The notes beneath the pieces were generated by a model. The model was not told the DNA's origin. It made no database searches and worked only from the letters and a program-made list of their open reading frames with translations. Both the position numbers and the translations under genes were made by a program. This document shows, piece by piece, positions 1 through 64,000 of a DNA stretch of 64,000 nt. This DNA is from Rhodospirillaceae bacterium (GTDB lineage Bacteria; Pseudomonadota; Alphaproteobacteria; Rhodospirillales; Rhodospirillaceae), in contig JAQWQC010000013.1 in the NCBI GenBank assembly GCA_029245025.1, positions 62,001-126,000 of the forward strand, written 5' to 3'. Positions within the stretch are counted from its first letter, which is position 1. Every line of letters starts with the position of its first letter.

Positions 1-507
1 CAGCACATGCTTGAAAACTTGCTGGGCGAAGAAATGCCTGACACACCTGAAAAGCGTCACCCAAACCTTTTGGTCAAGTTTGGTATCGCGTGCGGCATGA
101 AAGAAGAAGACTTCACCAATGCGGAGCACAACGGCAAAGTCTTGGCGTCGACCCGCGCCATGCGCTCATGGATTTGGGAACTGGTCAACGTCCGTCATCT
201 TGCCGAAGGGGCCGCCGGGATTATGGTTGCGCTTGAAGGACAATTGCCCACGCTGTACCCGAAATACGTAGACGCCATGCGTAAAATGGGTCTAACCGAC
301 GATGACATGGAGTTTTTCCATGTGCACATCGAAGGAGATACCGAGCACGCACATGTTGGCTTGGAAATTACCACGCAATACTCGACCACGCCAGAACTGC
401 AACAAAAGGCAATTTCTGCTGTTCGTGCATCTACCGAGATGCGCTGGCGCATGCTCGATGGCATTAACGAAGCCTTTGTTCAAGGCGTCGCCCAGGCTGC
501 CGAGTGA
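1..507 (+). CDS. PqqC/TenA-like (haem-oxygenase-fold) protein, 5' end outside window
   Basis: The frame is open to the left edge, so the start is probably upstream; an internal ATG lies at 7. The visible 166 residues are helical and rich in His and Glu, with HPNLLVKFG near the N-terminus and HVHIEGDTEHAHVG around residues 105-118. This resembles the iron-dependent PqqC/TenA haem-oxygenase-fold oxidases, in which such His/Glu residues bind iron. The stop overlaps the GTG start of the following SDR by 4 nt (GTGA), so the two are translationally coupled. The substrate is unknown. Related proteins oxidatively cut or rearrange small molecules, and the neighbouring SDR, GntR and dienelactone hydrolase suggest catabolism. 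Confidence 0.6.
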   Translation, partial: QHMLENLLGEEMPDTPEKRHPNLLVKFGIACGMKEEDFTNAEHNGKVLASTRAMRSWIWELVNVRHLAEGAAGIMVALEGQLPTLYPKYVDAMRKMGLTDDDMEFFHVHIEGDTEHAHVGLEITTQYSTTPELQQKAISAVRASTEMRWRMLDGINEAFVQGVAQAAE

Positions 508-1253
508 GCGACACAACTTCTCCTGCCTTGCTTGATGCCTCCGGTCGCGTCGCGTTTGTTACCGGCGCGACGGGAGGTATAGGCCAGGCAGTTGCTCGCA
601 TGATGCTCGATGCCGGTGCGCAAGTTACTGCGACCGGTCGGCGCGCAGTGCCTTTTGATGACGATCGCGTGCTTCCTCTTACCCTTGAGGTGACAGACGA
701 AGAGGCGGTGGCCTCAGCAATTAAGAGCTGCGTCGATCAGTTTGGGCGTCTGGACTACATTATTCATATGGCAGGAATGGTCGGCAAAGGGCGGCTTGAT
801 GAAATGCCATTGGAAGATTGGAATACAGTCGTCAACACCAACCTGACCTCCTCATTCCTACTACTAAAACACGCGTACGAACACATTACAAAACCTGGTG
901 GCGTGGCCGTGTTGTGTGGCTCATCTAATGGCTACAATGGGGGCAGCTACCTCTCGGGTGCAGCTTACGCGTCATCTAAGGCTGCTTTGGTCAATCTAAC
1001 GCGCTATTGCGCGAAAGAGTGGGCGCCGGACGGCATTCGCGTTCACCTTATATCGCCTGGTCCTGTCGATACTCCGATGCTGGATCGACTCTCTGACGAT
1101 CAGCACAAGGGACTAAAAGATGCCCTCCCTCTTGGGAGATATTCGACAGCAGAAGAATGCGCTGGTGCCGTTCTATTTTTGTGCTCAGCTCATGCTGCAT
1201 CCATGACCGGCACCAACACCAATATATCTGCAGGATTGGTCTTAGATTCGTGA
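504..1253 (+). CDS. SDR family NAD(P)-dependent oxidoreductase
   Basis: This 249-aa protein is a classical short-chain dehydrogenase. It has the cofactor motif TGATGGIG near residues 20-27, an NNAG-equivalent HMAG segment near 89, a catalytic Ser in the CGSSNG region, and a Tyr-x3-Lys in AYASSKAAL. PGPVDTPM follows the active site as in many 3-ketoacyl or polyol dehydrogenases. The start is GTG, overlapping the stop of the upstream gene. Its own stop overlaps the GTG of the GntR gene, so three genes form one coupled unit. The exact alcohol or ketone substrate cannot be read from sequence. Confidence 0.85.
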   Translation: MSDTTSPALLDASGRVAFVTGATGGIGQAVARMMLDAGAQVTATGRRAVPFDDDRVLPLTLEVTDEEAVASAIKSCVDQFGRLDYIIHMAGMVGKGRLDEMPLEDWNTVVNTNLTSSFLLLKHAYEHITKPGGVAVLCGSSNGYNGGSYLSGAAYASSKAALVNLTRYCAKEWAPDGIRVHLISPGPVDTPMLDRLSDDQHKGLKDALPLGRYSTAEECAGAVLFLCSAHAASMTGTNTNISAGLVLDS

Positions 1254-2038
1254 ACGAAATCTCGGCTATTCGCCACCCCGTTGACGAAACCCTAGCGATT
1301 CCGCTGTATCACCAAGTGTACCTGATACTGAAAGAAGGCATTCGGTCGGGCACCTATAGCGCAGGGTCTGCCCTCCCAATTGAGTCTACCTTGTGCACTG
1401 AATTTGGTGTGTCGCGGATAACAGTAAAACGCGCCATGCGAGAACTGGTGGCAGATGGACTTGTGGTGCGTCAGCGAGGCAAAGGCACCTTCGTTGCCGA
1501 TGATGCGCCGGGTCCAGCAAAAAACGCACTAGACGACCTTTTGCAAAGCGTTCAAGCCATCGGGGCCGCTACCGATGTTCAACATTTAGCGTCTGAAGTT
1601 CTAACGCCTTTGACCGATGTCAGATCAATGCTCGAACTTAAAGGTGACGCAAAAGTTCTGCGGTCAAATCAACTTCGTCTTTCCGCTGGGGAGCCATTGG
1701 CTGTAATCATCGCTTATGTTCCCGAAAACATTGCATCTCAACTCGATCCGAAAACAGAAAACCTGCCCATGCTCGTCAGACTCAATATGGCTGGCGTGCC
1801 GGTAGCAAGAGCCGACCAAGAAGTTACGGCTACTTTGGCCGATCCAACTGTTGCGGCACCGCTAGGTCTGGAAGTCGGCGCACCCCTATTAAAATTGACA
1901 CGCCTTGTATTCGACGATTCTGATCAGCCAGTTGAGTGGTTAACGTCCTTTTATCGCGGCGATCGCTATGCGATGCGGACCTCCCTCACCCACGAAATCG
2001 TGGGACGCCACAGTTCCTGGAAAAGTGCGGCTGAATAA
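1250..2038 (+). CDS. GntR/HutC-family transcriptional regulator (wHTH + UTRA)
   Basis: The 262-aa protein carries an N-terminal winged helix (about residues 17-82, with EFGVSRITVKRAMREL and the wing RQRGKGTFV), followed by a UTRA-type ligand-binding domain (about 100-245). This is the HutC/FarR layout of GntR regulators, which usually repress a catabolic operon until a small acid or sugar binds. I chose the GTG at 1250 because it overlaps the SDR stop (GTGA); a longer reading from 1157 would sit inside the SDR gene and adds no recognisable domain. It probably controls the adjacent catabolic genes, but no operator was identified. Confidence 0.85.
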   Translation: MNEISAIRHPVDETLAIPLYHQVYLILKEGIRSGTYSAGSALPIESTLCTEFGVSRITVKRAMRELVADGLVVRQRGKGTFVADDAPGPAKNALDDLLQSVQAIGAATDVQHLASEVLTPLTDVRSMLELKGDAKVLRSNQLRLSAGEPLAVIIAYVPENIASQLDPKTENLPMLVRLNMAGVPVARADQEVTATLADPTVAAPLGLEVGAPLLKLTRLVFDDSDQPVEWLTSFYRGDRYAMRTSLTHEIVGRHSSWKSAAE

Positions 2039-2132
2039 GAGGTTGAGCAAGAATTTACCTACCGGGTGTCTGGCCAACCCTCTTGAATCCATCTAAAATT
2101 CTCCTACGTATAATCACAGGGAGCACGCCGCT

Positions 2133-2831
2133 ATGAGTTCACAGGAAATCACGATCAAAGGCCCCAACGGAGACTTCATGGGCTATATGTCCGCACCTGA
2201 TGGCGGTGGACCGGGAGTCATCGTCATTCAGGAAATTTTTGGCGTAAATGATTGGCTTCGTGGCGTGTGCGATATGTTGGCAGACCAAGGGTACATGGCC
2301 CTCGCGCCTGATCTATTCTGGCCGATTGAACCAGGTGTGCAACTCGACGCAACGGTAGAATCAGACTTCAATAAGGGCCTCGAAATCTACGGTAAGTTTA
2401 ATGTGGACAAGGGCGTTGAAGATATTCAAGCGTCCATAAATGAACTTCGGGGTCGCGAAGGATGTAATGGAAAGGTCGGCACGACAGGTTTTTGTCTCGG
2501 CGGCGTTCTTACTTACCTTTCGGCCACCCGCACAGATGCTGATGCCAACGCTGGTTATTATGGCGTTGGCATTGAAGGGTTAGTGGGCGAAGCTGAAAAA
2601 ATTTCCAAGCCGACAATCCTCCACATCGCTGATGAAGACTCATTTGTCCCAAAAGAAGCTTCTGACCAAGTGCGGCAGGCCCTCCAGGGTCACGAAATGG
2701 TAACAATACATACGTATGAGGGATGTGATCACGGATTCGCCCGGGACACCGATACAAATCACTATGATAAAGAAGCTACTGAACTAGCCCATGGACGCAC
2801 ATTCGACTTGTTCAAGAGTGCGCTTAGCTAA
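2133..2831 (+). CDS. Dienelactone hydrolase family protein
   Basis: This 232-aa cytoplasmic alpha/beta hydrolase matches dienelactone hydrolase in length and motifs. The nucleophile Cys121 lies in GFCLGG, an acidic residue sits in HIADEDSFVP (about 167-169), and His200 in YEGCDHGFAR. The conserved Glu (about 34, in IQEIFG) that activates the Cys in this family is also present. Family members open dienelactones in the modified ortho-cleavage pathway of chloroaromatics, or hydrolyse related esters. A short gap (94 nt) separates it from the GntR gene. Its 3' end converges on a haloalkane dehalogenase remnant. Confidence 0.85.
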   Translation: MSSQEITIKGPNGDFMGYMSAPDGGGPGVIVIQEIFGVNDWLRGVCDMLADQGYMALAPDLFWPIEPGVQLDATVESDFNKGLEIYGKFNVDKGVEDIQASINELRGREGCNGKVGTTGFCLGGVLTYLSATRTDADANAGYYGVGIEGLVGEAEKISKPTILHIADEDSFVPKEASDQVRQALQGHEMVTIHTYEGCDHGFARDTDTNHYDKEATELAHGRTFDLFKSALS

Positions 2832-2835
2832 GGTT

Positions 2836-3304
2836 CTACGTTAAAGCCTCTAACCACAAGGCAATCGCCCGACCAATAGCGTCGGGCGATGTGTCGGGTG
2901 TGCAATGCCCGCCATCAATTTCTGCCGTCGTCTACTGGGAAAAAATTCAGCTAATTCCTGTGGCTCGCCTGTCAAGATGCTCGCAGTATCCGGCACCAAC
3001 CAGAGTTTTGGAATGTCGTTGTTCAACATTCAATCCATCAACTCAGTTAAGCTGGCATGAACATCTGCCGGTTCACCATCAACTGGTATTTCGTAAAGCC
3101 AATCAATGGTGGGGCGACGGTCAGGACCGGCATTGAGATAGGGACGCTCATAAACGTGCCTGTCTTCATCCGACGGGATCTCGTCGATATAGCGAAAGAA
3201 GTAGTGTTCTAGGTCCAAATTGTTTTGGAGCACATCGTGCTCGTAGCTGCAAGTCCTGCGCCACCGAGCAGCGCATTACGGCGAGAGAGTGAAAGTTTGG
3301 TCAT
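2836..3304 (-). pseudogene. Haloalkane dehalogenase remnant with Tat-like leader
   Basis: Reading the minus strand, ATG at 3304 opens a 31-residue piece with a twin-arginine leader (SRRNALLGGAGLAA) that stops at once. In another frame follows a cap and C-terminal portion of a haloalkane dehalogenase (RRPTIDW, EIPVDGEPADV), interrupted by a TGA where the family has Trp, then NNDIPKLWLV. After a further frameshift come GGHCTPDTSPDAIGRAI and a stop at 2836. The order matches LinB/DhaA-type enzymes, whose last catalytic His lies in the equivalent GxHF-QEDSPD segment. The N-terminal half with the nucleophile Asp is gone. At least one deletion, one nonsense codon and two frame changes make this a dead gene. 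Confidence 0.75.
2864..2890. repeat. Perfect 10-bp inverted repeat (hairpin)
   Basis: ATCGCCCGAC at 2864-2873 and GTCGGGCGAT at 2881-2890 pair perfectly around a 7-nt loop. It stands 33 nt after the dienelactone hydrolase stop, and also inside the C-terminal coding remnant of the minus-strand dehalogenase. There is no T-tract on the plus side, so a rho-independent terminator is not established. Confidence 0.5.
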
Positions 3305-3420
3305 CGTGGCGTCCTATTTGCTGAATAGCGTCTACTTACTGTCTCATAATCAGACGGTAAGACCTCAATCACAAGCGCGTGCGGGTCGACGGCAAGGGCT
3401 TTGAGTGGCAGAATTCGAGC

Positions 3421-4743
3421 ATGCGGATAAACGAGCTCTTCAAACCTGAGACCTGGCCAATCTTGTACGCCGATTTTCTGGTCTGGTTTCAACAGCAGAT
3501 TCTGGCTTTGGATTTCCTGATTCAATTAGGAATTCTGCTGCTGACACTCTTGATTGCTTACTTCATTCAAAAGCCAATCCGACCACGGCTGGCTACTGGT
3601 ATCTCAAACCTGCGCCTGTTGTCCCCTCTCCGACGCGTACTATCCGCCGTATCCCATGAACTGACGGCTATTGTCTTCCTTTTTGTGCTTTGGTTGGCGA
3701 CGGGTATTGCCAGCCAAATTGAAGGTGGCACCGATAGTGGGGTGTTGGAGATCATAGCCAGCTTGATGACTGCCTGGATACTGATCCGCCTCACATCAGC
3801 CCTGATCGCAAATGCCTTCCTATCTCGCCTTGTCGCCACACTGGCCTGGACCATCGCCGCCCTGAATATTGTGGGGCTACTTGACCCAGCAATAGATACA
3901 CTTGAATCGTTCAGCATTCCACTTGGACAAACCCGCGTCACAGTTCTAACAATCATCAACGGAGCGATACTGCTTGCCGCTCTTATGTGGGCTGCACTGG
4001 CTGTCAGCAAGCTGATCGATAACCGTCTTTCTCAAGTGTCTGATATAACACCAGGCGCACGCGTTCTTATCGGCAAAACCATTCGCCTAATCATGGTGGT
4101 GGCCGCTGTGATGGTCGCGCTTTCATCGGTAGGCATAAATTTTGCGGCGCTTGCAGTATTCACTGGTGCTGTCGGCGTCGGCATTGGTATAGGTCTTCAA
4201 AAGCAGGTTTCTAACCTAATCAGCGGTGTCATCCTCCTGCTCGATAAGTCCATTAAGCCTGGAGACGTTATTGAAGTGGGTCAGACCTTTGGCTGGGTGA
4301 ATACTTTGAGTGCACGCTACGTTGGCGTCACCACACGAGACAACAAAGAACTTCTCATCCCTAATGATGACTTCGTAACCAACCAGGTCATTAATTGGTC
4401 TCACAGCGACAACGATGTCCGCATGGAAGTGAAATTTGGTACCAGTTACGACAGCGACCCACACACCGTGCGCAAACTAGCCGTGGAGGCGGCGTCAAAG
4501 CCAGGGCGGTCCGTCGATTATCGCCCTCCAGTTTGTCACCTTGTTGAGTTTGGAGACAGTTCCATAAATTTTGTACTTCGCTTTTGGATCAAAGATCCTG
4601 CAAAGGGGGTCACAAACGTCAAGGGCGAGGTTCTTCTCGAGCTCTGGGATGCTCTAAAAGAACACGGCATAGACATTCCATATCCACAACGTGTGGTGCA
4701 TATGGCACAGACCGAACAAACCGAACCCAGCCTTAAAGACTAG
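3421..4743 (+). CDS. Mechanosensitive ion channel, MscS family
   Basis: This 440-aa inner-membrane protein has about five hydrophobic segments (roughly 33-50, 80-97, 108-130, 172-196, 220-245). The signature Gly/Ala-rich pore helix and beta-domain entry runs from about 249 to 282 (VGVGIGIGLQKQVSNLISG, then LLDKSIKPGDVIEV). A cytoplasmic mixed domain ends in YPQRVVHM. MscS channels open under membrane tension to release solutes in hypo-osmotic shock. A GTG at 3379 would add 14 residues lacking family character, so I prefer the ATG at 3421. The gene end overlaps the convergent sulfotransferase stop by 4 nt. Confidence 0.85.
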   Translation: MRINELFKPETWPILYADFLVWFQQQILALDFLIQLGILLLTLLIAYFIQKPIRPRLATGISNLRLLSPLRRVLSAVSHELTAIVFLFVLWLATGIASQIEGGTDSGVLEIIASLMTAWILIRLTSALIANAFLSRLVATLAWTIAALNIVGLLDPAIDTLESFSIPLGQTRVTVLTIINGAILLAALMWAALAVSKLIDNRLSQVSDITPGARVLIGKTIRLIMVVAAVMVALSSVGINFAALAVFTGAVGVGIGIGLQKQVSNLISGVILLLDKSIKPGDVIEVGQTFGWVNTLSARYVGVTTRDNKELLIPNDDFVTNQVINWSHSDNDVRMEVKFGTSYDSDPHTVRKLAVEAASKPGRSVDYRPPVCHLVEFGDSSINFVLRFWIKDPAKGVTNVKGEVLLELWDALKEHGIDIPYPQRVVHMAQTEQTEPSLKD

Positions 4744-5372
4744 GACGCCACAGCGGCTTCAGAATCCCGGTCTCGTTGAAACTCTTCTGTCGTATTAGTT
4801 TTTGGAAAAGGACCTTCGGGAACAGGTACGCCTAGGCCTTCACACAACGGCTCCCACCCACTGCCGACTTCATAAACGATCAGCCGGTCAGCGGGCACAG
4901 TTTCTTTGACTAACGCTGCATGTCGGTCAAACACAGCTTCACAATGTGCGCGATCTTCTGGCCGGTTGTCGAACGTGTCCTCAAGGACGATTTTATCGAC
5001 CATCTCTTTCCACATCTCACGGAAGCCATCTTCTGGCTGTTTACTGGCAAGATGACTGAAAATAGTGTTGGTCATGCTGGTGTACCACTGATCAGCTGGC
5101 CGCACGGTCAACAATACTTTCGCCTCGGGATACCTTTCAGACAGGGGCTGCCAAAAATGCGAGAGTGGCCAATCTACACCTGACGGGTAATCGCCGAGTA
5201 GATCATCCCAATCGATGTCGTGGCCGAATGCCAGCTTATGCCATAGAGGAATACCCTCCGGTTTAGCGAACACTTCGAACATGTGGTAGCAGGGCCCAAA
5301 TCCAAGTTGCTCCAAAGCAAGTTTCATCGATTTCGTGCCGGTTCGCCCAAATCCCGCACCGATTATTTTCAT
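4740..5372 (-). CDS. Sulfotransferase family protein
   Basis: The 210-aa protein starts with the PAPS-binding loop of sulfotransferases (GAGFGRTGTKSM, residues 5-16). The 3'-phosphate-binding region follows in VLLTVRPADQWYTS (about 86-99, with Arg91 and Ser99). It belongs to the short 'sulfotransfer_4' type found in bacteria and metazoa. It would move a sulfuryl group from PAPS to an unknown small acceptor in the cytoplasm. It lies 2 nt downstream of a GREE-TVPAGTF family gene on the same strand, so the three minus-strand genes 4740-6793 form a likely operon. Confidence 0.75.
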   Translation of the reverse strand: MKIIGAGFGRTGTKSMKLALEQLGFGPCYHMFEVFAKPEGIPLWHKLAFGHDIDWDDLLGDYPSGVDWPLSHFWQPLSERYPEAKVLLTVRPADQWYTSMTNTIFSHLASKQPEDGFREMWKEMVDKIVLEDTFDNRPEDRAHCEAVFDRHAALVKETVPADRLIVYEVGSGWEPLCEGLGVPVPEGPFPKTNTTEEFQRDRDSEAAVAS

Positions 5373-5374
5373 CG

Positions 5375-6082
5375 TTAGAAGCCCTCTTCGTATTCGACAA
5401 GATCGAAGTGAGCGTTCATATAGCCGCCCACCGTTATTTTGACGAAAAGAAATCCATCAGTGGTGCACCATACGTCTTCGGTCGGATGATGATCGAGGTT
5501 AAAGCGATAGTGATCGGTTTCAAACGTTCCTGCCGGCACCGTGATCTCTTCTCGACCGAGATACTCTAGGCCAAATCGCGTGGTGCAAAGGCTGGGACCC
5601 GAACAGCCATCGTGTTCAGGCGATGACATCAAAACCCCCTCGCATGGCTGAATCTTTTGACCTGCACTGTGGTCAAACCGCGCGCAGTGCAACACATCGC
5701 AGGAAACAGGATGCGCACCGAATGACAGTGGCGGAACATCCAGGTCCATACGCTGGCTCATGCGCCCAGACGTCACGTTAACGGCTTCACACTCTGCCCA
5801 TCCATCAGTGAACCGAAACCAACCGCTGCCCAGAAATTTGCCACTCTCATGCAGCCGGACAAAACAGTCCAACGGACGATAGTCAACGTCCGTCGTGTAA
5901 ACCGTCTCCCGCAGTACAGAACGATCCGCAACAACACCAGGCTCTATTTCACAGTGGGCGCGCAGAGTCCGCTGACCATCCTCATGAAACGTGACCGACC
6001 ACCACTCGCGGCCGAAATCCCGCCGTTCACCATCAGGATCAAAGATATACGCGATTTTACCGCGAATATTCCGGTGATTCAT
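5375..6082 (-). CDS. Uncharacterised protein, GREE-TVPAGTF family (paralogue 1)
   Basis: This 235-aa protein has no signal peptide or membrane segment. It shares its whole length with the gene upstream (start NHRNIRGKI, middle FHEDGQRTLRAHCEI, C-terminal GREEITVPAGTFETDHY, end LVEYEEGF). The C-terminal motif recalls DUF3108-like beta-rich proteins (a G-x-E-x-x-x-V-P-A-G-T-F pattern), but I cannot name a function. ATG at 6082 is chosen over GTG at 6088 because AGGAGG at 6088-6093 stands 5 nt before it. A third, exported paralogue occurs at 15425-16213. Several conserved Cys and His residues (e.g. CDVLHCARFDH) could bind metal. Confidence 0.6.
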   Translation of the reverse strand: MNHRNIRGKIAYIFDPDGERRDFGREWWSVTFHEDGQRTLRAHCEIEPGVVADRSVLRETVYTTDVDYRPLDCFVRLHESGKFLGSGWFRFTDGWAECEAVNVTSGRMSQRMDLDVPPLSFGAHPVSCDVLHCARFDHSAGQKIQPCEGVLMSSPEHDGCSGPSLCTTRFGLEYLGREEITVPAGTFETDHYRFNLDHHPTEDVWCTTDGFLFVKITVGGYMNAHFDLVEYEEGF

Positions 6083-6087
6083 GGCCA

Positions 6088-6093
6088 CCTCCT
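6088..6093 (-). promoter_or_regulatory. Shine-Dalgarno site AGGAGG deciding the 6082 start
   Basis: On the minus strand AGGAGG is followed by TGGCC and ATG. It overlaps the stop of the upstream gene (TAG at 6092-6094) and rules out the GTG at 6088 as the start. Confidence 0.8.
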
Positions 6094-6793
6094 AGAATTC
6101 CGTCTCGTACTCTACTAATTCGTAACGGGAATTTTTGAGGAAGCCGTCAACGGTTACTTTGACGAAGGTATAGTCCTCCGGAATGCACCAGACATCTTCA
6201 CGACGGGGTGTACCATCGGGCTGCGGTTTCAAAACAAAGTGGTAGTGATCGACTTCAAAGGTTCCGGCTGGCACGGTGATCTCTTCACGGCCGTCATACA
6301 TCACAGTTACTTTGCCGACACTCAGAAATGGTCCGCTGCCCCCGTTGGGCAACGGTGATGTCGAAAGAACGTTATTCAAAGTCTGCGGGTTCTCAGACTT
6401 GGTATGATCATATCCAGCACAGTGAAAAACGTCGCACGTCAGCGGGTGAACGGTCAAACTCTGTGCGGGTCCGTCCATGCTAACGGTTTGGGAGACACGG
6501 CCGATAGTGGTGTTGAGCACTTCGCATTCGGCCTCGTTTCCAAAAGCCCTCACCCACCCCGTACCAAGAAACTTACGTTCCACATGAAGTCGGTTGAAGC
6601 AGTCCAACGGCCGCCAGTTTTCGTCCATGGTATAAACGGTTTCCCGCAAGACCTCCGTATCGTCGATTTCACAGTGGGCGCGAAGGGTGCGCTGGCCGTC
6701 TTCGTGGAAAGTCATGGAAAACCACTCCCGTCCCCGCTCCTCATCGTTACCGCCGATGTAAAGAATTTTTCCCCTGATATTGCGATGGTCCAT
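6092..6793 (-). CDS. Uncharacterised protein, GREE-TVPAGTF family (paralogue 2)
   Basis: The 233-aa protein is clearly paralogous to its downstream neighbour: HRNIRGKILYIGG at the start, FHEDGQRTLRAHCEID near 29-43, TCDVFHCAGYDH in the middle, and GREEITVPAGTFEVDHYHF near 180-198. A longer open frame reaches 6970, but ATG at 6793 is preceded by AGGAGG (6800-6805) with 6-nt spacing and aligns with the paralogue start. No export signal. Function unknown; duplication in tandem upstream of a sulfotransferase suggests they act on related ligands. Confidence 0.6.
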   Translation of the reverse strand: MDHRNIRGKILYIGGNDEERGREWFSMTFHEDGQRTLRAHCEIDDTEVLRETVYTMDENWRPLDCFNRLHVERKFLGTGWVRAFGNEAECEVLNTTIGRVSQTVSMDGPAQSLTVHPLTCDVFHCAGYDHTKSENPQTLNNVLSTSPLPNGGSGPFLSVGKVTVMYDGREEITVPAGTFEVDHYHFVLKPQPDGTPRREDVWCIPEDYTFVKVTVDGFLKNSRYELVEYETEF

Positions 6794-6799
6794 CGGTTC

Positions 6800-6805
6800 C
6801 CTCCT
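6800..6805 (-). promoter_or_regulatory. Shine-Dalgarno site AGGAGG for the 6793 start
   Basis: AGGAGG on the minus strand lies 6 nt before ATG at 6793 and supports this start over the upstream in-frame one at 6970. Confidence 0.75.
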
Positions 6806-6998
6806 GGAGTATGATAATTTAGAAAACCATGAAATACGCGCCATTAATAGCCCTAAGCAATGGCAAAACGGCCTGTACCGCCGCCAGATAATCGACGCGT
6901 GATTTTTGATGTGGTTCCGATATGATACATGCCGTTCTCGGCCATCACGGCTTGAAGGCTGTTTAGACACAAATTTTTAAATTGAGGATGCACACACC

Positions 6999-7643
6999 AT
7001 GAAAGTTTATGGCGCCATTTTATCGCCCTTTGTCTGCCGAGCTTTGCTCGCCCTTCGCCACAAAGGGATCAAACACGAAGTGGTCATGCCCAAGGACGGC
7101 ATGAAGACACCGGAATACCTAGCCATGAACCCCATGGGTCAAATGCCAACAATGAAGGACGGCGCAACAGTTCTGCCGGAATCCTCGGTTATCGTCGAAT
7201 ACATTAACGCGAAGTACCCGAAGAAATCGATTGTCCCCGCCTCAGCGAAGGCCGCAGGTATGGCGCGCCTAATCGCGACGGTATCTGACCTCTACGTGCA
7301 AGGTGTCGTCACCGGCTTGTTTGGTCAACGTGATCCAAAAAAGCGTGATAAAAATTTGGTAAAAGAAAAACTGGCTGAAACTCAAAAAGGCCTAGCTATT
7401 CTTGACGGTTACCTCACCCCAGGGGGGCCATGGGCTATGGGCAAGAAGTTCACCATCGCGGATTGCTATGCACTTCCTGCCTTGTTCTTCGTTCACCTAA
7501 TTGCTCCAAGTTTCGGTGTCAAAGATCCTTTCGCGGGTCATAAGAACGTTAAGAAATACTGGGCATCATTGAAGCGCGAGCCAATGACAAAGCAAGCCAT
7601 CAAAGAGATGACGGCTATGGCGAAGCAATTCTTCGGCAGTTAA
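6999..7643 (+). CDS. Glutathione S-transferase family protein (tandem copy 1)
   Basis: This 214-aa protein has the GST layout: an N-terminal thioredoxin-like domain (residues 1-78, starting MKVYGAILSPFVCRALLAL, with the cis-Pro turn in GQMPTMKDG and the glutathione-binding PESSVIVEYI) and a helical C-terminal domain ending near residue 210. A conserved helix-capping region with FTIADCYALPALF is present. GSTs conjugate, isomerise or dehalogenate electrophiles with glutathione. A second copy follows 26 nt downstream, and both probably share a promoter in 6794-6998. Confidence 0.85.
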   Translation: MKVYGAILSPFVCRALLALRHKGIKHEVVMPKDGMKTPEYLAMNPMGQMPTMKDGATVLPESSVIVEYINAKYPKKSIVPASAKAAGMARLIATVSDLYVQGVVTGLFGQRDPKKRDKNLVKEKLAETQKGLAILDGYLTPGGPWAMGKKFTIADCYALPALFFVHLIAPSFGVKDPFAGHKNVKKYWASLKREPMTKQAIKEMTAMAKQFFGS

Positions 7644-7669
7644 CCCTTAGGCAAATTGGAGCATAGACA

Positions 7670-8320
7670 ATGCACATTTATGGCAGTCCACTCTCCCCCT
7701 TTGTGGCTCGGGTCATCCTAGCCTGTGAACACAAAGGACTGGCCTACACCATCTCAATGCCGGAAGGCGGTCTAAAGACACGGGAGTATCTGGCTCTCAA
7801 CCCCTTCGGCAAGATTCCAACGGTCAAGGACGGGTCCAACGTTGTCTATGAGTCCAGCGTCATCGTTCCTTACCTGGATGATAAGTACCCGAAGAAAAAG
7901 AAGGTCATTCCAGCCTCTCCAGCCGCAGCTGGTAAAGCGAACTTGATCGCCAAAGTCTGCGACCTCTACGTTCAGGAGCCCGCCCTTGATTTATTCCGGC
8001 AAGTTGTGGGACGGGCGCCAAAGGACAAGGCTACAGCTGACAAGGCAAAAGCGAAAATGGAAGCCGCGCTGGACATTCTTAATGGCTACATCAGCCCTGG
8101 ACCGTGTGCGACAGGCAAGAGCTTCACCGTCGCGGATTGCTATGCCATTCCGGCATTGCTATTTGCGACATCGGTTGGGCCACTCTTCGGTCTTAAGGAC
8201 CCACTCAAAGGTCGACCGGATGTGAAGAAGTACTATGCAGCAATCAAAAAACATCCTGCTGCAAAGGCGCACATTGCTGAGACACAAAAGATCATGAAGG
8301 ATCGGTTAGGCAACCTTTAG
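7670..8320 (+). CDS. Glutathione S-transferase family protein (tandem copy 2)
   Basis: The 216-aa paralogue shares the motifs of the upstream GST: SPLSPFVARVILA at the N-terminus, GKIPTVKDGSNVVYESSVIVPYL in the glutathione site, and FTVADCYAIPALLF in the C-terminal domain. Local tandem duplication is evident, and divergence suggests different substrates. A spacer ATG is preceded by TTGGAGCATAGACA. A strong hairpin with a T-tract follows the stop by 24 nt and should end the transcript. Confidence 0.85.
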   Translation: MHIYGSPLSPFVARVILACEHKGLAYTISMPEGGLKTREYLALNPFGKIPTVKDGSNVVYESSVIVPYLDDKYPKKKKVIPASPAAAGKANLIAKVCDLYVQEPALDLFRQVVGRAPKDKATADKAKAKMEAALDILNGYISPGPCATGKSFTVADCYAIPALLFATSVGPLFGLKDPLKGRPDVKKYYAAIKKHPAAKAHIAETQKIMKDRLGNL

Positions 8321-8344
8321 CCTGATATCTGAATATCAAAAATT

Positions 8345-8375
8345 AACGGCGGTTCTTCACAGAGCCGCCGTTTTT
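8345..8375 (+). terminator. Rho-independent terminator after the GST pair
   Basis: An 11-bp stem (AACGGCGGTTC with GAGCCGCCGTT, one G-T wobble), a 6-nt loop TTCACA, and five Ts at 8371-8375. It sits between the GST pair and the convergent SDR, in the right orientation for the GST transcript. Confidence 0.85.
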
Positions 8376-8418
8376 ATTGCCAGTTCTATGACGCATTCTA
8401 CCAGGTCTCGGACATGCT

Positions 8419-9102
8419 CTACCACGTCTCCGACCAGGGCCGGATATCAAGCTCATGGGTCCAATTGGTTTTCGACTGCTTGTGTAGGCCATAGTAGGTC
8501 TCCGCAATGTCTGCGGGATCAAGCTTAGAGCCGTCATCGGACTCGCCGATCATGCCGTCGATATTCACGTGCGCAACATGGATGCCCTCGGGACCCAACT
8601 CACGCGCCATGGATTGACCTAATGCTCGCAGAGCAAACTTGCCTGAAGCAAAAGCTCCAAACCCTTTACCGCCGCGCAACGACGCCGTCGCCCCCGTAAA
8701 CAAAATGGTCCCATGTCCCCGCGTTTTCATGCGTTGGGCCGCCGTTCGGCCACACAGGAATCCACCGAAGGCTGTGAATTCCCACACAGTCCGGAATCGC
8801 TCAGCAGACTCTTCAACAATATGCGTCCGCCCGAAGCCCCCACCCGGGTTGTAGACCAGTACCTCGACCGATCCGTGTTCTGCTTCTATATCAGCAAACA
8901 TCTTTTCAACGGCCGCTTCGTCGGTCGCGTCACAGGGATAGGCAACCGCGCGGTCGATGCCAGAAGCTAAGTCCGCAAGACGCTCCGCGTTGCGCGAAAC
9001 AAGTACAGCTGTCATGCCTGCCGCGGCAAATCGGCGCGCAGCGGCAGCACCGAGACCAGGGCCAGCTCCGACGATGACGGCGACGTTTTTGGTGTCGCTC
9101 AT
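8419..9102 (-). CDS. SDR-fold protein lacking catalytic Ser and Tyr
   Basis: This 227-aa protein has the SDR cofactor motif GAGPGLG (residues 12-18) and the conserved RELGPEGIHV segment after the active site. The usual catalytic Tyr is Phe151 in AFASGKF, though Lys155 is kept. The Ser position in ILFTGATASLRGG carries no Ser in register with the Tyr. This pattern is shared by a subgroup of bacterial SDR-like proteins, so it may be a true clade and not decay. It may bind NAD(P) without classical dehydrogenase chemistry. It is followed (on the minus strand) by the GST terminator region and preceded by a PNPOx-like gene in divergent-free, same-strand order. Confidence 0.8.
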   Translation of the reverse strand: MSDTKNVAVIVGAGPGLGAAAARRFAAAGMTAVLVSRNAERLADLASGIDRAVAYPCDATDEAAVEKMFADIEAEHGSVEVLVYNPGGGFGRTHIVEESAERFRTVWEFTAFGGFLCGRTAAQRMKTRGHGTILFTGATASLRGGKGFGAFASGKFALRALGQSMARELGPEGIHVAHVNIDGMIGESDDGSKLDPADIAETYYGLHKQSKTNWTHELDIRPWSETW

Positions 9103-9121
9103 GGCGCGATCCTTCCTATCC

Positions 9122-9745
9122 CTAATCTAAGGCGTAAAGATTGTTACGATTCTCAGCGATGGTTTTGTCGACAGCTGCACCGTCATAACCAGCTACTTGA
9201 TCTTGCAGCATCTGCCCCATCGTCGGCAGGTCAGATCGATCGATATGCTTGTCCTCATTCCACAGGTCTGCCCGCCACACGGCGCGAGCACAGTGCAGAT
9301 AAGCTTCTTCGACAGTGATCACGATAACTGAGATTGGGCTCTTGCCGCCGATGGCAAGGCTCTCCAGTAAGGCAGAATCAGTCGACAACACTGCCCGGCC
9401 GTTGATGCGCAAAGTCTCGTCCATGCCAGGTACCAGCAGCATAAGGCCGACCTTGGGATTCTCAAGAATATTCTCCAGGCTATCGAGGCGGTTGTTGCCA
9501 GGCCAGTCGGGCAGCAGCACTGTAAAGGTATCTCGAACGGTTAAAAATCCTGGGTCTCCGCCCTTGGGTGACGCATCTAAGCTCCCGTCCGCAGCTGAGG
9601 TCGACAACACACAGAAGGGACAACAGGCGATGAAGGCGATGCAGTGCTTATCAAGCTGAGGCAGAACCTTCTTCACAGCCCCTTCCCCTGGCTGCTTGTA
9701 GACGGTTCTTAGCTGCTCTCGGCTGGTGATGTGATGCTCTGACAT
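9122..9745 (-). CDS. Pyridoxamine 5'-phosphate oxidase-like flavoprotein (MSMEG_1061 type)
   Basis: The 207-aa protein has a PNPOx-like split-barrel. Typical pieces are FCVLSTSAADGSLDASPKGG, the barrel strand FTVLLPDWPGNNRLDS, the segment NPKVGLMLLVPG, and LRINGRAVLSTD. It resembles the MSMEG_1061-type family, which binds FMN or F420 and reduces small compounds. I prefer ATG at 9745 (start SEHHITSREQL) over the longer frame to 9925, because the extra N-terminus is not family-like; AGGA lies 9 nt upstream. The SDR-like gene follows 19 nt downstream, so they are likely co-transcribed. Confidence 0.75.
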   Translation of the reverse strand: MSEHHITSREQLRTVYKQPGEGAVKKVLPQLDKHCIAFIACCPFCVLSTSAADGSLDASPKGGDPGFLTVRDTFTVLLPDWPGNNRLDSLENILENPKVGLMLLVPGMDETLRINGRAVLSTDSALLESLAIGGKSPISVIVITVEEAYLHCARAVWRADLWNEDKHIDRSDLPTMGQMLQDQVAGYDGAAVDKTIAENRNNLYALD

Positions 9746-9966
9746 AGGGCTCGATCCTCTTGAACAGTACCGCAGTGTGGCAAGACGCCAGCCTGGGTGC
9801 AACGCACACGGTTGTGATCGGCCCGCATACTGACAAAAAAGTTTTCTCAATGTACCGAAGCACGAGCCCATGCACGTATGATCGCGCAAACGACCCCATG
9901 CACGACTCAAATACAAACGAGCCAATTCACTATAATAAGCAGCGCGACAGATAGTTGCGCCGACGC

Positions 9967-10821
9967 TTATCCCTCAATCGCGCCCTCGATATCGGCAAGG
10001 ACCTCCGGGTACTGATCGGCCATGAAGCCCAGCCAGGCTGACGGCATGCCTTCCAACGACCGGCTTTTGCGGCCAAAGCCGCGTGATACGGAATTGGCTG
10101 TGACCCCCCGCATACCGATCCGTGGATGATTGAAGGTATTGATATCGTTGAACGTGTGGGTGGCGGAGGCGCTCAAAACGTCCGTATCGGAGACCTCTGA
10201 AATCGAGCCATGGTAGGTCGAGCAGTCATTGACGTCGATGGTCAAGTCGAGATCATTAGGCTTTTCAGCCTTCACAACCAAATCGCCGTTGCACCAAACA
10301 TCATCATTGATCACCCAAGCTGGGCCTATCTCGTCTCTGCGAGTCACAGCACCCGATCCCGCGCGGGCGCGGGCCTCTGAAACAACACACGTCAAACCGT
10401 GCGTGCACTTAATCCGCGCCAAGGTGGGCTGCCTCACTGGGCGCTTCTGGCCGGTGTAGGGATTGTGGAAAGTCTCTTACAGTTTTCCCGTCTCCAAATC
10501 GGAATAGAAAATCGTGCTCATGAACGACGACTCGTACAGTCGTTCACCCACATCTTTGACTCTTGAAACCATCCCCACATGCATTTTCCAGAAGGGCGTG
10601 AACTCGCAGTCCCTCAAACCAAACCGGGTTGCTTCGATAAACCAAAACACCGGTTTTTCATCGAAGCTGAAGTTAAGTTTGCGGTGGATGCTGTACAAGT
10701 CTTCGGGCTTGGTTGGGTCTAGCAAACCAGCCGCACCCGCAGACTTAGACCCAATGATGGTTGGAAAACCTGCGCCGCCGACAGCGGCCCCCAAAACCCC
10801 AAGCGCTTCTCTACGTTCCAT
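9967..10821 (-). pseudogene. DUF1838-type Tat-leader protein broken by one in-frame TAA
   Basis: The reading frame runs from ATG at 10821 to a stop at 9967 with one internal TAA at 10477-10479. The first 114 residues have a Tat-like leader (ERREALGVLGAAVGGAG) and PEDLYSIHRKLNFSFDEKPVFW. After the TAA the same frame goes on with ETFHNPYTGQKRPVRQP and ends after about 169 more residues (SAWLGFMADQYPEVL). The two halves together have the length and motif order of DUF1838 family proteins (about 284 aa; K-L-stop-ETFHNPYTG replacing an unbroken strand). No other lesion is seen, so a recent nonsense mutation, a programmed readthrough or a base-call error are all open. Confidence 0.75.
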
Positions 10822-10908
10822 CGTCTCTCTCCCGTGTTGAAGCTCTGCACAGGTTACATCACCCGGCCAGGAACGTTAGGATGATGTGAGACATGGAGGG
10901 GCAAAGAT

Positions 10909-13110
10909 ATGCGCAAGATATTCATGGCAGCCGGATTTGTGCTCGGCTTGGCGGCGTGCTCGGATGCCGCCCCAGAACCCAAAATAGCAATTACTGGCGT
11001 TACCGTGCTGGACGCCACCCAACAATCCGCAAACTCTACAGTTCTGATATCCGGCAATACCATCTTATCGGTCGGCCAGGATAGAGATGTACCCTATGGC
11101 GCGACGGTGATTGACGGAACAGGGAAATTTTTAATCCCTGGTTTGTGGGATGCCCATGTCCACCTGTCCTATTACCCCGACCTTGGTGTTGAAACATCGT
11201 ATCCGCTGTACATCGCCAACGGAATCACGAGTGTGCGCGACACCGGTGGACTGACGGACCTTGTGCTGCCGATGCGGGATGCGGCTCAGGCTGAAGGCGC
11301 GATCGCACCACGGGTGCACATTGCCGGACCCTTAGTGGATGGCACGCAACGCGTCTATGCAGGATTGAACGGTCGGCCGAACATTTCAGTTGGTGTCAGC
11401 ACACCCGACGAAGCCCGCGCTGAAATCGACCGGCTCCACGACACGGGGGTCGACCTCATAAAACTTTATGAAATGAACACCCCAGAAACCTTTTCTGCCG
11501 CAGCCGCTCGTGCCAACGAACTCAACCTGCCCATCACAGCCCATGTGCCCCTGAGCATGGACGCCGTTGACGCGGCAGAAGCCGGAATCGACGGAATGGA
11601 GCATTTGCGCAATCTGGAAATGTCATGCGCCGCTGACTATCAAAGACTGCGGGCAGAGCGGACTCAAATCCTGGCCGACAGCTTGGAGGAAGATGGCGGC
11701 ACGCTACGCAGTTCCCTCCATCTCTTGCAACGCAGTGCGGCGATTGCTGCCCAAGACTCTGTCCGCTGTAATGACGTCATCGCTGCTTTGGCCCGAGAAG
11801 AGGTTTTTCAAACGCCAACGCTCACCGTCAACACCATCGCTACTGAACGGTTGTTCAACCGTTTGCGGTGGAAAAAGACGTTTGCGTACCTCCCCCCTAT
11901 CGTTCAGGAGCAATGGGCTGCCGGAGCCAAGCGCCTGGGTGAAACCATGCGGCCAAGCACAGATGCGGCAGCATTTGCAGCCTGGAGCCTCGCCATGATT
12001 ACAAAGCTTAGGGATGGTGGCGTGAAAATTATGGCGGGCACAGATAACCCGATTGGTTTTCTCACCCCAGGCTTTGCTCTTCATGAAGAGTTGGCCTTCC
12101 TCGTTCAAGGTGGCCTCACACCGATGGATGCGTTGACGGCGGCAACTCTACATCCGGCGCAGTTTATGCGTATGGATGACCACATGGGCACAGTGGAAGC
12201 CGGTAAACTGGCCGACCTTGTTCTTCTAGAGGATGATCCCCGCGAAGACATACGCAACACCCTTTCGATCAATACTGTGATTAAGGATGGAAGAGTATTC
12301 GACCGGACGACGCTTGACGGCATGCTAACTGATTTAAAGGTGAAGGGTCATCGCCGGGCGTCGAGATCAGCATCCAATACAACGACAGGACAGACCAGAA
12401 GTGTCCTGGTTCTTGGCGGCACTGGCCAGTTAGGATCGGAGATCGTAAAAGACCTTGTGGACGCGGGTGAAAAAGTGACCGTATTGGCACGACCGACATC
12501 GAACAGAGAGCGATTGCAAGGTCTCGACGTCTCTTACGTCGTCGGAGACATGTTGAATATGGAAGACATGACTCAGGTCTTTACCGGCAACACCTATCAG
12601 ATTGTTATCGACGCCTCCGGGCTGCCAAGTGCAAGAGGTGATCATTCATTCTACGTCAACTCGCAGAAAATCATCTCAAAGCTGGCCCACGACACAGGCG
12701 TTGAGCAGGTCATCTTGCACGGCGCTATCGGAGCGGGTGACAGCGCGGAAATGTTTCTGGCGGAGAACTTGCCGGAGTTTCAGCGCGTCTCGATCGCAGC
12801 CAAATCAGAAGCGGAGGTCGTGCTTAAGAACAGCGGCGTGCCCTTCACCATTATCCGTCATATGACGTTGCTGCCGATAGAAACCAACGAGTCAGGCAGC
12901 GCCCAACTGACCGATGATCGCACTGCCATCGGGGCCATATCCCGAGACGGACTGGCTAGGTTGACGATGGAATGTCTTGGTGCGCCGAAGTGTATCAACG
13001 CCACGCTGCACGCCATTGATCTGGATGTGGAACTGACAGGGCGGTACTCAGGCATGTGGGACAGATATAAAACAGTACTGAAACCGGAGTTTTATAAACG
13101 GCCAGAGTGA
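10909..13110 (+). CDS. Lipoprotein amidohydrolase fused to an NmrA-like NAD(P)-binding domain
   Basis: This 733-aa protein begins with a lipoprotein signal (lipobox LAAC, Cys17). Residues about 25-465 form an amidohydrolase TIM barrel: His83 and His85 in WDAHVH, Lys185 in DLIKLYE, His212 in ITAHV, His232 in GMEHL, Asp379 in AGTDNP, and the closing GKLADLVLLEDDP. Residues about 497-733 form an atypical SDR/NmrA domain starting VLVLGGTGQLGSEI (503-509 is the dinucleotide motif). Amidohydrolases of this imidazolonepropionase/prolidase-like type hydrolyse cyclic amides or peptides and are usually 420-470 aa. The fusion is unusual, since NAD(P) is not expected outside the cytoplasm. The junction (470-497) is a basic, low-complexity linker. 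Confidence 0.8.
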   Translation: MRKIFMAAGFVLGLAACSDAAPEPKIAITGVTVLDATQQSANSTVLISGNTILSVGQDRDVPYGATVIDGTGKFLIPGLWDAHVHLSYYPDLGVETSYPLYIANGITSVRDTGGLTDLVLPMRDAAQAEGAIAPRVHIAGPLVDGTQRVYAGLNGRPNISVGVSTPDEARAEIDRLHDTGVDLIKLYEMNTPETFSAAAARANELNLPITAHVPLSMDAVDAAEAGIDGMEHLRNLEMSCAADYQRLRAERTQILADSLEEDGGTLRSSLHLLQRSAAIAAQDSVRCNDVIAALAREEVFQTPTLTVNTIATERLFNRLRWKKTFAYLPPIVQEQWAAGAKRLGETMRPSTDAAAFAAWSLAMITKLRDGGVKIMAGTDNPIGFLTPGFALHEELAFLVQGGLTPMDALTAATLHPAQFMRMDDHMGTVEAGKLADLVLLEDDPREDIRNTLSINTVIKDGRVFDRTTLDGMLTDLKVKGHRRASRSASNTTTGQTRSVLVLGGTGQLGSEIVKDLVDAGEKVTVLARPTSNRERLQGLDVSYVVGDMLNMEDMTQVFTGNTYQIVIDASGLPSARGDHSFYVNSQKIISKLAHDTGVEQVILHGAIGAGDSAEMFLAENLPEFQRVSIAAKSEAEVVLKNSGVPFTIIRHMTLLPIETNESGSAQLTDDRTAIGAISRDGLARLTMECLGAPKCINATLHAIDLDVELTGRYSGMWDRYKTVLKPEFYKRPE

Positions 13111-13197
13111 CCGGCCAGTTTAACAGCTGTGCGACCATACAAATATTGGTAAGCTTAACACGATTGAGATACGAAATTCGAATCCACTAGCCATCTA

Positions 13198-13611
13198 TTG
13201 AGTGAGCTTTCATTCGGAAGGACAAAAATAAAATACCAGAGTGTCGTAAGTGGACTGTTTTTGATTATAGGCTTTGCTTTCGTTCTCCCAACTTCCTTGG
13301 CTGCGCAAGACGTGTGCAACTGTCTTGGAAGCACTGAGATGGGTGGACCCTGTTATGCCGGGGTCGGTGGTCCGGCATACGCTGGCGTCGGCGCCCCCTG
13401 CCACCCAGACCAACTTAATCAGGTAGGCATTCTTCGTCCCGAGAAAAAATCACGAGGCTTGTTTGGGCTCGGCCCCTTGTTCGGTGGACGGCAGAATGGT
13501 GCCCAAGCACCAAACAATTATGATATCGGCGGCCCATGTTACGCCGATGTTGGAGGCCCTTGTTTTAAAGGCCATGGTGAAACCGCCAACACTTGTAAGG
13601 GTTTCTGCTAG
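13198..13611 (+). CDS. Secreted Gly/Cys-repeat protein (GGPCYAGVGG repeats)
   Basis: An N-terminal hydrophobic segment ending AAQDVC suggests Sec export. The body holds imperfect repeats of the form GGPCYAGVGGPAYAGVGAPC, repeated again near the C-terminus (GGPCYADVGGPCFKGHG), with many Cys. I do not know the family's function; the regular Cys spacing suggests disulfides or metal binding in the periplasm. The start is uncertain: the frame opens at TTG 13198 without a clear ribosome site, and no ATG or GTG exists before the signal sequence. It lies alone between the amidohydrolase fusion and the convergent aldehyde dehydrogenase. Confidence 0.6.
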   Translation: MSELSFGRTKIKYQSVVSGLFLIIGFAFVLPTSLAAQDVCNCLGSTEMGGPCYAGVGGPAYAGVGAPCHPDQLNQVGILRPEKKSRGLFGLGPLFGGRQNGAQAPNNYDIGGPCYADVGGPCFKGHGETANTCKGFC

Positions 13612-13637
13612 TCAAAGGCCGGTTTACAGCCCGTCCC

Positions 13638-15152
13638 CTACACCACCGCACAAACCGTTTTGGTTTCAAGATAGTTCCCCACCGCTTGCATGCCTGAGTC
13701 GCGGCTCCAGCCGGATTCCTTAAAGCCGCCAATGGGTAAGCTGGCATCAAACATCAGATGACAATTGATCCACACGGTCCCCGCTTTGATCGCCGAGGCG
13801 AGCCGCGTCGCTTTAGAGATATCCTGGGTCCACACACTTGCCGCCAACCCGTACTTGCTGTCATTGGCCATGGCCGGAACATCATCCATGGAGTCAATGG
13901 GCGCTGCGACCACCACTGGGCCAAAAATTTCTTCCTGCACTACGGCCATATCCTGGCTGGTATTGGCGATGACGGTTGGTGAAATGAATGTTCCGGTATC
14001 GCCAAGCTGCTCGCCGCCGACGACCACTTCTGCTCCGGCCGATACTCCACCATCGATGAAGCCTTTTACGCGATCCGCCTGAACCTTGCTGACCATCGGG
14101 CCAATTTGCGTCGATTGCTCAAGGCCGTGCCCCATCTGCATGCCCTTGGCGATGTCGGCAATGCCAGAGACCACGTTATCGAAGGCTTTCTTTTCCACGT
14201 ACAAGCGTGAACCAGCGACACAGACCTGACCGCCGTTAAAGAAGATGGCATTGGCCGCACCCGGGATGGCCATATCCATTTCTGCATCGGCCATGACGAT
14301 GGAGGGCGATTTGCCACCCAGCTCCAACGCCACCTTTTTCATGTTGCCCTTGGCGGCGTCGATAATTTTACGACCCGTTGGGGTTGAACCAGTAAAGGCA
14401 ATTTTGTCGACGTCCATATGCTCAGCCAATGCCTGCCCTGCTTCCAGCCCGAGCCCCGTGATAATGTTGAACACACCCGGCGGCACACCAGCCTCCATGA
14501 TCAACTCGCCCAGGCGAATGGCCGTGAGGGATGTGTCTTCCGCAGGCTTGAGCACCATCGAGCAGCCAGCCGCCAAACAGGGTGCGATCTTCATCGCTTC
14601 CAAAACCAAGGGACTGTTCCATGGTGTGATGGCTCCGACCACGCCAATGGCTTCCTTTTGGGTGTAGGCAAACATCTTTTTGCCTTCGGGCTGATAGTTG
14701 ATCGACGGCGTAATCGTCTCACCTTGGATCTTGGTCGTCATGCCCGAGAAATACCGGAACTGCTGTGCCGCCCCTGGGATTTCAGCCCAACGCCCGACAA
14801 ACAACGGCTTGCCTTGATCAAGGGTTTCCAGTTCCGCCAACTCATCAATATTGGCTTCCATCAGCTCGCCGATTTTCCACAAGATGCGGCTGCGGTCGTC
14901 GGGTGTCATATCCCGCCACACCCCGCTTTCGAAACTGTCACGCGCCGCTTTAACGGCTGCATCGACATCTGCGGCAGCGCCTCTGGGAATCGTGCCGATG
15001 ACAGCGCCCGTAGCTGGATCCTTCGAGCCCAGACGCTCACCTGAAGCGGCATCAACCCACTCCCCGTTGATAAGCATTTTCTTGGCGGCGGATGCGAGGA
15101 AAGATTGGGCGCCAGCGGTTTGCGGCTCTACATCGTTGACGATGACATTCAT
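13638..15152 (-). CDS. Aldehyde dehydrogenase (NAD(P)-dependent)
   Basis: The 504-aa protein has all landmarks of the ALDH superfamily: Asn179 in TPWNSP, the cofactor turn FTGSTPTG near 253-260, Glu277 in LELGGKSP, and the nucleophile Cys311 in GGQVCVAGSRLYV. Length is typical for betaine-aldehyde or phenylacetaldehyde-type dehydrogenases. It oxidises an aldehyde to the acid in the cytoplasm. It is the last gene of a minus-strand run (19912 down to 13638) that includes a flavin monooxygenase and a flavin reductase, so it likely serves the same catabolic route. Confidence 0.9.
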   Translation of the reverse strand: MNVIVNDVEPQTAGAQSFLASAAKKMLINGEWVDAASGERLGSKDPATGAVIGTIPRGAAADVDAAVKAARDSFESGVWRDMTPDDRSRILWKIGELMEANIDELAELETLDQGKPLFVGRWAEIPGAAQQFRYFSGMTTKIQGETITPSINYQPEGKKMFAYTQKEAIGVVGAITPWNSPLVLEAMKIAPCLAAGCSMVLKPAEDTSLTAIRLGELIMEAGVPPGVFNIITGLGLEAGQALAEHMDVDKIAFTGSTPTGRKIIDAAKGNMKKVALELGGKSPSIVMADAEMDMAIPGAANAIFFNGGQVCVAGSRLYVEKKAFDNVVSGIADIAKGMQMGHGLEQSTQIGPMVSKVQADRVKGFIDGGVSAGAEVVVGGEQLGDTGTFISPTVIANTSQDMAVVQEEIFGPVVVAAPIDSMDDVPAMANDSKYGLAASVWTQDISKATRLASAIKAGTVWINCHLMFDASLPIGGFKESGWSRDSGMQAVGNYLETKTVCAVV

Positions 15153-15276
15153 GACGGTGCTCCCTGAGGCAGACTGATGTGCGTTGTTGTTGAGGCAACT
15201 CTAGGACAGAGGTGCGATGCTGGCGCGGGGCATAGATCGGGTCGCCACAGAGTGGACTCTCCAGGGACGTCCCAAT

Positions 15277-15417
15277 TTATGCCGTGGGCCGCCACACCAC
15301 CAGAACGGACTCATCATCATCTGCGGCAACACCATCGTGGTAAGCCGAAACGGCCTCAACTGTGGCTTCACACAGGCCTGCGCCATCATCGGCCGGGAGA
15401 GCTTTGACCAACTCTAG
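15277..15417 (-). pseudogene. Possible C-terminal remnant of a PP2C/SpoIIE-like phosphatase
   Basis: In the 270-nt gap between the aldehyde dehydrogenase and its neighbour, the minus strand holds about 46 codons without a start, ending in TAA at 15277-15279. The peptide ends in DDDESVLVVWRP, which resembles the final DD-x-T/S-LLV-R strand of PP2C-like phosphatases. The resemblance is short and could be chance. Nothing else is seen in this gap. Confidence 0.25.
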
Positions 15418-15424
15418 GTGACGG

Positions 15425-16213
15425 CTAAGGACCGACTTCCAACTTGGTCAAACGATACTCGCGACCATTGGCCGTAGCCACATACCGCACCAGAATCTGA
15501 TCCTCGCTCCACAACCAGATGTCATAGCGCCCAAAGTAGAAGGAGTAGTGGTCGGCCTCAAAGGTGCCCGCGGGAACGGTCACGGTCTCGCGCCCATGAT
15601 AGATGATTTCATTATCAACCATTTGGCCAATGCCACGGATGCCCTCTCCGCTGGTGGTTACCATGTTATAGAGCGCGTGCGTCTGTCCACCCGGCTCTCT
15701 TTTATCATGAGACTGAACCTGCCAGCCTTCGGTGATGACAGGGTGTAGTCGCAGAGAAAACTTTTCGGGGACTAATTCACTGAGCGTTGCGGTTCCCCTG
15801 GGACCAACGATATTGCCGTGGAGAATGTCGTCTAATGGTGCGGTCAGCGGCTCCATCCAAAATCGCGCTGACCCCCCGTAAGCCCCAAAGCGCCAAAAGT
15901 TGGCGTAGGCGTCGAGTGGCCGGAATTTCTCGTCGACACGCAAGATAACATTGCTCTGGTGGCCCTGCTCACGCAGATCGACAAACGCCTCGACTGTACG
16001 CGACCCATCTGGATGGGCCGTGACGATCCAATCCTCATGGCCGCGAATGACAGCCGACTCTAAGAAGCCGTAGTCGTAGGTACCCTTGATCCATTTAGTA
16101 TTGGCTTGAGGTGTGTTGGATTGCGGCTCGTCTTCAGCCAATGAACCCGCAGAAACGGCAAACGCGACAGCGAACGCGAGAAGGGTTTTGGTTATGTCCC
16201 TACCCGTCGCCAT
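15425..16213 (-). CDS. Exported GREE-TVPAGTF family protein (paralogue 3)
   Basis: The 262-aa protein has a Sec signal peptide (about residues 1-26, ending AGSLA). Its mature part shares the pattern of the two paralogues at 5375-6793: DGSRTVEAFVDL near the N-terminus, RVDEKFRPLDAYANFW in the middle, and GRETVTVPAGTFEADHYSF near 215-233, followed by DIWLWSEDQILVRY. Function unknown. Export here, and its absence in the others, suggests paralogues working in different compartments. It sits 2 nt downstream of a polysaccharide-deacetylase-like gene, so the two are co-transcribed. Confidence 0.6.
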   Translation of the reverse strand: MATGRDITKTLLAFAVAFAVSAGSLAEDEPQSNTPQANTKWIKGTYDYGFLESAVIRGHEDWIVTAHPDGSRTVEAFVDLREQGHQSNVILRVDEKFRPLDAYANFWRFGAYGGSARFWMEPLTAPLDDILHGNIVGPRGTATLSELVPEKFSLRLHPVITEGWQVQSHDKREPGGQTHALYNMVTTSGEGIRGIGQMVDNEIIYHGRETVTVPAGTFEADHYSFYFGRYDIWLWSEDQILVRYVATANGREYRLTKLEVGP

Positions 16214-16214
16214 C

Positions 16215-17129
16215 TTATTTGATGTGCCCTTCGTTGTTATTCATGTACCACTCGGCGATTCCTTCGCGGGTGGCGAACCAAACACCTTCGAGGCCTTTGG
16301 CAAACTCCAAGAATTCAGCAACAGCGCGCGCACGATACGCCCGGCCCGTGACGTGCGGATGGAGACCCACATTCATCATGCGTCCCGACCCCTGCTCGGT
16401 CGCTTCCTGATGCAACACAGACAGTTCTTCAATCAAAATGTCTCGCATCTCAGACGTGGTATGGCCACGCCGGGTGAGAATTGTGAAGTCGTTGATTTCG
16501 TTTGAGTACGGCGTGGAGACAATCGGGCCCGCGTCTGTTTGCAGCATGTAGGGCTGATCATCATTGAGCAAATCGCAGAAGAAGATGCAGCCGTTCTCCG
16601 CCAAAATTTCGGGCGTGTTGGGTGTGCCGCGCAAAGACGACGACAACCAGCCCTTAGCCGGCTTGCCGTAAAATTTTTCGTATTCTTGCAAAGTTGCTTC
16701 AACGATCTTGCGCTCGGCGGCAAGATCACCCTTGAGACCTGTGAGCAACTCACCCTGTTCATAGTTATGGGCGACCACTTCCCAGCCTTCATCTTTCGGC
16801 ACTTGGGCAATTTCAGGACGCTCAAGCAAGGTCTTGGCGTTGACGGTGCAACCGGGAGCCACACCCGCTTTGCGGAAGACATCGAACAACCGCCATATGC
16901 CAACCCGTTGACCATACTCACGCCAGGTGAAATTTGGGAAATCGGGAATCCGACCCGGCAACACGTCTGGCAAAATTGGTGGGCCACCTGCGTAGTAGGC
17001 TTCGTCGGTGTCCTTGGTCATATCCCAATGCTCAAGGTTGAGCGTGAGAATAAGGGCGACTTTTTTATCGTCAGGCCACTTCAAGGGACCGCGTTGGGCG
17101 ATGCCCGAAAAAGGATAACTCATGACCAC
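16215..17129 (-). CDS. Polysaccharide deacetylase (NodB-fold) / allantoinase-like hydrolase
   Basis: The 304-aa protein lacks a signal peptide and has the NodB-homology fold of cytoplasmic PuuE/HpPgdA-type proteins: ALILTLNLEHWDM near the N-terminus, GCTVNAKTLLERPEI, GWEVVAHNYEQGE with the metal-site His, TPEILAENGCIFFCD, and the C-terminal GRMMNVGLHPHVTGR. Relatives of this kind hydrolyse cyclic amides such as allantoin or act on small molecules, not on cell-wall glycans. The start is GTG at 17129, with AGGAG 9 nt upstream; an ATG two codons on is possible. Its place between a maleate-isomerase-fold gene and a flavin monooxygenase points to a ring-opening or amide-hydrolysing step. Confidence 0.75.
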   Translation of the reverse strand: MVMSYPFSGIAQRGPLKWPDDKKVALILTLNLEHWDMTKDTDEAYYAGGPPILPDVLPGRIPDFPNFTWREYGQRVGIWRLFDVFRKAGVAPGCTVNAKTLLERPEIAQVPKDEGWEVVAHNYEQGELLTGLKGDLAAERKIVEATLQEYEKFYGKPAKGWLSSSLRGTPNTPEILAENGCIFFCDLLNDDQPYMLQTDAGPIVSTPYSNEINDFTILTRRGHTTSEMRDILIEELSVLHQEATEQGSGRMMNVGLHPHVTGRAYRARAVAEFLEFAKGLEGVWFATREGIAEWYMNNNEGHIK

Positions 17130-17163
17130 GGGAACATACTCCTAAGGGTTGGAAAGAATCGGC

Positions 17164-17919
17164 TTACCAGTCTTCAAGAAGACGTCCACAGCCTTGAATT
17201 TTATCGTCGAAACCGTTGCGGCGCAGCGAGTGCCAATAGGTTGCTGCGTTGATCGCAATAACCGGTTTGTTGAGCCAGCGCTCGGCTTCGGCGGCGACGG
17301 CCATACACGCGAGATTAGTGCCGACCTGAATGATGCAATCGACATCAGCCTGATTGAGTTCAATGATCGCTTCGCGCAGCCTTTCAGGGGGCTCATGGGC
17401 AATTAGCATTGGGCTCGGACTTTTCAAGCCGATCAGCGCCGTCACTTCGTAATCATTATCGGTGAAGAACTTGCGCACCATGGCATCACCCGCTGGCATG
17501 TATGGTGTTAGAACGCCCAATTTCTTGATAGGTTTTTCTTCGGCGTACGCCTTTAGGGCGTGTTCGCAGGCATGAGACCCGAGTGACACACCGACGCCCG
17601 CGCGTGCTTCCATTTTTTTATGAAGTTCATCTGCCCCTTCGGCCCCGTCCCAAAAAGTTTCAGCCGACATACCCATAATGACGAAGCCGGGTGAACAAGT
17701 CATTACACGGTCCATGGCCACTTCCGTAGCGCCGCGAATATTCACTAACAGTTGTTCAAACTCTTCGTCTGAACGCACCGGATCATCAGGTATTTCAATG
17801 CGGCAGAAGTGGTTGGTGATGCCTTTGGGCTGCATCAACGCGTATTCAGGCTCGACACTGGTGTTGGTCGACGGAGCAATCACGCCGAACTTCATGCGAT
17901 AACCTAATGAATCAACCAT
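17164..17919 (-). CDS. Asp/Glu racemase-fold protein (maleate isomerase/AMDase superfamily)
   Basis: The 251-aa protein has the pseudo-symmetric fold of aspartate/glutamate racemases and maleate isomerases: RMKFGVIAPSTNTSVEPE at the N-terminus and QVGTNLACMAVAAEAE with KPVIAINAATYWHSLR at the C-terminus. At the two canonical catalytic positions it has no Cys: the first site reads MGMSAETF, the second QVGTNL. A distinct subgroup has this sequence, so it is probably not decayed. Start ATG at 17919 is backed by GGAGGG 4 nt upstream; the longer frame to 18009 overlaps the monooxygenase gene. Probable substrate: a butenedioate or malonate derivative. Confidence 0.8.
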   Translation of the reverse strand: MVDSLGYRMKFGVIAPSTNTSVEPEYALMQPKGITNHFCRIEIPDDPVRSDEEFEQLLVNIRGATEVAMDRVMTCSPGFVIMGMSAETFWDGAEGADELHKKMEARAGVGVSLGSHACEHALKAYAEEKPIKKLGVLTPYMPAGDAMVRKFFTDNDYEVTALIGLKSPSPMLIAHEPPERLREAIIELNQADVDCIIQVGTNLACMAVAAEAERWLNKPVIAINAATYWHSLRRNGFDDKIQGCGRLLEDW

Positions 17920-17974
17920 GGGTCCCTCCGCTTCGCCTTGTCGGCGCTCTCTTAAGGAGCTGCCGTGTCTCGTC

Positions 17975-19186
17975 TTATTTGATTTCGTATGAATCCCGCA
18001 CGCTATCAATCATTGATGTGCGCCTCAGGAATGGCAGAGCCAGTTCAGGGTCAGCCGCTGCTTCCATATACTTTGCCTGCTGTTTTTTGTGCGCTTCAGG
18101 ATCCTGCGCTTCGATCGCCTTCTTGTTGGCAATGCTCTGGCTTTGAACAAAGTCCTTACAAATGATGCGGCGCTGCCGGTCATACAGATCAAGTATTTCG
18201 TCTTCGGCCTCACCGCGATCAATCATCATCAATTTCTCAGCAAGATTAATGGCGTCGTGAATGCCACCGTTCATGCCCATGCCTCCGAGCGGATTGTTGA
18301 CGTGGGCTGAGTCACCCCCAAGCAAAATCCGGCCAATGCGATAATTCTTCGCGACACGCTGATGAACGTTGTAAAGCGTGCGGTGTTTAACTTCGAAATC
18401 ACCCTCGATCTCAGCCAGGAAATGTAGTCGTTCTTGAATGTAGTCATCGGACAGCAGCTGCTCATTCGTGTACTCAGGAGGCGTTGGAAACAAGACACGC
18501 CAGAGATTGTTACAGCGCAGCAGCACACACCATTCATCGGGATCGGCGATGTAATTCACCCATGCCAAGCCAGGGAAGTGCTCTTCGAGCGGATACGGTG
18601 TCGATGCGACAAGGAATTTCTCAGGGTAGGTAAACCCTTCAAATTCAATTGAGGCCTTGCGACGGATGGCGCTGTTGGCGCCATCTCCGGCAAATACGAT
18701 AGACCCACGAAGGTCCTCAGAGCCCTCTGGTGTATCTACGGTCACCGTCACTGAATCTGCATCTTGAGATACGTTTGTCACCGTGTGGCTGAAGCGCACC
18801 TCTGCGTTATCAATTCCCTCTAATATTCGACAAACAATACGAGTCAGGCGGAACTGCTCTGTCTGTAGGCGATAGGGGTGACGTGTGGCGTCGCCAAGAT
18901 CAGCCATCTTGAAGTCCGCACACTCGCCCGTACGACGATCCCGGTATTGATAATTCGGAACAATGAGACCCGTACTTATCAGTTCTTCGGTAATCTCTAG
19001 TTTATCAAGCATATCCAGGGTTGGCGGATGCCAAGTCGAAGCGCGCAAATCCTCAGGGAGCTCTGAATCGGCCTCCAGCATGAGAGTGGGGATGCCCTCT
19101 CTCGCAAGGTACAATGCCAAGGTGCAGCCAACCGGCCCTGCACCTGCAATGATAACGGGGTCTTTTCCCCTAAAATTTATCGACAT
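17975..19186 (-). CDS. FAD-dependent aromatic monooxygenase (PHBH family)
   Basis: This 403-aa flavoprotein has the three signatures of class A hydroxylases: dinucleotide-binding AGAGPVGCTLALYLAREGI (about 14-32), the DG motif GDGANSAIRRKA (about 167-178), and the GD motif GGDSAHVNNPLGGMGMNGG (about 289-307) that binds the FAD ribityl chain. Such enzymes use NAD(P)H and O2 to hydroxylate phenols or N-heteroaromatics. It follows the flavin reductase gene and precedes the maleate-isomerase-fold gene, an arrangement like nicotinate or hydroxybenzoate degradation clusters, although the actual substrate cannot be inferred. Confidence 0.85.
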   Translation of the reverse strand: MSINFRGKDPVIIAGAGPVGCTLALYLAREGIPTLMLEADSELPEDLRASTWHPPTLDMLDKLEITEELISTGLIVPNYQYRDRRTGECADFKMADLGDATRHPYRLQTEQFRLTRIVCRILEGIDNAEVRFSHTVTNVSQDADSVTVTVDTPEGSEDLRGSIVFAGDGANSAIRRKASIEFEGFTYPEKFLVASTPYPLEEHFPGLAWVNYIADPDEWCVLLRCNNLWRVLFPTPPEYTNEQLLSDDYIQERLHFLAEIEGDFEVKHRTLYNVHQRVAKNYRIGRILLGGDSAHVNNPLGGMGMNGGIHDAINLAEKLMMIDRGEAEDEILDLYDRQRRIICKDFVQSQSIANKKAIEAQDPEAHKKQQAKYMEAAADPELALPFLRRTSMIDSVRDSYEIK

Positions 19187-19360
19187 ACCCTGAACGCCCT
19201 CATTCTTTTGTTCTACCGCTGGTGAGCTGGGTCAATTCAACGGACTTATTGTCTTAGTTTTTATCACCAGCAAAACCGCGAACAAGGCGGCCTGGAGGAC
19301 TGTCCACAAAGTGATCAGTATTTAGAGGGAGTAGCCACAACGGCGCTAAATCTTTCTGCG

Positions 19361-19912
19361 TTATCGACCGGGTAGCGAATGAAATACTCCTCCGTGGAAC
19401 AGCAGCGGCGCCTTCCGTAAATTGAAGACCCGATGAACTCGTCCAATAATGATGTCGTGGTCGCCGCCCCGGTGACGGGCGTCCACTTCACACTCAAGGT
19501 GAGCGACGCATCCTTCAATAATAGGAATACCCTTTAAGCCCGCTTGAACCTGGACACCACTGAACTTGTCTGATCCTGATTGTGCAAACTTCCTAGCCAG
19601 AGACTCCTGGTCGGCGGCCAAAACATTAACCACAAACGAATCATCGACCTGGAAGCACTCAAAGCTGGGAGTGCCGTTTGCAATGCTCCACAAGATTAGG
19701 GGTGGGTCGAGAGACAAGGAGTTAAAAGAACTGGCTGTGATTCCAACATGTTCACCATCCGGGGCAATGGTGGTCATTGTTGTCACACCCGTGCAGAACT
19801 GACCCAGAGCATCCCGAAAGGCCAGGCGGGCTTCATCGTCGACAGATGGATCCAAGCCAACTTCTCCGCCAACAGTAAAGTCAGGCTTCGTATGGAGGAC
19901 ATAATTATTCAT
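19361..19912 (-). CDS. Flavin reductase (HpaC-like) family protein
   Basis: The 183-aa protein has the split-barrel of NAD(P)H:flavin reductases: FRDALGQFCTGVTTMTT, ITASSFNSLSLDPPLILW, FVVNVLAADQESLARKFA, and the C-terminal GGDHDIIIGRVHRVF with LLFHGG. HpaC-type partners deliver reduced FMN or FAD to a two-component monooxygenase; here the neighbouring class A monooxygenase normally reduces its own flavin, so the reductase may serve another oxygenase. The 174-nt gap to the monooxygenase shows no hairpin that I can see. Divergent from the IclR gene, 261 nt away. Confidence 0.85.
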   Translation of the reverse strand: MNNYVLHTKPDFTVGGEVGLDPSVDDEARLAFRDALGQFCTGVTTMTTIAPDGEHVGITASSFNSLSLDPPLILWSIANGTPSFECFQVDDSFVVNVLAADQESLARKFAQSGSDKFSGVQVQAGLKGIPIIEGCVAHLECEVDARHRGGDHDIIIGRVHRVFNLRKAPLLFHGGVFHSLPGR

Positions 19913-20173
19913 GGTGGTTATTTGTAAGGCTCACAAACATCTTTTGTCTATTGTAACCGCCCATCTAACGGCCCGGTTCCTACTTTTCAGACTATGGGTT
20001 TAAGGCCGGTCCTGTTCCAGCCACCAAAATTTGTGTCCACCTGACGGACGGATAGATATGGTGGGGGTGATGATGGCCGCTATTGAGGGTCATATGCCTC
20101 CACGCAGCGGTCAATGCCCTACACTCCAGGCGGCGCATGTGGGCAAAAAAAACGTCACACAGGACACATAGCA

Positions 20174-20974
20174 ATGCCAAGCAAGAAGCAGAGCGTAGAC
20201 TCAGTTCGTCCGATCCGTGCGTTGATGCGGGGTTTAGACGCTCTCCAACAACTCAACCGACACAATGGCGCGACGGTGACGGATATCGCCAAGGCTGTCG
20301 GTTTGCCTCGAACCACGGCTTACCGCGTTCTCGAGACACTGTGCGTATCCGATTATGCCATCCGTGATCTCAGTGACGATCGCTATCGTCTAACGACAAA
20401 AGTTCGCTCGTTGTCAGACGGATACGATGATGAATCGTGGGTGCAAGAAATTGCAAAGCCCCTGCTGAACAAACTGGCAGACGACGTGGTTTGGCCTCTA
20501 GCGATCTCCACTCTGAGCGGCATGTCCATGCTAGTCCGCGAAACTACGGATCGCGACAGCCCCCTCGCCCTCGAGCGCTATTCTCCCGGGCTTCGCGTGC
20601 CGGTTCTGGGCTCATCATCCGGACGCGCCTACCTAGCTTTCTGTAGCGCAGAACAAAGAGAAGTTTTACTCGACGTGCTCCAGAAATCTGATCGTGTAGA
20701 AGATAAGATCGCTCGTGATCGTCAGATGGTGGACCGGATACTGTCAGAGGTGCGCCGCAACGGTTATGCTGTGTTCGACAATCCATCGATGGCAGAAATG
20801 AGTATGGCAGTTCCGTTGTTCGTAAAGGGTAATGTCATTGGTGGTGTTGTCGTGCGGTTTATTCGCTCCGCCATCACAGCTGATCAGGCCATTGATAAAC
20901 ACATCGCGTACATGAAAAATACTGCTGACGAAATCGGCAAGGCCTTTGACGAAGCCCATACGCCCGAAACTTAA
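20174..20974 (+). CDS. IclR-family transcriptional regulator (MhpR-like)
   Basis: The 266-aa protein has an N-terminal winged helix (about residues 14-70; HNGATVTDIAKAVGLPRTTAYRVLETL) and a C-terminal GAF-like effector domain (about 90-255; VLGSSSGRAYLAFCS, NPSMAEMSMAVPLF). IclR-type proteins of the MhpR/PcaR kind activate or repress aromatic catabolic operons in response to pathway acids. I take ATG at 20174 (start MPSKKQ) over an earlier frame that has no homology. It stands between the divergent catabolic run (19912 to 13638) and the downstream hydrolase/oxidase genes, so it likely controls one or both. Confidence 0.85.
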   Translation: MPSKKQSVDSVRPIRALMRGLDALQQLNRHNGATVTDIAKAVGLPRTTAYRVLETLCVSDYAIRDLSDDRYRLTTKVRSLSDGYDDESWVQEIAKPLLNKLADDVVWPLAISTLSGMSMLVRETTDRDSPLALERYSPGLRVPVLGSSSGRAYLAFCSAEQREVLLDVLQKSDRVEDKIARDRQMVDRILSEVRRNGYAVFDNPSMAEMSMAVPLFVKGNVIGGVVVRFIRSAITADQAIDKHIAYMKNTADEIGKAFDEAHTPET

Positions 20975-20987
20975 GCAAAGAACTACC

Positions 20988-22703
20988 GTGACCATTACCC
21001 GACACGTCGCAACGGTTAACACGCTCGATGATGTCTCCCGGCAGGTGCACTATCGGCGCGCTGGGTCTGGGCCACCGGTCGTACTTTTACATATGAGCCC
21101 GCGTTCATCGGCTGAACTCGAGCCATTAATGCGTGCCTGGTCAGACACATTCACGCTTATCGCACCCGATACACCTGGTTATGGCGCATCAGATCCGTTG
21201 CCGGAAAAAGAAAACGGCGCGTTATTTGATTTGTCTGATTTTGCAGACGCACTATTGACCTTTGCCGACACCCTTGGCCTGGACCGCTTCGGTCTATACG
21301 GCCACCATACAGGAGCAATGATCGCCGCTGAATGCGCGCGGCTTTATCCAGATAGACTCACCATAACCGTTGCGAACGGTTATCTCGTTGTCACTAAAGA
21401 AGAGCGTGAAGAAATTCTTGAGAACTACTTTTCTGACTACACACCTGAGACAGATGGACGCCATCTCGCCCATGTTTGGCAACGGATTAGGGATCAATTC
21501 CTTTACTTTCCATGGTCTGTTCATACGGAGGCAGCACGGGCAGTAATGCGTGATAAGTTCGCGGTTCCTGCTCCTGAGGTGCTGCAGGAAGACGTGCTTG
21601 ACCTGCTTCGGACCGGATCCCATGAGGCCGACGGCTATGGCGCTGCTTTTCGCTGTGACGGTATCGAAATCTTGCGCGGAATTACAGGCAAGTGCGTGGT
21701 CACGGCCCAGGTGCAAGACCTATTGTATGAGCACTTGGACCGCCTGCCATCAGATCTCCCCGATGCTGTTACTGTTCAAAAATACGGCGACTTGGATATA
21801 CTCAATGATGCGGCCAAAACCCTTCTATTGGATCACACGGAAGGTGATACCCCGCCCGTAACAGCGACCGGTACCATCGCTGGGCGCGCTTGGACGTCCT
21901 ACGCGGAAACAAAAACCGGTCAACTCTATATGCGTCGCAATCATGCAGGCAGTGGCTTACCTGTGGTCATGATTCATAATTTGGGATCGTCGTGCCAAAG
22001 GTGGCAACCGGTGATGACCACGTTGATGGGTAAGCGCCCATTTATTGCTTTTGATCTACCGGGCCACGGAGAGACCGGAAATGCGTGGGGAGATGGGCCG
22101 ATAACACTCGATGCCTGCGCGCAAGCGGTTGACGAAGCTCTGCAATATCTCGGGATCGAGAGCGCCCACGTATTTGCCTATGGTGGCGGTGGGTTGGTTG
22201 CACTCAAACTAATTGAACGCACCTCATTGCACATCAGCTCACTCACCGCAGTTGATTTCTGGTTGTTCGACAATGCGGATAAAGAAAAACTGAATGGTCG
22301 TTTCGCGCCAACTCTTACACCCCAAACCTGCGGGCAGCATATGGCCGAAGCCTGGTACATGATCAGGGATAGCGAGCTATTCTGGCCCTGGTTTGAGACC
22401 AATCCAGAGAACGCTATTGAGCAACCGCCAGAAGTGAAACCTGCCCGACTCCATTCACGCGTCGTCGACTTACTCAAAGCGTCACCCGCCTATCATCATG
22501 TGACTCAGGATGCACTTTCCTTCGACTGCGAGACCGTATTGAAACAAGTCGAAATACCCGCGACATTTGGGCCTCGTTCGGGCAGCCCATACACTGCACG
22601 CTGCGTGCGGGCCGCTTCATTAACGCCCAATGGCAAAACCATCACATTATCAAATGATAGTTCTCGTCGCGCTGCGGCATTGATTGCACTGATCAAAGAT
22701 TAA
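20988..22703 (+). CDS. Tandem alpha/beta-hydrolase-fold protein without standard nucleophiles
   Basis: Two full alpha/beta-hydrolase domains lie in one 571-aa chain. Domain 1 (about 15-270) has LLHMSPRSSAE, and LYGHHTGAMIAAE where the elbow normally holds Ser; the nucleophile slot reads H in GHHTG. Domain 2 (about 285-570) has MIHNLGSSCQRW and FAYGGGGLVALK, where the slot reads Gly. The GHHTG elbow also marks a clade of such proteins. Both catalytic-Ser positions are therefore changed. A TTG at 20946 would overlap the IclR stop; GTG at 20988 is preferred. The gene shares the direction of IclR and of the oxidase that follows 24 nt later. Confidence 0.75.
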   Translation: MTITRHVATVNTLDDVSRQVHYRRAGSGPPVVLLHMSPRSSAELEPLMRAWSDTFTLIAPDTPGYGASDPLPEKENGALFDLSDFADALLTFADTLGLDRFGLYGHHTGAMIAAECARLYPDRLTITVANGYLVVTKEEREEILENYFSDYTPETDGRHLAHVWQRIRDQFLYFPWSVHTEAARAVMRDKFAVPAPEVLQEDVLDLLRTGSHEADGYGAAFRCDGIEILRGITGKCVVTAQVQDLLYEHLDRLPSDLPDAVTVQKYGDLDILNDAAKTLLLDHTEGDTPPVTATGTIAGRAWTSYAETKTGQLYMRRNHAGSGLPVVMIHNLGSSCQRWQPVMTTLMGKRPFIAFDLPGHGETGNAWGDGPITLDACAQAVDEALQYLGIESAHVFAYGGGGLVALKLIERTSLHISSLTAVDFWLFDNADKEKLNGRFAPTLTPQTCGQHMAEAWYMIRDSELFWPWFETNPENAIEQPPEVKPARLHSRVVDLLKASPAYHHVTQDALSFDCETVLKQVEIPATFGPRSGSPYTARCVRAASLTPNGKTITLSNDSSRRAAALIALIKD

Positions 22704-22727
22704 CTCTAATGCGAGAAAGAGCACGCC

Positions 22728-24317
22728 ATGTCTGAAGCACTCGACCTATCTACCGGGTCCCACTCTGCCTTGATCGACACGCTGACCAAGTTACTCGGCG
22801 AGGAAAATGTCATCACTGAGGAAAGCGAGCGCGCATACTATTCACAAGACGTCTACGGCCAAGGCCCTACAGTTCTCGCTGTCATTCAACCGGATAGCAA
22901 AGAGAAACTGGCGAAGTCGATGGCCGCAATCACAGCAGCGGGTGTCGCACTATTTCCGCGTGGCGGCGGGTTTTCTTACACGGATGGCTATATACCAACG
23001 ACAAGCAATGGGGTCACTGTCGACACAAGTGAAATGAACCGCATTGTCGAGATTAATACCGAAGACATGTACGTCACAGTCGAGACCGGTTGTACATGGG
23101 CAGCGTTAGAAGACGCGCTGAAAGACAAAGGTGTTCGGCCGGTGTTCTGGGGGCCTTTCTCTGGACTAAATGCGACGGTCGGTGGCTCGCTGTCTCAAGG
23201 CAGCGTGACCTACGGATCATCCAAACATGGACCGTCCGGCGTTGCGGCAGAAGGCATGGAAGTGGTGTTAGCTGACGGCACGATCGTGACAACCGGTTCG
23301 GCTGGACAGCCCAACCATTCCCCCTTCTTCCGCCACTATGGACCGGACCTAACAGGACTATTTTGCAATGATGCCGGCGCGCTGGGAATCAAAGCGACAA
23401 TAACTTTGAGACTTCAGCCCCGCTTACCGGTGGTAATGGGCTTGTCTTATGGATTTGAAACCTTCGACGGTATGCAACGCGGCATGGCTGCAGCAGCACG
23501 CGAAGGTTTGCCAACAGAGGCGTTCGGCTTTGATGCGACCGTGATGAAAGTTTTTACTGGCGGTCAGGGTTTGGCGCAGGACCTCAAAACCCTTTGGGCC
23601 GTCGGCATGGCTGGGCGGAACATTTTCGCTGGGCTTTGGCAGGTCTTGAAAATCGCCATGGCCGGAAAACGGTTCATCGATAAAGCGCAATATACGGCCC
23701 ATTTCATATGCGAAGCGCGGGATACGCGGGATATGAAAAGTCAGCTCGCTGCGTTGCGCAACGCTGTGGGACCTCACGGTAACGAAATCGTCAATACCGT
23801 GCCCGCTGTGGTCCGCGCCTATCCGTTTCCGCCGTTTTCTCTTATGGGCACGTCGGGTGAACGTTGGTTGGCTATGCACGGTATTCTGCCCTTCTCCAAA
23901 GTCGAGGAATTCAAGACAAAGATTGACGCCCTTTACGACCGCTACAGCGACAAGATGGCTCAACACAACATCGTCAAAGCGTCGATGTTCACGACCATCG
24001 CTACCAACGCCTTTCTATTTGAGCCCGTCTTCTACTGGGACGATTCACGCGCTGCGTTTATTAATCGCCACACAGACCCAGAAGTTCTAAAGGCCATCAA
24101 AAATTTCGAACCGAATATTGAAGGCCGCAAAGTCGTGAGCGAAATGAAACAGAGCATTATTGATTGCATTTATGAGTGCGGAGGTACCCACATGCAAATC
24201 GGCAAGGCGTATCCGTACACCCGTGAACGGGATGAAGGGGCTTTGAATATGGTAAAATCGCTCAAGGCCCACGTTGATCCAAAAGGACTGATGAACCCTG
24301 GCGCGTTAGGACTTTGA
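22728..24317 (+). CDS. FAD-binding oxidase (vanillyl-alcohol oxidase/FAD_binding_4 family)
   Basis: The 529-aa protein has an FAD-binding PCMH domain (about 35-235: FPRGGGFSYTDGYIP, then LNATVGGSLSQGSVTYGSSKHG) and a C-terminal substrate domain with YPFPPFSLMGTSGERWLAMHG and the closing KAHVDPKGLMNPGALGL. Such proteins oxidise phenolic alcohols, cresols or 2-hydroxy acids, with reduction of O2 or a cytochrome. The stop overlaps the start of the CpeT-like gene by 4 nt (ATGA type), so the two are coupled. It probably oxidises a hydroxylated intermediate of the same pathway. Confidence 0.85.
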   Translation: MSEALDLSTGSHSALIDTLTKLLGEENVITEESERAYYSQDVYGQGPTVLAVIQPDSKEKLAKSMAAITAAGVALFPRGGGFSYTDGYIPTTSNGVTVDTSEMNRIVEINTEDMYVTVETGCTWAALEDALKDKGVRPVFWGPFSGLNATVGGSLSQGSVTYGSSKHGPSGVAAEGMEVVLADGTIVTTGSAGQPNHSPFFRHYGPDLTGLFCNDAGALGIKATITLRLQPRLPVVMGLSYGFETFDGMQRGMAAAAREGLPTEAFGFDATVMKVFTGGQGLAQDLKTLWAVGMAGRNIFAGLWQVLKIAMAGKRFIDKAQYTAHFICEARDTRDMKSQLAALRNAVGPHGNEIVNTVPAVVRAYPFPPFSLMGTSGERWLAMHGILPFSKVEEFKTKIDALYDRYSDKMAQHNIVKASMFTTIATNAFLFEPVFYWDDSRAAFINRHTDPEVLKAIKNFEPNIEGRKVVSEMKQSIIDCIYECGGTHMQIGKAYPYTRERDEGALNMVKSLKAHVDPKGLMNPGALGL

Positions 24318-25258
24318 AGATGAGATGTATTGTCGCAACGGTTTTACTCACTTTTCTAGCAATGCCCGTCGCGGCGCAGACCGAAGTTGAGCGGGATTTT
24401 GACACCTTTGTGCGTTGGTTCTCAGGCCATTGGGATAACGAAATCCAAACGTTCAATGAGAGCATCCGGCAACTGCCCGATGAACTGCGCCACAATCGCA
24501 TTCATATGAAGTTTGAGGCGGTGGATAATAAAAATTTTCCCGGCGTTCTGTTTGTCATCGAGAACTATGGAAAAAAGGGCCTGCAAGGCGAGCTCAACTA
24601 TGTGTCGGTGTACCACTTTTTTATCGACATTGAGCGCCAAGCCATCACCCATGAGTTGTGGCTCAAGAACGACGGCGATTGGTCCTACCTAGCCGGAAAT
24701 GCACAGGCCGCGGCTGACCTAGGACCAGGCGATTACCGCTTCAACCCGCAATGCACGATGTATTGGAAACGGGAAGGCATTCAGTTCAAAGGCAAAACAG
24801 ATCCAGACGCCTGTGTTGGCGGTGTCGATGGCAAGGAAACCACCGTCGATGCAACCGGTATTCTCAGTCGAACAGACCTATGGCGCAGCGACCTGGTTTA
24901 CGACATGGAAGGCAACCGCATTCGCGGATTAGATATGCCTGAACGATTCCGCAAAGCGCGATTCTATTCTTGCCATGGACGGCATCAGGACGAGAATAAC
25001 GGTTGGATCAATTTCAGGGACGTAAAGGTTCACAATCAAGGTGACTTTGTTTGGCTCGGCGGTGACACCTTGGGAATTCAATTGCGACAAATTGTTTGGA
25101 CGTCAGGTTTTTTCAATAACGCCCTCGCCCTACAAGCCTATCAGAACGGCAGCACCAAACCGACGGTGAACGGTCATGCCGCTTTGAGCGCCAGTTTCAT
25201 CGGACTAGATCATCCTGAGTTTGTAGTGAATTGTGACCGCGGTGGGCGTTCCCGGTAA
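24314..25258 (+). CDS. Secreted CpeT/CpcT-like protein (paralogue 1)
   Basis: The 314-aa protein has a Sec signal (residues about 1-21, ending PVAAQ) and a CpeT/CpcT-like beta-barrel domain: FVRWFSGHWDNEIQTFNES near the N-terminus, VYHFFIDIERQAITHELWL, then CTMYWKREGIQFKGKTDPDAC. In cyanobacteria CpeT proteins attach or deliver phycobilins; non-photosynthetic homologues have no assigned role. Its start overlaps the oxidase stop. Paralogues occur at 62687-63691 and, more distantly, 41566-42213. It may bind a small hydrophobic ligand outside the cytoplasm. Confidence 0.7.
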   Translation: MKMRCIVATVLLTFLAMPVAAQTEVERDFDTFVRWFSGHWDNEIQTFNESIRQLPDELRHNRIHMKFEAVDNKNFPGVLFVIENYGKKGLQGELNYVSVYHFFIDIERQAITHELWLKNDGDWSYLAGNAQAAADLGPGDYRFNPQCTMYWKREGIQFKGKTDPDACVGGVDGKETTVDATGILSRTDLWRSDLVYDMEGNRIRGLDMPERFRKARFYSCHGRHQDENNGWINFRDVKVHNQGDFVWLGGDTLGIQLRQIVWTSGFFNNALALQAYQNGSTKPTVNGHAALSASFIGLDHPEFVVNCDRGGRSR

Positions 25259-25323
25259 GCGCCGAACGACGCCCTTCACCACCCGGCAACGCCTCGTCCC
25301 AAGGCCGCCGGCGATTTTTTACC

Positions 25324-26415
25324 TCACCAAGCCCTAACAAATTCCTCGATAGCATCGAGGCAGGTCTCCATCTCTTGATCTGTCCCAATCGTGACACGCA
25401 AGTGTTTTGGCAAACGAAATCCGGCCATCGAGCGGGTGATAATGTTGCTCTTACGCAGAAAGGCGTCGGTATCCTTAGCCCGTTTCCCCTCTTCATCTGG
25501 AAAACCAACACACACGAAGTTACCTTCAGTCCCTGTAATCTCCAGACCCAAGCCGGTGAGTCTTTGCGTGGCAACTTGATGCCACTTCGCGGTATGAGCA
25601 ATCACTGCGCCTTCATGGTCTCTATCTTCAAGGGCTGCGATTCCAGCCGCCTGCCCCGCGCTGGATACATTGAACGGCGAACGGATTCGCCCAACCAAAG
25701 ACACAATTTCTGAATGCGCATAACACCAACCGATCCGTAAAGATGCCATACCATGCACTTTCGAAAACGTGCGGGTCATGACCGTGTTATCTGTCGCGTT
25801 GACCAACGCAATGCCAGCATCGTAGTCGGTCTTGGAAACATATTCGGCATAGGCCGCATCGATGATCAAAAGTATGTCATCGCGCAACCCAGCCCTGAGC
25901 CGCTCCATATCGTCACTGGATAGATAAGTGCCCGTCGGATTGTTGGGGTTTGCTACAATGACGACTTTAGTGCACTCCGTAACCGCTGCCAGGAGCGCAT
26001 CCACATCTGCACGGTAATCGGTATCCGGCGCCTGGACGACGTCTGCCCCAGTGGATAACGCGTAAATCCGATACATAGGAAAAGTTGCCGTAGGATACAG
26101 CACTTCGTCACCAGCTGCGGCATAGGTCCTCACGAGGGCGCTAAGCAGCTCGTCAGACCCAATCCCCATCAGAATATTTTCGATCTTTAGACCGTACCTG
26201 TCGGCAAGCGCTTGGCGAATACCAACCGCATTGGCGTCAGGATAACGTTCGATGACGCCACCGGCATCGGCATAGGCCGCCATAGCTTTCGGACTAGGGC
26301 CGAGGGCGGACTCATTCGCCGAGAGCTTAATACCTGGGCCACCACCTCCGATTGGCTTTTGTCCTGGCTGGTACGGCTGAATGCGGTCTAAGCCGGGGCG
26401 GGCAACAAGTGGCAT
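25324..26415 (-). CDS. hisC: Histidinol-phosphate aminotransferase
   Basis: This 363-aa fold-type I PLP enzyme matches HisC in length and motifs: KLSANESALGPSPKA near residue 30, NPNNPTGT at 156-163, the cofactor-binding Asp186 and Tyr189 in IIDAAYAEY, Lys219 in TFSKVHG forming the aldimine, and RIGW after it. HisC converts imidazole-acetol phosphate to histidinol phosphate; in alphaproteobacteria HisC-like proteins may also use aromatic amino acids. The gene stands alone, away from other his genes here (hisI is 13 kb on). The MFS gene lies divergently, 155 nt away. Confidence 0.85.
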   Translation of the reverse strand: MPLVARPGLDRIQPYQPGQKPIGGGGPGIKLSANESALGPSPKAMAAYADAGGVIERYPDANAVGIRQALADRYGLKIENILMGIGSDELLSALVRTYAAAGDEVLYPTATFPMYRIYALSTGADVVQAPDTDYRADVDALLAAVTECTKVVIVANPNNPTGTYLSSDDMERLRAGLRDDILLIIDAAYAEYVSKTDYDAGIALVNATDNTVMTRTFSKVHGMASLRIGWCYAHSEIVSLVGRIRSPFNVSSAGQAAGIAALEDRDHEGAVIAHTAKWHQVATQRLTGLGLEITGTEGNFVCVGFPDEEGKRAKDTDAFLRKSNIITRSMAGFRLPKHLRVTIGTDQEMETCLDAIEEFVRAW

Positions 26416-26570
26416 TCATAGTCTCCGAGGCTGATCAGTTGCTGAAGGTTTCATGCACGCTATCCGCCCAGCACCGATGGGATCAAGCGGCATCATTAAC
26501 GCGTGGACTTGAATACCCCGATAGCCCAAGTGAATCACCGTTCTTGTCATCGCTTGTGGTATACTGCCCT

Positions 26571-27767
26571 GTGCCCGTTCTGTTCATCACCATATTCGCC
26601 GCTGTAATCCCGGCGAGCATCATCTTACCGATGCTGCCTTTTATCGGGCAGAAGTACGGTGCCACGTCGTTCGAAATATCTCTTCTATTCACGTTGATGC
26701 CGGCACTGATTATCGTGTTCGCGCCCATGTGGGGACGTCTCTCCGACAAGTTCGGTCGCAAGCCTGTGTTTATGGTCTCACTTGCCGCCAGCTCAATAAA
26801 CTTCATCATTTTTGGTTTAGTCGACAGTCTTGAGGCGATGTTCGTCGTTCGAGCAATGCAGGGGGTGACCGGCGGCAATGTCTCCATCGCATTCGCCATG
26901 GTCGCCGACACCTCAGACCATGAAAACCGCGCCAGGTATCTTGGCTACGCGACCGGCGCAACGGCCTTGGCTTTCTCTGTTGGGCCAGTCCTCGGTGGCT
27001 TTCTTATGGGTAGTGACCTCGCGACCTTCACCCACGCAACTCCGTCTTTCTTGGCGGCAGGTCTCGCCGCGGTTGCCACTGTTATTGGAGTTGTGTTCCT
27101 TAAGGAAACGCGAGTCGGAACCAGCCGCAAGGGCGACCCCACTATCCCCAGAAATACAAGCGTGGACGAAACATCCGTATCTGCCAGCGTGCCAATCGGT
27201 CGTATCGGTTTAGCATTGCTGATTGGACAGTTTCTGGTCGCCGGGTATGTAGGGGGGTCTGACCAGTTCGCCTTCGCTTTTTGGGCACAGGGGCTGCATA
27301 ACTGGGGACCGGATGATGTAAGCTTCGGCATGGCCGCCATGGGTTTGGGCTACATGATTGGCACACTCGGTCTTGTCGGCCCCTTGTCGACGCGCTTAGG
27401 TGACCTAGGTGCTTATCTGGTCGGTGGCGTATTGGATGTACTGGGCCTAGCGATTTTACTACTCGGAACTAACGTCTGGGTCTCAGCAGCTGGCTTATGG
27501 ATTGCAGTCATCGGCGTAGGTATTTGGAGCACCGTCCTCTCAAGCGTCCTTACCAAAGTGAGCCCTGAGGATAAAGTCGGCTATATGCTGGGGCTGTCAA
27601 ATGGCTCATCTATGATTGGGCGAGTTTGCGGCCCAATGATAGCGGGTAGCTTCTTTCTCGAGATCAATCTCAACCTGCCCTTTGTCATAAGTCTTGTTTT
27701 GGTGTTGGTAGTCGTTGCCAATGCAACCCGGCTACTGGTAATTCAACAGAGGGTCGCGTCCACATGA
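26571..27767 (+). CDS. MFS transporter, tetracycline/multidrug-like
   Basis: An inner-membrane carrier of about 398 aa and twelve predicted helices. The MFS signature loop GRLSDKFGRKPVFMVSL lies between helices 2 and 3, and GFLMGSDLATF further on resembles the TetA/DHA1 group. The start is unclear: an open frame reaches 26352 but would run through the divergent hisC promoter; GTG at 26571 (VPVLFITIFAAVIPAS) begins just before helix 1, though without a clear ribosome site. The carrier may export a toxic intermediate or drug. The gene is 34 nt before the carbonic anhydrase. Confidence 0.75.
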   Translation: MPVLFITIFAAVIPASIILPMLPFIGQKYGATSFEISLLFTLMPALIIVFAPMWGRLSDKFGRKPVFMVSLAASSINFIIFGLVDSLEAMFVVRAMQGVTGGNVSIAFAMVADTSDHENRARYLGYATGATALAFSVGPVLGGFLMGSDLATFTHATPSFLAAGLAAVATVIGVVFLKETRVGTSRKGDPTIPRNTSVDETSVSASVPIGRIGLALLIGQFLVAGYVGGSDQFAFAFWAQGLHNWGPDDVSFGMAAMGLGYMIGTLGLVGPLSTRLGDLGAYLVGGVLDVLGLAILLLGTNVWVSAAGLWIAVIGVGIWSTVLSSVLTKVSPEDKVGYMLGLSNGSSMIGRVCGPMIAGSFFLEINLNLPFVISLVLVLVVVANATRLLVIQQRVAST

Positions 27768-27801
27768 CGTTGACCGCTCGCATGAATGACCAGGAGCGCA
27801 A

Positions 27802-28443
27802 ATGTCTTCGTTAGTAGAAACCCTGAGATCTGGACACCAGCGCTATCGCGAAACACGGCTGCCAGAATATCAGCCTTTATTCAAAGAGTTAGCTGATCGC
27901 GGCCAAAGCCCAAAAGCTCTGGTTATCGCCTGCAGTGATTCGCGTGTCGATCCGACCCTGATGTTCAATCAGAACCCCGGTGAACTATTTGTGATTCGTA
28001 ATGTTGCCAACGTCGTACCGCCCTATGACCCAGGCCCAGGCTATCACGGCACCAGCGCGGCGCTAGAGTTCGCTATTACAGGCCTCGAACTAACAGATAT
28101 TATTGTCATGGGACATGCCCAGTGTGGTGGCGTGAATGCGCTCATTCAGATGGCTGATGGCGCCCCCACTGCGGGAGAGTTCATTGGTCCATGGATGTCC
28201 ATCGCCATGCCAGCCGTTCAGGCCGCTAGCGAGGGTGGAGATGGTCACGTCGATACGGACCGCGGCATCAAAACAGAATTGGCTATCGTGAGATTATCGA
28301 TCCAAAACCTTCAAACCTTTCCCTGGGTCGCGAGCCGTGTTGCCGACGGCACCCTAAACATTCACGGCTTTTACTTTGATATTCGCAACGGGTTTCTTCA
28401 TTGGCTAAATCCAGAGAAAGACCGCTTTGAGGACTTTTCCTGA
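27802..28443 (+). CDS. Beta-class carbonic anhydrase
   Basis: The 213-aa protein has the zinc ligands Cys44, His105 and Cys108 and the catalytic Asp46-Arg48 pair: ACSDSRVDP at 43-51 and GHAQCGG at 104-110. It interconverts CO2 and bicarbonate in the cytoplasm and is of full length. It follows the MFS gene closely and leads a run of small genes (ArsC-like, membrane protein, phosphatase) that may share a transcript. Confidence 0.9.
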   Translation: MSSLVETLRSGHQRYRETRLPEYQPLFKELADRGQSPKALVIACSDSRVDPTLMFNQNPGELFVIRNVANVVPPYDPGPGYHGTSAALEFAITGLELTDIIVMGHAQCGGVNALIQMADGAPTAGEFIGPWMSIAMPAVQAASEGGDGHVDTDRGIKTELAIVRLSIQNLQTFPWVASRVADGTLNIHGFYFDIRNGFLHWLNPEKDRFEDFS

Positions 28444-28540
28444 CCGTCCTCCCATCACCTACACGCTAACCAGGGCAAGGTGTTCGCCATCCGGCGATAC
28501 TAAGAGCTCAGCAACTAAGACACGACTGGAGATCATCACT

Positions 28541-28882
28541 ATGGCTGTTACCATTTATCACAATCCCCGTTGCTCAAAATCGCGGGAAACCTTGGCACTT
28601 ATCGAAGAAAATGGAATTAAGCCGATTATTGTAAGCTACCTTGAAACACCACCCAGCCAATCCACACTGAAAGATATTTTAGGTATGCTCAGTGCTGCAC
28701 CTAGTGACATTGTCCGCAAGAAAGAAGCTAAAGAGGCGGGATTGGATATTTCGTCGATGAGTGAAGCGGCCATTGTAAAAGCGATGACAGAACACCCAGC
28801 TATTATTGAACGTCCAATTGTTGTCTCCGGCAAAAAAGCAGCAATAGGCCGCCCCCCCGAGAGTATTCTGGAAATTCTTTGA
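28541..28882 (+). CDS. ArsC/Spx-like arsenate reductase family protein
   Basis: The 113-aa glutaredoxin-fold protein has the ArsC motif YHNPRCSKSRETL with Cys11, the segment ETPPSQSTLKDILGML, and the C-terminal ERPIVVSGKKAAIGRPPE with the conserved Arg. These features match glutaredoxin-dependent arsenate reductase (ArsC, about 115-140 aa) and the related YffB/YfgD group. No ars operon partners are near, so arsenate reduction is not proved. ATG at 28541 follows GGAGATCATC. Its stop overlaps the TTG start of the next gene. Confidence 0.8.
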   Translation: MAVTIYHNPRCSKSRETLALIEENGIKPIIVSYLETPPSQSTLKDILGMLSAAPSDIVRKKEAKEAGLDISSMSEAAIVKAMTEHPAIIERPIVVSGKKAAIGRPPESILEIL

Positions 28883-29346
28883 CGTTCTCGCAAAAACAAA
28901 AGCAGATCGGCTTAGGCGCTTTCGCCGCACTGATCATCATTGGTGTTTGGCTCTTCTACAATCGGTGGACTCGTGAAGATGCGGCCAATGCCCAGCATTA
29001 CCGAGTCGCCATGCTCGAAGTCCGGGAGGCCATCTTCTACGCAAACGATAAGGGTGGCTTAATAAACCCTAATGATGTGCAATATCTGCTAGACCGGTAT
29101 AGCATAGCGGTTCAGGAAGCAGAGTTAGTAAGAGACGATGTTCTCAGCAAACTTCATTCCAAACTCCCCGACGCATGGCACGATCTGTTTGTACCCAGCA
29201 CACAGATCTATGTTCGCGCTCTTCGGGACCAAGACCGAGACTTGGCACGACAGGCCGGCCTCCTCCAGGATGATTGGGTACGGTGGTTGCGGCTAAATGG
29301 GCATCAAATCAAAGTGCCCCCCGCACCCACATGCAATGACGGATAG
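28879..29346 (+). CDS. Small membrane-anchored protein, unknown function
   Basis: This 155-aa protein has one N-terminal hydrophobic segment (about residues 10-26, LGAFAALIIIGVWLFYN) and then a mainly helical, charged domain (DDVLSKLHSKLPDAWHDLF, RALRDQDRDLARQAGLLQDDW). The start is TTG, overlapping the ArsC stop by 4 nt. I do not recognise a family. The layout suggests a bitopic inner-membrane protein whose soluble part faces the periplasm. Co-transcription with ArsC-like and phosphatase genes is likely. Confidence 0.55.
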   Translation: MTFSQKQKQIGLGAFAALIIIGVWLFYNRWTREDAANAQHYRVAMLEVREAIFYANDKGGLINPNDVQYLLDRYSIAVQEAELVRDDVLSKLHSKLPDAWHDLFVPSTQIYVRALRDQDRDLARQAGLLQDDWVRWLRLNGHQIKVPPAPTCNDG

Positions 29347-29358
29347 TAGCGCAATATC

Positions 29359-29925
29359 ATGAGACCCATAAAAACCAGCGTCACCCACCCACTACCCCTT
29401 GCTGTAGTTAGCGCGCCAAAAGCTCCCGGCCGGATTTACTTCACCATGTGCCCCGGGAAAAAACAGCCGAACGCTGACACCGGGCCATGGGACCGCGACC
29501 TCGACACGGACTTAGATGCGATTACAGACGCTGAGGTCACCACGATGGTAACTTTGATGGAAAGCCACGAAATCGCGGCTTGCGCTCTGTCATCCGAGAC
29601 GCTTACTGAAGCCTGCCAGTCGCGTGGTATCGCCTGGCATCACTGCCCCATTGTTGATCTTGAAACACCTAGTGAAGACTGGGAGAAAACATGGGATAAA
29701 CTTGGCGAGTCTTTCCGGCAGATGCTTCAAAACGGTGAAAACATTCTACTCCACTGTCGCGGTGGCCGAGGCCGGGCGGGCATGATTGCCGCACGTCTGC
29801 TGGTAGAATTAGGCATGTCCCCGGATACTGCGATATCCAATGTTAGAATACAAAGACCGGAAGCAATAGAAACCGCAGTTCAAGAAGAATATGTCAGCAC
29901 AACGAGCGTGGTCGCAGACCGCTAG
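29359..29925 (+). CDS. Dual-specificity/tyrosine phosphatase (CDKN3-like)
   Basis: The 188-aa protein carries the Cys-x5-Arg phosphatase loop HCRGGRGRAG, with Cys133 and Arg139, and a candidate general acid Asp100 in VDLETPS. The fold is that of cyclin-dependent-kinase-inhibitor-3-like phosphatases, in which bacteria also have members. It probably removes phosphate from protein Tyr/Ser/Thr or a small molecule in the cytoplasm. It ends the small-gene run that begins with the carbonic anhydrase; 137 nt of non-coding DNA follow before the TonB receptor gene. Confidence 0.8.
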   Translation: MRPIKTSVTHPLPLAVVSAPKAPGRIYFTMCPGKKQPNADTGPWDRDLDTDLDAITDAEVTTMVTLMESHEIAACALSSETLTEACQSRGIAWHHCPIVDLETPSEDWEKTWDKLGESFRQMLQNGENILLHCRGGRGRAGMIAARLLVELGMSPDTAISNVRIQRPEAIETAVQEEYVSTTSVVADR

Positions 29926-30049
29926 CAGATCATAAGTCCGTGAATAGGAATAGACCGCATTGATCTGCGCGTCGTTTAGATTTAAGGGGTTAAACGAGAG
30001 TTTTTAGAAATACGGCAGGGTCTGCGCATATAAACTAACGCCCCGCCAT

Positions 30050-30054
30050 AGGAG
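30050..30054 (+). promoter_or_regulatory. Ribosome binding site AGGAG for a TTG start
   Basis: AGGAG lies 8 nt before TTG at 30063. It supports this unusual start because the first 24 codons then form a signal peptide. Confidence 0.7.
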
Positions 30055-30062
30055 TTTGTCGA

Positions 30063-32183
30063 TTGCGGCACATTGCGATTTTAGCGTTAACCGCAGGACT
30101 GATTGGACTGACTCTTTCAAACTGGGCCCAAGCGCAACCAACACCGCTTCCTGAACAATCTGATGATGGTGTCACGGTATATGGCCCAAAATTCTTTGAG
30201 CCCTATCGCCCCACTCACGCAAAGGACATGCTTGAGCGTGTACCCGGGGCGGCTGGTGCACTCAATAACAGTGCAGGTACTGCATCCGGCAATGAAGATC
30301 GCCGCGGTCTGCGGTCGCAGACAACACAGGTACTAATCAACGGCAAGCGGCTGACGACCAAAGGTAATACCATTCAAGACTACTTTGAACGCATCCCCGC
30401 GAGCCAAGTCGAACGCATCGAAGTCATCACAGGTAACGTTCGGGAGATCGATGCTGATGTCGGTCAACGTGTGATCAATGTTGTTCTCGCGGATACCGGC
30501 GGCATTGGAGGCACCTGGAGCATAGGTGATGTGTCGTTCACCGATGGTCAACACATGCCAACCTTATCCGGGTCGATTAGCGGTGAGCCTGGCAAATGGA
30601 GCTACACCCTTTCAGGCGAAACACGTCCGCGACAACTCCCTCGCGTTCAAAAAGAATTATTTTCTAATTCCAATGGCCTTCCGATCGTCGACCGGGAAGA
30701 ACAAAGGCGCATGAACAGCCGTCGATATGTCGGTCGAGGTCGCGTTGCCTACAATTTCGACACTGACCATCAAGCGCAGCTAAGTGGATTCATTGAAGAC
30801 AGACCGATTACCAATCAGAGAGACGTTCTGTTTGCCTTCGACCTTGATGGCGATGGCAACCGCATCGCTAACGGAGGCAGTGTCCAACAACTGTCGGGTA
30901 GAGACCTCAAATATGAAGTCAGCGGGGACTACACCGTTCCCCTGACGAAAACACTTAATTTTAAAGGACTATTTGTTTACGCCGTTAATCAACAAGATAG
31001 AGAAAATGAAGATTTCAGTTTCGTCGTCGATCCCGACGCGCCAACTCCGTTTTCCGGTGATACCCGAGACGAAAAAGCGACAGAAATAATTCTGCGCGGA
31101 ACTTTAGATTGGGCCTTTGCAAACTCCCAGAGTATAGAGGTGGGTGTAGAGGGCGCGATCAATAGCCTGGACAAAACACAGCTCTTCTTTGACGTCACAA
31201 ATGGAATCCAGACAGTCCGAGACGTTTTTAACGCAGACCAAATCGTCTCAGAAGACCGGGTAGAAACATTCGTTAATCACACTTGGCGGCCAACTCAAAA
31301 TTTGGAGGTTGAGACGGGAATTGCCGCAGAGTTTTCCTGGCTAGATCAGGTCGGCTCTGACGTAGACACTAGCCGCAAGTTTAAATTCGCGAAGCCAAGC
31401 CTCGACGTGTATTACACAGCATCTGATAGTACACGATTCTTCTCGTCGGTACGCCGCGACGTCGGACAACTTGAATTTAGTGATTTTGTGGCTGATCTCG
31501 ATCGGGATGATGGTGAAATCGACGCAGGCAATCCTAACCTCGCGCCCGAAAAATCGTGGGACTTTGAAATTGGAACAGAGCACCGGCTGGCCAATCAAGC
31601 CGGGGTAGTAAACTTGCGAGCGTTTTATCGGGATGTCAGCGACGTCAACGACATTGTTCCGTTCGGCGCTGTAGATTCCGCACCAGGTAACCTGGGTGAA
31701 GGCTCGCACTATGGGGCCGAGATCGAAACCAGCTTGCAACTTCGGCAACTTGGCCTAATCGACGCAGTTATATCGTCGAAATTTTTATGGCAAGATTCCC
31801 AAGTCGAAGATCCATTCACCGGCTTGAGTCGCAGGTTCTCAAATCAAAATCACTACGAGTTAACCGTCGACGCACGGCACGATGTGCAAGCCTGGGCTAT
31901 TTCTTATGGAACTGCAATCGGATGGAATGGACCCAAAATAAGGAGTGACTTTAGTACAGTCGAGCGTGAAATCACAGGCCCTGACGTTCGAATCTTCTTC
32001 GAAAAACGTTTCGTAAACAGCATTGTGGGTCGACTGTTTTGGGGCAACGTGCTGCGTCCAAAAACAAAAAGGACGCGCATCGTATTTGTTACGTCGCAGG
32101 CTGATGGCGAAATACTCCGCACCGAGTTCCGTACACAAAAACAGGGCGGGTACTACGGGTTTAGCTTCCGTGGTACTTTTTAA
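30063..32183 (+). CDS. TonB-dependent outer-membrane receptor
   Basis: The 706-aa precursor begins with a signal peptide (about residues 1-24, ending AQAQP), then a plug domain (about 45-150; TTQVLINGKRLTTKG, ERIEVITGNVREIDADVGQRV) and a large antiparallel barrel. DPDAPTPFSGDTR and the closing GYYGFSFRGTF (terminal aromatic) fit a barrel protein. It probably imports a ligand with TonB energy. No siderophore or sugar genes lie near, so the ligand is open; the nearest transport gene is a peptide-binding protein. Confidence 0.85.
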   Translation: MRHIAILALTAGLIGLTLSNWAQAQPTPLPEQSDDGVTVYGPKFFEPYRPTHAKDMLERVPGAAGALNNSAGTASGNEDRRGLRSQTTQVLINGKRLTTKGNTIQDYFERIPASQVERIEVITGNVREIDADVGQRVINVVLADTGGIGGTWSIGDVSFTDGQHMPTLSGSISGEPGKWSYTLSGETRPRQLPRVQKELFSNSNGLPIVDREEQRRMNSRRYVGRGRVAYNFDTDHQAQLSGFIEDRPITNQRDVLFAFDLDGDGNRIANGGSVQQLSGRDLKYEVSGDYTVPLTKTLNFKGLFVYAVNQQDRENEDFSFVVDPDAPTPFSGDTRDEKATEIILRGTLDWAFANSQSIEVGVEGAINSLDKTQLFFDVTNGIQTVRDVFNADQIVSEDRVETFVNHTWRPTQNLEVETGIAAEFSWLDQVGSDVDTSRKFKFAKPSLDVYYTASDSTRFFSSVRRDVGQLEFSDFVADLDRDDGEIDAGNPNLAPEKSWDFEIGTEHRLANQAGVVNLRAFYRDVSDVNDIVPFGAVDSAPGNLGEGSHYGAEIETSLQLRQLGLIDAVISSKFLWQDSQVEDPFTGLSRRFSNQNHYELTVDARHDVQAWAISYGTAIGWNGPKIRSDFSTVEREITGPDVRIFFEKRFVNSIVGRLFWGNVLRPKTKRTRIVFVTSQADGEILRTEFRTQKQGGYYGFSFRGTF

Positions 32184-32304
32184 ACGAAGAACAGCGGAGC
32201 TAATCAGTGCTGAAATCCCCGGCCGTCGCAATACTCTTTTTTTTATAGCAAAGCTTGTCATAGCCGCTGATAACGCCCCATTTTTGATGGATGAAATTGG
32301 GTAA

Positions 32305-32571
32305 CAAGACCTGATAGGTTTATCTGAAGACGGCGTCTCATTCTTATTCGGGTGGCTGGACGGTTACTTAAACCAGATGCACGGTACCGCAAACCTAAAT
32401 GATGTGGCGATAGGGGCGCTAGGTAGCATGATCCATGAAGAGTGCGGAAAGTCAAAAACAGGTCCCATTTTGGATATGCTGAATGAACGCATCCGACATG
32501 ATGCCTGGCGCCAACGCCCCTCACCCATCGGCGGCCCTGGAATACTCGTCACCGTCGGCAAAATTAAATAG
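32305..32571 (+). pseudogene. HdeA/HdeB-like periplasmic protein, 5' truncated
   Basis: The frame opens after TAA at 32302-32304 and runs about 88 codons to a stop at 32571. The peptide has FLFGWLDGYLNQMHG and MIHEECGKSKTGPILDML, resembling HdeA/HdeB-like acid-stress chaperones (mature about 90 aa with two Cys). The first conserved Cys and the signal peptide are missing, and no start codon with a ribosome site is seen upstream; an internal ATG lies at 32377. It is likely a remnant. The intergenic region 32184-32841 holds no other gene-like sequence that I can recognise. Confidence 0.4.
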
Positions 32572-32841
32572 GTAAAAATAAACCCGTCGAAGACGGGGAT
32601 ACTGTCGCGGCCCAGCTATACACAGAGACCCTGAAAGCATACCGATACGATGTGGTTAGCGCCCCCAAGGTATGCATTTGAATCAGCGAAAAGTGCATAT
32701 TCCACTTCCCTTTACTGACAGACTTGCTATCCACTTATGGACTGTAATGGAGGCACCTAAAGAGCAGCCATAGTAATGGCCAATTTTTCAACATTGTGTC
32801 CTATTCAATCGGCACCCAATGACACAGATCTAACTTAGGAA

Positions 32842-34440
32842 ATGCAAATGGGACATCCCAAGAAGTGTAGAGAGGCGGTGACCTTTGCGATGTGCGTTGT
32901 TCTGATGACGACGTCCGCCTTGGCCCAAGACCTGCGGGTGTTTCGGCGTGGCGGAAGTGGCGATCCAGAAAGCCTCGACCCGCACAAACTTCTCAGCGCT
33001 TTCGAATCCACGATTATGACAGACATGTTTGTCGCCCTGGCAACGACTTCGCCAGAGGACGACCCTATCCCAGGCTCAGCAGAATCCTGGGCAATCAGTG
33101 ACGACGGTCTGACATATACTTTTGACATGCGTGATGGACTGCTGTGGTCCGATGGAACACCAATCGACGCGTATGATTTCCTATACACTTTTCGTCGCCA
33201 ACTTGATCCCGCCACAGCGTCCCGTACTGCAGAATATTTTACGCCAATTATAAATGCAGAGGCCGTTCTACGCGGAGACTTACCCGTGGAGGGTCTTGGT
33301 GTCGAAGCAATTGATTCAGACACGCTGGTTATCAGGCTCGCATACCCGGCACCCTATCTGATGGACATTCTCGCCATTGACGCTCGCCCAGCGCCCAAAC
33401 ACGTTGTCGAGAAATACGGCGCTGAATGGACCCGCCCGGAGAACATGGTCGTAAACGGCCCATTCAAATTAGCCGAGTGGTTGCCAGGGTCGCATGTCAA
33501 ACTGGTAAAGAATGAGTACTTTTACGATGCAAAGAATGTTCAATTAGATGTGGTTTACCATGTCCCGTCTGAAGACATGAACACCGCCTTCCGACGGTTT
33601 CAATCAGGAGAGCTGAACGCCCTCGTATTCTTCCCACCCAATCAACTCAGTATGATTCAAGAATCAATGCCAGAGACTCTTCGAGTCACACCCGGGCTGA
33701 CGACAGAACTCTACCTATTTAATACGAAACACCCTCCCTTTGACGATGTCAGGGTTAGGCGTGCTTTATCGATGGCGGTGGATCGGGAAACCTTGGTGAA
33801 TCGTGTCCTGCGTACAGGCGAAATTCCCGCCTACAGCTATATCCCTCCTACAGTGCGCAACTACGAAAAACGCCCAAAAGCTGACTTCGCTAGCCTGCCC
33901 ATGAAAGAACGACGCGTTGAGGCGAAAAGACTGCTGACAGAAGCTGGCTTTGGCCCAGGCAACCCGTTGGTAGTTCCACTACGCTACAACACCCAAGACT
34001 TACAGGCGCGTCAGGCGGCCGCGATCGGTGCCATGTGGCAGCAGGTTGGTGTCCGGACGGAGTTGTTCAACACCGAACGTAAGATGCTGGCATCGGATCG
34101 CATGAATAATAATTTCAGCGTGGCCCGTTATCTTCACGTCGCAGGAAATTACGAACCAGCCTCGTTTATTCAGTTCTTACAATCCGACCTTAGTTCCCGA
34201 AACTTTACCCAATATGACAGCGCGGCCTTCAACGCCCTATTCTTGAAGGCCTGGCGCGTAAACGATCCGGAAGAACGTGCAAAATTAACCTATGAAGCGG
34301 AGCGACAGGCCTTGGCCGACCAGCCCATGATACCCCTGTATTTCTATTCTGGGAGGCGCTTAGTACGTCCCAATATCAGCGGCTGGGTTGATAATGCGCG
34401 CGGGGTATATCCGTCTCGCTGGCTAGCATTCAAGGAGTAG
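32842..34440 (+). CDS. Peptide/oligopeptide ABC transporter substrate-binding protein (OppA-like)
   Basis: The 532-aa precursor has a signal peptide (about residues 1-28, ending ALAQD) and the SBP_bac_5 fold: GSGDPESLDPHKLL at the start, WAISDDGLTYTFDMRDGLLWSDGTP, MVVNGPFKLAEWLPGSHVKL, and VRRALSMAVDRETLV. It would bind peptides in the periplasm for an ABC importer. No permease or ATPase gene is adjacent, so it may use a transporter coded elsewhere. Confidence 0.85.
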   Translation: MQMGHPKKCREAVTFAMCVVLMTTSALAQDLRVFRRGGSGDPESLDPHKLLSAFESTIMTDMFVALATTSPEDDPIPGSAESWAISDDGLTYTFDMRDGLLWSDGTPIDAYDFLYTFRRQLDPATASRTAEYFTPIINAEAVLRGDLPVEGLGVEAIDSDTLVIRLAYPAPYLMDILAIDARPAPKHVVEKYGAEWTRPENMVVNGPFKLAEWLPGSHVKLVKNEYFYDAKNVQLDVVYHVPSEDMNTAFRRFQSGELNALVFFPPNQLSMIQESMPETLRVTPGLTTELYLFNTKHPPFDDVRVRRALSMAVDRETLVNRVLRTGEIPAYSYIPPTVRNYEKRPKADFASLPMKERRVEAKRLLTEAGFGPGNPLVVPLRYNTQDLQARQAAAIGAMWQQVGVRTELFNTERKMLASDRMNNNFSVARYLHVAGNYEPASFIQFLQSDLSSRNFTQYDSAAFNALFLKAWRVNDPEERAKLTYEAERQALADQPMIPLYFYSGRRLVRPNISGWVDNARGVYPSRWLAFKE

Positions 34441-34601
34441 ACCTATTTCCCAAATAAATCCAATTACTTAGGGGGTTTCTGGCGAAGCAGTCGGTTGGGT
34501 CCGGCCAATGACCGCCGTAATAACGACAATTGCACCGCTCGGAAGAGCACACTATCCTAGAGGCTTTCAGGCAGCTGCCTTACCGTAAGAGAGAGGGAAC
34601 C

Positions 34602-34952
34602 ATGGCCACAAGCAAACTCAAGACAGATCGTCCGACCTACGCCTCTGACTTTATTCCGTCAGATGTTGAGCGGGCCGTATTCCTGGGCAATCCGGTTCTC
34701 GACAACATGATGACCAGTCTCATCGCCCTTGGCGCAGAAGTGTGGTCGAACCGCCGCCGCATGAAGGTTGTGGAAGCACTTTTGGCTGAAAAAGGTGTCA
34801 CCGATGAAATGATCGAAACCTATATGCCAACAGCTGAACAGGAAGCTGAGTGGCAGAAAGACCGGGATCGCTTTATCGACCTCACATATTCGCCGCTGCT
34901 GCGCGAAGGAGACCTTCCTGTCTCTGCTGCCTTCACACGCGAAAATAAGTAA
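34602..34952 (+). CDS. Uncharacterised 116-aa protein paired with the Tat methyltransferase
   Basis: The 116-aa protein has no signal peptide. It has a mostly helical pattern (TYASDFIPSDVERAVFLG, then LLAEKGVTDEMIETYMPTAEQE) and no Cys. ATG at 34602 follows GAGAGGGAAC, a good ribosome site; an earlier in-frame start at 34530 has none. A spacer of 29 nt leads to the Tat-leader methyltransferase gene, so the two form an operon. I do not recognise the family. A role as an accessory or chaperone of the exported methyltransferase-like protein is only an inference. Confidence 0.6.
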   Translation: MATSKLKTDRPTYASDFIPSDVERAVFLGNPVLDNMMTSLIALGAEVWSNRRRMKVVEALLAEKGVTDEMIETYMPTAEQEAEWQKDRDRFIDLTYSPLLREGDLPVSAAFTRENK

Positions 34953-34981
34953 GTTTCAGACTGGAAAGAGGAGGTCAGAGC

Positions 34982-36181
34982 ATGATTGACCGTCGTACAC
35001 TTTTTGGCGCATCCGCTGCTGTGATGTCAGCTGTCAGTGCGTTGTTCGGTTCGAAGTCCGCGTCTGCGGCATCTGCGCCGGTGTCAAAGTTCAAAGGGGA
35101 CTACGAGCCCCGAGGCACCAATAAGCGATTGGAACGGTTGCCGCTGCTGGACCTGGAAAGCTATGACAATTTTCTCACTGGCTTGCGGGTTTGGTCAAGC
35201 AGCGCGTCAGGCAGGACGGCCCGCCGTCGTTTCAACGACTCCTTGAAAAATGCCGGGCTCGATCCACGCGAAGATCTGCCTCTGGAAAAGATTTTCCCGC
35301 ATGTGGAAAACGACACCTATCTTGGTACAGCCGCACGTTTGCGTACCAGTGGTCAACAGCTGATGTGGACGGCATTGCAAAAGCATTATCATGAGAATGC
35401 TGATACTTACCTTGATGAGCTGGAAGCAACGGACAATGTTGGCCCCGGTAAACTAGAGCTAAATCCGGACATGCATATTCCGGAGTACACCAAGTACGAA
35501 ATTCATATTCAGCCCGGTGGTTATGTCGGTGACGCGTTCGCCGGATATATCTATCAGTACGGCACGTATAATTTTTACCGTGGTGAAAATTATCAAGATG
35601 AAATTCATCGTAACATGGCGTCTCAAATGGCCACCCCGAAGGACGGGAAGGTTATGCGTATTCTCGATATGGGATGTAGCACTGGGCAGTTGACCGCCGC
35701 ACTTAAAGAGCGTTTTCCCGATGCGGAAGTATGGGGCATTGATGTCGGAGGACCGATGGTTCGCTACGCCCATATGCGGTGTGTGGATTTAGATATCGGT
35801 GCTAATTTCCGACAGGCGTTGGCGGAAGATACCAAGTTTGAGGATGGTTATTTTGATATCGTGACCTCTTACATCATGCATCACGAAGTTACAGCGGAGA
35901 AATCCAAGGAAATTATCAACGAGGCTTATCGCGTGCTGAGGCCCGGCGGTGTTTATTTCCCGATCGATTTTGAGACGGGGGCAGGCCGTGGCCGAGGCAA
36001 AAACGCCTACAGCCGGTTTAGCTCATGGCGCGATCACCGCTGGAACGAAGAAGTATGGCGGCCGGATTATTCTTCCGTCGACTTCAACGGCGAAATGCGT
36101 AAGGCTGGCTTTGATGTTGTCGATGAAGGTCCGCCAGCGTGGCGTAGCCGATATAACGTGCTTGGCACCAAGCCCGCTTAA
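34982..36181 (+). CDS. Tat-leader SAM-dependent methyltransferase-fold protein
   Basis: The 399-aa protein begins MIDRRTLFGASAA with a twin-Arg pair at residues 4-5 and a hydrophobic stretch to about 31, then an N-terminal region of unknown fold (32-215). A class I methyltransferase domain follows (about 220-399) with motif I ILDMGCSTGQL at 227-237, AEVWGIDVGGPMV, FDIVTSYIMHHEV, and EAYRVLRPGGVYFPIDFE. SAM is not known in the periplasm, so export of a methyltransferase fold is odd: either the leader is not cleaved or the domain binds something else. Upstream lies a 116-aa partner gene. Confidence 0.75.
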   Translation: MIDRRTLFGASAAVMSAVSALFGSKSASAASAPVSKFKGDYEPRGTNKRLERLPLLDLESYDNFLTGLRVWSSSASGRTARRRFNDSLKNAGLDPREDLPLEKIFPHVENDTYLGTAARLRTSGQQLMWTALQKHYHENADTYLDELEATDNVGPGKLELNPDMHIPEYTKYEIHIQPGGYVGDAFAGYIYQYGTYNFYRGENYQDEIHRNMASQMATPKDGKVMRILDMGCSTGQLTAALKERFPDAEVWGIDVGGPMVRYAHMRCVDLDIGANFRQALAEDTKFEDGYFDIVTSYIMHHEVTAEKSKEIINEAYRVLRPGGVYFPIDFETGAGRGRGKNAYSRFSSWRDHRWNEEVWRPDYSSVDFNGEMRKAGFDVVDEGPPAWRSRYNVLGTKPA

Positions 36182-36204
36182 AAATACGTTGAATTTAAAT
36201 TTAG

Positions 36205-36240
36205 AAACGGCGCGGCCTGATTACTCGGTTCGCGCCGTTT
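36205..36240. terminator. Strong hairpin, likely bidirectional terminator
   Basis: AAACGGCGCG (36205-36214) pairs with CGCGCCGTTT (36231-36240) around a 16-nt loop; T-rich tracts follow in both directions (TTTCTTATT on plus, TTTCTAAATTT on minus). It lies between the convergent methyltransferase and redoxin genes. Confidence 0.75.
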
Positions 36241-36251
36241 CTTATTGGGCT

Positions 36252-36707
36252 TTAGATTTGGACGTCTTCTGCGAGAAGCTCATCCATCAGCTTGTAAAAG
36301 TCGCTCTTGAATTCTTCATGGTGTTCACCGGTGGCAGGTCCAGGGAATCCTGTATGGATGTGCCGTACCTCGTCTCTGCGGTCGATGCTTATCAGGGTGG
36401 GGTAGACCAGTACGGCATTGATCATCGGTAGAGTTTTGGCAGCGGCTTCCTTGTCCATGACCCCGGCAATAAGCATCGGATACTGAATGTCGTAACGGTT
36501 GGCATACCGACGGCAGGCGCGAGCGGCTTCGTTGAATTCTGTCGAGTGCTCATACATCAAACCAATGGCCTCCAGGCCGCGATCTTTGTTCTCGTTAAAG
36601 TAGGGTGAGAAGAAAGCAGATTCATCGTGACAAGTTGGGCACCAGTTACCACCGATGGTGACAACCACAACCTTGTTGGCAAATCGTTTGTCAGACAACG
36701 AGACCAT
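36252..36707 (-). CDS. Redoxin/TlpA-like thiol-disulfide protein, 5' truncated at the tRNA junction
   Basis: From the internal ATG at 36707 the product is 151 aa with the redox motif GGNWCPTCHDES and the family segments RGLEAIGLMYEHSTEF and SIDRRDEVRHIHTGFPGPATGEHH. Homology continues upstream of the ATG in frame through EGYDGLEFSFPDLDRN up to 36754, where the tRNA 3' half begins. Beyond that the frame is tRNA sequence and no family match remains. So the natural N-terminus (relatives are usually longer, with a leader) was cut off. It may be dead, or it may be translated from the internal ATG as a cytoplasmic protein. Confidence 0.7.
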   Translation of the reverse strand: MVSLSDKRFANKVVVVTIGGNWCPTCHDESAFFSPYFNENKDRGLEAIGLMYEHSTEFNEAARACRRYANRYDIQYPMLIAGVMDKEAAAKTLPMINAVLVYPTLISIDRRDEVRHIHTGFPGPATGEHHEEFKSDFYKLMDELLAEDVQI

Positions 36708-36755
36708 GTTCCTATCGAGGTCGGGAAACGAAAACTCTAGGCCGTCATATCCCTC

Positions 36756-36795
36756 TTTAATCAGCGGGTCCCAGGTTCGAGCCCTGGTGCGCCAG
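36756..36795 (+). other. tRNA 3' half (probably tRNA-Lys UUU): attachment-site-like junction
   Basis: From position 34 of a tRNA model the sequence fits: TTT (36756-36758), AA, anticodon-stem 3' strand TCAGC, variable loop GGGTC, T-stem CCAGG/CCTGG around TTCGAGC (36771-36787), acceptor 3' strand TGCGCCA and G. Before 36755 the D arm, anticodon-stem 5' strand and the conserved U33 are absent. Tyrosine integrases often cross over in the anticodon loop and leave exactly this 3' half at the far end of an island. The left neighbour is cut at this point and the right neighbour's frame reads into it. Confidence 0.7.
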
Positions 36796-37944
36796 CTTTT
36801 CGATTAAGTCGGTCATAAAGCGGGTACCAAGCTCGACCTGCTCTAAGGTGATGAATTCGTTGGGTTGGTGAGCCTGGGCAATGGATCCAGGGCCGCAAAT
36901 CACCGTCGACAGCCCGGCCTCCTGAAATTGCCCTGCCTCTGCGGCAAAGCTCACAGCCCGGACGGTGTTGTCTCCAGTCAACTGACGGCACAGCTGTTCC
37001 GCTTCCGAGTCGGTTTCGAATTGGAGGGCAGGGGTGCCAGCCCTGACTTGGATCTCGATATCGCTGTTGGGTCCTGTCTTACGCATGTCCGGCACGATGA
37101 CCTCACGGCAAAAGGTCTCGAAGCGGTCGATGTATGCTTGCGGGCCGTCACCAGGAAGGGATCGGATATCCCATGTGAGTTGGCAATGGCCCGCCATAAT
37201 GTTGAGAGCTGTTCCCCCTTGAATGACGTTTACTGTCATTGTTGTGTGGTCGGGCTCAAAGTTGTGGTCTTTGTTTGAGCCGCTCGCGTTTTCCGCCGTC
37301 ATGTCTGCCACAAACTGAATCAGTCGTCCGGCGGCCATCACAGCGCTGTGGCCCAACTGGGTTTGTGACGAGTGTGCTTCATGCCCGGTGATAAGTGCAT
37401 TCACCGCAGTGACACCTTTGTGGGCGGTCACCACTTTCATGTCCGTTGGTTCACCAACGATAACAGCCTTTGGTAAAGGTAGCTCTTTGCGGATGAGTTT
37501 GATTAAAGACGGCACACCGGCGCAGCCCACTTCTTCGTCGTAAGAAAAGGCGAAGTGGATCGGCACCGGTAAATTGGCCGCTACCATATCCGGCAAGGCT
37601 GCCAGGCTGGTGGCAAGAAAACACTTCATATCACAGGTGCCGCGCCCAAAAAGTTTGTTGTCTTTTTCGGTTAGAGCAAAAGGATCGGTTCGCCAATCCT
37701 GGTCGTCGATGGGGACGACATCGGTGTGACCAGAGAGAACCACGCCTCCTTCAACCATGGGACCGATGGTCGCAAGCAAGTTGGCCTTTGTGTTGTCTTC
37801 GTTGTGCACCAGCCGTGCCTCAATGCCGTATTCCTTTAGGCGTTCTTGAATGTAGGCAATGAGGTGCAGATTAGAATCCCGCGACACTGTGGGAAACGCC
37901 ACGAGACGAGCCAGTTCAGCGCGAACATCTGCAACAGCGACCAA
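36757..37944 (-). CDS. argE: Acetylornithine deacetylase (M20 family), C-terminus derived from tRNA DNA
   Basis: The 395-aa M20 peptidase has metal-site motifs VLSGHTDVVPIDD, RGTCDMKCFLA, SYDEEVGCAGV and the Cys/Glu-rich dimerisation region, with VVTAHKGVTAV typical of ArgE. It removes acetate from N2-acetylornithine in arginine synthesis. The last residues, AHQGSNLGPAD, are the translation of the tRNA 3' half on the opposite strand, so the natural end of argE was replaced or lies here by chance. The start is TTG at 37944, 3 nt after the cysS stop, so the two genes are coupled. Confidence 0.8.
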   Translation of the reverse strand: MVAVADVRAELARLVAFPTVSRDSNLHLIAYIQERLKEYGIEARLVHNEDNTKANLLATIGPMVEGGVVLSGHTDVVPIDDQDWRTDPFALTEKDNKLFGRGTCDMKCFLATSLAALPDMVAANLPVPIHFAFSYDEEVGCAGVPSLIKLIRKELPLPKAVIVGEPTDMKVVTAHKGVTAVNALITGHEAHSSQTQLGHSAVMAAGRLIQFVADMTAENASGSNKDHNFEPDHTTMTVNVIQGGTALNIMAGHCQLTWDIRSLPGDGPQAYIDRFETFCREVIVPDMRKTGPNSDIEIQVRAGTPALQFETDSEAEQLCRQLTGDNTVRAVSFAAEAGQFQEAGLSTVICGPGSIAQAHQPNEFITLEQVELGTRFMTDLIEKLAHQGSNLGPAD

Positions 37945-37947
37945 TGC

Positions 37948-39333
37948 TCAACCGCCTCGTCGCCATTTGGTGCCGTCCGGGCCGTCTTCCAAGGTAATAC
38001 CGCGCGCAAGGAGGCTGTCGCGTATGCGGTCAGACTCTGCGAAGTCCTTATTGGCACGGGCCGCGGTGCGTGCATGGATCAGAGTATCAATCTCCGCGTC
38101 TTCGTCGTTTCTGCCACCTTTGAGCCAGGTCTCTGGGTCTTGCTGCAGCAGGCCGAGGAGGTTGCCGCTTTTCAGCAACAGCCCCTTGAGTGAGGCGCGC
38201 TCCACATCTTTGTTGGAGGTATTTGCTGATTTGCACAGTGACGAAAGTTCCGCCAGTGCTCTCGGTGTATTTAAGTCATCGGATAGGGCGGAGAGTACAT
38301 TAGGGCAGGGCGTTGCATCTTGTGCAATATCAATATCATTCAGTTTGTCGAGTGTGCCGTATAGTCGGTCGAGGGTGCTTTTCGCCTGGGCAAGCAGATC
38401 TTGGGTCCAGTCCAGCGGTTGACGGTATTGGGCAGACAAAAGCGCGAAGCGAATGCTTTCACCGTTGTGTCCAGCTGCAAGCAATTGATCGACCGTCACG
38501 ATGTTGCCCAAGGACTTGGACATTTTGTCGGCGTTAACTGACAAAAAGCCGTTGTGCAGCCAGTGTCGTGCTAATGGTGCACCACCATGGGCGCAGGTGC
38601 TTTGTGCCACTTCGTTTTCATGGTGCGGAAAAATTAAATCGTGTCCGCCGCCGTGAATGTCGATGGTTTCGCCCAGGTGTCTTTCGATCATCGCTGAGCA
38701 TTCGACATGCCACCCGGGTCGTCCGCGTCCCCAGGGGCTGTCCCACCCGGGCAGTTTGTCGGTTGAGGGTTTCCATAAAACAAAGTCGCCCGGATTCTTT
38801 TTATAGGGCGCGACTTCCACTCGTGCTCCGGCCATCATGTCTTCTCGGTCGCGGTTGGAGAATTTGCCATAGGCGTCGAAAGACGTGACGTCAAACAGCA
38901 CGTGCCCTTCAGCTGCATAGGCATGCCCTGCGGTGATTAGGGATTCCATCATCGCGATCATTTCGCCGACGTGCTGGGTCGCAAAAGGTTCGATTGTTGG
39001 CGGCAGAACACCAATCGCACTTGTGTCGTTGTGGTAGTGCTGTGTGGTGACCGACGTGATTTCGGAAATCGGTTTGCCCGTTTCCTTTGCGGCTTCATTG
39101 ATTCGATCATCGATGTCTGTGATGTTGCGGGCGTAGATAACATGATCCGCGCCGTAGACATGACGAAGCAGCCGGAACAACACGTCAAACACCACAGCTG
39201 GACGGGCATTGCCGATATGGGCGCGGCTATACACTGTCGGGCCACACACATACATCGTCACCCGAGACGGGTCGACGGGAGCAAACGGCTCCTTCTTGCG
39301 TGTCAGAGTATTGTGTAGCGTTAAGGTCATCAT
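37948..39333 (-). CDS. cysS: Cysteinyl-tRNA synthetase
   Basis: This 461-aa class I synthetase has the HIGH-like motif [14 protein letters not shown], the KMSKS loop in DKMSKSLGN, and zinc ligands such as GWHVECSAM and [12 protein letters not shown]. It charges tRNA-Cys and is essential. The start is one of two adjacent ATGs at 39333/39330. It precedes argE by 3 nt, forming an operon on the minus strand. The hisI gene lies divergently, 124 nt away. Confidence 0.95.
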
Positions 39334-39457
39334 GGACCGGGGTTTAGCCGAAAACCGGCTCGGGCTCTAGCCCCGGTCTCAATTGCTTGCATTCCAGGTC
39401 TTGAGAATCATGTCGGTTCGGCCTAAATGGACCCCAGATATCCATGGAGAAGGTCGA

Positions 39458-39946
39458 ATGACCCAAGAGAATTCCCCGTTTGCCAGCCGCCAGACCATCG
39501 AACAGGTCGAAGAAGGAGCGGAATTGGCCCCAAAATTCGACGCCAATGGCCTGATTGCCGTCGTGACCACCGATTCAGAGACGGGCGAACTGCTCATGCA
39601 TGGCTACATGAATGAAGAGGCCCTGACCAAAACTATAGAAAGTGGCGAAGCTCATTATTGGAGCCGCAGCCGCCAGGCTTTATGGCACAAGGGCGCGACG
39701 TCAGGGCTGACCCAAGAAATCATTGAGATGAGAATTGATGACGACCAAGACGCCGTTTGGTTGCGTGTTAAAGTGGCTGGCTCCGGTGCCAGCTGCCACG
39801 TTGGATATCGTTCGTGCTTTTATCGCGCGATCCCGACTGGAATCCCCGTCGAGGATGCTTCAAAGCTGCTTGAGTTCAAAGAAGACGATAAAACCTTCGA
39901 CCCAAAAGCTGTCTACGGTGACGCGCCAAACCCGACTCAACTGTAA
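39458..39946 (+). CDS. hisI: Phosphoribosyl-AMP cyclohydrolase
   Basis: The 162-aa protein is a single-domain HisI without the HisE pyrophosphohydrolase part. It has [11 protein letters not shown], the zinc and Mg site in [16 protein letters not shown], and [14 protein letters not shown] with its Cys residues. It opens the ring of phosphoribosyl-AMP in histidine synthesis. An extra N-terminal 20 residues is common in alphaproteobacterial copies. ATG at 39458 follows GGAGAAGG. Divergent from cysS. Confidence 0.9.
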
Positions 39947-40688
39947 TTACCAGCCAATTCCATAGTATGTCAGCATTCGTCTGGCGTTGTCTTCAACCCG
40001 GCTGCTGTATCCTCTCAGGTGTTTGAACTCGGGCACACAGATTGTCTTGTGCAACTCAAACGGATCCTCGCCAGATGCCACGGCGGTCTGTGTCGCTTCC
40101 ATCAGCGCTTCAAGATATTCGCGCCGTTCCGTATCAGGCCACATAACGACCATGCAATCGCTATGGTTGGGGCCGAATTACATGAGTTCCATCGAGCGTC
40201 CGCCGACTTCTAACGTGTAGTCATCGGAGAACGTCACATCGGGCATCACGATGTTGGGGTTAGGGCGGTCATAAAAATGCCGTACGCAGTTTTCGTGAGC
40301 GATGAAGGTTGCGCCTTCATCTTTGAAAATCTGACCACCTTGCACATGATCCCAATGCTCGTGGCTGCAAACCACTTGGGTTACCGGTTGATCGGTTACC
40401 TCCGCGATCGCCTCGCGCATCAGTTTGGCGTGCGTTTTGTTCACCGGATCGGTCGCAATCACCCTGTCGTTGGTCACCATAAAAATGCTACGCGTGCCTA
40501 TGTTGCGAAAGGCATAAACACTATCGGCCAGTTTGGTAGTGCTGTGACCGGCCAGGGCAAATCCGTTCTATGCCCTATTCGGCGCAGGTTTTATAGGTTC
40601 GTAGAGGCTTGGACCTTCTTCCCAGGCAAGCACCTGCGATGCGGCCAATGCGGTCGCCAAGGCCATGCTCGTGATGCTGTGCTTCATG
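39947..40688 (-). pseudogene. Metallo-beta-lactamase-fold hydrolase, decayed duplicate
   Basis: The minus strand starts with ATG at 40688 and a signal peptide (KHSITSMALATALAASQVLA), then stops early. In a shifted frame the family resumes (NRDR-like VTNDRVIATDPVNKTHAK, SHEHWDHVQGG with the HxHxDH metal site, VCSHEHWDH), stops at TAA where the intact copy has Tyr (MELM-stop-FGPNH), and goes on in frame to WPDTERREYLEALMEATQ, with about 75 residues missing compared with the intact neighbour. It ends YYGIGW, equal to that copy's YYTMGW. At least one frameshift, one nonsense codon and one deletion are visible. The intact paralogue lies just upstream. Confidence 0.75.
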
Positions 40689-40689
40689 G

Positions 40690-41550
40690 TCACCAACCCA
40701 TTGTGTAGTAGTGATAAATGCGCTCGGCGGCACGGCGTATATGGGTGTTGTAGCCGCGCATTTCGCGAAATTCTTCCGGCAGTTCGATATTGTCGTAGAG
40801 CGCTTCCAGGCGCTGGCCATTGGCTATGCCGTCCCGCACCGCTTTCATAAGCGCTTCCATATAGCGCCGGCGCTGCACCATGGCTTCTTTGGGGGCGACC
40901 GGAATGCCGTGGCCGCCAACAAATTCAGTCCAATCGTCTCTGGCTTCAAGTTCGTGCAAAGTGCGGACCCATTCGCCCGGGTCATAGTCGGGCATAAACC
41001 CAAGGCCGACAGAGTAAGGGGTAACTAGGTCGTTGATGTAAAGAACATCTGTGCCGTCGACCTGCATCACGAGCATGCAATCGCCGTGGTTATGACCGAA
41101 ATACATGAGCTTCAGAGTCTTGTCGCCTAACGTGAGGTCGTGATCACCAGTTACAGTTTGGTCTGGCATGACCAAGTCGTCATTGGGGTGGCCGACAAAA
41201 TGCGGAATGCATTTGTCGTGGCTGATAAAGGTTGCGCCTTCGTCTTTAAAGAGTTGCCCGCCGAGCACATGATCCCAATGCTGATGGCTGTAGACCACAT
41301 ACTTCACAGGTTGGTCTGTGACTTCGGCAATCGCTGCGCGCATATCCACCGCATTCTTGCTGCCCACAGGGTCGGTCGTGATAACGCCGTCACTGGTTAC
41401 CACAAACAGGCTGCGGGCAGTGAAGGCACCGTAGGAGTAAACCCCTGGGGCAACTTCCGTTGTGGTCTTGGTAAAAAGATCGAGTGGCTGCGCCCCTGCT
41501 GGGCTTATGGCGGCATAGCAAATCGCAGAAACAATGAGAAAGAGGCGCAT
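40690..41550 (-). CDS. Secreted metallo-beta-lactamase-fold hydrolase
   Basis: The 286-aa precursor has a Sec signal (residues 1-20, ending PAGAQ) and the MBL motif SHQHWDH with His89, His91, Asp93 and His94, plus further ligands in GHNHGDCMLV and VGGHGIPVA. It binds one or two zinc ions and hydrolyses an unknown ester, lactone, lactam or thioester in the periplasm. The length and the export signal resemble QuiP- or SoxH-like MBL proteins. It is 15 nt downstream of a CpeT-like gene and 1 nt upstream of its broken duplicate. Confidence 0.8.
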   Translation of the reverse strand: MRLFLIVSAICYAAISPAGAQPLDLFTKTTTEVAPGVYSYGAFTARSLFVVTSDGVITTDPVGSKNAVDMRAAIAEVTDQPVKYVVYSHQHWDHVLGGQLFKDEGATFISHDKCIPHFVGHPNDDLVMPDQTVTGDHDLTLGDKTLKLMYFGHNHGDCMLVMQVDGTDVLYINDLVTPYSVGLGFMPDYDPGEWVRTLHELEARDDWTEFVGGHGIPVAPKEAMVQRRRYMEALMKAVRDGIANGQRLEALYDNIELPEEFREMRGYNTHIRRAAERIYHYYTMGW

Positions 41551-41565
41551 TGAAGTGCTCCTGTT

Positions 41566-42213
41566 CTAAGGTGAAACGCCCGCTATCCGTTTTTGGCGAA
41601 TACATGGGAACGTCGGCATTTGCAGCCAGACCAAGCTGTCGTCGGCCTGCTGGCGTCGAGCGTAGCAGGTCCATATTCCCGTTTGATCAATGATTAGTTC
41701 GTAATCGACCCATGTCTCGAGAACATCGCAGGCTTGGTATCTCATGCGGGAGACAAGAGTGTCATCGTGACGGGTGACGTCAAGCATGCAGCCACCTCGA
41801 TCTACTTTGATATCTCTCATCGTTAAACGTTCGGCGCGGGCGAGGTCAGCGTGTGCTCCTTGTAATGATTCGATATCTGTTGGATTGAGCAGCAGTAGAC
41901 GAACGCCGCCGTCCTCAGGCCAGAATGAGTAGATGCGAATTCGTGTAATGGCAGCAGGATCGTTGTCTTTGAACTCTTCCAGGTAATACAACGTTTCGCC
42001 AAGTGTTGGGTTAGAGATAGGCTTGATGATTGTCGTGAGTGCGAATGCATCCGACACACCATCAATTGAAGCCAACTGCGCTTCATTTGTGTAGGTGCCC
42101 GGTAGGAGGCGCGCGATATCGCCGAGGATGGAATTTTCCGAATCCGCGGCTGTTGTGCTGGACGCAGTTACCAGAATAAAAAAGAGTGCCACAAAGCGTG
42201 TTACTTGAAACAT
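41566..42213 (-). CDS. Secreted CpeT/CpcT-like protein (distant paralogue 2)
   Basis: The 215-aa precursor has a signal peptide (residues about 1-22, ending TTAAD). The mature part starts LGDIARLLPGTYTNEAQL, as in CpeT-like proteins (short motif of the G-x-Y/F-x-N-E-x-Q kind), with ETLYYLEEFKDNDPAAITRIR and two pairs of Cys (GGCMLDVTRH, CDVLETWV, WTCYARR). It may bind a chromophore-like or lipid ligand. It is followed 15 nt later by the MBL hydrolase gene, so they are likely co-transcribed. Confidence 0.5.
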   Translation of the reverse strand: MFQVTRFVALFFILVTASSTTAADSENSILGDIARLLPGTYTNEAQLASIDGVSDAFALTTIIKPISNPTLGETLYYLEEFKDNDPAAITRIRIYSFWPEDGGVRLLLLNPTDIESLQGAHADLARAERLTMRDIKVDRGGCMLDVTRHDDTLVSRMRYQACDVLETWVDYELIIDQTGIWTCYARRQQADDSLVWLQMPTFPCIRQKRIAGVSP

Positions 42214-42345
42214 TTTTACCAGCCTATCGTGTCATCGATGAGAACGCGTTTTGCGTTTGCCGCCAGTTGTGTCGGACGGTCGAGTCTTCAATAATAGGGA
42301 TCATAATAGGCTTGCAGAGAGCCGGGTCAAAAAAGGGACATTTCA

Positions 42346-43323
42346 ATGGCAAAGAGCGGCTATGCAGGGGCGATGCGGATGGCGACTGTTGGGGTGACCG
42401 ACCTTGACAGAGCCCTGACCCTGTTTCGCAATATTATGGAGCTCAAGGTGGAGCGAGAAGGCCATTTATCGGGGTCTTTGCTTGCTGCTTGGGGCTTAGA
42501 TCAGGGGATTTCAGCTCGTTTCGCGGAGTTGTCTTGCAAGGGGTATCCGCTGGGTTGGCTGCGTTTGGTTCAATATCAGCCTCTAGCCACCGAAAAAGTC
42601 CGACTCGACTTTGGCGAAGAAAACGCCGACTCCGGTACTGATGTGGGGGTCAAAGCGATCGACTTTTATGTCTCTAACCCCATCGCGCCTTTCGTCGAAA
42701 AAATCGAGCACGCCGGCTACACATTTCGGTCGCCGCCGGTCAAACATCAGATTGGAAGTACAGTCAGTGAAGAGTGCCTGTTCTCCGGTCCAGATGGTGT
42801 GCCTATTTTGATTATGGTGGGGCACGTTCATGCGGAAACGTCCATGCGCCCTGGTTCGCCCGACGGACCCTTCTCTGAAATTCCAACGATATCCGTTGTC
42901 GCTGGCGATCTCGATGAAACACGGCGGTTTTATAAAGACGGTCTGGGTCTTGTTGCCGTTGCCGATGATGAAACCGGCGATGAGTACCGAGATAAAGTCG
43001 ACGATCTAACTGGCGTGCCTCACGGCACACGGGTTCACTTTTTGCTGTGGGCTGACGAAGGCGAAGCCAGCGGCAAAATACTCTGCGTTCATTTCTTTGA
43101 CCGCACGGGCAAACGTCTGATTGATCGCATGAAGCCCGGTAAACTTGGTTTCTCTTTATTGACCCATGATACGGATGAACTTGATGCTTTGCATGAACGC
43201 CTAAGCACCATGGGATACAAAATTGTTCAACCACCGGCCGATATCCATGGTGATGGGGACCCTTACCGCATGATGTTGGTTCTCGGTCCGAACGAAGAAA
43301 TGTTTGAATTTACCCAGCGCTGA
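42346..43323 (+). CDS. VOC-superfamily protein with two glyoxalase-like domains
   Basis: The 325-aa protein has two vicinal-oxygen-chelate domains: residues about 8-165 (MATVGVTDLDRALTLFRNIM to GPDGVPILIMVG) and about 182-322 (IPTISVVAGDLDETRRFYKDG to GPNEEMFEF). Such two-domain proteins include extradiol dioxygenases and isomerases, but the usual metal His/Glu positions were not verified. No signal peptide. It is the first plus-strand gene after a divergent CpeT-like gene, with a good start at 42346 (GGGACATTTCA upstream). Confidence 0.7.
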   Translation: MAKSGYAGAMRMATVGVTDLDRALTLFRNIMELKVEREGHLSGSLLAAWGLDQGISARFAELSCKGYPLGWLRLVQYQPLATEKVRLDFGEENADSGTDVGVKAIDFYVSNPIAPFVEKIEHAGYTFRSPPVKHQIGSTVSEECLFSGPDGVPILIMVGHVHAETSMRPGSPDGPFSEIPTISVVAGDLDETRRFYKDGLGLVAVADDETGDEYRDKVDDLTGVPHGTRVHFLLWADEGEASGKILCVHFFDRTGKRLIDRMKPGKLGFSLLTHDTDELDALHERLSTMGYKIVQPPADIHGDGDPYRMMLVLGPNEEMFEFTQR

Positions 43324-43338
43324 TGAGATTCTGCGCCT

Positions 43339-43798
43339 ATGGAAATACGGCACGCTGAAGAAACAGGCATTTTTGCCTTGGTTGGCTTGTTTGGGACCTC
43401 GGTCGAGGTGCAGGGCGAAGAACATTATTCAAACGAGCAGGTCCATGCTTGGGCAAGTCGTGCAGCGGAAGAAACCTTCGACGACTTGATCCTTGGTCCG
43501 ACCACGTTTGTGGCGGTGGATGACTCAGGACCCATGGAGTTTTGTGGTTACGCCCGCGACTGCCATATTACGTAATTATACACCCACCCGGATAGTGCGG
43601 GGCAGGGGGTATCGGCAGAGCGCTGCTCACCCACGTCCTTGAAGACGCTAGGGCGCACGGCATCACAGATTCTTATGTGGAGGCCAGTGAAATGGCGACC
43701 CACTTCTTTGAAAAGATTGGGTTCGTAAAATCGGGCTCTATGATATCAGCATCGGTGACGTCAAATTCAAACGCCAATTTCTAAAACTCAAGGGCTGA
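43339..43798 (+). pseudogene. GNAT acetyltransferase remnant
   Basis: ATG at 43339 opens a GNAT-like N-terminus (EIRHAEETGIFALVGLFG, LILGPTTFVAVDDSG) that ends at TAA after CGYARDCHIT. In frame after the stop comes LYTHPDSAGQG, then a shifted frame gives GGIGRALLTHVLEDARAHGI and YVEASEMATHFFEKIGFV, which are the acetyl-CoA-binding and C-terminal segments of the family. A second shift yields SIGDVKFKRQFLKLKG before TGA at 43796-43798. One nonsense codon and two frameshifts show decay. Confidence 0.75.
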
Positions 43799-43804
43799 GT
43801 CCCA

Positions 43805-44239
43805 CTAGAACATCAGCGCATCTACGCCGGCAATCACGGTGGCATATCGGGCCCCTTTGCCGATGACGACGAGAACTAGAAAAATATCAAATCGAATCCG
43901 CAACAGACCGGCGATCACTGTTAACGCATCGCCGCCTAGAGGTAGCCACGACATCAACAAAGACCAAACGCCATATCGATTAAACCAGGCTTCCGCTTTG
44001 TCCATTTGGGTGGGTGATGCGGGAAACCACGATCTGTCGCGGAACTGGGAGGCATAACGCCCCAGTCCCCAATTTATCGCCGCGCCGAGAGTGTTGCCGG
44101 TGGTTGCAGCCATCCAAAGAGGAAGGCGAGGGATGCTTTCGTCGGCTAGCGCGGCGGCGACCACCACCTCTGACGAGAGGGGCAGGATGGTTGCGGCGAG
44201 AAACGCTGTTCCGAAAACAGCCGTGAGGATGACAAACAT
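43805..44239 (-). CDS. YqaA/DedA-related membrane protein
   Basis: The 144-aa protein has about four hydrophobic segments and the SNARE-associated/DedA-like features of the YqaA group: TILPLSSEVVVAAALA, GNTLGAAINWGLGR with the conserved Gly and Arg, and SWLPLGGDALTVIAGLLR. DedA-type proteins flip lipids or maintain membrane homeostasis, though short YqaA members have no firm role. It converges on the GNAT remnant. Confidence 0.75.
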   Translation of the reverse strand: MFVILTAVFGTAFLAATILPLSSEVVVAAALADESIPRLPLWMAATTGNTLGAAINWGLGRYASQFRDRSWFPASPTQMDKAEAWFNRYGVWSLLMSWLPLGGDALTVIAGLLRIRFDIFLVLVVIGKGARYATVIAGVDALMF

Positions 44240-44787
44240 AGGAGCGGGCTATCAGCCCTCTCGAGTGAGATCAAGTCCGGTGGTCTTTGCTGGGTCGTCC
44301 CAAGGATTATGACGAGGGAAAGAACGGGTTGAGAGGCGACGGTCCACCCAAATCGTTCGAAGGACCAGCCAAGCTGAGGACCAGCACGAGCGTCACCAGA
44401 AGCATGGTGAATCTGTGTGTCATATAGCACCAACGCATCAACCACAGGTTTGGTTGCGTCGTTAAGGGCAGGCGCCAATCAGTTAGGTTATTAGTTAACG
44501 ATGCGCCTGACCCCATCTCGTTGCATGCAGGCAATGCCGTAGGCGGTTTCGCTCTGACCCCCCTCTAAGAAGAATGGTAGTCTGACCATCGGGGCTTCTA
44601 ATCTCTATTTCAGACTGATCAGTCATCCGGGGCCCTTGATAAATACTGGTTACACAGATGTTAGAGTTTTGCGTTTTGCGATTGAACCGTCTCTATTGGC
44701 AATGTTTGTGTCATAGAATCTAGCTGACTCCCAGCCTTGGCTTGTCTGCCGTGCGGCCCTAAGCTCCGGCGACAGGGAGAAACAAAA
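44240..44787. other. Intergenic region, 548 nt
   Basis: No gene-like sequence is evident. A minus-strand stretch from ATG at 44423 codes for 38 residues with a hydrophobic start (MTHRFTMLLVTLVLVLSLAG) and could be a tiny secreted peptide, but there is no ribosome site or homology to support it. The rest, including 44540-44787 before the nitrilase-fold gene, shows no hairpin or repeat that I can recognise and probably holds its promoter. Confidence 0.4.
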
Positions 44788-45822
44788 ATGATCACATACC
44801 GCGCCTGTGCGCTTCAATTTGCTTGCTACCCTATCAATGATTGCCCAGACAAGGAATCAGCCCGTGCGATGATCATGGATGCCATCACCCGGGTCGGGCG
44901 CTTGGTGCCCGGCGCCAAGCACATGGGTGGCGCAGATATGAAACTGATCGTTTTGCCAGAATATGTGCTGACCAATTTCTCCATGGGGATTGTGCCTGAT
45001 CAGTGGCGTGATTGGGCGGCACTGGATACCGATGGTCCGGAGTATGAAGCGCTGGCGAAGGTTGCTCAGGACAATGACATATACCTTTGCACCAACGCTT
45101 ATGAGCGCGATGAAAAATTCCCCGACACTTATTTCCAAGCCTGTGTGATCTTTGATCCATCTGGGAACGTTGCGCTGCGTTACCGACGGCTGAACTCTAT
45201 CTACACACCTACACCGCATGACTACTGGGATCGCTATCTCGATCTGTATGGCCTAGATGCGGTGTTTCCTGTCGCCAAAACACCCATTGGTAATTTGTGC
45301 TCTGTGGCGTCGGAGGAAATGCAGTATCCCGAACTAATACGCACCTTTGCTCTGCGGGGCGCTGAAGTGTTGTGTCACCCATGTGCAGATCCGTTGAATT
45401 TAGCGCACAACCCGAAGAATGTGATGAAGCAGGCGCGGGCGATTGAAAACTTGATGTATGTGGTCTCAGCAAACCTCTCGACCCATAAACCGTTTCCAAT
45501 GGGGGAGCACACCTGCGATGGCGGTTCACGCATAGTTGATTTCACGGGGCGCGTACTGGCGGAGGCGGGGCAAGGCGAAAGTATGACGGCGACCGCGGAT
45601 ATCAATCTCTCTGCATTGCGCTACTACCGCAATCGGCCCGAGATCAATAACTTCCTGACGCGCCAGCGCACAGATTTATATCGCGACACATACGCCCAGG
45701 AAATTTGGCCGCCTAACAGCTTGGCTGACCGTCCACCGTCGCGGGATCACATGTCGGGTGTGCAGCGTGACGTTATGGAGCGCCTAAAAGCCGCTGGCAT
45801 TATTGAGACAGAAGGAACCTAA
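44788..45822 (+). CDS. Carbon-nitrogen hydrolase (nitrilase-fold) with Ser at the nucleophile position
   Basis: The 344-aa protein has the nitrilase fold: Glu58 in VLPEYVLTNF, the RYRRLNSIYTP region where Lys normally lies, and ASEEMQYPEL in place of the usual C-x-D-x-x-F-P-E. Counting back from PE, the nucleophile slot (residue 175) is Ser, not Cys. Some nitrilase-fold groups share ASEE at this position, so this may be a clade feature. It would be unable to form a classical thioester; a different chemistry or a regulatory role is possible. ATG at 44788 follows GGGAGAAACAAAA. An SDR stub overlaps the stop. Confidence 0.75.
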   Translation: MITYRACALQFACYPINDCPDKESARAMIMDAITRVGRLVPGAKHMGGADMKLIVLPEYVLTNFSMGIVPDQWRDWAALDTDGPEYEALAKVAQDNDIYLCTNAYERDEKFPDTYFQACVIFDPSGNVALRYRRLNSIYTPTPHDYWDRYLDLYGLDAVFPVAKTPIGNLCSVASEEMQYPELIRTFALRGAEVLCHPCADPLNLAHNPKNVMKQARAIENLMYVVSANLSTHKPFPMGEHTCDGGSRIVDFTGRVLAEAGQGESMTATADINLSALRYYRNRPEINNFLTRQRTDLYRDTYAQEIWPPNSLADRPPSRDHMSGVQRDVMERLKAAGIIETEGT

Positions 45823-45974
45823 TGCCGAAAGTCTTTCTAACTGGTGCCAATCGCGGCATAGGATTAGGTTTCGCCAAGGTCTACCTCGAGGCGGGGTGGC
45901 GGGTCATTGCGGCGGTGCGCAATCCTGACGCTTGGGGTGAGCAAGCAAAGAAGCGGGACGACGGGGAGAGTTAA
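45822..45974 (+). pseudogene. SDR N-terminal stub
   Basis: ATG overlaps the nitrilase-fold stop (TAATG). It codes for 50 residues with the dinucleotide motif FLTGANRGIGLGFAKVYLEAGW and the first strand-helix of an SDR, then stops at 45972-45974. SDRs are about 230-260 aa, so this is the first fifth only. The rest is absent; the convergent double hydrolase begins 1 nt beyond. Confidence 0.65.
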
Positions 45975-47768
45975 TCACTCCACGCGTTTGGTCGTCCACG
46001 CCACAATGTCCTCCGTGGTGCGTTGTTCCCAACCGATCAAAGAATGTGGTGCGCCATCGTCGTACCAGTGATACTCAGCTTTCCCACCTGCGGCGCGGGC
46101 AAATTCTTTCAGATACGGCAGGTCAACGAACGGATCCAAGTTTCCGGCGATGGCCAATACGGGCACTTTAATGTTGCGCATTTCTTTTGTGTGCACAGTG
46201 TTGGCATTTGGTCCCCAGTGAGACAGGAAGCTGGCGGCCACTTGTGGTCGTGGTCGGGCCGGTCCTTGAGGCGCAGGGGGTGGGCTGCGGAAAGACGTAT
46301 TCACCAAAACCCGATTGCCGTCACCGGCCGCAACCGCCGCCTCGGCTTGCGCCACTAATTCATTATAAGCGTCCTTGCCGAATCCTTCCTCTGCCCAGGT
46401 CGGGGCGTTAGCGGTAGGGGCCAAGTAGATCATGCCTTTGACGCGTGAATCTTTTGATGTGTTTAGGTACCGCGTGATGCGAATGCCGCCCCAGCTATGT
46501 CCAGCCATGACGATCTTGTCGTAGCCCTCGCTCTCAAGCCAATCGGCCCAGGCTGCAAAGTCAGGCATTTCTGACTCCAGCGTGGCGCGGATGATGTTCG
46601 GACCGCTGCCACTGGTTTGTCCGGCCAAACAGGCATGACCGGCTTGAGCCAGGCGGACGCACAGCCAATGGTTCGAGCTCCACATGATGTCACCGCCATA
46701 GCCGTAGACCACCATGAACGCCGTCTTACCCAGACCCATGCCGATAGTCGGTGCGTAAAGCACACCCGAGCGTTCGCGGCCTGTAGCCGTTTGCGTATCG
46801 ACAAAGCGTGTGGTGATCGCGGGTCGAGGTCCGAGTCCGATGTCAATCAACCAATCGCTGGTGTCTTTTGAGGCGGTCGCACGCGCGCCTTGGAACAAAT
46901 GTCCGACGCCGCCCTCGTACCATCGCAAATCAACGAGAGGGGCATTCACGGCTGCCGCTTTGAGTTCTTCCAAATACGGCATGGTAACGAAAGTGTCTTC
47001 ATCACCCGATAACAGAAGCAGCGGCACTTTGATATCGGCCTGCCACACCGTGTTTCGTGTTTGCGCAGCCGGTCCCCACCAGTTGAGCCAATTGCGTGCT
47101 GTTTGCAGGGAGGCGCTCTCACCCCCTGGCGGCGCTGGGTAGGACGGCTCGTACACTTCGTAAATGATCTGGTCGCCACGTCCTTCGGACACCAATTTTG
47201 AATGGCGGTCCACGACATCGAGGTATCGGTCTCGGCCCATATTGGCCTGCATCCATTCGGGCAGATCACGGGTCGGCGCATAGTGGACCATGGCTTTGAC
47301 CCGGTTGTCCTGGGTGTCGATCATGTAACGGGTAATCCGGATTGAACCCAGGCTATGCCCGGCGAGGATGATGTCCTGGGCTCCAATTTGGGCGAGGAAA
47401 TCAACAGCAGCTTTGATATCAAGTGTCGCCGTTTCGAAGGGTTCGCTGCGATAGGTGCCTGCACTGCGCCCAGATGAATGTCTTGAAAGAGGGCTCACCA
47501 CCGTATAGCCGAGGCGCGCGAGGTGTTCGCCAGCCCATCGTGGCGCACAGCAGCCTCGGGCGGGATGTCCTCCTGGACCGCCATGGTGAATCACGACGCC
47601 GGGGTTGTGCGTGTTCATTCCCGATGACGGATGCATCAGCATCGCAGGAACCTGCGCATCGTCGTCGGTCAGCAGTGTAATTACATTTGAGGTGATATCT
47701 TGCCCGAGCGCCGGAGTGGCAACGAGCAAGAAAAGACCCGCGATCAAGCGGCGGCAGAGTGCGGTCAT
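45975..47768 (-). CDS. Secreted double alpha/beta-hydrolase
   Basis: The 597-aa precursor has a Sec signal (residues 1-22, ending ALGQD) and two alpha/beta-hydrolase domains. Domain 1 (about 25-310) has Ser139 in AGHSLGS, Asp near 256-258 in GDEDTF, and His290 in GVGHLF. Domain 2 (about 320-597) has Ser425 in AGHSWGG, Asp in AGNLDPFV, and His in GAPHSL. Both sets of residues look complete, so each domain should be an active esterase or peptidase in the periplasm. Such double-domain forms are uncommon. Its stop lies just after an SDR stub. Confidence 0.8.
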   Translation of the reverse strand: MTALCRRLIAGLFLLVATPALGQDITSNVITLLTDDDAQVPAMLMHPSSGMNTHNPGVVIHHGGPGGHPARGCCAPRWAGEHLARLGYTVVSPLSRHSSGRSAGTYRSEPFETATLDIKAAVDFLAQIGAQDIILAGHSLGSIRITRYMIDTQDNRVKAMVHYAPTRDLPEWMQANMGRDRYLDVVDRHSKLVSEGRGDQIIYEVYEPSYPAPPGGESASLQTARNWLNWWGPAAQTRNTVWQADIKVPLLLLSGDEDTFVTMPYLEELKAAAVNAPLVDLRWYEGGVGHLFQGARATASKDTSDWLIDIGLGPRPAITTRFVDTQTATGRERSGVLYAPTIGMGLGKTAFMVVYGYGGDIMWSSNHWLCVRLAQAGHACLAGQTSGSGPNIIRATLESEMPDFAAWADWLESEGYDKIVMAGHSWGGIRITRYLNTSKDSRVKGMIYLAPTANAPTWAEEGFGKDAYNELVAQAEAAVAAGDGNRVLVNTSFRSPPPAPQGPARPRPQVAASFLSHWGPNANTVHTKEMRNIKVPVLAIAGNLDPFVDLPYLKEFARAAGGKAEYHWYDDGAPHSLIGWEQRTTEDIVAWTTKRVE

Positions 47769-47910
47769 AGTGGTCCCTCCTGTTCTGGTAATCAGTCTAC
47801 CCTCCGCTGACCCAGAGTCACAGTTTCACGACTTTATAAGTCTCGTGCTTGACCCTCTGCGCTCACCCCCTTAAGCACGGCAGACCACCGAAAACACCTG
47901 GGACATTGCC

Positions 47911-48807
47911 ATGACTGCCACCGACCGCATCGGCGCTATTGATATCGTCGTTAACATCCGCACCCCGCGGGAATTTGAAGAAGGCCGAATTTCTTCGGAT
48001 TCTTCTTTTCAAGAGAAGGTCCGCCAAGATGGCTCAATCCGCCAAGGGGTTGAGATAGAGGACTACATCAAGCTGATGGATGAGGCGGGCATCGACCGGT
48101 CCTTTCTAATTGCAGTGCGCTGCGGCGATCTCAACGTCAAAGGGTCCACCGAGATTACCTATGAGCGCGTCGCCGAAGTGGTGCAAAAATATCCCGATCG
48201 TTTTTCCGGTTTGGCTGGCATTGATCCGACCAAAGGAATGACCCAGCTGCGTGAGCTCGAGGTTGCCGTGAACGACTACGGATTTGTCGGCGCTCATTGG
48301 TATCCACATTGGTTCGCTATGGCGCCGGACGAAGCGCAAATCTACCCGACCTATGCTAAGTGTTGCGAACTTGATATCCCGATCATGATGCAGGTCGGTC
48401 AGAATTTAATTTATTCAAAGGATCGCCGCCTGCCATCCGTCGGTCGCCCGGTTACACTTGATCAAGTGGCCATCGATTTTCCCGAACTCAAGATTATCGG
48501 TATTCATCTTGGCACACCGTGGGCTGATGAAATGATCGCCATGTGTTGGAAGCACGAAAACATTTACATGGCTGGGGATGCCTATGCGCCGAAGTATTGG
48601 CCGCCGGCTGTTGTTCACTACGCCAACACCTATGGTCAGGATAAATTTTTGTTTGGCACGGACTTTCCGGTAGTTGATCCCCGCCGGGCTATCACAGAAG
48701 TCGATGGCCACGAATTTCGGGATGCCCCAAAAAAGAAAATCCTTCGTGACAACGCCATACGGATCTTTAATTTGCCTGATAGGCCAGTCTTAGCAGACGA
48801 GAAATAG
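47911..48807 (+). CDS. Amidohydrolase-2 family protein (ACMSD-like fold)
   Basis: The 298-aa protein has a TIM-barrel of the amidohydrolase 2 kind: FVGAHWYPHWF, then IIGIHLGTPWADE and FLFGTDFPVVDPRRA near the C-terminus. The N-terminal metal motif (D-x-H-x-H) is replaced by AIDIVVNIRTP, so one metal pair is missing; this variant is seen in many relatives of 4-oxalomesaconate hydratase and ACMSD. It probably decarboxylates or hydrates a small acid in aromatic catabolism. Start ATG at 47911; divergent from the double hydrolase, 142 nt away. Confidence 0.8.
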   Translation: MTATDRIGAIDIVVNIRTPREFEEGRISSDSSFQEKVRQDGSIRQGVEIEDYIKLMDEAGIDRSFLIAVRCGDLNVKGSTEITYERVAEVVQKYPDRFSGLAGIDPTKGMTQLRELEVAVNDYGFVGAHWYPHWFAMAPDEAQIYPTYAKCCELDIPIMMQVGQNLIYSKDRRLPSVGRPVTLDQVAIDFPELKIIGIHLGTPWADEMIAMCWKHENIYMAGDAYAPKYWPPAVVHYANTYGQDKFLFGTDFPVVDPRRAITEVDGHEFRDAPKKKILRDNAIRIFNLPDRPVLADEK

Positions 48808-49041
48808 GGTGTCAGAGTCGTCGGTTGGTTCGTCGCTATCGTCTTGAGACGTAGATGGCGTCTGTACCGTATTGCCAATTTGTCGGATGATATGACGGCG
48901 ATAAATCTTTTGTTGGATGTCCCGCTGCATAACCCGAAGAGCCGAAACATCTTCGCCATTCTTAACGGACTGGTGTTTTGGATCTGCTGAGGGTTTGGGG
49001 TCTGTCTCTGTCACGACGGATCCTGGCCACATTGGAAGCAC
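48790..49041 (-). CDS. Possible small protein, unknown function
   Basis: This 83-residue frame overlaps the end of the amidohydrolase by 18 nt. It is rich in Asp, Ser, Gln and Arg (ETDPKPSADPKHQSVKNGED, DDSDEPTDDSD), without signal peptide or recognisable motif. The 322-nt gap 48808-49129 holds no other candidate. Coding status is uncertain. Confidence 0.25.
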   Translation of the reverse strand: MLPMWPGSVVTETDPKPSADPKHQSVKNGEDVSALRVMQRDIQQKIYRRHIIRQIGNTVQTPSTSQDDSDEPTDDSDTLFLVC

Positions 49042-49129
49042 GATCGAGGCATACGAGGAAAATTGTTATTTTAGCAAGGATGACACTGTTACCTGTGAAC
49101 CAGCGTTTCACACGGTTACTTCCCGTGTT

Positions 49130-50518
49130 TCACACGATGACCAGAGGTTCTTCTTCTGAATGCATGACCTCATACCCGTCTTCGGTGATCAGCAGCAGGT
49201 CTTCATTGTGTCCGGCGCCGAATCCCACCTCGATGAAGGGCAGGTCGATGGTGATCACCATGCCCTTTTTCAGAACCAAGTCTTCGTTGCCCCGCCAGGG
49301 GTTTTTGTCGCTATAGGGCTGGTCTGTGTGTTGCAGGCCAAGAGAGTGCGGGTTGACGATTAGGGTATCCGGGTTGCCGCCCGCTTTTTTGTAGGCGGCC
49401 AAACCGGCGGCATGAATTTCTGAGTACTTTGTTCCTGGTTTGGTGATCGCAAAGGTTGCCTCGCGCGCTGCGCGCTGTGCCTCGGCGCGTTGTTGCACCG
49501 CCTTGCTTGGTTCGTCGAGCACGATCGTGCGCGCAAAGTCACCGTGGTATTCGCGAAAGTTCGACACGGCATCAATCAGGAAAGGTTTTCCGGGCACCAC
49601 CTCTGCATCGGGTAGCAAACCCAGGGTCACGCCAGCCAGAATGAAGGTGATGGTGCTGCCGCGCAGCGCACATTCCGCTCCGAAGCGGCGTTCTATGTAA
49701 TCATAACTCATGCCCTTTTGGATCGACCGGGCCGTTGCCAATGCCGCTTCTGCGTTCTTTGCTCCGGCCAGACGCATCAACTCAATTTCTGGGGCCGACT
49801 TCACATAGCGAATGCGACGGAAAAGGTTGTCTCCATCAATAAACTCGATGTTGTCAGCCATCCCAATGCGCTGCAGAAGATGGGCGATGCGCATATCGTC
49901 GACCGCAACTCTTCCTTTGGTGATGCCGGACTCTTTCATGGCCCGGGCCAATGCCCATTCCGGTGTGGCTGACAGTTGATAATTCTTACCACTGTCAATC
50001 CAGCGCTGTTCTCGAGGTGTTAGGGTCAGCGGCTCATCAACAACCCGTTGACGGTTCGCGGCCTTCGGTTCGACATTCAAAGGTAAGGCGTCGTCGCCCA
50101 AGTAGTCGGCGCCATTGAGCGGACCCGAATAGGGAATAACGTCTGGCACCCAGCGGTCGCCGTTGACGATGTCCCACAACATACCGGCAGTGACGACGAG
50201 GAACGTCGGTTGATCCGCATCCCGCGGTAATGTGGCAAAGGACGGGTATTGCCAGCGCATCTTAGTGCCAATAGCAGTTGTGTTTGTCAGGTAGTAGACG
50301 TTGACCGGATTGAGAGCGAGCATCCCGGCCAGGTCGTACTCTTCCATCACGGCTTGAGCCTGCGCCGTATTGATCAATGGTTGCTTCAACGCGTCGAGTT
50401 CGTTGCCCACGGGAGCAATGTGGGCGCCGATGTCTGCGGCCATGACAGGCTTTGAGCCTGCGGTGAGGGCGGCGCCTGCTGCTGCGCCCATACCCTTTAG
50501 GGCTGTTCTGCGTTCCAT
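49130..50518 (-). CDS. Tat-leader M24 (creatinase-fold) protein, copy 1
   Basis: The 462-aa precursor begins ERRTALKGMGAAAG with a twin-Arg motif. The creatinase N-domain (about 30-215; MVEEYDLAGMLALNPVNVYYLT-like) and a pita-bread domain (about 220-450) follow. Metal ligands are visible: both Asp in DAVSNFREYHGDFART, His in NPHSLGLQH, and Glu in GHNEDL; but in ITIDLPFIEVG the family's first Glu is Asp. Creatinase-fold enzymes cleave Xaa-Pro bonds or hydrolyse amidines. It is divergent from two further copies (51365-54140), with a broken methyltransferase between. Confidence 0.8.
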   Translation of the reverse strand: MERRTALKGMGAAAGAALTAGSKPVMAADIGAHIAPVGNELDALKQPLINTAQAQAVMEEYDLAGMLALNPVNVYYLTNTTAIGTKMRWQYPSFATLPRDADQPTFLVVTAGMLWDIVNGDRWVPDVIPYSGPLNGADYLGDDALPLNVEPKAANRQRVVDEPLTLTPREQRWIDSGKNYQLSATPEWALARAMKESGITKGRVAVDDMRIAHLLQRIGMADNIEFIDGDNLFRRIRYVKSAPEIELMRLAGAKNAEAALATARSIQKGMSYDYIERRFGAECALRGSTITFILAGVTLGLLPDAEVVPGKPFLIDAVSNFREYHGDFARTIVLDEPSKAVQQRAEAQRAAREATFAITKPGTKYSEIHAAGLAAYKKAGGNPDTLIVNPHSLGLQHTDQPYSDKNPWRGNEDLVLKKGMVITIDLPFIEVGFGAGHNEDLLLITEDGYEVMHSEEEPLVIV

Positions 50519-50615
50519 GGGAGGCTTCCTTGATGTAATGTTCTATCCTCAGCCCAATCCCGCCATTGCGCAAGCTTCGTATCCACTATCATCTTTGCCT
50601 CTAGAGTGTTGCCCT

Positions 50616-51205
50616 GTGACTTCATTTACCGCGCATAACATTCGCTTTCCCGATGGGTCTTTGACCATTCCGGAGCATACGCACGTCCTTTCTGACGTGC
50701 CGCACTGTCAGGGGGCAAAGCGAGTTCTCTCTATGTTGTACGGCCAGAATTGTGAGGGAAAGAGGATCGTCGACCTCGGTTGTCTTGAAGGCGGCTATGC
50801 CCTGGAGTTTGCCCGAATGGGGCTCGAATCCCTTGGGATCGAGGTTCGCACGTAGAGCTTCGAGAATTGCCAAAAGTTAGAGCGCCGGGCCGGGTTGCCT
50901 AACCTAGATTTTTCTCAGGACGACGTTTGGAATTTGGCGAAGTACGGTCCCTTTGATGTGATCTTTTGCTGCGGTCTGCTCTATCAACTCGACCGTCCGC
51001 GAGAATTTATTCAATTGATGGGGCAGCAAGCGCGGGATACAATCTTCATCAACACCTACTTTGCGCCTCGAGGATGGCGACCAAAATCCGTGTTTAAATT
51101 TTCTGGCCGACTAAAGAAGGCATTCTTCACGAGATGAATGAAGCGGGTTTTGATTTGGCGTTTGAGCAGTTCGATCCCTTTGGGAACATCTTGCACAACA
51201 GCTAG
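50616..51205 (+). pseudogene. SAM-dependent methyltransferase remnant
   Basis: GTG at 50616 opens TSFTAHNIRFPDGSLTIPEH, and motif I IVDLGCLEGGYALEFARMG, then TAG at about 50853-50855. In the same frame follow SFENCQKLERRAGLPNLDF, QDDVWNLAKYGPFDVIFCCG and LLYQLDRPREFIQLMG, to a stop near 51137. A shifted frame continues HEMNEAGFDLAFEQFDPFG and stops at 51205. Family order and spacing are kept apart from one nonsense codon and one frameshift, so the gene decayed recently. Confidence 0.75.
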
Positions 51206-51364
51206 ACCAAAGAGACCAAACTCAATCATCGCGGTGTTTTCTTAGGTATCGGCACCGGCATCTAAGCCAGGCGGTCAGGGCACGGTCATGCTCCAGCCAC
51301 GGCTTGATCGCAATCGCTTAAGGGTATGAAATCTAGGTCGAGGCTCACTTGCAGGAGACGCCCA

Positions 51365-52750
51365 ATGACTCGCCCAGAAATCGACAGACGCACTGCGCTT
51401 GGTGGGGTCGCTGCGGCGATGACCGCTGTAACTGTTCCGGCTGCCGCCAAAGCAGCAGATAAACCAGAGGGCTATGCGGTGCCCAAGCCAGAGATTGATG
51501 GCAAGGCGCTGGTCAACCGACCTCGCGCGAATGAGGTTCTAGAGCGGTTTGGTTTGGCGGGCATGATCGCGTTGAGTACGATCAACGTGTACTACCTGAC
51601 CAACGTTAGAACCATCGGTTCGAAATTTATCAACGAATATCCGGGGTTTGCCACCTACGCCGCTGATCCGCAGGCGCCAATTTACCTTGTCTCTACATCG
51701 TCTCCTGCATGGGATATTGCCAATGGCGATCGAGAAACAGCGGAGCTGATGCCCTATGGCTTTGGTGCAGGGGAAATCGAGCGGGATGATAATGGTCTGC
51801 CCACAGAACCAAACAATGGTGTCACCCGCCGCTATCATGTGCGCGATGGTGTTGAGCTAACACCGCGTGAAAAACGCTGGGCCGTAGCCCAGGAAAAGTC
51901 TTCGGACATTGCGGCTAACGCGGCATGGGGATTGGCCCGGGCTTTAAAAGCCCAGGGCATCACAAAAGGTAAAGTTGCAGTCGACGATATGCGTATCGCC
52001 GCGATTTTGGCCCAGACTGACCTGGTGGATGTCGAGTGCGTACCCGGCTATGGCATTTTTCAGCTTATTCGAATGGTCAAAACGGAACAGGAATTGGCGT
52101 ATCAACGCATCGGCAGCAACAACAACGGTGATGCTTGTCTCGCGACCATCCGGGCTATTGAAGCTGGCATGACCCATGACGATGTGGCGCAAATCTTCCG
52201 GTTCGAATGTGGAAAGCGCGGCAATGATGTTGACAGTTTCATCGCTGGTTTCCCTGGAGGCAATTTCCCAGACGGGGTCATGGTTGCAGGAAAGCCGTTC
52301 TTGGTGGATGCAGTTAGCAACTTCAAAGGTTACATGGGTGATATAGCCCGCACTTTCATTCTCGGAGATCCCTCGAAAGAGGTTGAAATGCGACGCAGGG
52401 CTAACCAGTTGGCGCGAGAAGCAGTATTTGATGCCATCAAACCCGGCGTGAAGTATTCCACGCTGCGTAAGATTGGTCTCGAGACCATGATTAAGAGCGG
52501 TATGCCAGATTACGCGGTCTTCGTTACGCCGCATTCAGTCGGTCTGCAGCATGATGATAATCCATTTCATCTTAAAGAATTCGGCATCGACTCATTCGAT
52601 CACGTGTTGGAAGAGAACATGGTTCTGACCGTCGATCTGCCTTACCTCGAGGTTGGTTACGGTTGTGGTCACAATGAAGACCTTTTCCGCGTGACCAAGA
52701 CCGGATACGAGCCGATGAATACTGAAGAAGAGCCTTTTATTATTCTGTAG
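51365..52750 (+). CDS. Tat-leader M24 (creatinase-fold) protein, copy 2
   Basis: The 461-aa precursor begins TRPEIDRRTALGGVAAAM with twin-Arg and shares the layout of the gene at 49130: GRTRANEVLERFGLAGM-like N-domain (here NRPRANEVLERFGLAG), KGKVAVDDMRIAAIL, DAVSNFKGYMGDIART with both Asp ligands, TPHSVGLQHDDNP with His, and VDLPYLEVGYGCGHNEDL with Asp in place of the first Glu. ATG at 51365 follows AGGAGACGCCCA; an upstream frame from 51326 has no merit. The third copy follows 28 nt on and probably shares its transcript. Confidence 0.8.
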   Translation: MTRPEIDRRTALGGVAAAMTAVTVPAAAKAADKPEGYAVPKPEIDGKALVNRPRANEVLERFGLAGMIALSTINVYYLTNVRTIGSKFINEYPGFATYAADPQAPIYLVSTSSPAWDIANGDRETAELMPYGFGAGEIERDDNGLPTEPNNGVTRRYHVRDGVELTPREKRWAVAQEKSSDIAANAAWGLARALKAQGITKGKVAVDDMRIAAILAQTDLVDVECVPGYGIFQLIRMVKTEQELAYQRIGSNNNGDACLATIRAIEAGMTHDDVAQIFRFECGKRGNDVDSFIAGFPGGNFPDGVMVAGKPFLVDAVSNFKGYMGDIARTFILGDPSKEVEMRRRANQLAREAVFDAIKPGVKYSTLRKIGLETMIKSGMPDYAVFVTPHSVGLQHDDNPFHLKEFGIDSFDHVLEENMVLTVDLPYLEVGYGCGHNEDLFRVTKTGYEPMNTEEEPFIIL

Positions 52751-52778
52751 GTGATAACCCTTGAGAAGGAGTATCCCC

Positions 52779-54140
52779 ATGATCAATCGTCGCACAGTTC
52801 TTGGAACGCTAGCGGCCAGTGGTGCAGGTGCATTGGTCGCTCCATCCTTCGGGTTTGCAGCGCCAGCTATGTCTCTGATGCGAAGTGTACCGCCACCTAT
52901 TTTCGGCCCACGGATGAACTTTGAGCAGGCCGACAAAATCATGGCTGAGCTAGGTCTTGATGCCATCGTTGTTGGCTCCGGTACCAACCTCTATCACGCC
53001 ACCGGTCTTGATCTGACCGCGACCAAGATGGGTCATACACCAGGTGTGTATGCTGTTATTACGCGTCGGGAAGACCAGCGTTTGTCACTCGTCGCGCCCG
53101 CTTTTCTATACTACTACACAATTGCCATGGATCACCGGCATTTTGACTACCCGGCCTATCTTTACCGGGGGCCGGGCGAGATGGTTGATGATGCGGAATT
53201 AGGCATGGAGGATCTCCCGCTGTATCCGGATTTGCAGCAGGCTCCTCTCGACGATATCGAATCCATTAGGCTGAGCATTGTCGAACGGGCGGTGCAGGCA
53301 GAGGCCGCGCGACCCAGTCTCACGTTCGCACTGCGCAATGCCCTCAAAGTTACGGGTGTTCTAAAGGGACGTATCGCGGCGGATGTAGAGCCTGTGATGC
53401 GATCGGTGCTGGACGCGACAGAAGAAGCCACGGTGGTTTCAGCCGACGATGCCCTACGTCGTATTCGTCCGGTTAAATCTGAGGCTGAGATCGCTCTGAT
53501 GCGATATGCCGCGCAAGCAAATGCAGATGGTGCGTTACAAGCGGCTCATGCTGTTCGGGCAGGGGCAGACGTCCGCGAATTACGTGCTGCGTATTTCGCG
53601 GCCGTTGCGGCCCGTGGTATGCGCGGAGTCTTCATGGTCATTGATCGTGTTAGCTCGCCCACCTATGAAGCGACGTTGCGAGATGGACAATGCTTCTCTA
53701 TCGATTGCGTTAGCGAGTACATGGGGTATCACGGTGATTACGCCCGTGCGGTCCATATTGGGGAAACGTCTAAAGCGATGCTTCAGGTCAGTGAATTGAC
53801 TGGCAAGGCGTGGGATCATATTCGGGAACGGATCAAGCCCGGGGCTAAGTTTTCGGAGGTGCGGCGCATGGGTAAAGAAGTGCTGAGCAAGATGGGTGCA
53901 GACTTCACTATTTCATTTACTCCACACAGCGTAGGCCTTTATCACGCCGACCATGTTGGTAATGCTGGATCGCCGCCGCGGGAAGACATCGTGCTCGAAA
54001 AAAACATGGTGCTCAGTGTCGATTGCCCGATGGGGGCAACAGGGATGGGTGGGTCATCTCATCTAGAGGATCTTATGTTGATCACGGACGACGGCGCACA
54101 GCCGATCAACGACACCGGCAGTCAGACGGTCATGGTCTAA
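52779..54140 (+). CDS. Tat-leader M24 (creatinase-fold) protein, copy 3
   Basis: The 453-aa precursor begins INRRTVLGTLAASGAGAL with twin-Arg and keeps the creatinase fold: MAELGLDAIVVGSGTNLYHATG, KGRIAADVEPVM, DCVSEYMGYHGDYARAV, TPHSVGLYHADH, and VDCPMGATGMGGSSHLEDL. It is the most divergent of the three: the segment after VDxP has lost the Glu-Val-Gly pattern, though the last Glu-Asp is kept. ATG at 52779 follows AAGGAGTATCCCC. Probably a peptidase or amidinohydrolase outside the cytoplasm. Confidence 0.8.
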   Translation: MINRRTVLGTLAASGAGALVAPSFGFAAPAMSLMRSVPPPIFGPRMNFEQADKIMAELGLDAIVVGSGTNLYHATGLDLTATKMGHTPGVYAVITRREDQRLSLVAPAFLYYYTIAMDHRHFDYPAYLYRGPGEMVDDAELGMEDLPLYPDLQQAPLDDIESIRLSIVERAVQAEAARPSLTFALRNALKVTGVLKGRIAADVEPVMRSVLDATEEATVVSADDALRRIRPVKSEAEIALMRYAAQANADGALQAAHAVRAGADVRELRAAYFAAVAARGMRGVFMVIDRVSSPTYEATLRDGQCFSIDCVSEYMGYHGDYARAVHIGETSKAMLQVSELTGKAWDHIRERIKPGAKFSEVRRMGKEVLSKMGADFTISFTPHSVGLYHADHVGNAGSPPREDIVLEKNMVLSVDCPMGATGMGGSSHLEDLMLITDDGAQPINDTGSQTVMV

Positions 54141-54150
54141 CCATTTGGGA

Positions 54151-54483
54151 TTAACGTATTGACCCCGGACTATAGTAACGGGACAAGTAGTCGAGAATAA
54201 GTGTGCGTTCGTTTGCTTCAAGTTCAGCCATGCCGAAGTCTAACGTCATGCGCGTGATCGCATCTCGCCAGCCACGACGACTGTATCTTTTCTGCAAAAC
54301 GTGCTGCATGGCATGGCAGTCCGAGCAGACCAAGTAAGCAAAGTCTTTGCCATCACCGTCAATCATCGCAAGGTAAGCAGTGTCATCCTCAGCCAAGACT
54401 GGTGATGTGACGACTACAATCGGGAGAACGATGAGCGCTGCTGAGAATTGACGTGAGAGCTTAAAGAATCTGTTGAGTATCAT
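54151..54483 (-). CDS. Small periplasmic c-type cytochrome
   Basis: The 110-aa precursor has a signal peptide (about residues 1-31, ending PVLAED) and one haem c motif CSDCH, in LVCSDCHAMQHVLQKRY. A C-terminal Met (DFGMAEL) may be the distal ligand. Length and charge suggest an electron carrier, perhaps for a periplasmic dehydrogenase. It converges on the third M24 gene. Confidence 0.75.
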   Translation of the reverse strand: MILNRFFKLSRQFSAALIVLPIVVVTSPVLAEDDTAYLAMIDGDGKDFAYLVCSDCHAMQHVLQKRYSRRGWRDAITRMTLDFGMAELEANERTLILDYLSRYYSPGSIR

Positions 54484-54594
54484 AATACGCGCACACTAAA
54501 GCGTTGTGTTTATCTCGGCCACAGGTAACAAAGCCACAGATACACTTTGTTGCTGGACATCTGTGCGTCAGTCGGTGGTGCTAGTCTACTGCGG

Positions 54595-54879
54595 ATGCCA
54601 AAATGTATGTCACTTAGTCAAAAAAGCGCGAGCCCATGCATGTCAAGATTTCTGAGCGCAAGACTTTTCGGTTTCATGATGACTCATACAGCTGATGCAC
54701 AGCAGAATCGAGGTGGTCCGCCTCAATCTGGCACCGTCACTCCCGGTGATGGTTCGCGGCGGCTGGGAAATGCCGTCAATGACCAGAAGCGCCAATTTAA
54801 GATGCGCAAAGACTGTGAGCTAGATCTGCCTGAATGTATCCTGGAAATTGATGAAATCATTGAGCAAGAAGATTGCTGA
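54595..54879 (+). CDS. Possible secreted small protein, unknown
   Basis: From ATG at 54595 the frame codes for 94 residues with a possible signal sequence (CMSRFLSARLFGFMMTHTADA) followed by a charged body (GTVTPGDGSRRLGNAV, RKDCELDLPECILEIDEIIEQ). I do not recognise a family. No clear ribosome site. The gene is divergent from the mini cytochrome and convergent on the TRAP genes. Confidence 0.35.
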   Translation: MPKCMSLSQKSASPCMSRFLSARLFGFMMTHTADAQQNRGGPPQSGTVTPGDGSRRLGNAVNDQKRQFKMRKDCELDLPECILEIDEIIEQEDC

Positions 54880-54950
54880 CAAATTCGCCAAACCATTGAA
54901 GAATTCCGCCAAATTCATGTTTCTCTTCCATTGTGTACGTCTCGCTGTTT

Positions 54951-56258
54951 TTACATCAGACCCATGGCTTTCGGCAGCCATAGAGTCAGAACCGGGAATA
55001 GGGTGAGGATGAGCAAGCGAACGACATCTGAAATGAGAAAAGGCCAAATCCCTGCGTAGACAGTGCTCAAGGGAATGTCTTTTGACATGCCGTGCATAAC
55101 AAACACGTTCAGCCCAATCGGCGGTGTGATCATGCCCATTTCCATCACGACTACGTTGATCACGCCCCACCAAATAGGGTCGTATCCCATGCCTGTAATA
55201 AGCGGGAACACAAAGGGCAGGGTGATGACCATGGCAGCGACGGTGTCAAAGATCGAGCCCAACACAATGTACATGGCTTCGAGCAAGAGGATAACCATCA
55301 GTGGCTCTAGGCCGAGGTCCTCTATTGAGCTGACGATGATGTCAGGTAGGTGAGACAAAGTGATGGCGTAAGAGAAAATTGAGGCACCAATAATGATGAG
55401 GTAGATGAGCGCTGTGCTTGCAGCTGTCTCTTTTAAATTTTCAAAGAAAATATTTCTGCTTAAGCGCCCCCTCATCGCCGTGAAAGCAATTGCAACGGCA
55501 GCCCCAACCGCAGCTGCCTCGTTCACTGTAAAGATGCCCGAGTAAATACCGCCGGAAACAACAATAGCTAAGGCCATGACCCCCCAGCTTTTCTTGAGCA
55601 CCTGCCGGCGTTCTGCCCAGGGAACACGCTCCGCAGCTGGTCCAGCATTGGGTGCAACAGTCACGTAAGCCATAACAGAAAACATGTAGAGTACGACGGC
55701 AATAAGTGCGGGACCCAATGCTGCAACAAAGAGGGCGGTGACAAATTGCTCGGTGAGAATGGCATACAGAACCAACAGCACCGAAGGGGGTACGATAACG
55801 CCCAAAGTAGATCCGGCAGCGATTGACCCTGTCGATAATCGCCTGGAGTAACCACGTTGCTCCATCTCCGGGAGGGCAATGCGGGTCATTGTTGCGGTTG
55901 TGGCGAGCGAAGATCCACATACAGCTCCAAACCCGGCACAGGTCGCGACTGTTGCCATCGCGAGCCCACCCTTGCGATGCCCGAGAAATGCTTGCGCAAG
56001 ACGATAAAGGTCGCCAGATAGACCAGCTGCGGCGGCAAAATTCCCCATCAACAGAAACAGCGCAATGATCGCCAACTCCTGGCTGGCTATTGCCGCGGAA
56101 GGTTCAATACCAAATAGAGCGATCGCGGGTTCAAATCCAATGATCATGCCCGTGCCGACCAGTCCGGCAATGGCCATGGCCACCCCGATGGGTACATGAA
56201 TCGCGATCAAGACAAACATACCGGCGACGACCAAGCCACCTATGACGGGAGGTTCCAT
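54951..56258 (-). CDS. dctM: TRAP transporter large permease
   Basis: The 435-aa membrane protein has the DctM layout of about twelve helices with the conserved SSAAIASQELAIIALFLLMG start, the segment CGSSLATTATMTRIALPEMEQRGY, GSTLGVIVPPSVLLV, and the ending MGMITPPIGLNVFVMHG. It moves the bound carboxylate across the inner membrane with Na+ or H+. It follows dctQ by 14 nt. Together with dctP it makes a full TRAP system. Confidence 0.9.
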   Translation of the reverse strand: MEPPVIGGLVVAGMFVLIAIHVPIGVAMAIAGLVGTGMIIGFEPAIALFGIEPSAAIASQELAIIALFLLMGNFAAAAGLSGDLYRLAQAFLGHRKGGLAMATVATCAGFGAVCGSSLATTATMTRIALPEMEQRGYSRRLSTGSIAAGSTLGVIVPPSVLLVLYAILTEQFVTALFVAALGPALIAVVLYMFSVMAYVTVAPNAGPAAERVPWAERRQVLKKSWGVMALAIVVSGGIYSGIFTVNEAAAVGAAVAIAFTAMRGRLSRNIFFENLKETAASTALIYLIIIGASIFSYAITLSHLPDIIVSSIEDLGLEPLMVILLLEAMYIVLGSIFDTVAAMVITLPFVFPLITGMGYDPIWWGVINVVVMEMGMITPPIGLNVFVMHGMSKDIPLSTVYAGIWPFLISDVVRLLILTLFPVLTLWLPKAMGLM

Positions 56259-56272
56259 TATTTCGTCATGCC

Positions 56273-56806
56273 CTAAAGAGATTCCGTTTCGTGTTCGATT
56301 GGTCCCCCAGTTTTGGCGGCATCAAGGGCGCTGCGTAAGACACTAGCCTGGACGCCTACGCAAGACATTATAATGAGGCTCACAATGATCCAAACTGGTG
56401 CAACGGGCCATTCCAGTGTTGATGTGGTGCGGCCAGCAGCTATGTAGTCGATGGTGAATGAAACGAACTGCCAGGCAACCAAACTGAAGAACAGCAACAT
56501 AAAAACCGCGCCAATAACATCCAGGTAGCTGTGCGCTTTGGGTCCAAGAATTTTACCAAGCACGCGCACAGTTACGGCGTTACCCTTCTTAAGCCCAGCA
56601 GGGAAGCAACTTGCTATGACGATGGCGAAAGCCACTTCCTCCACATCATTCAATCCTGGAATGCGCGAGGCACCCAAATAGCGAAGGCAAACATCAACAA
56701 CAGTCATGAAGGCGATGATTACCAATCCGGTGAAACCGATGACGGCCATTGTGCTGACGGCGCGGTCGAGGATGGGCGTTGATCGTGCTTGGAGTGAAGG
56801 ATTCAT
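56273..56806 (-). CDS. dctQ: TRAP transporter small permease
   Basis: From ATG at 56806 (MNPSLQ), the 177-aa protein has four hydrophobic helices with DVCLRYLGASRIPGLNDVEEV, characteristic of DctQ, and a final APVWIIVSLIIMSCVG. An upstream frame to 56842 overlaps dctP. The TAG stop of dctP lies 4 nt before the ATG, so translation is coupled. It forms the membrane unit with DctM. Confidence 0.85.
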   Translation of the reverse strand: MNPSLQARSTPILDRAVSTMAVIGFTGLVIIAFMTVVDVCLRYLGASRIPGLNDVEEVAFAIVIASCFPAGLKKGNAVTVRVLGKILGPKAHSYLDVIGAVFMLLFFSLVAWQFVSFTIDYIAAGRTTSTLEWPVAPVWIIVSLIIMSCVGVQASVLRSALDAAKTGGPIEHETESL

Positions 56807-56810
56807 GGAT

Positions 56811-57836
56811 CTATGACTGCCGCTCACGACGGCGCAGGTCAACTAGAATATTTTGAATCGCCCTGTAGGTTTCTTCGCCACCGGGAGTCCGCTCCATCCA
56901 AGTTTCCGCAATGGGCTGAATGTACGTTTGCATTTCCTCAAGTTCAGATGGATCTGCGTCGACAAAAATCAAATGCTTCTCTTCTCTAAGGCGAGCTGAG
57001 ATTTCTGCCTGTCGTTTGTCGTAGGCACGGCCCCCGAACAGCGCAATAACAGGACCGCTGTTGTCATCAATAATTTGTTGTAAATCAGCCGGAATCTTTT
57101 CCCACTTTTCTCTGTTCATCATGATTCCGAATGTCACTGTACCTAGCGGTGCGGTAATCACATGGCTGGTCTCGCGATAGGTTTGAAACGTGTTTATCGC
57201 GATCCAACCCTGAATGGCACCGTCTATGGTGCCGCGCCTCAACGCTTCAACGGCATCCGCTGGGTGTAAGGCTTCGGGCACAGCGTTCAAACGATTCAAG
57301 AAGTCACCTTCCAATCGGCCAACAGAGCGAATTTTTAATGCTGAAATGTCTTCGTATTTCTCGACAGGCTCGCGTGTGTAAAGGTTACTGGGCTCCGCGG
57401 TCCACAAGCCAAGCAGCTTCACATCGTCAAAACCTGAAAGAAGCCCGCGTTCAAACAGGCGCCACGCCACCAAACTCGCCTCTGTAGAGGAGCGCATCAT
57501 GAAAGGTAGTTCAAACGCCTGCATCTGCGGAAATTGACCAGGTGTGTAGCTGGGTTGGACCAGGCCAACATCGGTAATCCCAGCTTTGACAAGATCAAAT
57601 TGTTTGTAGGGATTACGGCCTAGCCCGCCACCCCAGTAGGTTTCAAATTTGATGCGACCATTAGAGGCCTCAGAGAGTCGATCCATCCAAGGCGCATAGA
57701 TATTTTGCACGCTGTGGCTTAACGGAGACAGATAAGCCGATACCCTGAGTGTAACTGTCGATTCCTGCGCGCCCGCGCTAAGGCTGCAGAAAAATATCAA
57801 AAACGAAGAAAGGGCTGTCCGGACGTTAAATGTCAT
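56811..57836 (-). CDS. dctP: TRAP transporter substrate-binding protein
   Basis: The 341-aa precursor has a signal peptide (about residues 1-23, ending SAGAQ) and the DctP fold: VSAYLSPLSHSVQNIYAPWMDRL, GGLGRNPYKQFDLVKAGITDVG, YEDISALKIRSVGRLEGDFL, and ALRRGTIDGAIQGW. It binds a carboxylate ligand in the periplasm and passes it to DctQM. The start has no strong ribosome site. Ligand identity cannot be read; the cluster of M24 and RraA-like genes might supply a hint. Confidence 0.85.
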   Translation of the reverse strand: MTFNVRTALSSFLIFFCSLSAGAQESTVTLRVSAYLSPLSHSVQNIYAPWMDRLSEASNGRIKFETYWGGGLGRNPYKQFDLVKAGITDVGLVQPSYTPGQFPQMQAFELPFMMRSSTEASLVAWRLFERGLLSGFDDVKLLGLWTAEPSNLYTREPVEKYEDISALKIRSVGRLEGDFLNRLNAVPEALHPADAVEALRRGTIDGAIQGWIAINTFQTYRETSHVITAPLGTVTFGIMMNREKWEKIPADLQQIIDDNSGPVIALFGGRAYDKRQAEISARLREEKHLIFVDADPSELEEMQTYIQPIAETWMERTPGGEETYRAIQNILVDLRRRERQS

Positions 57837-57879
57837 AATTTGATTTTATATATCGACGGCATTACCTGCACTACGCCCT

Positions 57880-58140
57880 TCATAATTCTCGGCCAATTCT
57901 GTGATGCCGGATGTCTTTTGCGATCTGAAATATTTCAGGGTTGGTATCATCCGGCACAGTGAGGGGGTTTGGGGACCGTTCGCGCATCGTGTTCAAAAGT
58001 TCTTCGGTCCGAGTGAAGCTGCGTGCACGATGTAGGCCTTCCGGGCGCAGTATTGCATGCTTGCCTTCGCGGACCTGCTCGTTCGGCTCGCCGAGATAGA
58101 TATCGATTTCAGCGAGTTTGTCTCTATCGACCTTTTTCAT
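57880..58140 (-). CDS. Uncharacterised 86-aa protein
   Basis: From ATG at 58140 the product is 86 aa, hydrophilic, with KVDRDKLAEIDIYLGEP near the N-terminus and DDTNPEIFQIAKDIRHHRIG near the end. No signal peptide or known motif. An upstream in-frame ATG at 58161 adds 7 residues. The gap to the dctP start is 43 nt and both face the same direction, so it may be a leading member of the TRAP operon. It could also be a remnant. Confidence 0.45.
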   Translation of the reverse strand: MKKVDRDKLAEIDIYLGEPNEQVREGKHAILRPEGLHRARSFTRTEELLNTMRERSPNPLTVPDDTNPEIFQIAKDIRHHRIGREL

Positions 58141-58330
58141 ACACCGCTTTTGCAAGGGCAATGTAGTGCCCCGGTTCTCTCCTCCCGTGATCTATTAAGC
58201 AAATCCGTCCACAACGCTGGGCAGCATAGTCACACAAGTCTGAAGATAACAGGCGCCAAGTAAAAAATAATAATAATGAGTAAAATGAATCCGTATCAAA
58301 AGCAACTTATGCGCGTATTTGAGTCTATGC

Positions 58331-58352
58331 TTTCGGCCTCGGAACGCCGAAA
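58331..58352. repeat. Hairpin downstream of the SBP gene
   Basis: TTTCGGC (58331-58337) pairs with GCCGAAA (58346-58352) around an 8-nt loop. It lies 45 nt beyond the stop of the minus-strand ABC binding-protein gene; no long T-tract follows, so terminator function is uncertain. Confidence 0.35.
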
Positions 58353-58396
58353 ACGAGTTGAATTCGATCTCTTGGCAATTCTGCCTAATGCAAGCT

Positions 58397-59926
58397 TTAA
58401 GGGGCCGTTTTTGCTGGCTGGAGGTCGTGATAATTCACGATCAGGTTAACGGGCGCGTATCCCTCGATTTGGTTGCTCAAACCGTCAAACATGATGGTTT
58501 CGTGCATATAAAGCATTGGCGGGTCGTCATGATAGGCCTTGAGGAGGTCACGCACCAAAGCTAAGCGCTCTTCGGGGTTCCAGGCCGCTTGAGCTTGCCG
58601 GGTTTTCTCCGCCAGGCTATCGCGGCAATGCCAGAGCTTGCGCGTGAGGCAACTGACAAATGGGCGCAGAGCATCCAGGCTAGGTTTAATATTAAAGTCC
58701 ATATTAAAGCCGTCACCTTCCCATCCGCCAAAATTAAATTTGGTAATCATGTCAGGTATGGTCATTGATCTTACTTCAAACCCAACGCCTATGTTGGCCA
58801 GATCTTGGCCAATGATCTGATGAATAGCAGCGTCCGCTGCCGCCCCACCAGCTGCAAGCTCAATAACAATGTTAAATCCGTCGCCGTATCCGGCTTCAGT
58901 CAGGAGGGCTTTTGCCTTCTCAGGGTCGTAAGGCCAGCCGGGCAAATTTGGATCCCATCCTATCGCGTTGGATGGGGTCGCCTGTGTTGCAGCTCTGGTT
59001 CCGTTATTGAGCAATGCAGCGATATAGGCTTCTCGGTTGATGGCATAGTTGAGCGCGCGCCGTACGCGTGGATCCGCGACCGGCCCTTCATCGGTTTGAA
59101 TCCAGGCAATACCCATGGCTCCAACACCCTGGCTTACATGGTGGTTGTGGCCGGATACCTCGAGTGTTTGAACATCGTCAGGTCCGATAACCAGTGCGAG
59201 ATCAACTGCGCCCGCCAGAATGCTTTGTGTGCGAGTTGTTGGATCATTCAGCTGAATAATCTCCATACGGTCAAAGCCAGGTGTAATCCAGCCGTCTTCG
59301 AAAGCGGAAAGTTCAATCTTTGCCGGTCCCCATCGATCCACTTTATAGGACGCCGTTCCAACCGGATGAAGTGCAAATGCTTCGGGGCTGACCTCCTGCC
59401 AATATTTCGGTGCAACAACGCGTATGATTCCTAGCTCCGCAGGTAGCATCAGGTTGGGGTAGTGAGTGGTAATTTCTACTGTATACGCATCAAGCGCTCG
59501 GACTCCCGATACGGAATTCAAGAGTCGTGATAGGGCTTCTCGTTTGCCAGCCTCAGAAGTCAGATAGGAAACCGTGTTGATAACGGCATCGGCGTTGAAG
59601 GGCTCTCCGTTGTGGAACATTACATCTTGGCGCAGGTTCAAGTGCCAGGTGGTCGGGTTAATCGCCTCCCATTCTTTAAGCAGCCATGGTTGTACTGCGC
59701 CATCGGACCCCACAAAAGTGAGCGGGTCAAACATGGCCGCCCAGGTGTAAAGTTCGGAAGAGCTTGTGGATCGATGGACGTTCCCGAGAGCCGCTGGCAA
59801 TGTTTGTATGGCAACGCGAAGTGTGGGTTCCGCGGATGAGACTGTGGGCTGTCCCGTCACAAGTGCCGCATAGGCGAAACCAATCACGGCGTTGCTTATT
59901 CGCTTGGTCAGAGTAGGATTGTCCAT
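58397..59926 (-). CDS. Peptide ABC transporter substrate-binding protein
   Basis: From ATG at 59926 (MDNPTL) the 509-aa precursor has a signal peptide (about residues 8-30) and the SBP_bac_5 fold: WAAMFDPLTFVGSDGAVQPW, WHLNLRQDVMFHNGEPF, HPVGTASYKVDRWGPAKI, VRRALNYAINREAYI and the closing YHDDPPMLYMHET. The upstream frame to 60070 overlaps the divergent RraA-like gene. Periplasmic ligand capture; no transporter genes adjacent. Confidence 0.85.
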   Translation of the reverse strand: MDNPTLTKRISNAVIGFAYAALVTGQPTVSSAEPTLRVAIQTLPAALGNVHRSTSSSELYTWAAMFDPLTFVGSDGAVQPWLLKEWEAINPTTWHLNLRQDVMFHNGEPFNADAVINTVSYLTSEAGKREALSRLLNSVSGVRALDAYTVEITTHYPNLMLPAELGIIRVVAPKYWQEVSPEAFALHPVGTASYKVDRWGPAKIELSAFEDGWITPGFDRMEIIQLNDPTTRTQSILAGAVDLALVIGPDDVQTLEVSGHNHHVSQGVGAMGIAWIQTDEGPVADPRVRRALNYAINREAYIAALLNNGTRAATQATPSNAIGWDPNLPGWPYDPEKAKALLTEAGYGDGFNIVIELAAGGAAADAAIHQIIGQDLANIGVGFEVRSMTIPDMITKFNFGGWEGDGFNMDFNIKPSLDALRPFVSCLTRKLWHCRDSLAEKTRQAQAAWNPEERLALVRDLLKAYHDDPPMLYMHETIMFDGLSNQIEGYAPVNLIVNYHDLQPAKTAP

Positions 59927-59956
59927 AACCAATACAGTAGCTGAGGTGCGAAGTTC

Positions 59957-60631
59957 ATGCACGAAATCATGACAGACTTTGAACGTCCAGATGTAGCTCT
60001 CATTGACAAGGTGGCAAAACAGCACGTCGGCGTAGCCGGTTTTGAAGCGGGGCCGCGCCAAGTGATGCATCCAGATATAAAACCATTAGACCCCAAGTGG
60101 CGGATCTGTGGTCCCGCGTTCACCGTCAGGCCTGAGTATTGGGACGACCGCCTCATGGGAGAGTTGGCGCCAAAATATGCCAAACCCGGCGATGTTCTGG
60201 TCGTTGACGCCGGCGGGCATACAGAAATCGCGGCGTGGGGTATGTCGATGACCATTGCGTCAGCGCACGCCGGTGTTGCTGGTATTATTATTGATGGCAG
60301 TTGTATGAACTCAGCATTGCTCGCGCGCGAGCGGCCGCAGATTCCATTGTTTGTTCGCGGTGTATCGGCTACAGCTAAAGGGTCCGAGCACCCAGGCTCA
60401 CTCAATGTTCCTGTTATTTGTGGCGGTGTGATCGTAAATCCCGGCGATATTATCCTTGCAGACTCAGATGGTGCTGTGGTGCTGAAGTCAGCCATGGCAG
60501 AGAAAATTGTGGCTGCGGCAGAGGCCCACGATGATCGCTCGCGTAAAGCGAACACAAAAAAAGTGCCCTATTACGAGCAGAGGGGCAGCGAGGAAAAAAT
60601 ACGCGCGTTTTCAGATGTTAAATGGCGTTGA
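59957..60631 (+). CDS. RraA-like / HMG aldolase-like protein
   Basis: The 224-aa protein has the RraA fold: KWRICGPAFTV, AKPGDVLVVDAGGHTEIAAWG, IIIDGSCMNSALL, VNPGDIILADSDGAVV. The conserved G/DG-x-x-R-D motif of 4-hydroxy-4-methyl-2-oxoglutarate aldolases is DGSCMNS here, so the Arg and Asp that bind substrate and metal are lost. It may be a non-enzymatic regulator or have altered activity. The start is 30 nt from the divergent ABC binding-protein gene. Confidence 0.75.
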   Translation: MHEIMTDFERPDVALIDKVAKQHVGVAGFEAGPRQVMHPDIKPLDPKWRICGPAFTVRPEYWDDRLMGELAPKYAKPGDVLVVDAGGHTEIAAWGMSMTIASAHAGVAGIIIDGSCMNSALLARERPQIPLFVRGVSATAKGSEHPGSLNVPVICGGVIVNPGDIILADSDGAVVLKSAMAEKIVAAAEAHDDRSRKANTKKVPYYEQRGSEEKIRAFSDVKWR

Positions 60632-60689
60632 GACGTACATCAAACTTCTTGTCTTGCGAAAAACCCTGTGAAGCGATAAACGCAGCGCC

Positions 60690-62525
60690 ATGGTTGCGCC
60701 CCCGCTTCTTACCCTGCAAGGCATTCACCTGACCTTTGGTGGCGATCCCGTCCTTCAAGGTTCCGAACTTATGGTTCTGCCTGAAGAGACAGTATGTATG
60801 ATTGGCCGCAACGGTTCAGGCAAATCGACATTTCTAAAAATTGCGGCTGGCCTGATCGAACATGAAGACGGCGACCGCTTTGTCAGGCCAGGTACGACAA
60901 TTCGCTACCTTCCGCAGGAGCCAGACCTGACCGGTTATGACGACACACTTTCTTACGTTCAAGACGGATTGGAGGACGGCGACGACCCATATCGAGCCGT
61001 TCACCTCCTCGAGCAACTAGGTTTAACCGGCGAAGAGGACCCTACGCATTTATCAGGTGGTGAAAACCGACGCGCTGCTTTGGCCCGCATCCTCGCGCCT
61101 AGACCCGATGTGCTATTGCTTGACGAGCCGACCAATCATCTCGATCTCCCGACGATTGAATGGCTTGAACAGGAACTGAAAAGTTTGCGTCGGGCTCTTG
61201 TCATCATCAGTCATGACAGACGTTTTTTGGAGAAGTTGTCTCAGGCGACAATCTGGTTGGACCGCGGTCAGACCCGCCGTCTAAATAAAGGTTTCGCGCA
61301 TTTTGAGTCTTGGCGCGACAATATTATTGATCAAGAAGACCGTACCCAACACAAAATTGATCGTAAGATTGTCCGAGAAGAACACTGGCTGCGGTATGGC
61401 GTGAGTGGTCGTCGTAAGCGGAATGTTCGCCGCCTCGAGATGCTTCATGGCCTCCGAAAAGACAAACGTGAGCATCGGAAAAGAGCGGGGAACGTTAATC
61501 TTCAGGCTGGCGAGAGTGACGCATCTAGTAAGCTCGTGATCGAAGCAAAAGATATAACCAAGTCATTTGATGATCTTGCTGTGGTTCAGGATTTCTCGGT
61601 CCGGATTCAGCGCGGAGATCGCATAGGCATTGTGGGTCCCAACGGTGCGGGAAAGACCACGTTGCTCAATATGCTTACGGGCGGAATCAAACCCGATAAA
61701 GGGCGGGTCCGCATGGGTACGTTTCTTGAGATTGCGACGATGGATCAAAACCGCGAGACCCTTGATCCAAAGTGGACGGTCGGTCAGGCCCTCACCGGTG
61801 ATACGGGTGACCAAGTTGATGTGCAAGGGACGCCGCGACACGTCATCGGATACATGAAGGACTTTTTATTTACGCCAGATATGGTCAACACACCGATTAC
61901 CGTCTTGTCCGGCGGAGAGCGAGGTCGCCTTATGCTCGCGCGCGCCTTAGCAAAAACGTCGAATATGCTGGTGCTTGACGAGCCGACCAACGATCTCGAT
62001 TTGGAAACCCTGGATTTGTTGCAAGAGATGCTCAGTGACTATGCAGGTACGGTGCTGCTCGTGAGCCACGATAGAGATTTCCTTGATCGTGTTGTCACGT
62101 CGGTCATCGCATCTGATAAGCCTGGCCGGTGGCTTGACTATGCGGGCGGCTACTCTGACATGCTCGCTCAACGGGGAACTGGCGTTGAAGATATGGCCAG
62201 CGCCCGTGAACAATCGATAGAGAAGAAGATAAAGCCGCGAAAGCTGTATTCTAAATCTGGTTCTAAAGCGCCCAACAGCGGAAACAATAAACTGTCGTTT
62301 AAAGACAAGTTCGCATTAGAAAATCTGCCGAAAGAAATTGACGCTCTAACCGGCAAAATCGCAGACCTTCAGAACGCGTTAACTGATTCGGATTTTTATT
62401 CGCGTGATCCAGCTGGGTTTGGCAAGGCGACTGCTGACCTTGAGACGGCTGAGTCTCGACTTGCGGCAGCTGAAGAAGGTTGGCTCGCTTTGGAACTGCT
62501 CCGCGAAGAGGTGGAGGGGTTATAA
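60690..62525 (+). CDS. ABC-F family ATPase (Uup-like)
   Basis: The 611-aa soluble protein has two ABC domains: Walker A GRNGSGKS at 39-46, signature LSGGENRRAAL and Walker B LLLDEPTNHLD; then Walker A GPNGAGKTT, LSGGERGRLML and VLDEPTNDLD. A charged linker (REEHWLRYGVSGRRKRNVRRL) joins them, and a C-terminal coiled-coil follows (about 530-611; LPKEIDALTGKIADLQNAL). ABC-F proteins bind ribosomes or branched DNA and act in translation or recombination, not in transport. Start ATG at 60690. Confidence 0.9.
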   Translation: MVAPPLLTLQGIHLTFGGDPVLQGSELMVLPEETVCMIGRNGSGKSTFLKIAAGLIEHEDGDRFVRPGTTIRYLPQEPDLTGYDDTLSYVQDGLEDGDDPYRAVHLLEQLGLTGEEDPTHLSGGENRRAALARILAPRPDVLLLDEPTNHLDLPTIEWLEQELKSLRRALVIISHDRRFLEKLSQATIWLDRGQTRRLNKGFAHFESWRDNIIDQEDRTQHKIDRKIVREEHWLRYGVSGRRKRNVRRLEMLHGLRKDKREHRKRAGNVNLQAGESDASSKLVIEAKDITKSFDDLAVVQDFSVRIQRGDRIGIVGPNGAGKTTLLNMLTGGIKPDKGRVRMGTFLEIATMDQNRETLDPKWTVGQALTGDTGDQVDVQGTPRHVIGYMKDFLFTPDMVNTPITVLSGGERGRLMLARALAKTSNMLVLDEPTNDLDLETLDLLQEMLSDYAGTVLLVSHDRDFLDRVVTSVIASDKPGRWLDYAGGYSDMLAQRGTGVEDMASAREQSIEKKIKPRKLYSKSGSKAPNSGNNKLSFKDKFALENLPKEIDALTGKIADLQNALTDSDFYSRDPAGFGKATADLETAESRLAAAEEGWLALELLREEVEGL

Positions 62526-62686
62526 GAGAGCCCAGCACACAGGGAAAACTGTGGCGAGGAAAAGTTTGTGGGGAGAGGGGTTGTTGCTTTTTTTCTCGGG
62601 GCGACGAAGGGCTAAGGCGCTCTGTTGATTAGGAAGGGGTTGAAGATCATAGTCATTCCACGTCAAGTTGATGAGCTTCGAGGCTA

Positions 62687-63691
62687 ATGATGAAATACGT
62701 TCTTGCAGTATTTATAGGGTTCGCGCCTGGCCTCGCGGCCGCACAAGAAGCGCTGCCCATGGATGCCAACGCACGGGATATATTGATCCTCACCGATTGG
62801 TTCGAAGGTGAATTCGACAATGAAGAGCAGCGCTGGTTTTACACGCGAAACGGCGGCGAGGGTGAGCCACTGCATCTGCGCATGCATGCCATACACAAGC
62901 GCCTAGATTTGCCTCATATCGGCGAGTATGTATTTCATATCCAACATTATCTCGAAAACGACCCGGACAACGTCATGCGGCAACGCATTGGTGTCTTTGT
63001 TTCGGAGCCTGAGATGAATGCCATTCGTATGAAGCAGGGGTTCTATAAGGATAATGATAAAACCCGTGATGCGCACCTTGATCCATCTAAAGTGGCAGAC
63101 TTAACGACAGACGATATCTTCTTTATTGAAGGATGCGATGTCTTCTGGCGCCGAGACGCTGATCAATACGTTGCCAACATGGGGCCGAAATCCTGTGTGT
63201 TCGGTGAGGGTGAGTTGCGTCGCTATTCTGTCCATCGCTGGACGCTATCAGAGACTAAGCTATGGCTGGTTGATTCGTCCTTTCTTATTTCTGATGACAG
63301 TCTTCATGTCGGTCATCCTGATGATCAGCCATTCCGCATGCGCCGCTCAAAAATATTCGAATGTGAGGTCACGTTTCGTGATGAGGAACGAGTTCCTACA
63401 AGGGCGATCAAAAACATTCGCATGCACAGCCAGGGTGGCTTGGTGTGGTTTGACCCAGACGAGAATGGCGACGTCTACGGCATCCGCATGCGAGACAAAG
63501 AGTATCCGTTCTACAGTGAACGCCCAGACTTCTTGCTGCTCTCGCTACAAAAGCAGGGCCAGGCTAGTATGGTCGGGTATGCCTTAACCGATGTGGATGC
63601 GCGACGGGTTGGCTTTAATCTGGGCTGGGTTTTGGGTCATTGTCATCGCGAGGGCTACGAGTTCCGTGAGTTGCTTGAGAATTTAGATTAG
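62687..63691 (+). CDS. Secreted CpeT/CpcT-like protein (paralogue 3)
   Basis: The 334-aa precursor has a signal peptide (about residues 1-19, ending GLAAAQ). The mature domain shares with the gene at 24314 the order ILTDWFEGEFDNEEQRWF, then HIGEYVFHIQHYLENDPDN, GCDVFWRRDADQYVAN, and a long C-terminal part ending HREGYEFRELLENLD. ATG at 62687 follows GCTTCGAGGCTAATG, an adequate site; the next ATG is one codon on. Function unknown. Confidence 0.7.
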   Translation: MMKYVLAVFIGFAPGLAAAQEALPMDANARDILILTDWFEGEFDNEEQRWFYTRNGGEGEPLHLRMHAIHKRLDLPHIGEYVFHIQHYLENDPDNVMRQRIGVFVSEPEMNAIRMKQGFYKDNDKTRDAHLDPSKVADLTTDDIFFIEGCDVFWRRDADQYVANMGPKSCVFGEGELRRYSVHRWTLSETKLWLVDSSFLISDDSLHVGHPDDQPFRMRRSKIFECEVTFRDEERVPTRAIKNIRMHSQGGLVWFDPDENGDVYGIRMRDKEYPFYSERPDFLLLSLQKQGQASMVGYALTDVDARRVGFNLGWVLGHCHREGYEFRELLENLD

Positions 63692-63807
63692 GCAGCGTGA
63701 CGCTGGCAGACTTCATACATACTTAAAAGCTCCGCGATATCGTCTTTGGCGATCACCGCTCTGCCCAGCAATGTTGTGTGGGCCACAAGCAGGACGGTCT
63801 CTACCAT
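63688..63807 (-). CDS. Possible 39-aa protein
   Basis: ATG at 63807, 3 nt after the stop of the partial ABC binding protein, opens MVETVLLVAHTTLLGRAVIA and KDDIAELLSMYEVCQRHAA, ending over the stop of the CpeT-like gene. It is too short for a family call; it may be a coupled small protein or a remnant. Confidence 0.3.
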   Translation of the reverse strand: MVETVLLVAHTTLLGRAVIAKDDIAELLSMYEVCQRHAA

Positions 63808-63810
63808 CGC

Positions 63811-64000
63811 CTAGTACTTTACATCCATGTCGTGGAAATTAATGAACGCATGGCGCGGGTTATAATTTAAGACACGCTCCGCGACGCCATCTACACCCGG
63901 CATTTCCCAAAGATACAAACTGGTGGGCTCATCGTGGTACAGCTGCACCAACTCTTGGGTTTTTCGTCGGCGTTCCTCTATGTCAAACTCCTGTTCTGCG
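63811..64000 (-). CDS. ABC transporter substrate-binding protein (SBP_bac_5), C-terminal part
   Basis: Sixty-two C-terminal residues are visible before the window edge: EEFDIEERRRKTQELVQLYH-like start (here EFDIEERRRKTQELVQ), then DEPTSLYLWEMPGVDGV, and NYNPRHAFINFHDMDVKY. This is the usual end of peptide-binding proteins, where the last helices recall the sequence near the end of the gene at 58397. The start is outside the window. Confidence 0.65.
   Translation of the reverse strand, partial: AEQEFDIEERRRKTQELVQLYHDEPTSLYLWEMPGVDGVAERVLNYNPRHAFINFHDMDVKY

Follow-up and report, generated by a model that had tools for sequence, protein, structure and literature searches.

In the 64,000-nucleotide stretch of Rhodospirillaceae DNA analysed here (the window), a 37-bp piece of tRNA sequence lies between the remainder of a redoxin gene and an argE-type peptidase gene, and these are flanked by a methyltransferase gene and cysS. 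The features of the locus, with the basis of each assignment, are as follows:

34982..36181, plus strand: methyltransferase gene, the ancestral left neighbour, used as a synteny anchor (synteny, domain scan)
36252..36758, minus strand: 3′ remainder of the redoxin gene, PF08534/PF00578 domain retained (domain scan, alignment)
36753..36758, plus strand: redoxin-side junction CTCTTT, with a straight microhomology TT (36757-36758), or CTCTT with one bulged T (alignment with G006 and G002)
36757..36793, plus strand: tRNA-Lys(CUU)-derived patch of 37 bp, tRNA positions 35-71 (37/37 match to G000:C10:77427-77463)
36757..37944, minus strand: argE-type M20 peptidase gene, its stop replaced and nine codons added (QGSNLGPAD) (ORF, alignment)
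36787..36793, plus strand: 7-bp microhomology GTGCGCC (minus strand, GGCGCAC) between the 3′ end of argE and positions 65-71 of the tRNA (alignment)
37948..39333, minus strand: cysS, the ancestral right neighbour, used as a synteny anchor (synteny, domain scan)

A search of the 3.1-Mb genome showed that the patch is identical at all 37 bases to the genome's own tRNA-Lys(CUU) gene, and an exact match of this length in 3.1 Mb is far beyond chance. The original prediction that a tRNA 3′ half stands here with no 5′ half was borne out, but its naming of tRNA-Lys(UUU) was not, since the own tRNA-Lys(UUU) gene, on contig C14, is 89% identical over the patch stretch versus 100% for tRNA-Lys(CUU) and is rejected as the source; the T-stem of the source, CCCAG/CTGGG, is that of tRNA-Lys(CUU). 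The half had also been described as intact up to the discriminator base; the 3′ half is real, but the match ends at position 71 and the ‘A’ taken for the discriminator is a base of argE. Neither ARAGORN nor Rfam called an RNA gene anywhere in the window, the patch included. In the assembly of 36 contigs, the patch stands in the interior of its contig (C7:98757 of 176213). The intact tRNA-Lys(CUU) gene is at C10:77393-77468, with rodA on one side and a DUF4116 gene on the other; the 10 ORFs scanned around it include no integrase, and no intact copy was found on contig C7, so that the nearby intact tRNA with an adjacent integrase that had been anticipated did not turn up. The T-stem allele of the patch is that of its own genome; it is missing from the nearest relative, G006, and is present in G002 and G004 too, and because five viral contigs carry identical 3′ halves the allele is no proof of an own-genome donor. 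As an observation on the intact locus itself, about 2.6 kb containing the DUF4116 gene separate tRNA-Lys from an amidohydrolase gene there (L040:9969-12570), the corresponding distance in G002 being about 0.7 kb, and this stretch is possibly the relic of an old tRNA-Lys insertion.

The ancestral state of the locus was read from relatives. The order methyltransferase, redoxin gene, argE, cysS is found in five of the six same-genus genomes (G001, G002, G003, G004 and G006, the methyltransferase match in G002 covering residues 121-399 only) and in G009, from another genus; the sixth same-genus genome, G005, keeps the order with the redoxin gene absent. In these relatives argE ends in GGCGCAC-TAA (G006, G003) or a variant of it, followed, except in G005, by the redoxin-domain gene on the same strand. 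The redoxin gene has 419-421 codons in G001, G002, G003 and G004 and 417 in G009; its domain occupies residues 262-392 in G003, and the start of the protein in relatives resembles, by eye, a signal peptide. Measured against G006, the window lacks 820 bp (818-826 bp across six relatives), namely the argE stop codon, the intergenic region with the redoxin promoter, the start and about 254 of the 420 redoxin codons, and has in their place the 37 bp identical to its own tRNA-Lys(CUU), with shared bases at both joins. Alignment with the relatives also confirmed that redoxin homology stops exactly where the tRNA sequence starts. The boundary between core genes on the right and accessory genes on the left that had been placed at this point did not hold up, as gene order is continuous across the patch in relatives, and the comparison of synteny that had been proposed for an island gave the same gene order without an insertion. 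Synteny is lost elsewhere, at window positions ~34440-34557, about 2.2 kb left of the patch and just upstream of a small gene that precedes the methyltransferase gene; the genes lying further left in G003, G004, G005 and G009 match contig C7, searched over its whole length, only weakly or not at all, and the contigs of G006 and G001 both end inside the small gene at this break. On the right, cysS (37948-39333) is 91.5% identical to its counterpart in G006 and 74% identical to those in G002 and G003, with the adjacent argE at 91% and 89%, a pattern of identities that may reflect a replacement of cysS in one lineage.

The two joins differ in the length of the overlap. At the argE join an overlap of at least 7 bp has a chance of 0.0004 in 400,000 random junctions. 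A 7-bp match near argE is not rare in itself (12 seven-mers in 800 bp versus 6.8 expected), and it is the use of one by the junction that is unusual. The full seven bases at the argE end are found in two of the seven aligned relatives (G006 and G003), the others differing by at least one base. At the redoxin join, where G006 reads CCCTCTTTGATG, the tRNA CTCTTAATCAG and the window CCCTCTTTAATCAG, the overlap is 2 bp (chance 0.16), or 5 bp (CTCTT) if one T is bulged.

Both neighbouring genes were altered. The argE frame now crosses the tRNA sequence in antisense and runs for nine codons to a TAA. The redoxin remnant has its domain intact and in frame, has lost the N-terminal part, promoter and start (~254 codons), and, its old stop TAA having become CAA, is two codons longer. 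In G006 the redoxin gene (L033) carries a frameshift that leaves only 85 codons from the start, and in G005 (L038) there is no redoxin gene beside argE; the gene therefore seems dispensable in the group, in which case the scar would be tolerated. The dN/dS of the remnant is low in every computable pair (0.03-0.14), and for the window-G006 pair it is 0.067, as against 0.051 in argE and 0.027 in the methyltransferase gene; the G001 argE rows, which look misaligned (dN ~0.5), were excluded from this comparison. Values as low as these would leave the function of the redoxin remnant undecided either way.

The age of the event was estimated from the part of the patch beyond the 7-bp overlap, about 30 bases, which show no change versus the source. 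The window-G006 dS is 0.43 for the methyltransferase gene, 0.68 for argE and 0.83 for the redoxin part, and half of this value (0.2-0.4) was taken as the branch length. Had the event been as old as the split from G006, 6-12 changes would be expected in the patch, with a probability of about 0.0025 or less of seeing none, and zero changes set an age limit of about 0.1 substitutions per site. The lack of change argues for a recent event, on the assumption of a freely evolving patch, though the patch now overlaps argE codons.

The wider occurrence of tRNA-Lys fragments was surveyed in the family. At a threshold of at least 93% identity, tRNA-Lys 3′ halves that start at positions 26-37 and end at position 76 occur in at least 13 places in at least 10 of 58 other family genomes (10 of the 13 listed places were read in sequence). 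In this family tRNA-Lys is a hotspot of integration. In G001, G045 and G010 the 3′ half shares its contig and strand with an intact tRNA 2-24 kb away. When 10 ORFs in the vicinity of these fragments, or of the corresponding intact tRNAs, were scanned, three proved to be integrases, all in G045 and adjoining two fragments; those scanned in G001, G010, G069 and G050 included none. Individual 3′ halves were seen beside tyrosine integrase genes (L206 and L207, G045) or near Fic-domain genes (L210 in G069; L208 in G010). With a one-base degenerate query, seven viral contigs matched the tRNA-Lys sequence, five by the 3′ half only, at 100% identity to the own tRNA, and two by a whole tRNA; in viral contig L232 an integrase adjoins the 3′ half, and in L236 the neighbouring ORF tested has no Pfam match. 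The genome of the window itself has two Phage_integrase matches, both XerC/XerD-like, in a search that covered tyrosine recombinases; the best NCBIfam models for the two proteins are Xer-type, the XerC/XerD equivalog scores lie below their cut-offs, and one protein passes the cut-off of the general model PRK00283.

Given these data, we favour, at about even confidence, a recent event in which, guided by microhomology, a templated short patch was inserted and sequence was deleted. In the course of replication or of the repair of a break, a strand that ended in CTCTTT in the redoxin gene would have paired, with one T bulged, with the anticodon-loop DNA of tRNA-Lys, the template being either the chromosomal tRNA-Lys gene or a short single-stranded fragment derived from it; the strand would then have been extended up to the acceptor stem and would have re-annealed at the argE end via the seven shared bases, the intervening sequence being skipped. 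This course is favoured by the complete identity over tRNA positions 35-71, by the own-genome T-stem allele, which G006 lacks although G002 and G004 have it in common, by the unchanged gene order of both flanks in six relatives, by the improbable argE-side microhomology, by the extra T, which from the alignment would agree with bulged annealing, and by the unchanged ~30 bp, which point to a recent event; in addition, the genome has no reverse-transcriptase family match, and its tyrosine recombinases are only XerC/XerD-like. Against it, a random template would rarely be a tRNA, because tRNA genes make up only ~0.1% of the genome, and the patch is a 3′ half from the anticodon loop on, as in the att duplicates of relatives. 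Moreover, the redoxin overlap is only 2 bp when no base is bulged, the 820 bp removed far exceed the length of the patch, the full argE-end heptamer in just two of seven relatives means that the ancestral state is read mainly from G006, and the identical viral 3′ halves weaken the allele as a mark of the donor. The starting point in the anticodon loop could also be left by two successive events, in which an element with a tRNA-Lys att site integrated off-target at CTCTTT and a deletion between the direct repeats GTGCGCC of the tRNA acceptor stem and the argE end then took the element together with the front of the redoxin gene. CTCTTT resembles the anticodon loop CTCTTAA, the edge of the patch falls in that same loop, and the family hotspot, the integrase genes adjoining two 3′ halves in G045 and one in a viral contig, and the identical 3′ half in five viral contigs all speak for such a course; we nevertheless regard it as rather unlikely, and place templated patching before it, because the redoxin site poorly resembles the anticodon arm and because an extra T is unexpected from precise strand exchange. 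Compared with the 17-bp anticodon arm, the site matches at 6/17 positions in G006 (in register, loop 5/7 and arms 1/5 and 0/5) and at 5/17 in G002, so that a site resembling an attB core with its arms was not found; 23% of positions on the contig score at least 6/17 and 42% at least 5/17, and of the 313 sites there that have CTCTT in register only 10 fall below 6, with a further 43 scoring exactly 6. A resemblance this ordinary for the contig lowers the probability of off-target integration rather than excluding it, since real secondary sites can be degenerate. Off-target integration also requires two events, and neither an element nor a non-Xer tyrosine integrase is left.

The remaining explanations were judged to be far less probable. 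An assembly artefact could be suspected in a 36-contig genome judged from its assembly alone, but is quite improbable, as the flanks are adjacent in relatives, the patch is in mid-contig, and a k-mer path through just 7 and 2-5 shared bases would be unexpected. It is very unlikely, too, that a tRNA-Lys 3′ half released by anticodon cleavage served as repair template or splint. The patch does start at the anticodon and consist of the 3′ half, and tRNA is much more abundant than any gene; however, positions 72-76 with the CCA are absent, certain positions in this stretch are expected to be modified in the tRNA and none of them shows a misincorporation, and DNA microhomology is enough to account for the joins. 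A reverse-transcribed insertion was rejected, there being no RVT_1 match in the genome by a profile search that was positive in 3 of 14 control genomes. Should the RNA-templated course be true, which is very doubtful, tRNA fragments would template bacterial chromosomal repair without a reverse transcriptase. The original prediction had suggested a displaced att site that bounds, on the right, a possible tRNA-integrated island; the 3′ half does begin at the anticodon loop and such arrangements are known in relatives, but the genes on both flanks are adjacent in G001, G002, G003, G004, G006 and G009, which excludes an island boundary at the patch, the fragment ends at position 71 and not 76, none of the 10 ORFs scanned around the intact tRNA, which stands on a different contig, is an integrase, and the synteny break at ~34.5 kb is away from the patch. 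This island reading, the least credible of all those considered, is wrong; what stands of the proposed trace of tRNA integration is that the site is a recombination junction and that tRNA-Lys is a hotspot in the family, and what falls is that it marks the edge of an island.

Pieces of 41 unique tRNA sequences were also surveyed in the genome, with the best 40 of 41 and the best 40 of 44 candidates scored. Besides the patch, two 3′-half-like pieces, of tRNA-Ala on C18 and tRNA-Phe on C1, were present among the matches scored, and no second clean tRNA patch was found among the candidates scored; the weak matches at C34:94130 and C20:193455 (E 0.34) were checked for whole tRNAs only. The tRNA-Ala(GGC) 3′ half (positions 33-76, 95% identity) at G000:C18:81773-81816 (L171:9774-9817, minus strand) lies between an alpha/beta-hydrolase gene and rpsB, within an unmatched stretch of ~285 bp, longer than the piece itself, where G006 has ~660 bp; it is a possible att remnant. 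The piece at G000:C1:134709-134755 (L167) is tRNA-Phe-like but degenerate: its 3′ half has 87% identity, and by eye a decayed 5′ half seems to be present as well.

Among known processes, short-patch double illegitimate recombination (SPDIR), which Harms and colleagues are said to have described in PNAS in 2016 and whose examples are reportedly laboratory mutants, is the closest in outcome. SPDIR joins by microhomology at both ends in a single step, when single-stranded DNA anneals at the replication fork, and microhomology-mediated template switching (MMBIR) likewise gives templated insertions. As in SPDIR, a short piece has been substituted whose 37/37 match to the own tRNA-Lys(CUU) fits a segment copied from another locus or from foreign DNA; of the two joins, that at argE shares 7 bp (chance 0.0004) and that at the redoxin gene 2 bp (chance 0.16), or 5 bp with a bulge. 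Unlike in SPDIR, ~820 bp of recipient sequence were lost for a 37-bp patch, and the mechanism is deduced. With MMBIR the event has in common that a distant template would have been copied and joined across a deletion by short homologies, the difference being that the accounts compared here concern mostly eukaryotes. Judged from sequence alone, the best fit in kind would be SPDIR or template switching, with the large deletion departing from the simplest form. Islands in tRNA genes, as treated in the Islander paper (PMC4383910), where 3760 of 3919 islands have a 3′ tDNA fragment, share with our patch a 3′ tRNA fragment running from the anticodon loop on, and a start at position 35 falls within the anticodon or T region expected of such fragments. 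Unlike in such cases, no island is present, both neighbours are ancestral, and the patch ends at position 71 through the argE microhomology; the fragment on C7 does not bound one segment together with the intact gene on C10, and the two Xer-type matches leave no non-Xer tyrosine integrase inside an element.

The event is real, ordinary in kind and clearly resolved, and since an isolated tRNA 3′ half can be a scar without an island, island finders based on such fragments need a synteny check. One review (PMC7192050) regards the natural frequency of SPDIR as insignificant. If the one-step course is true, the locus would be an instance of natural microhomology-templated patching that truncated one gene and lengthened the product of its neighbour.
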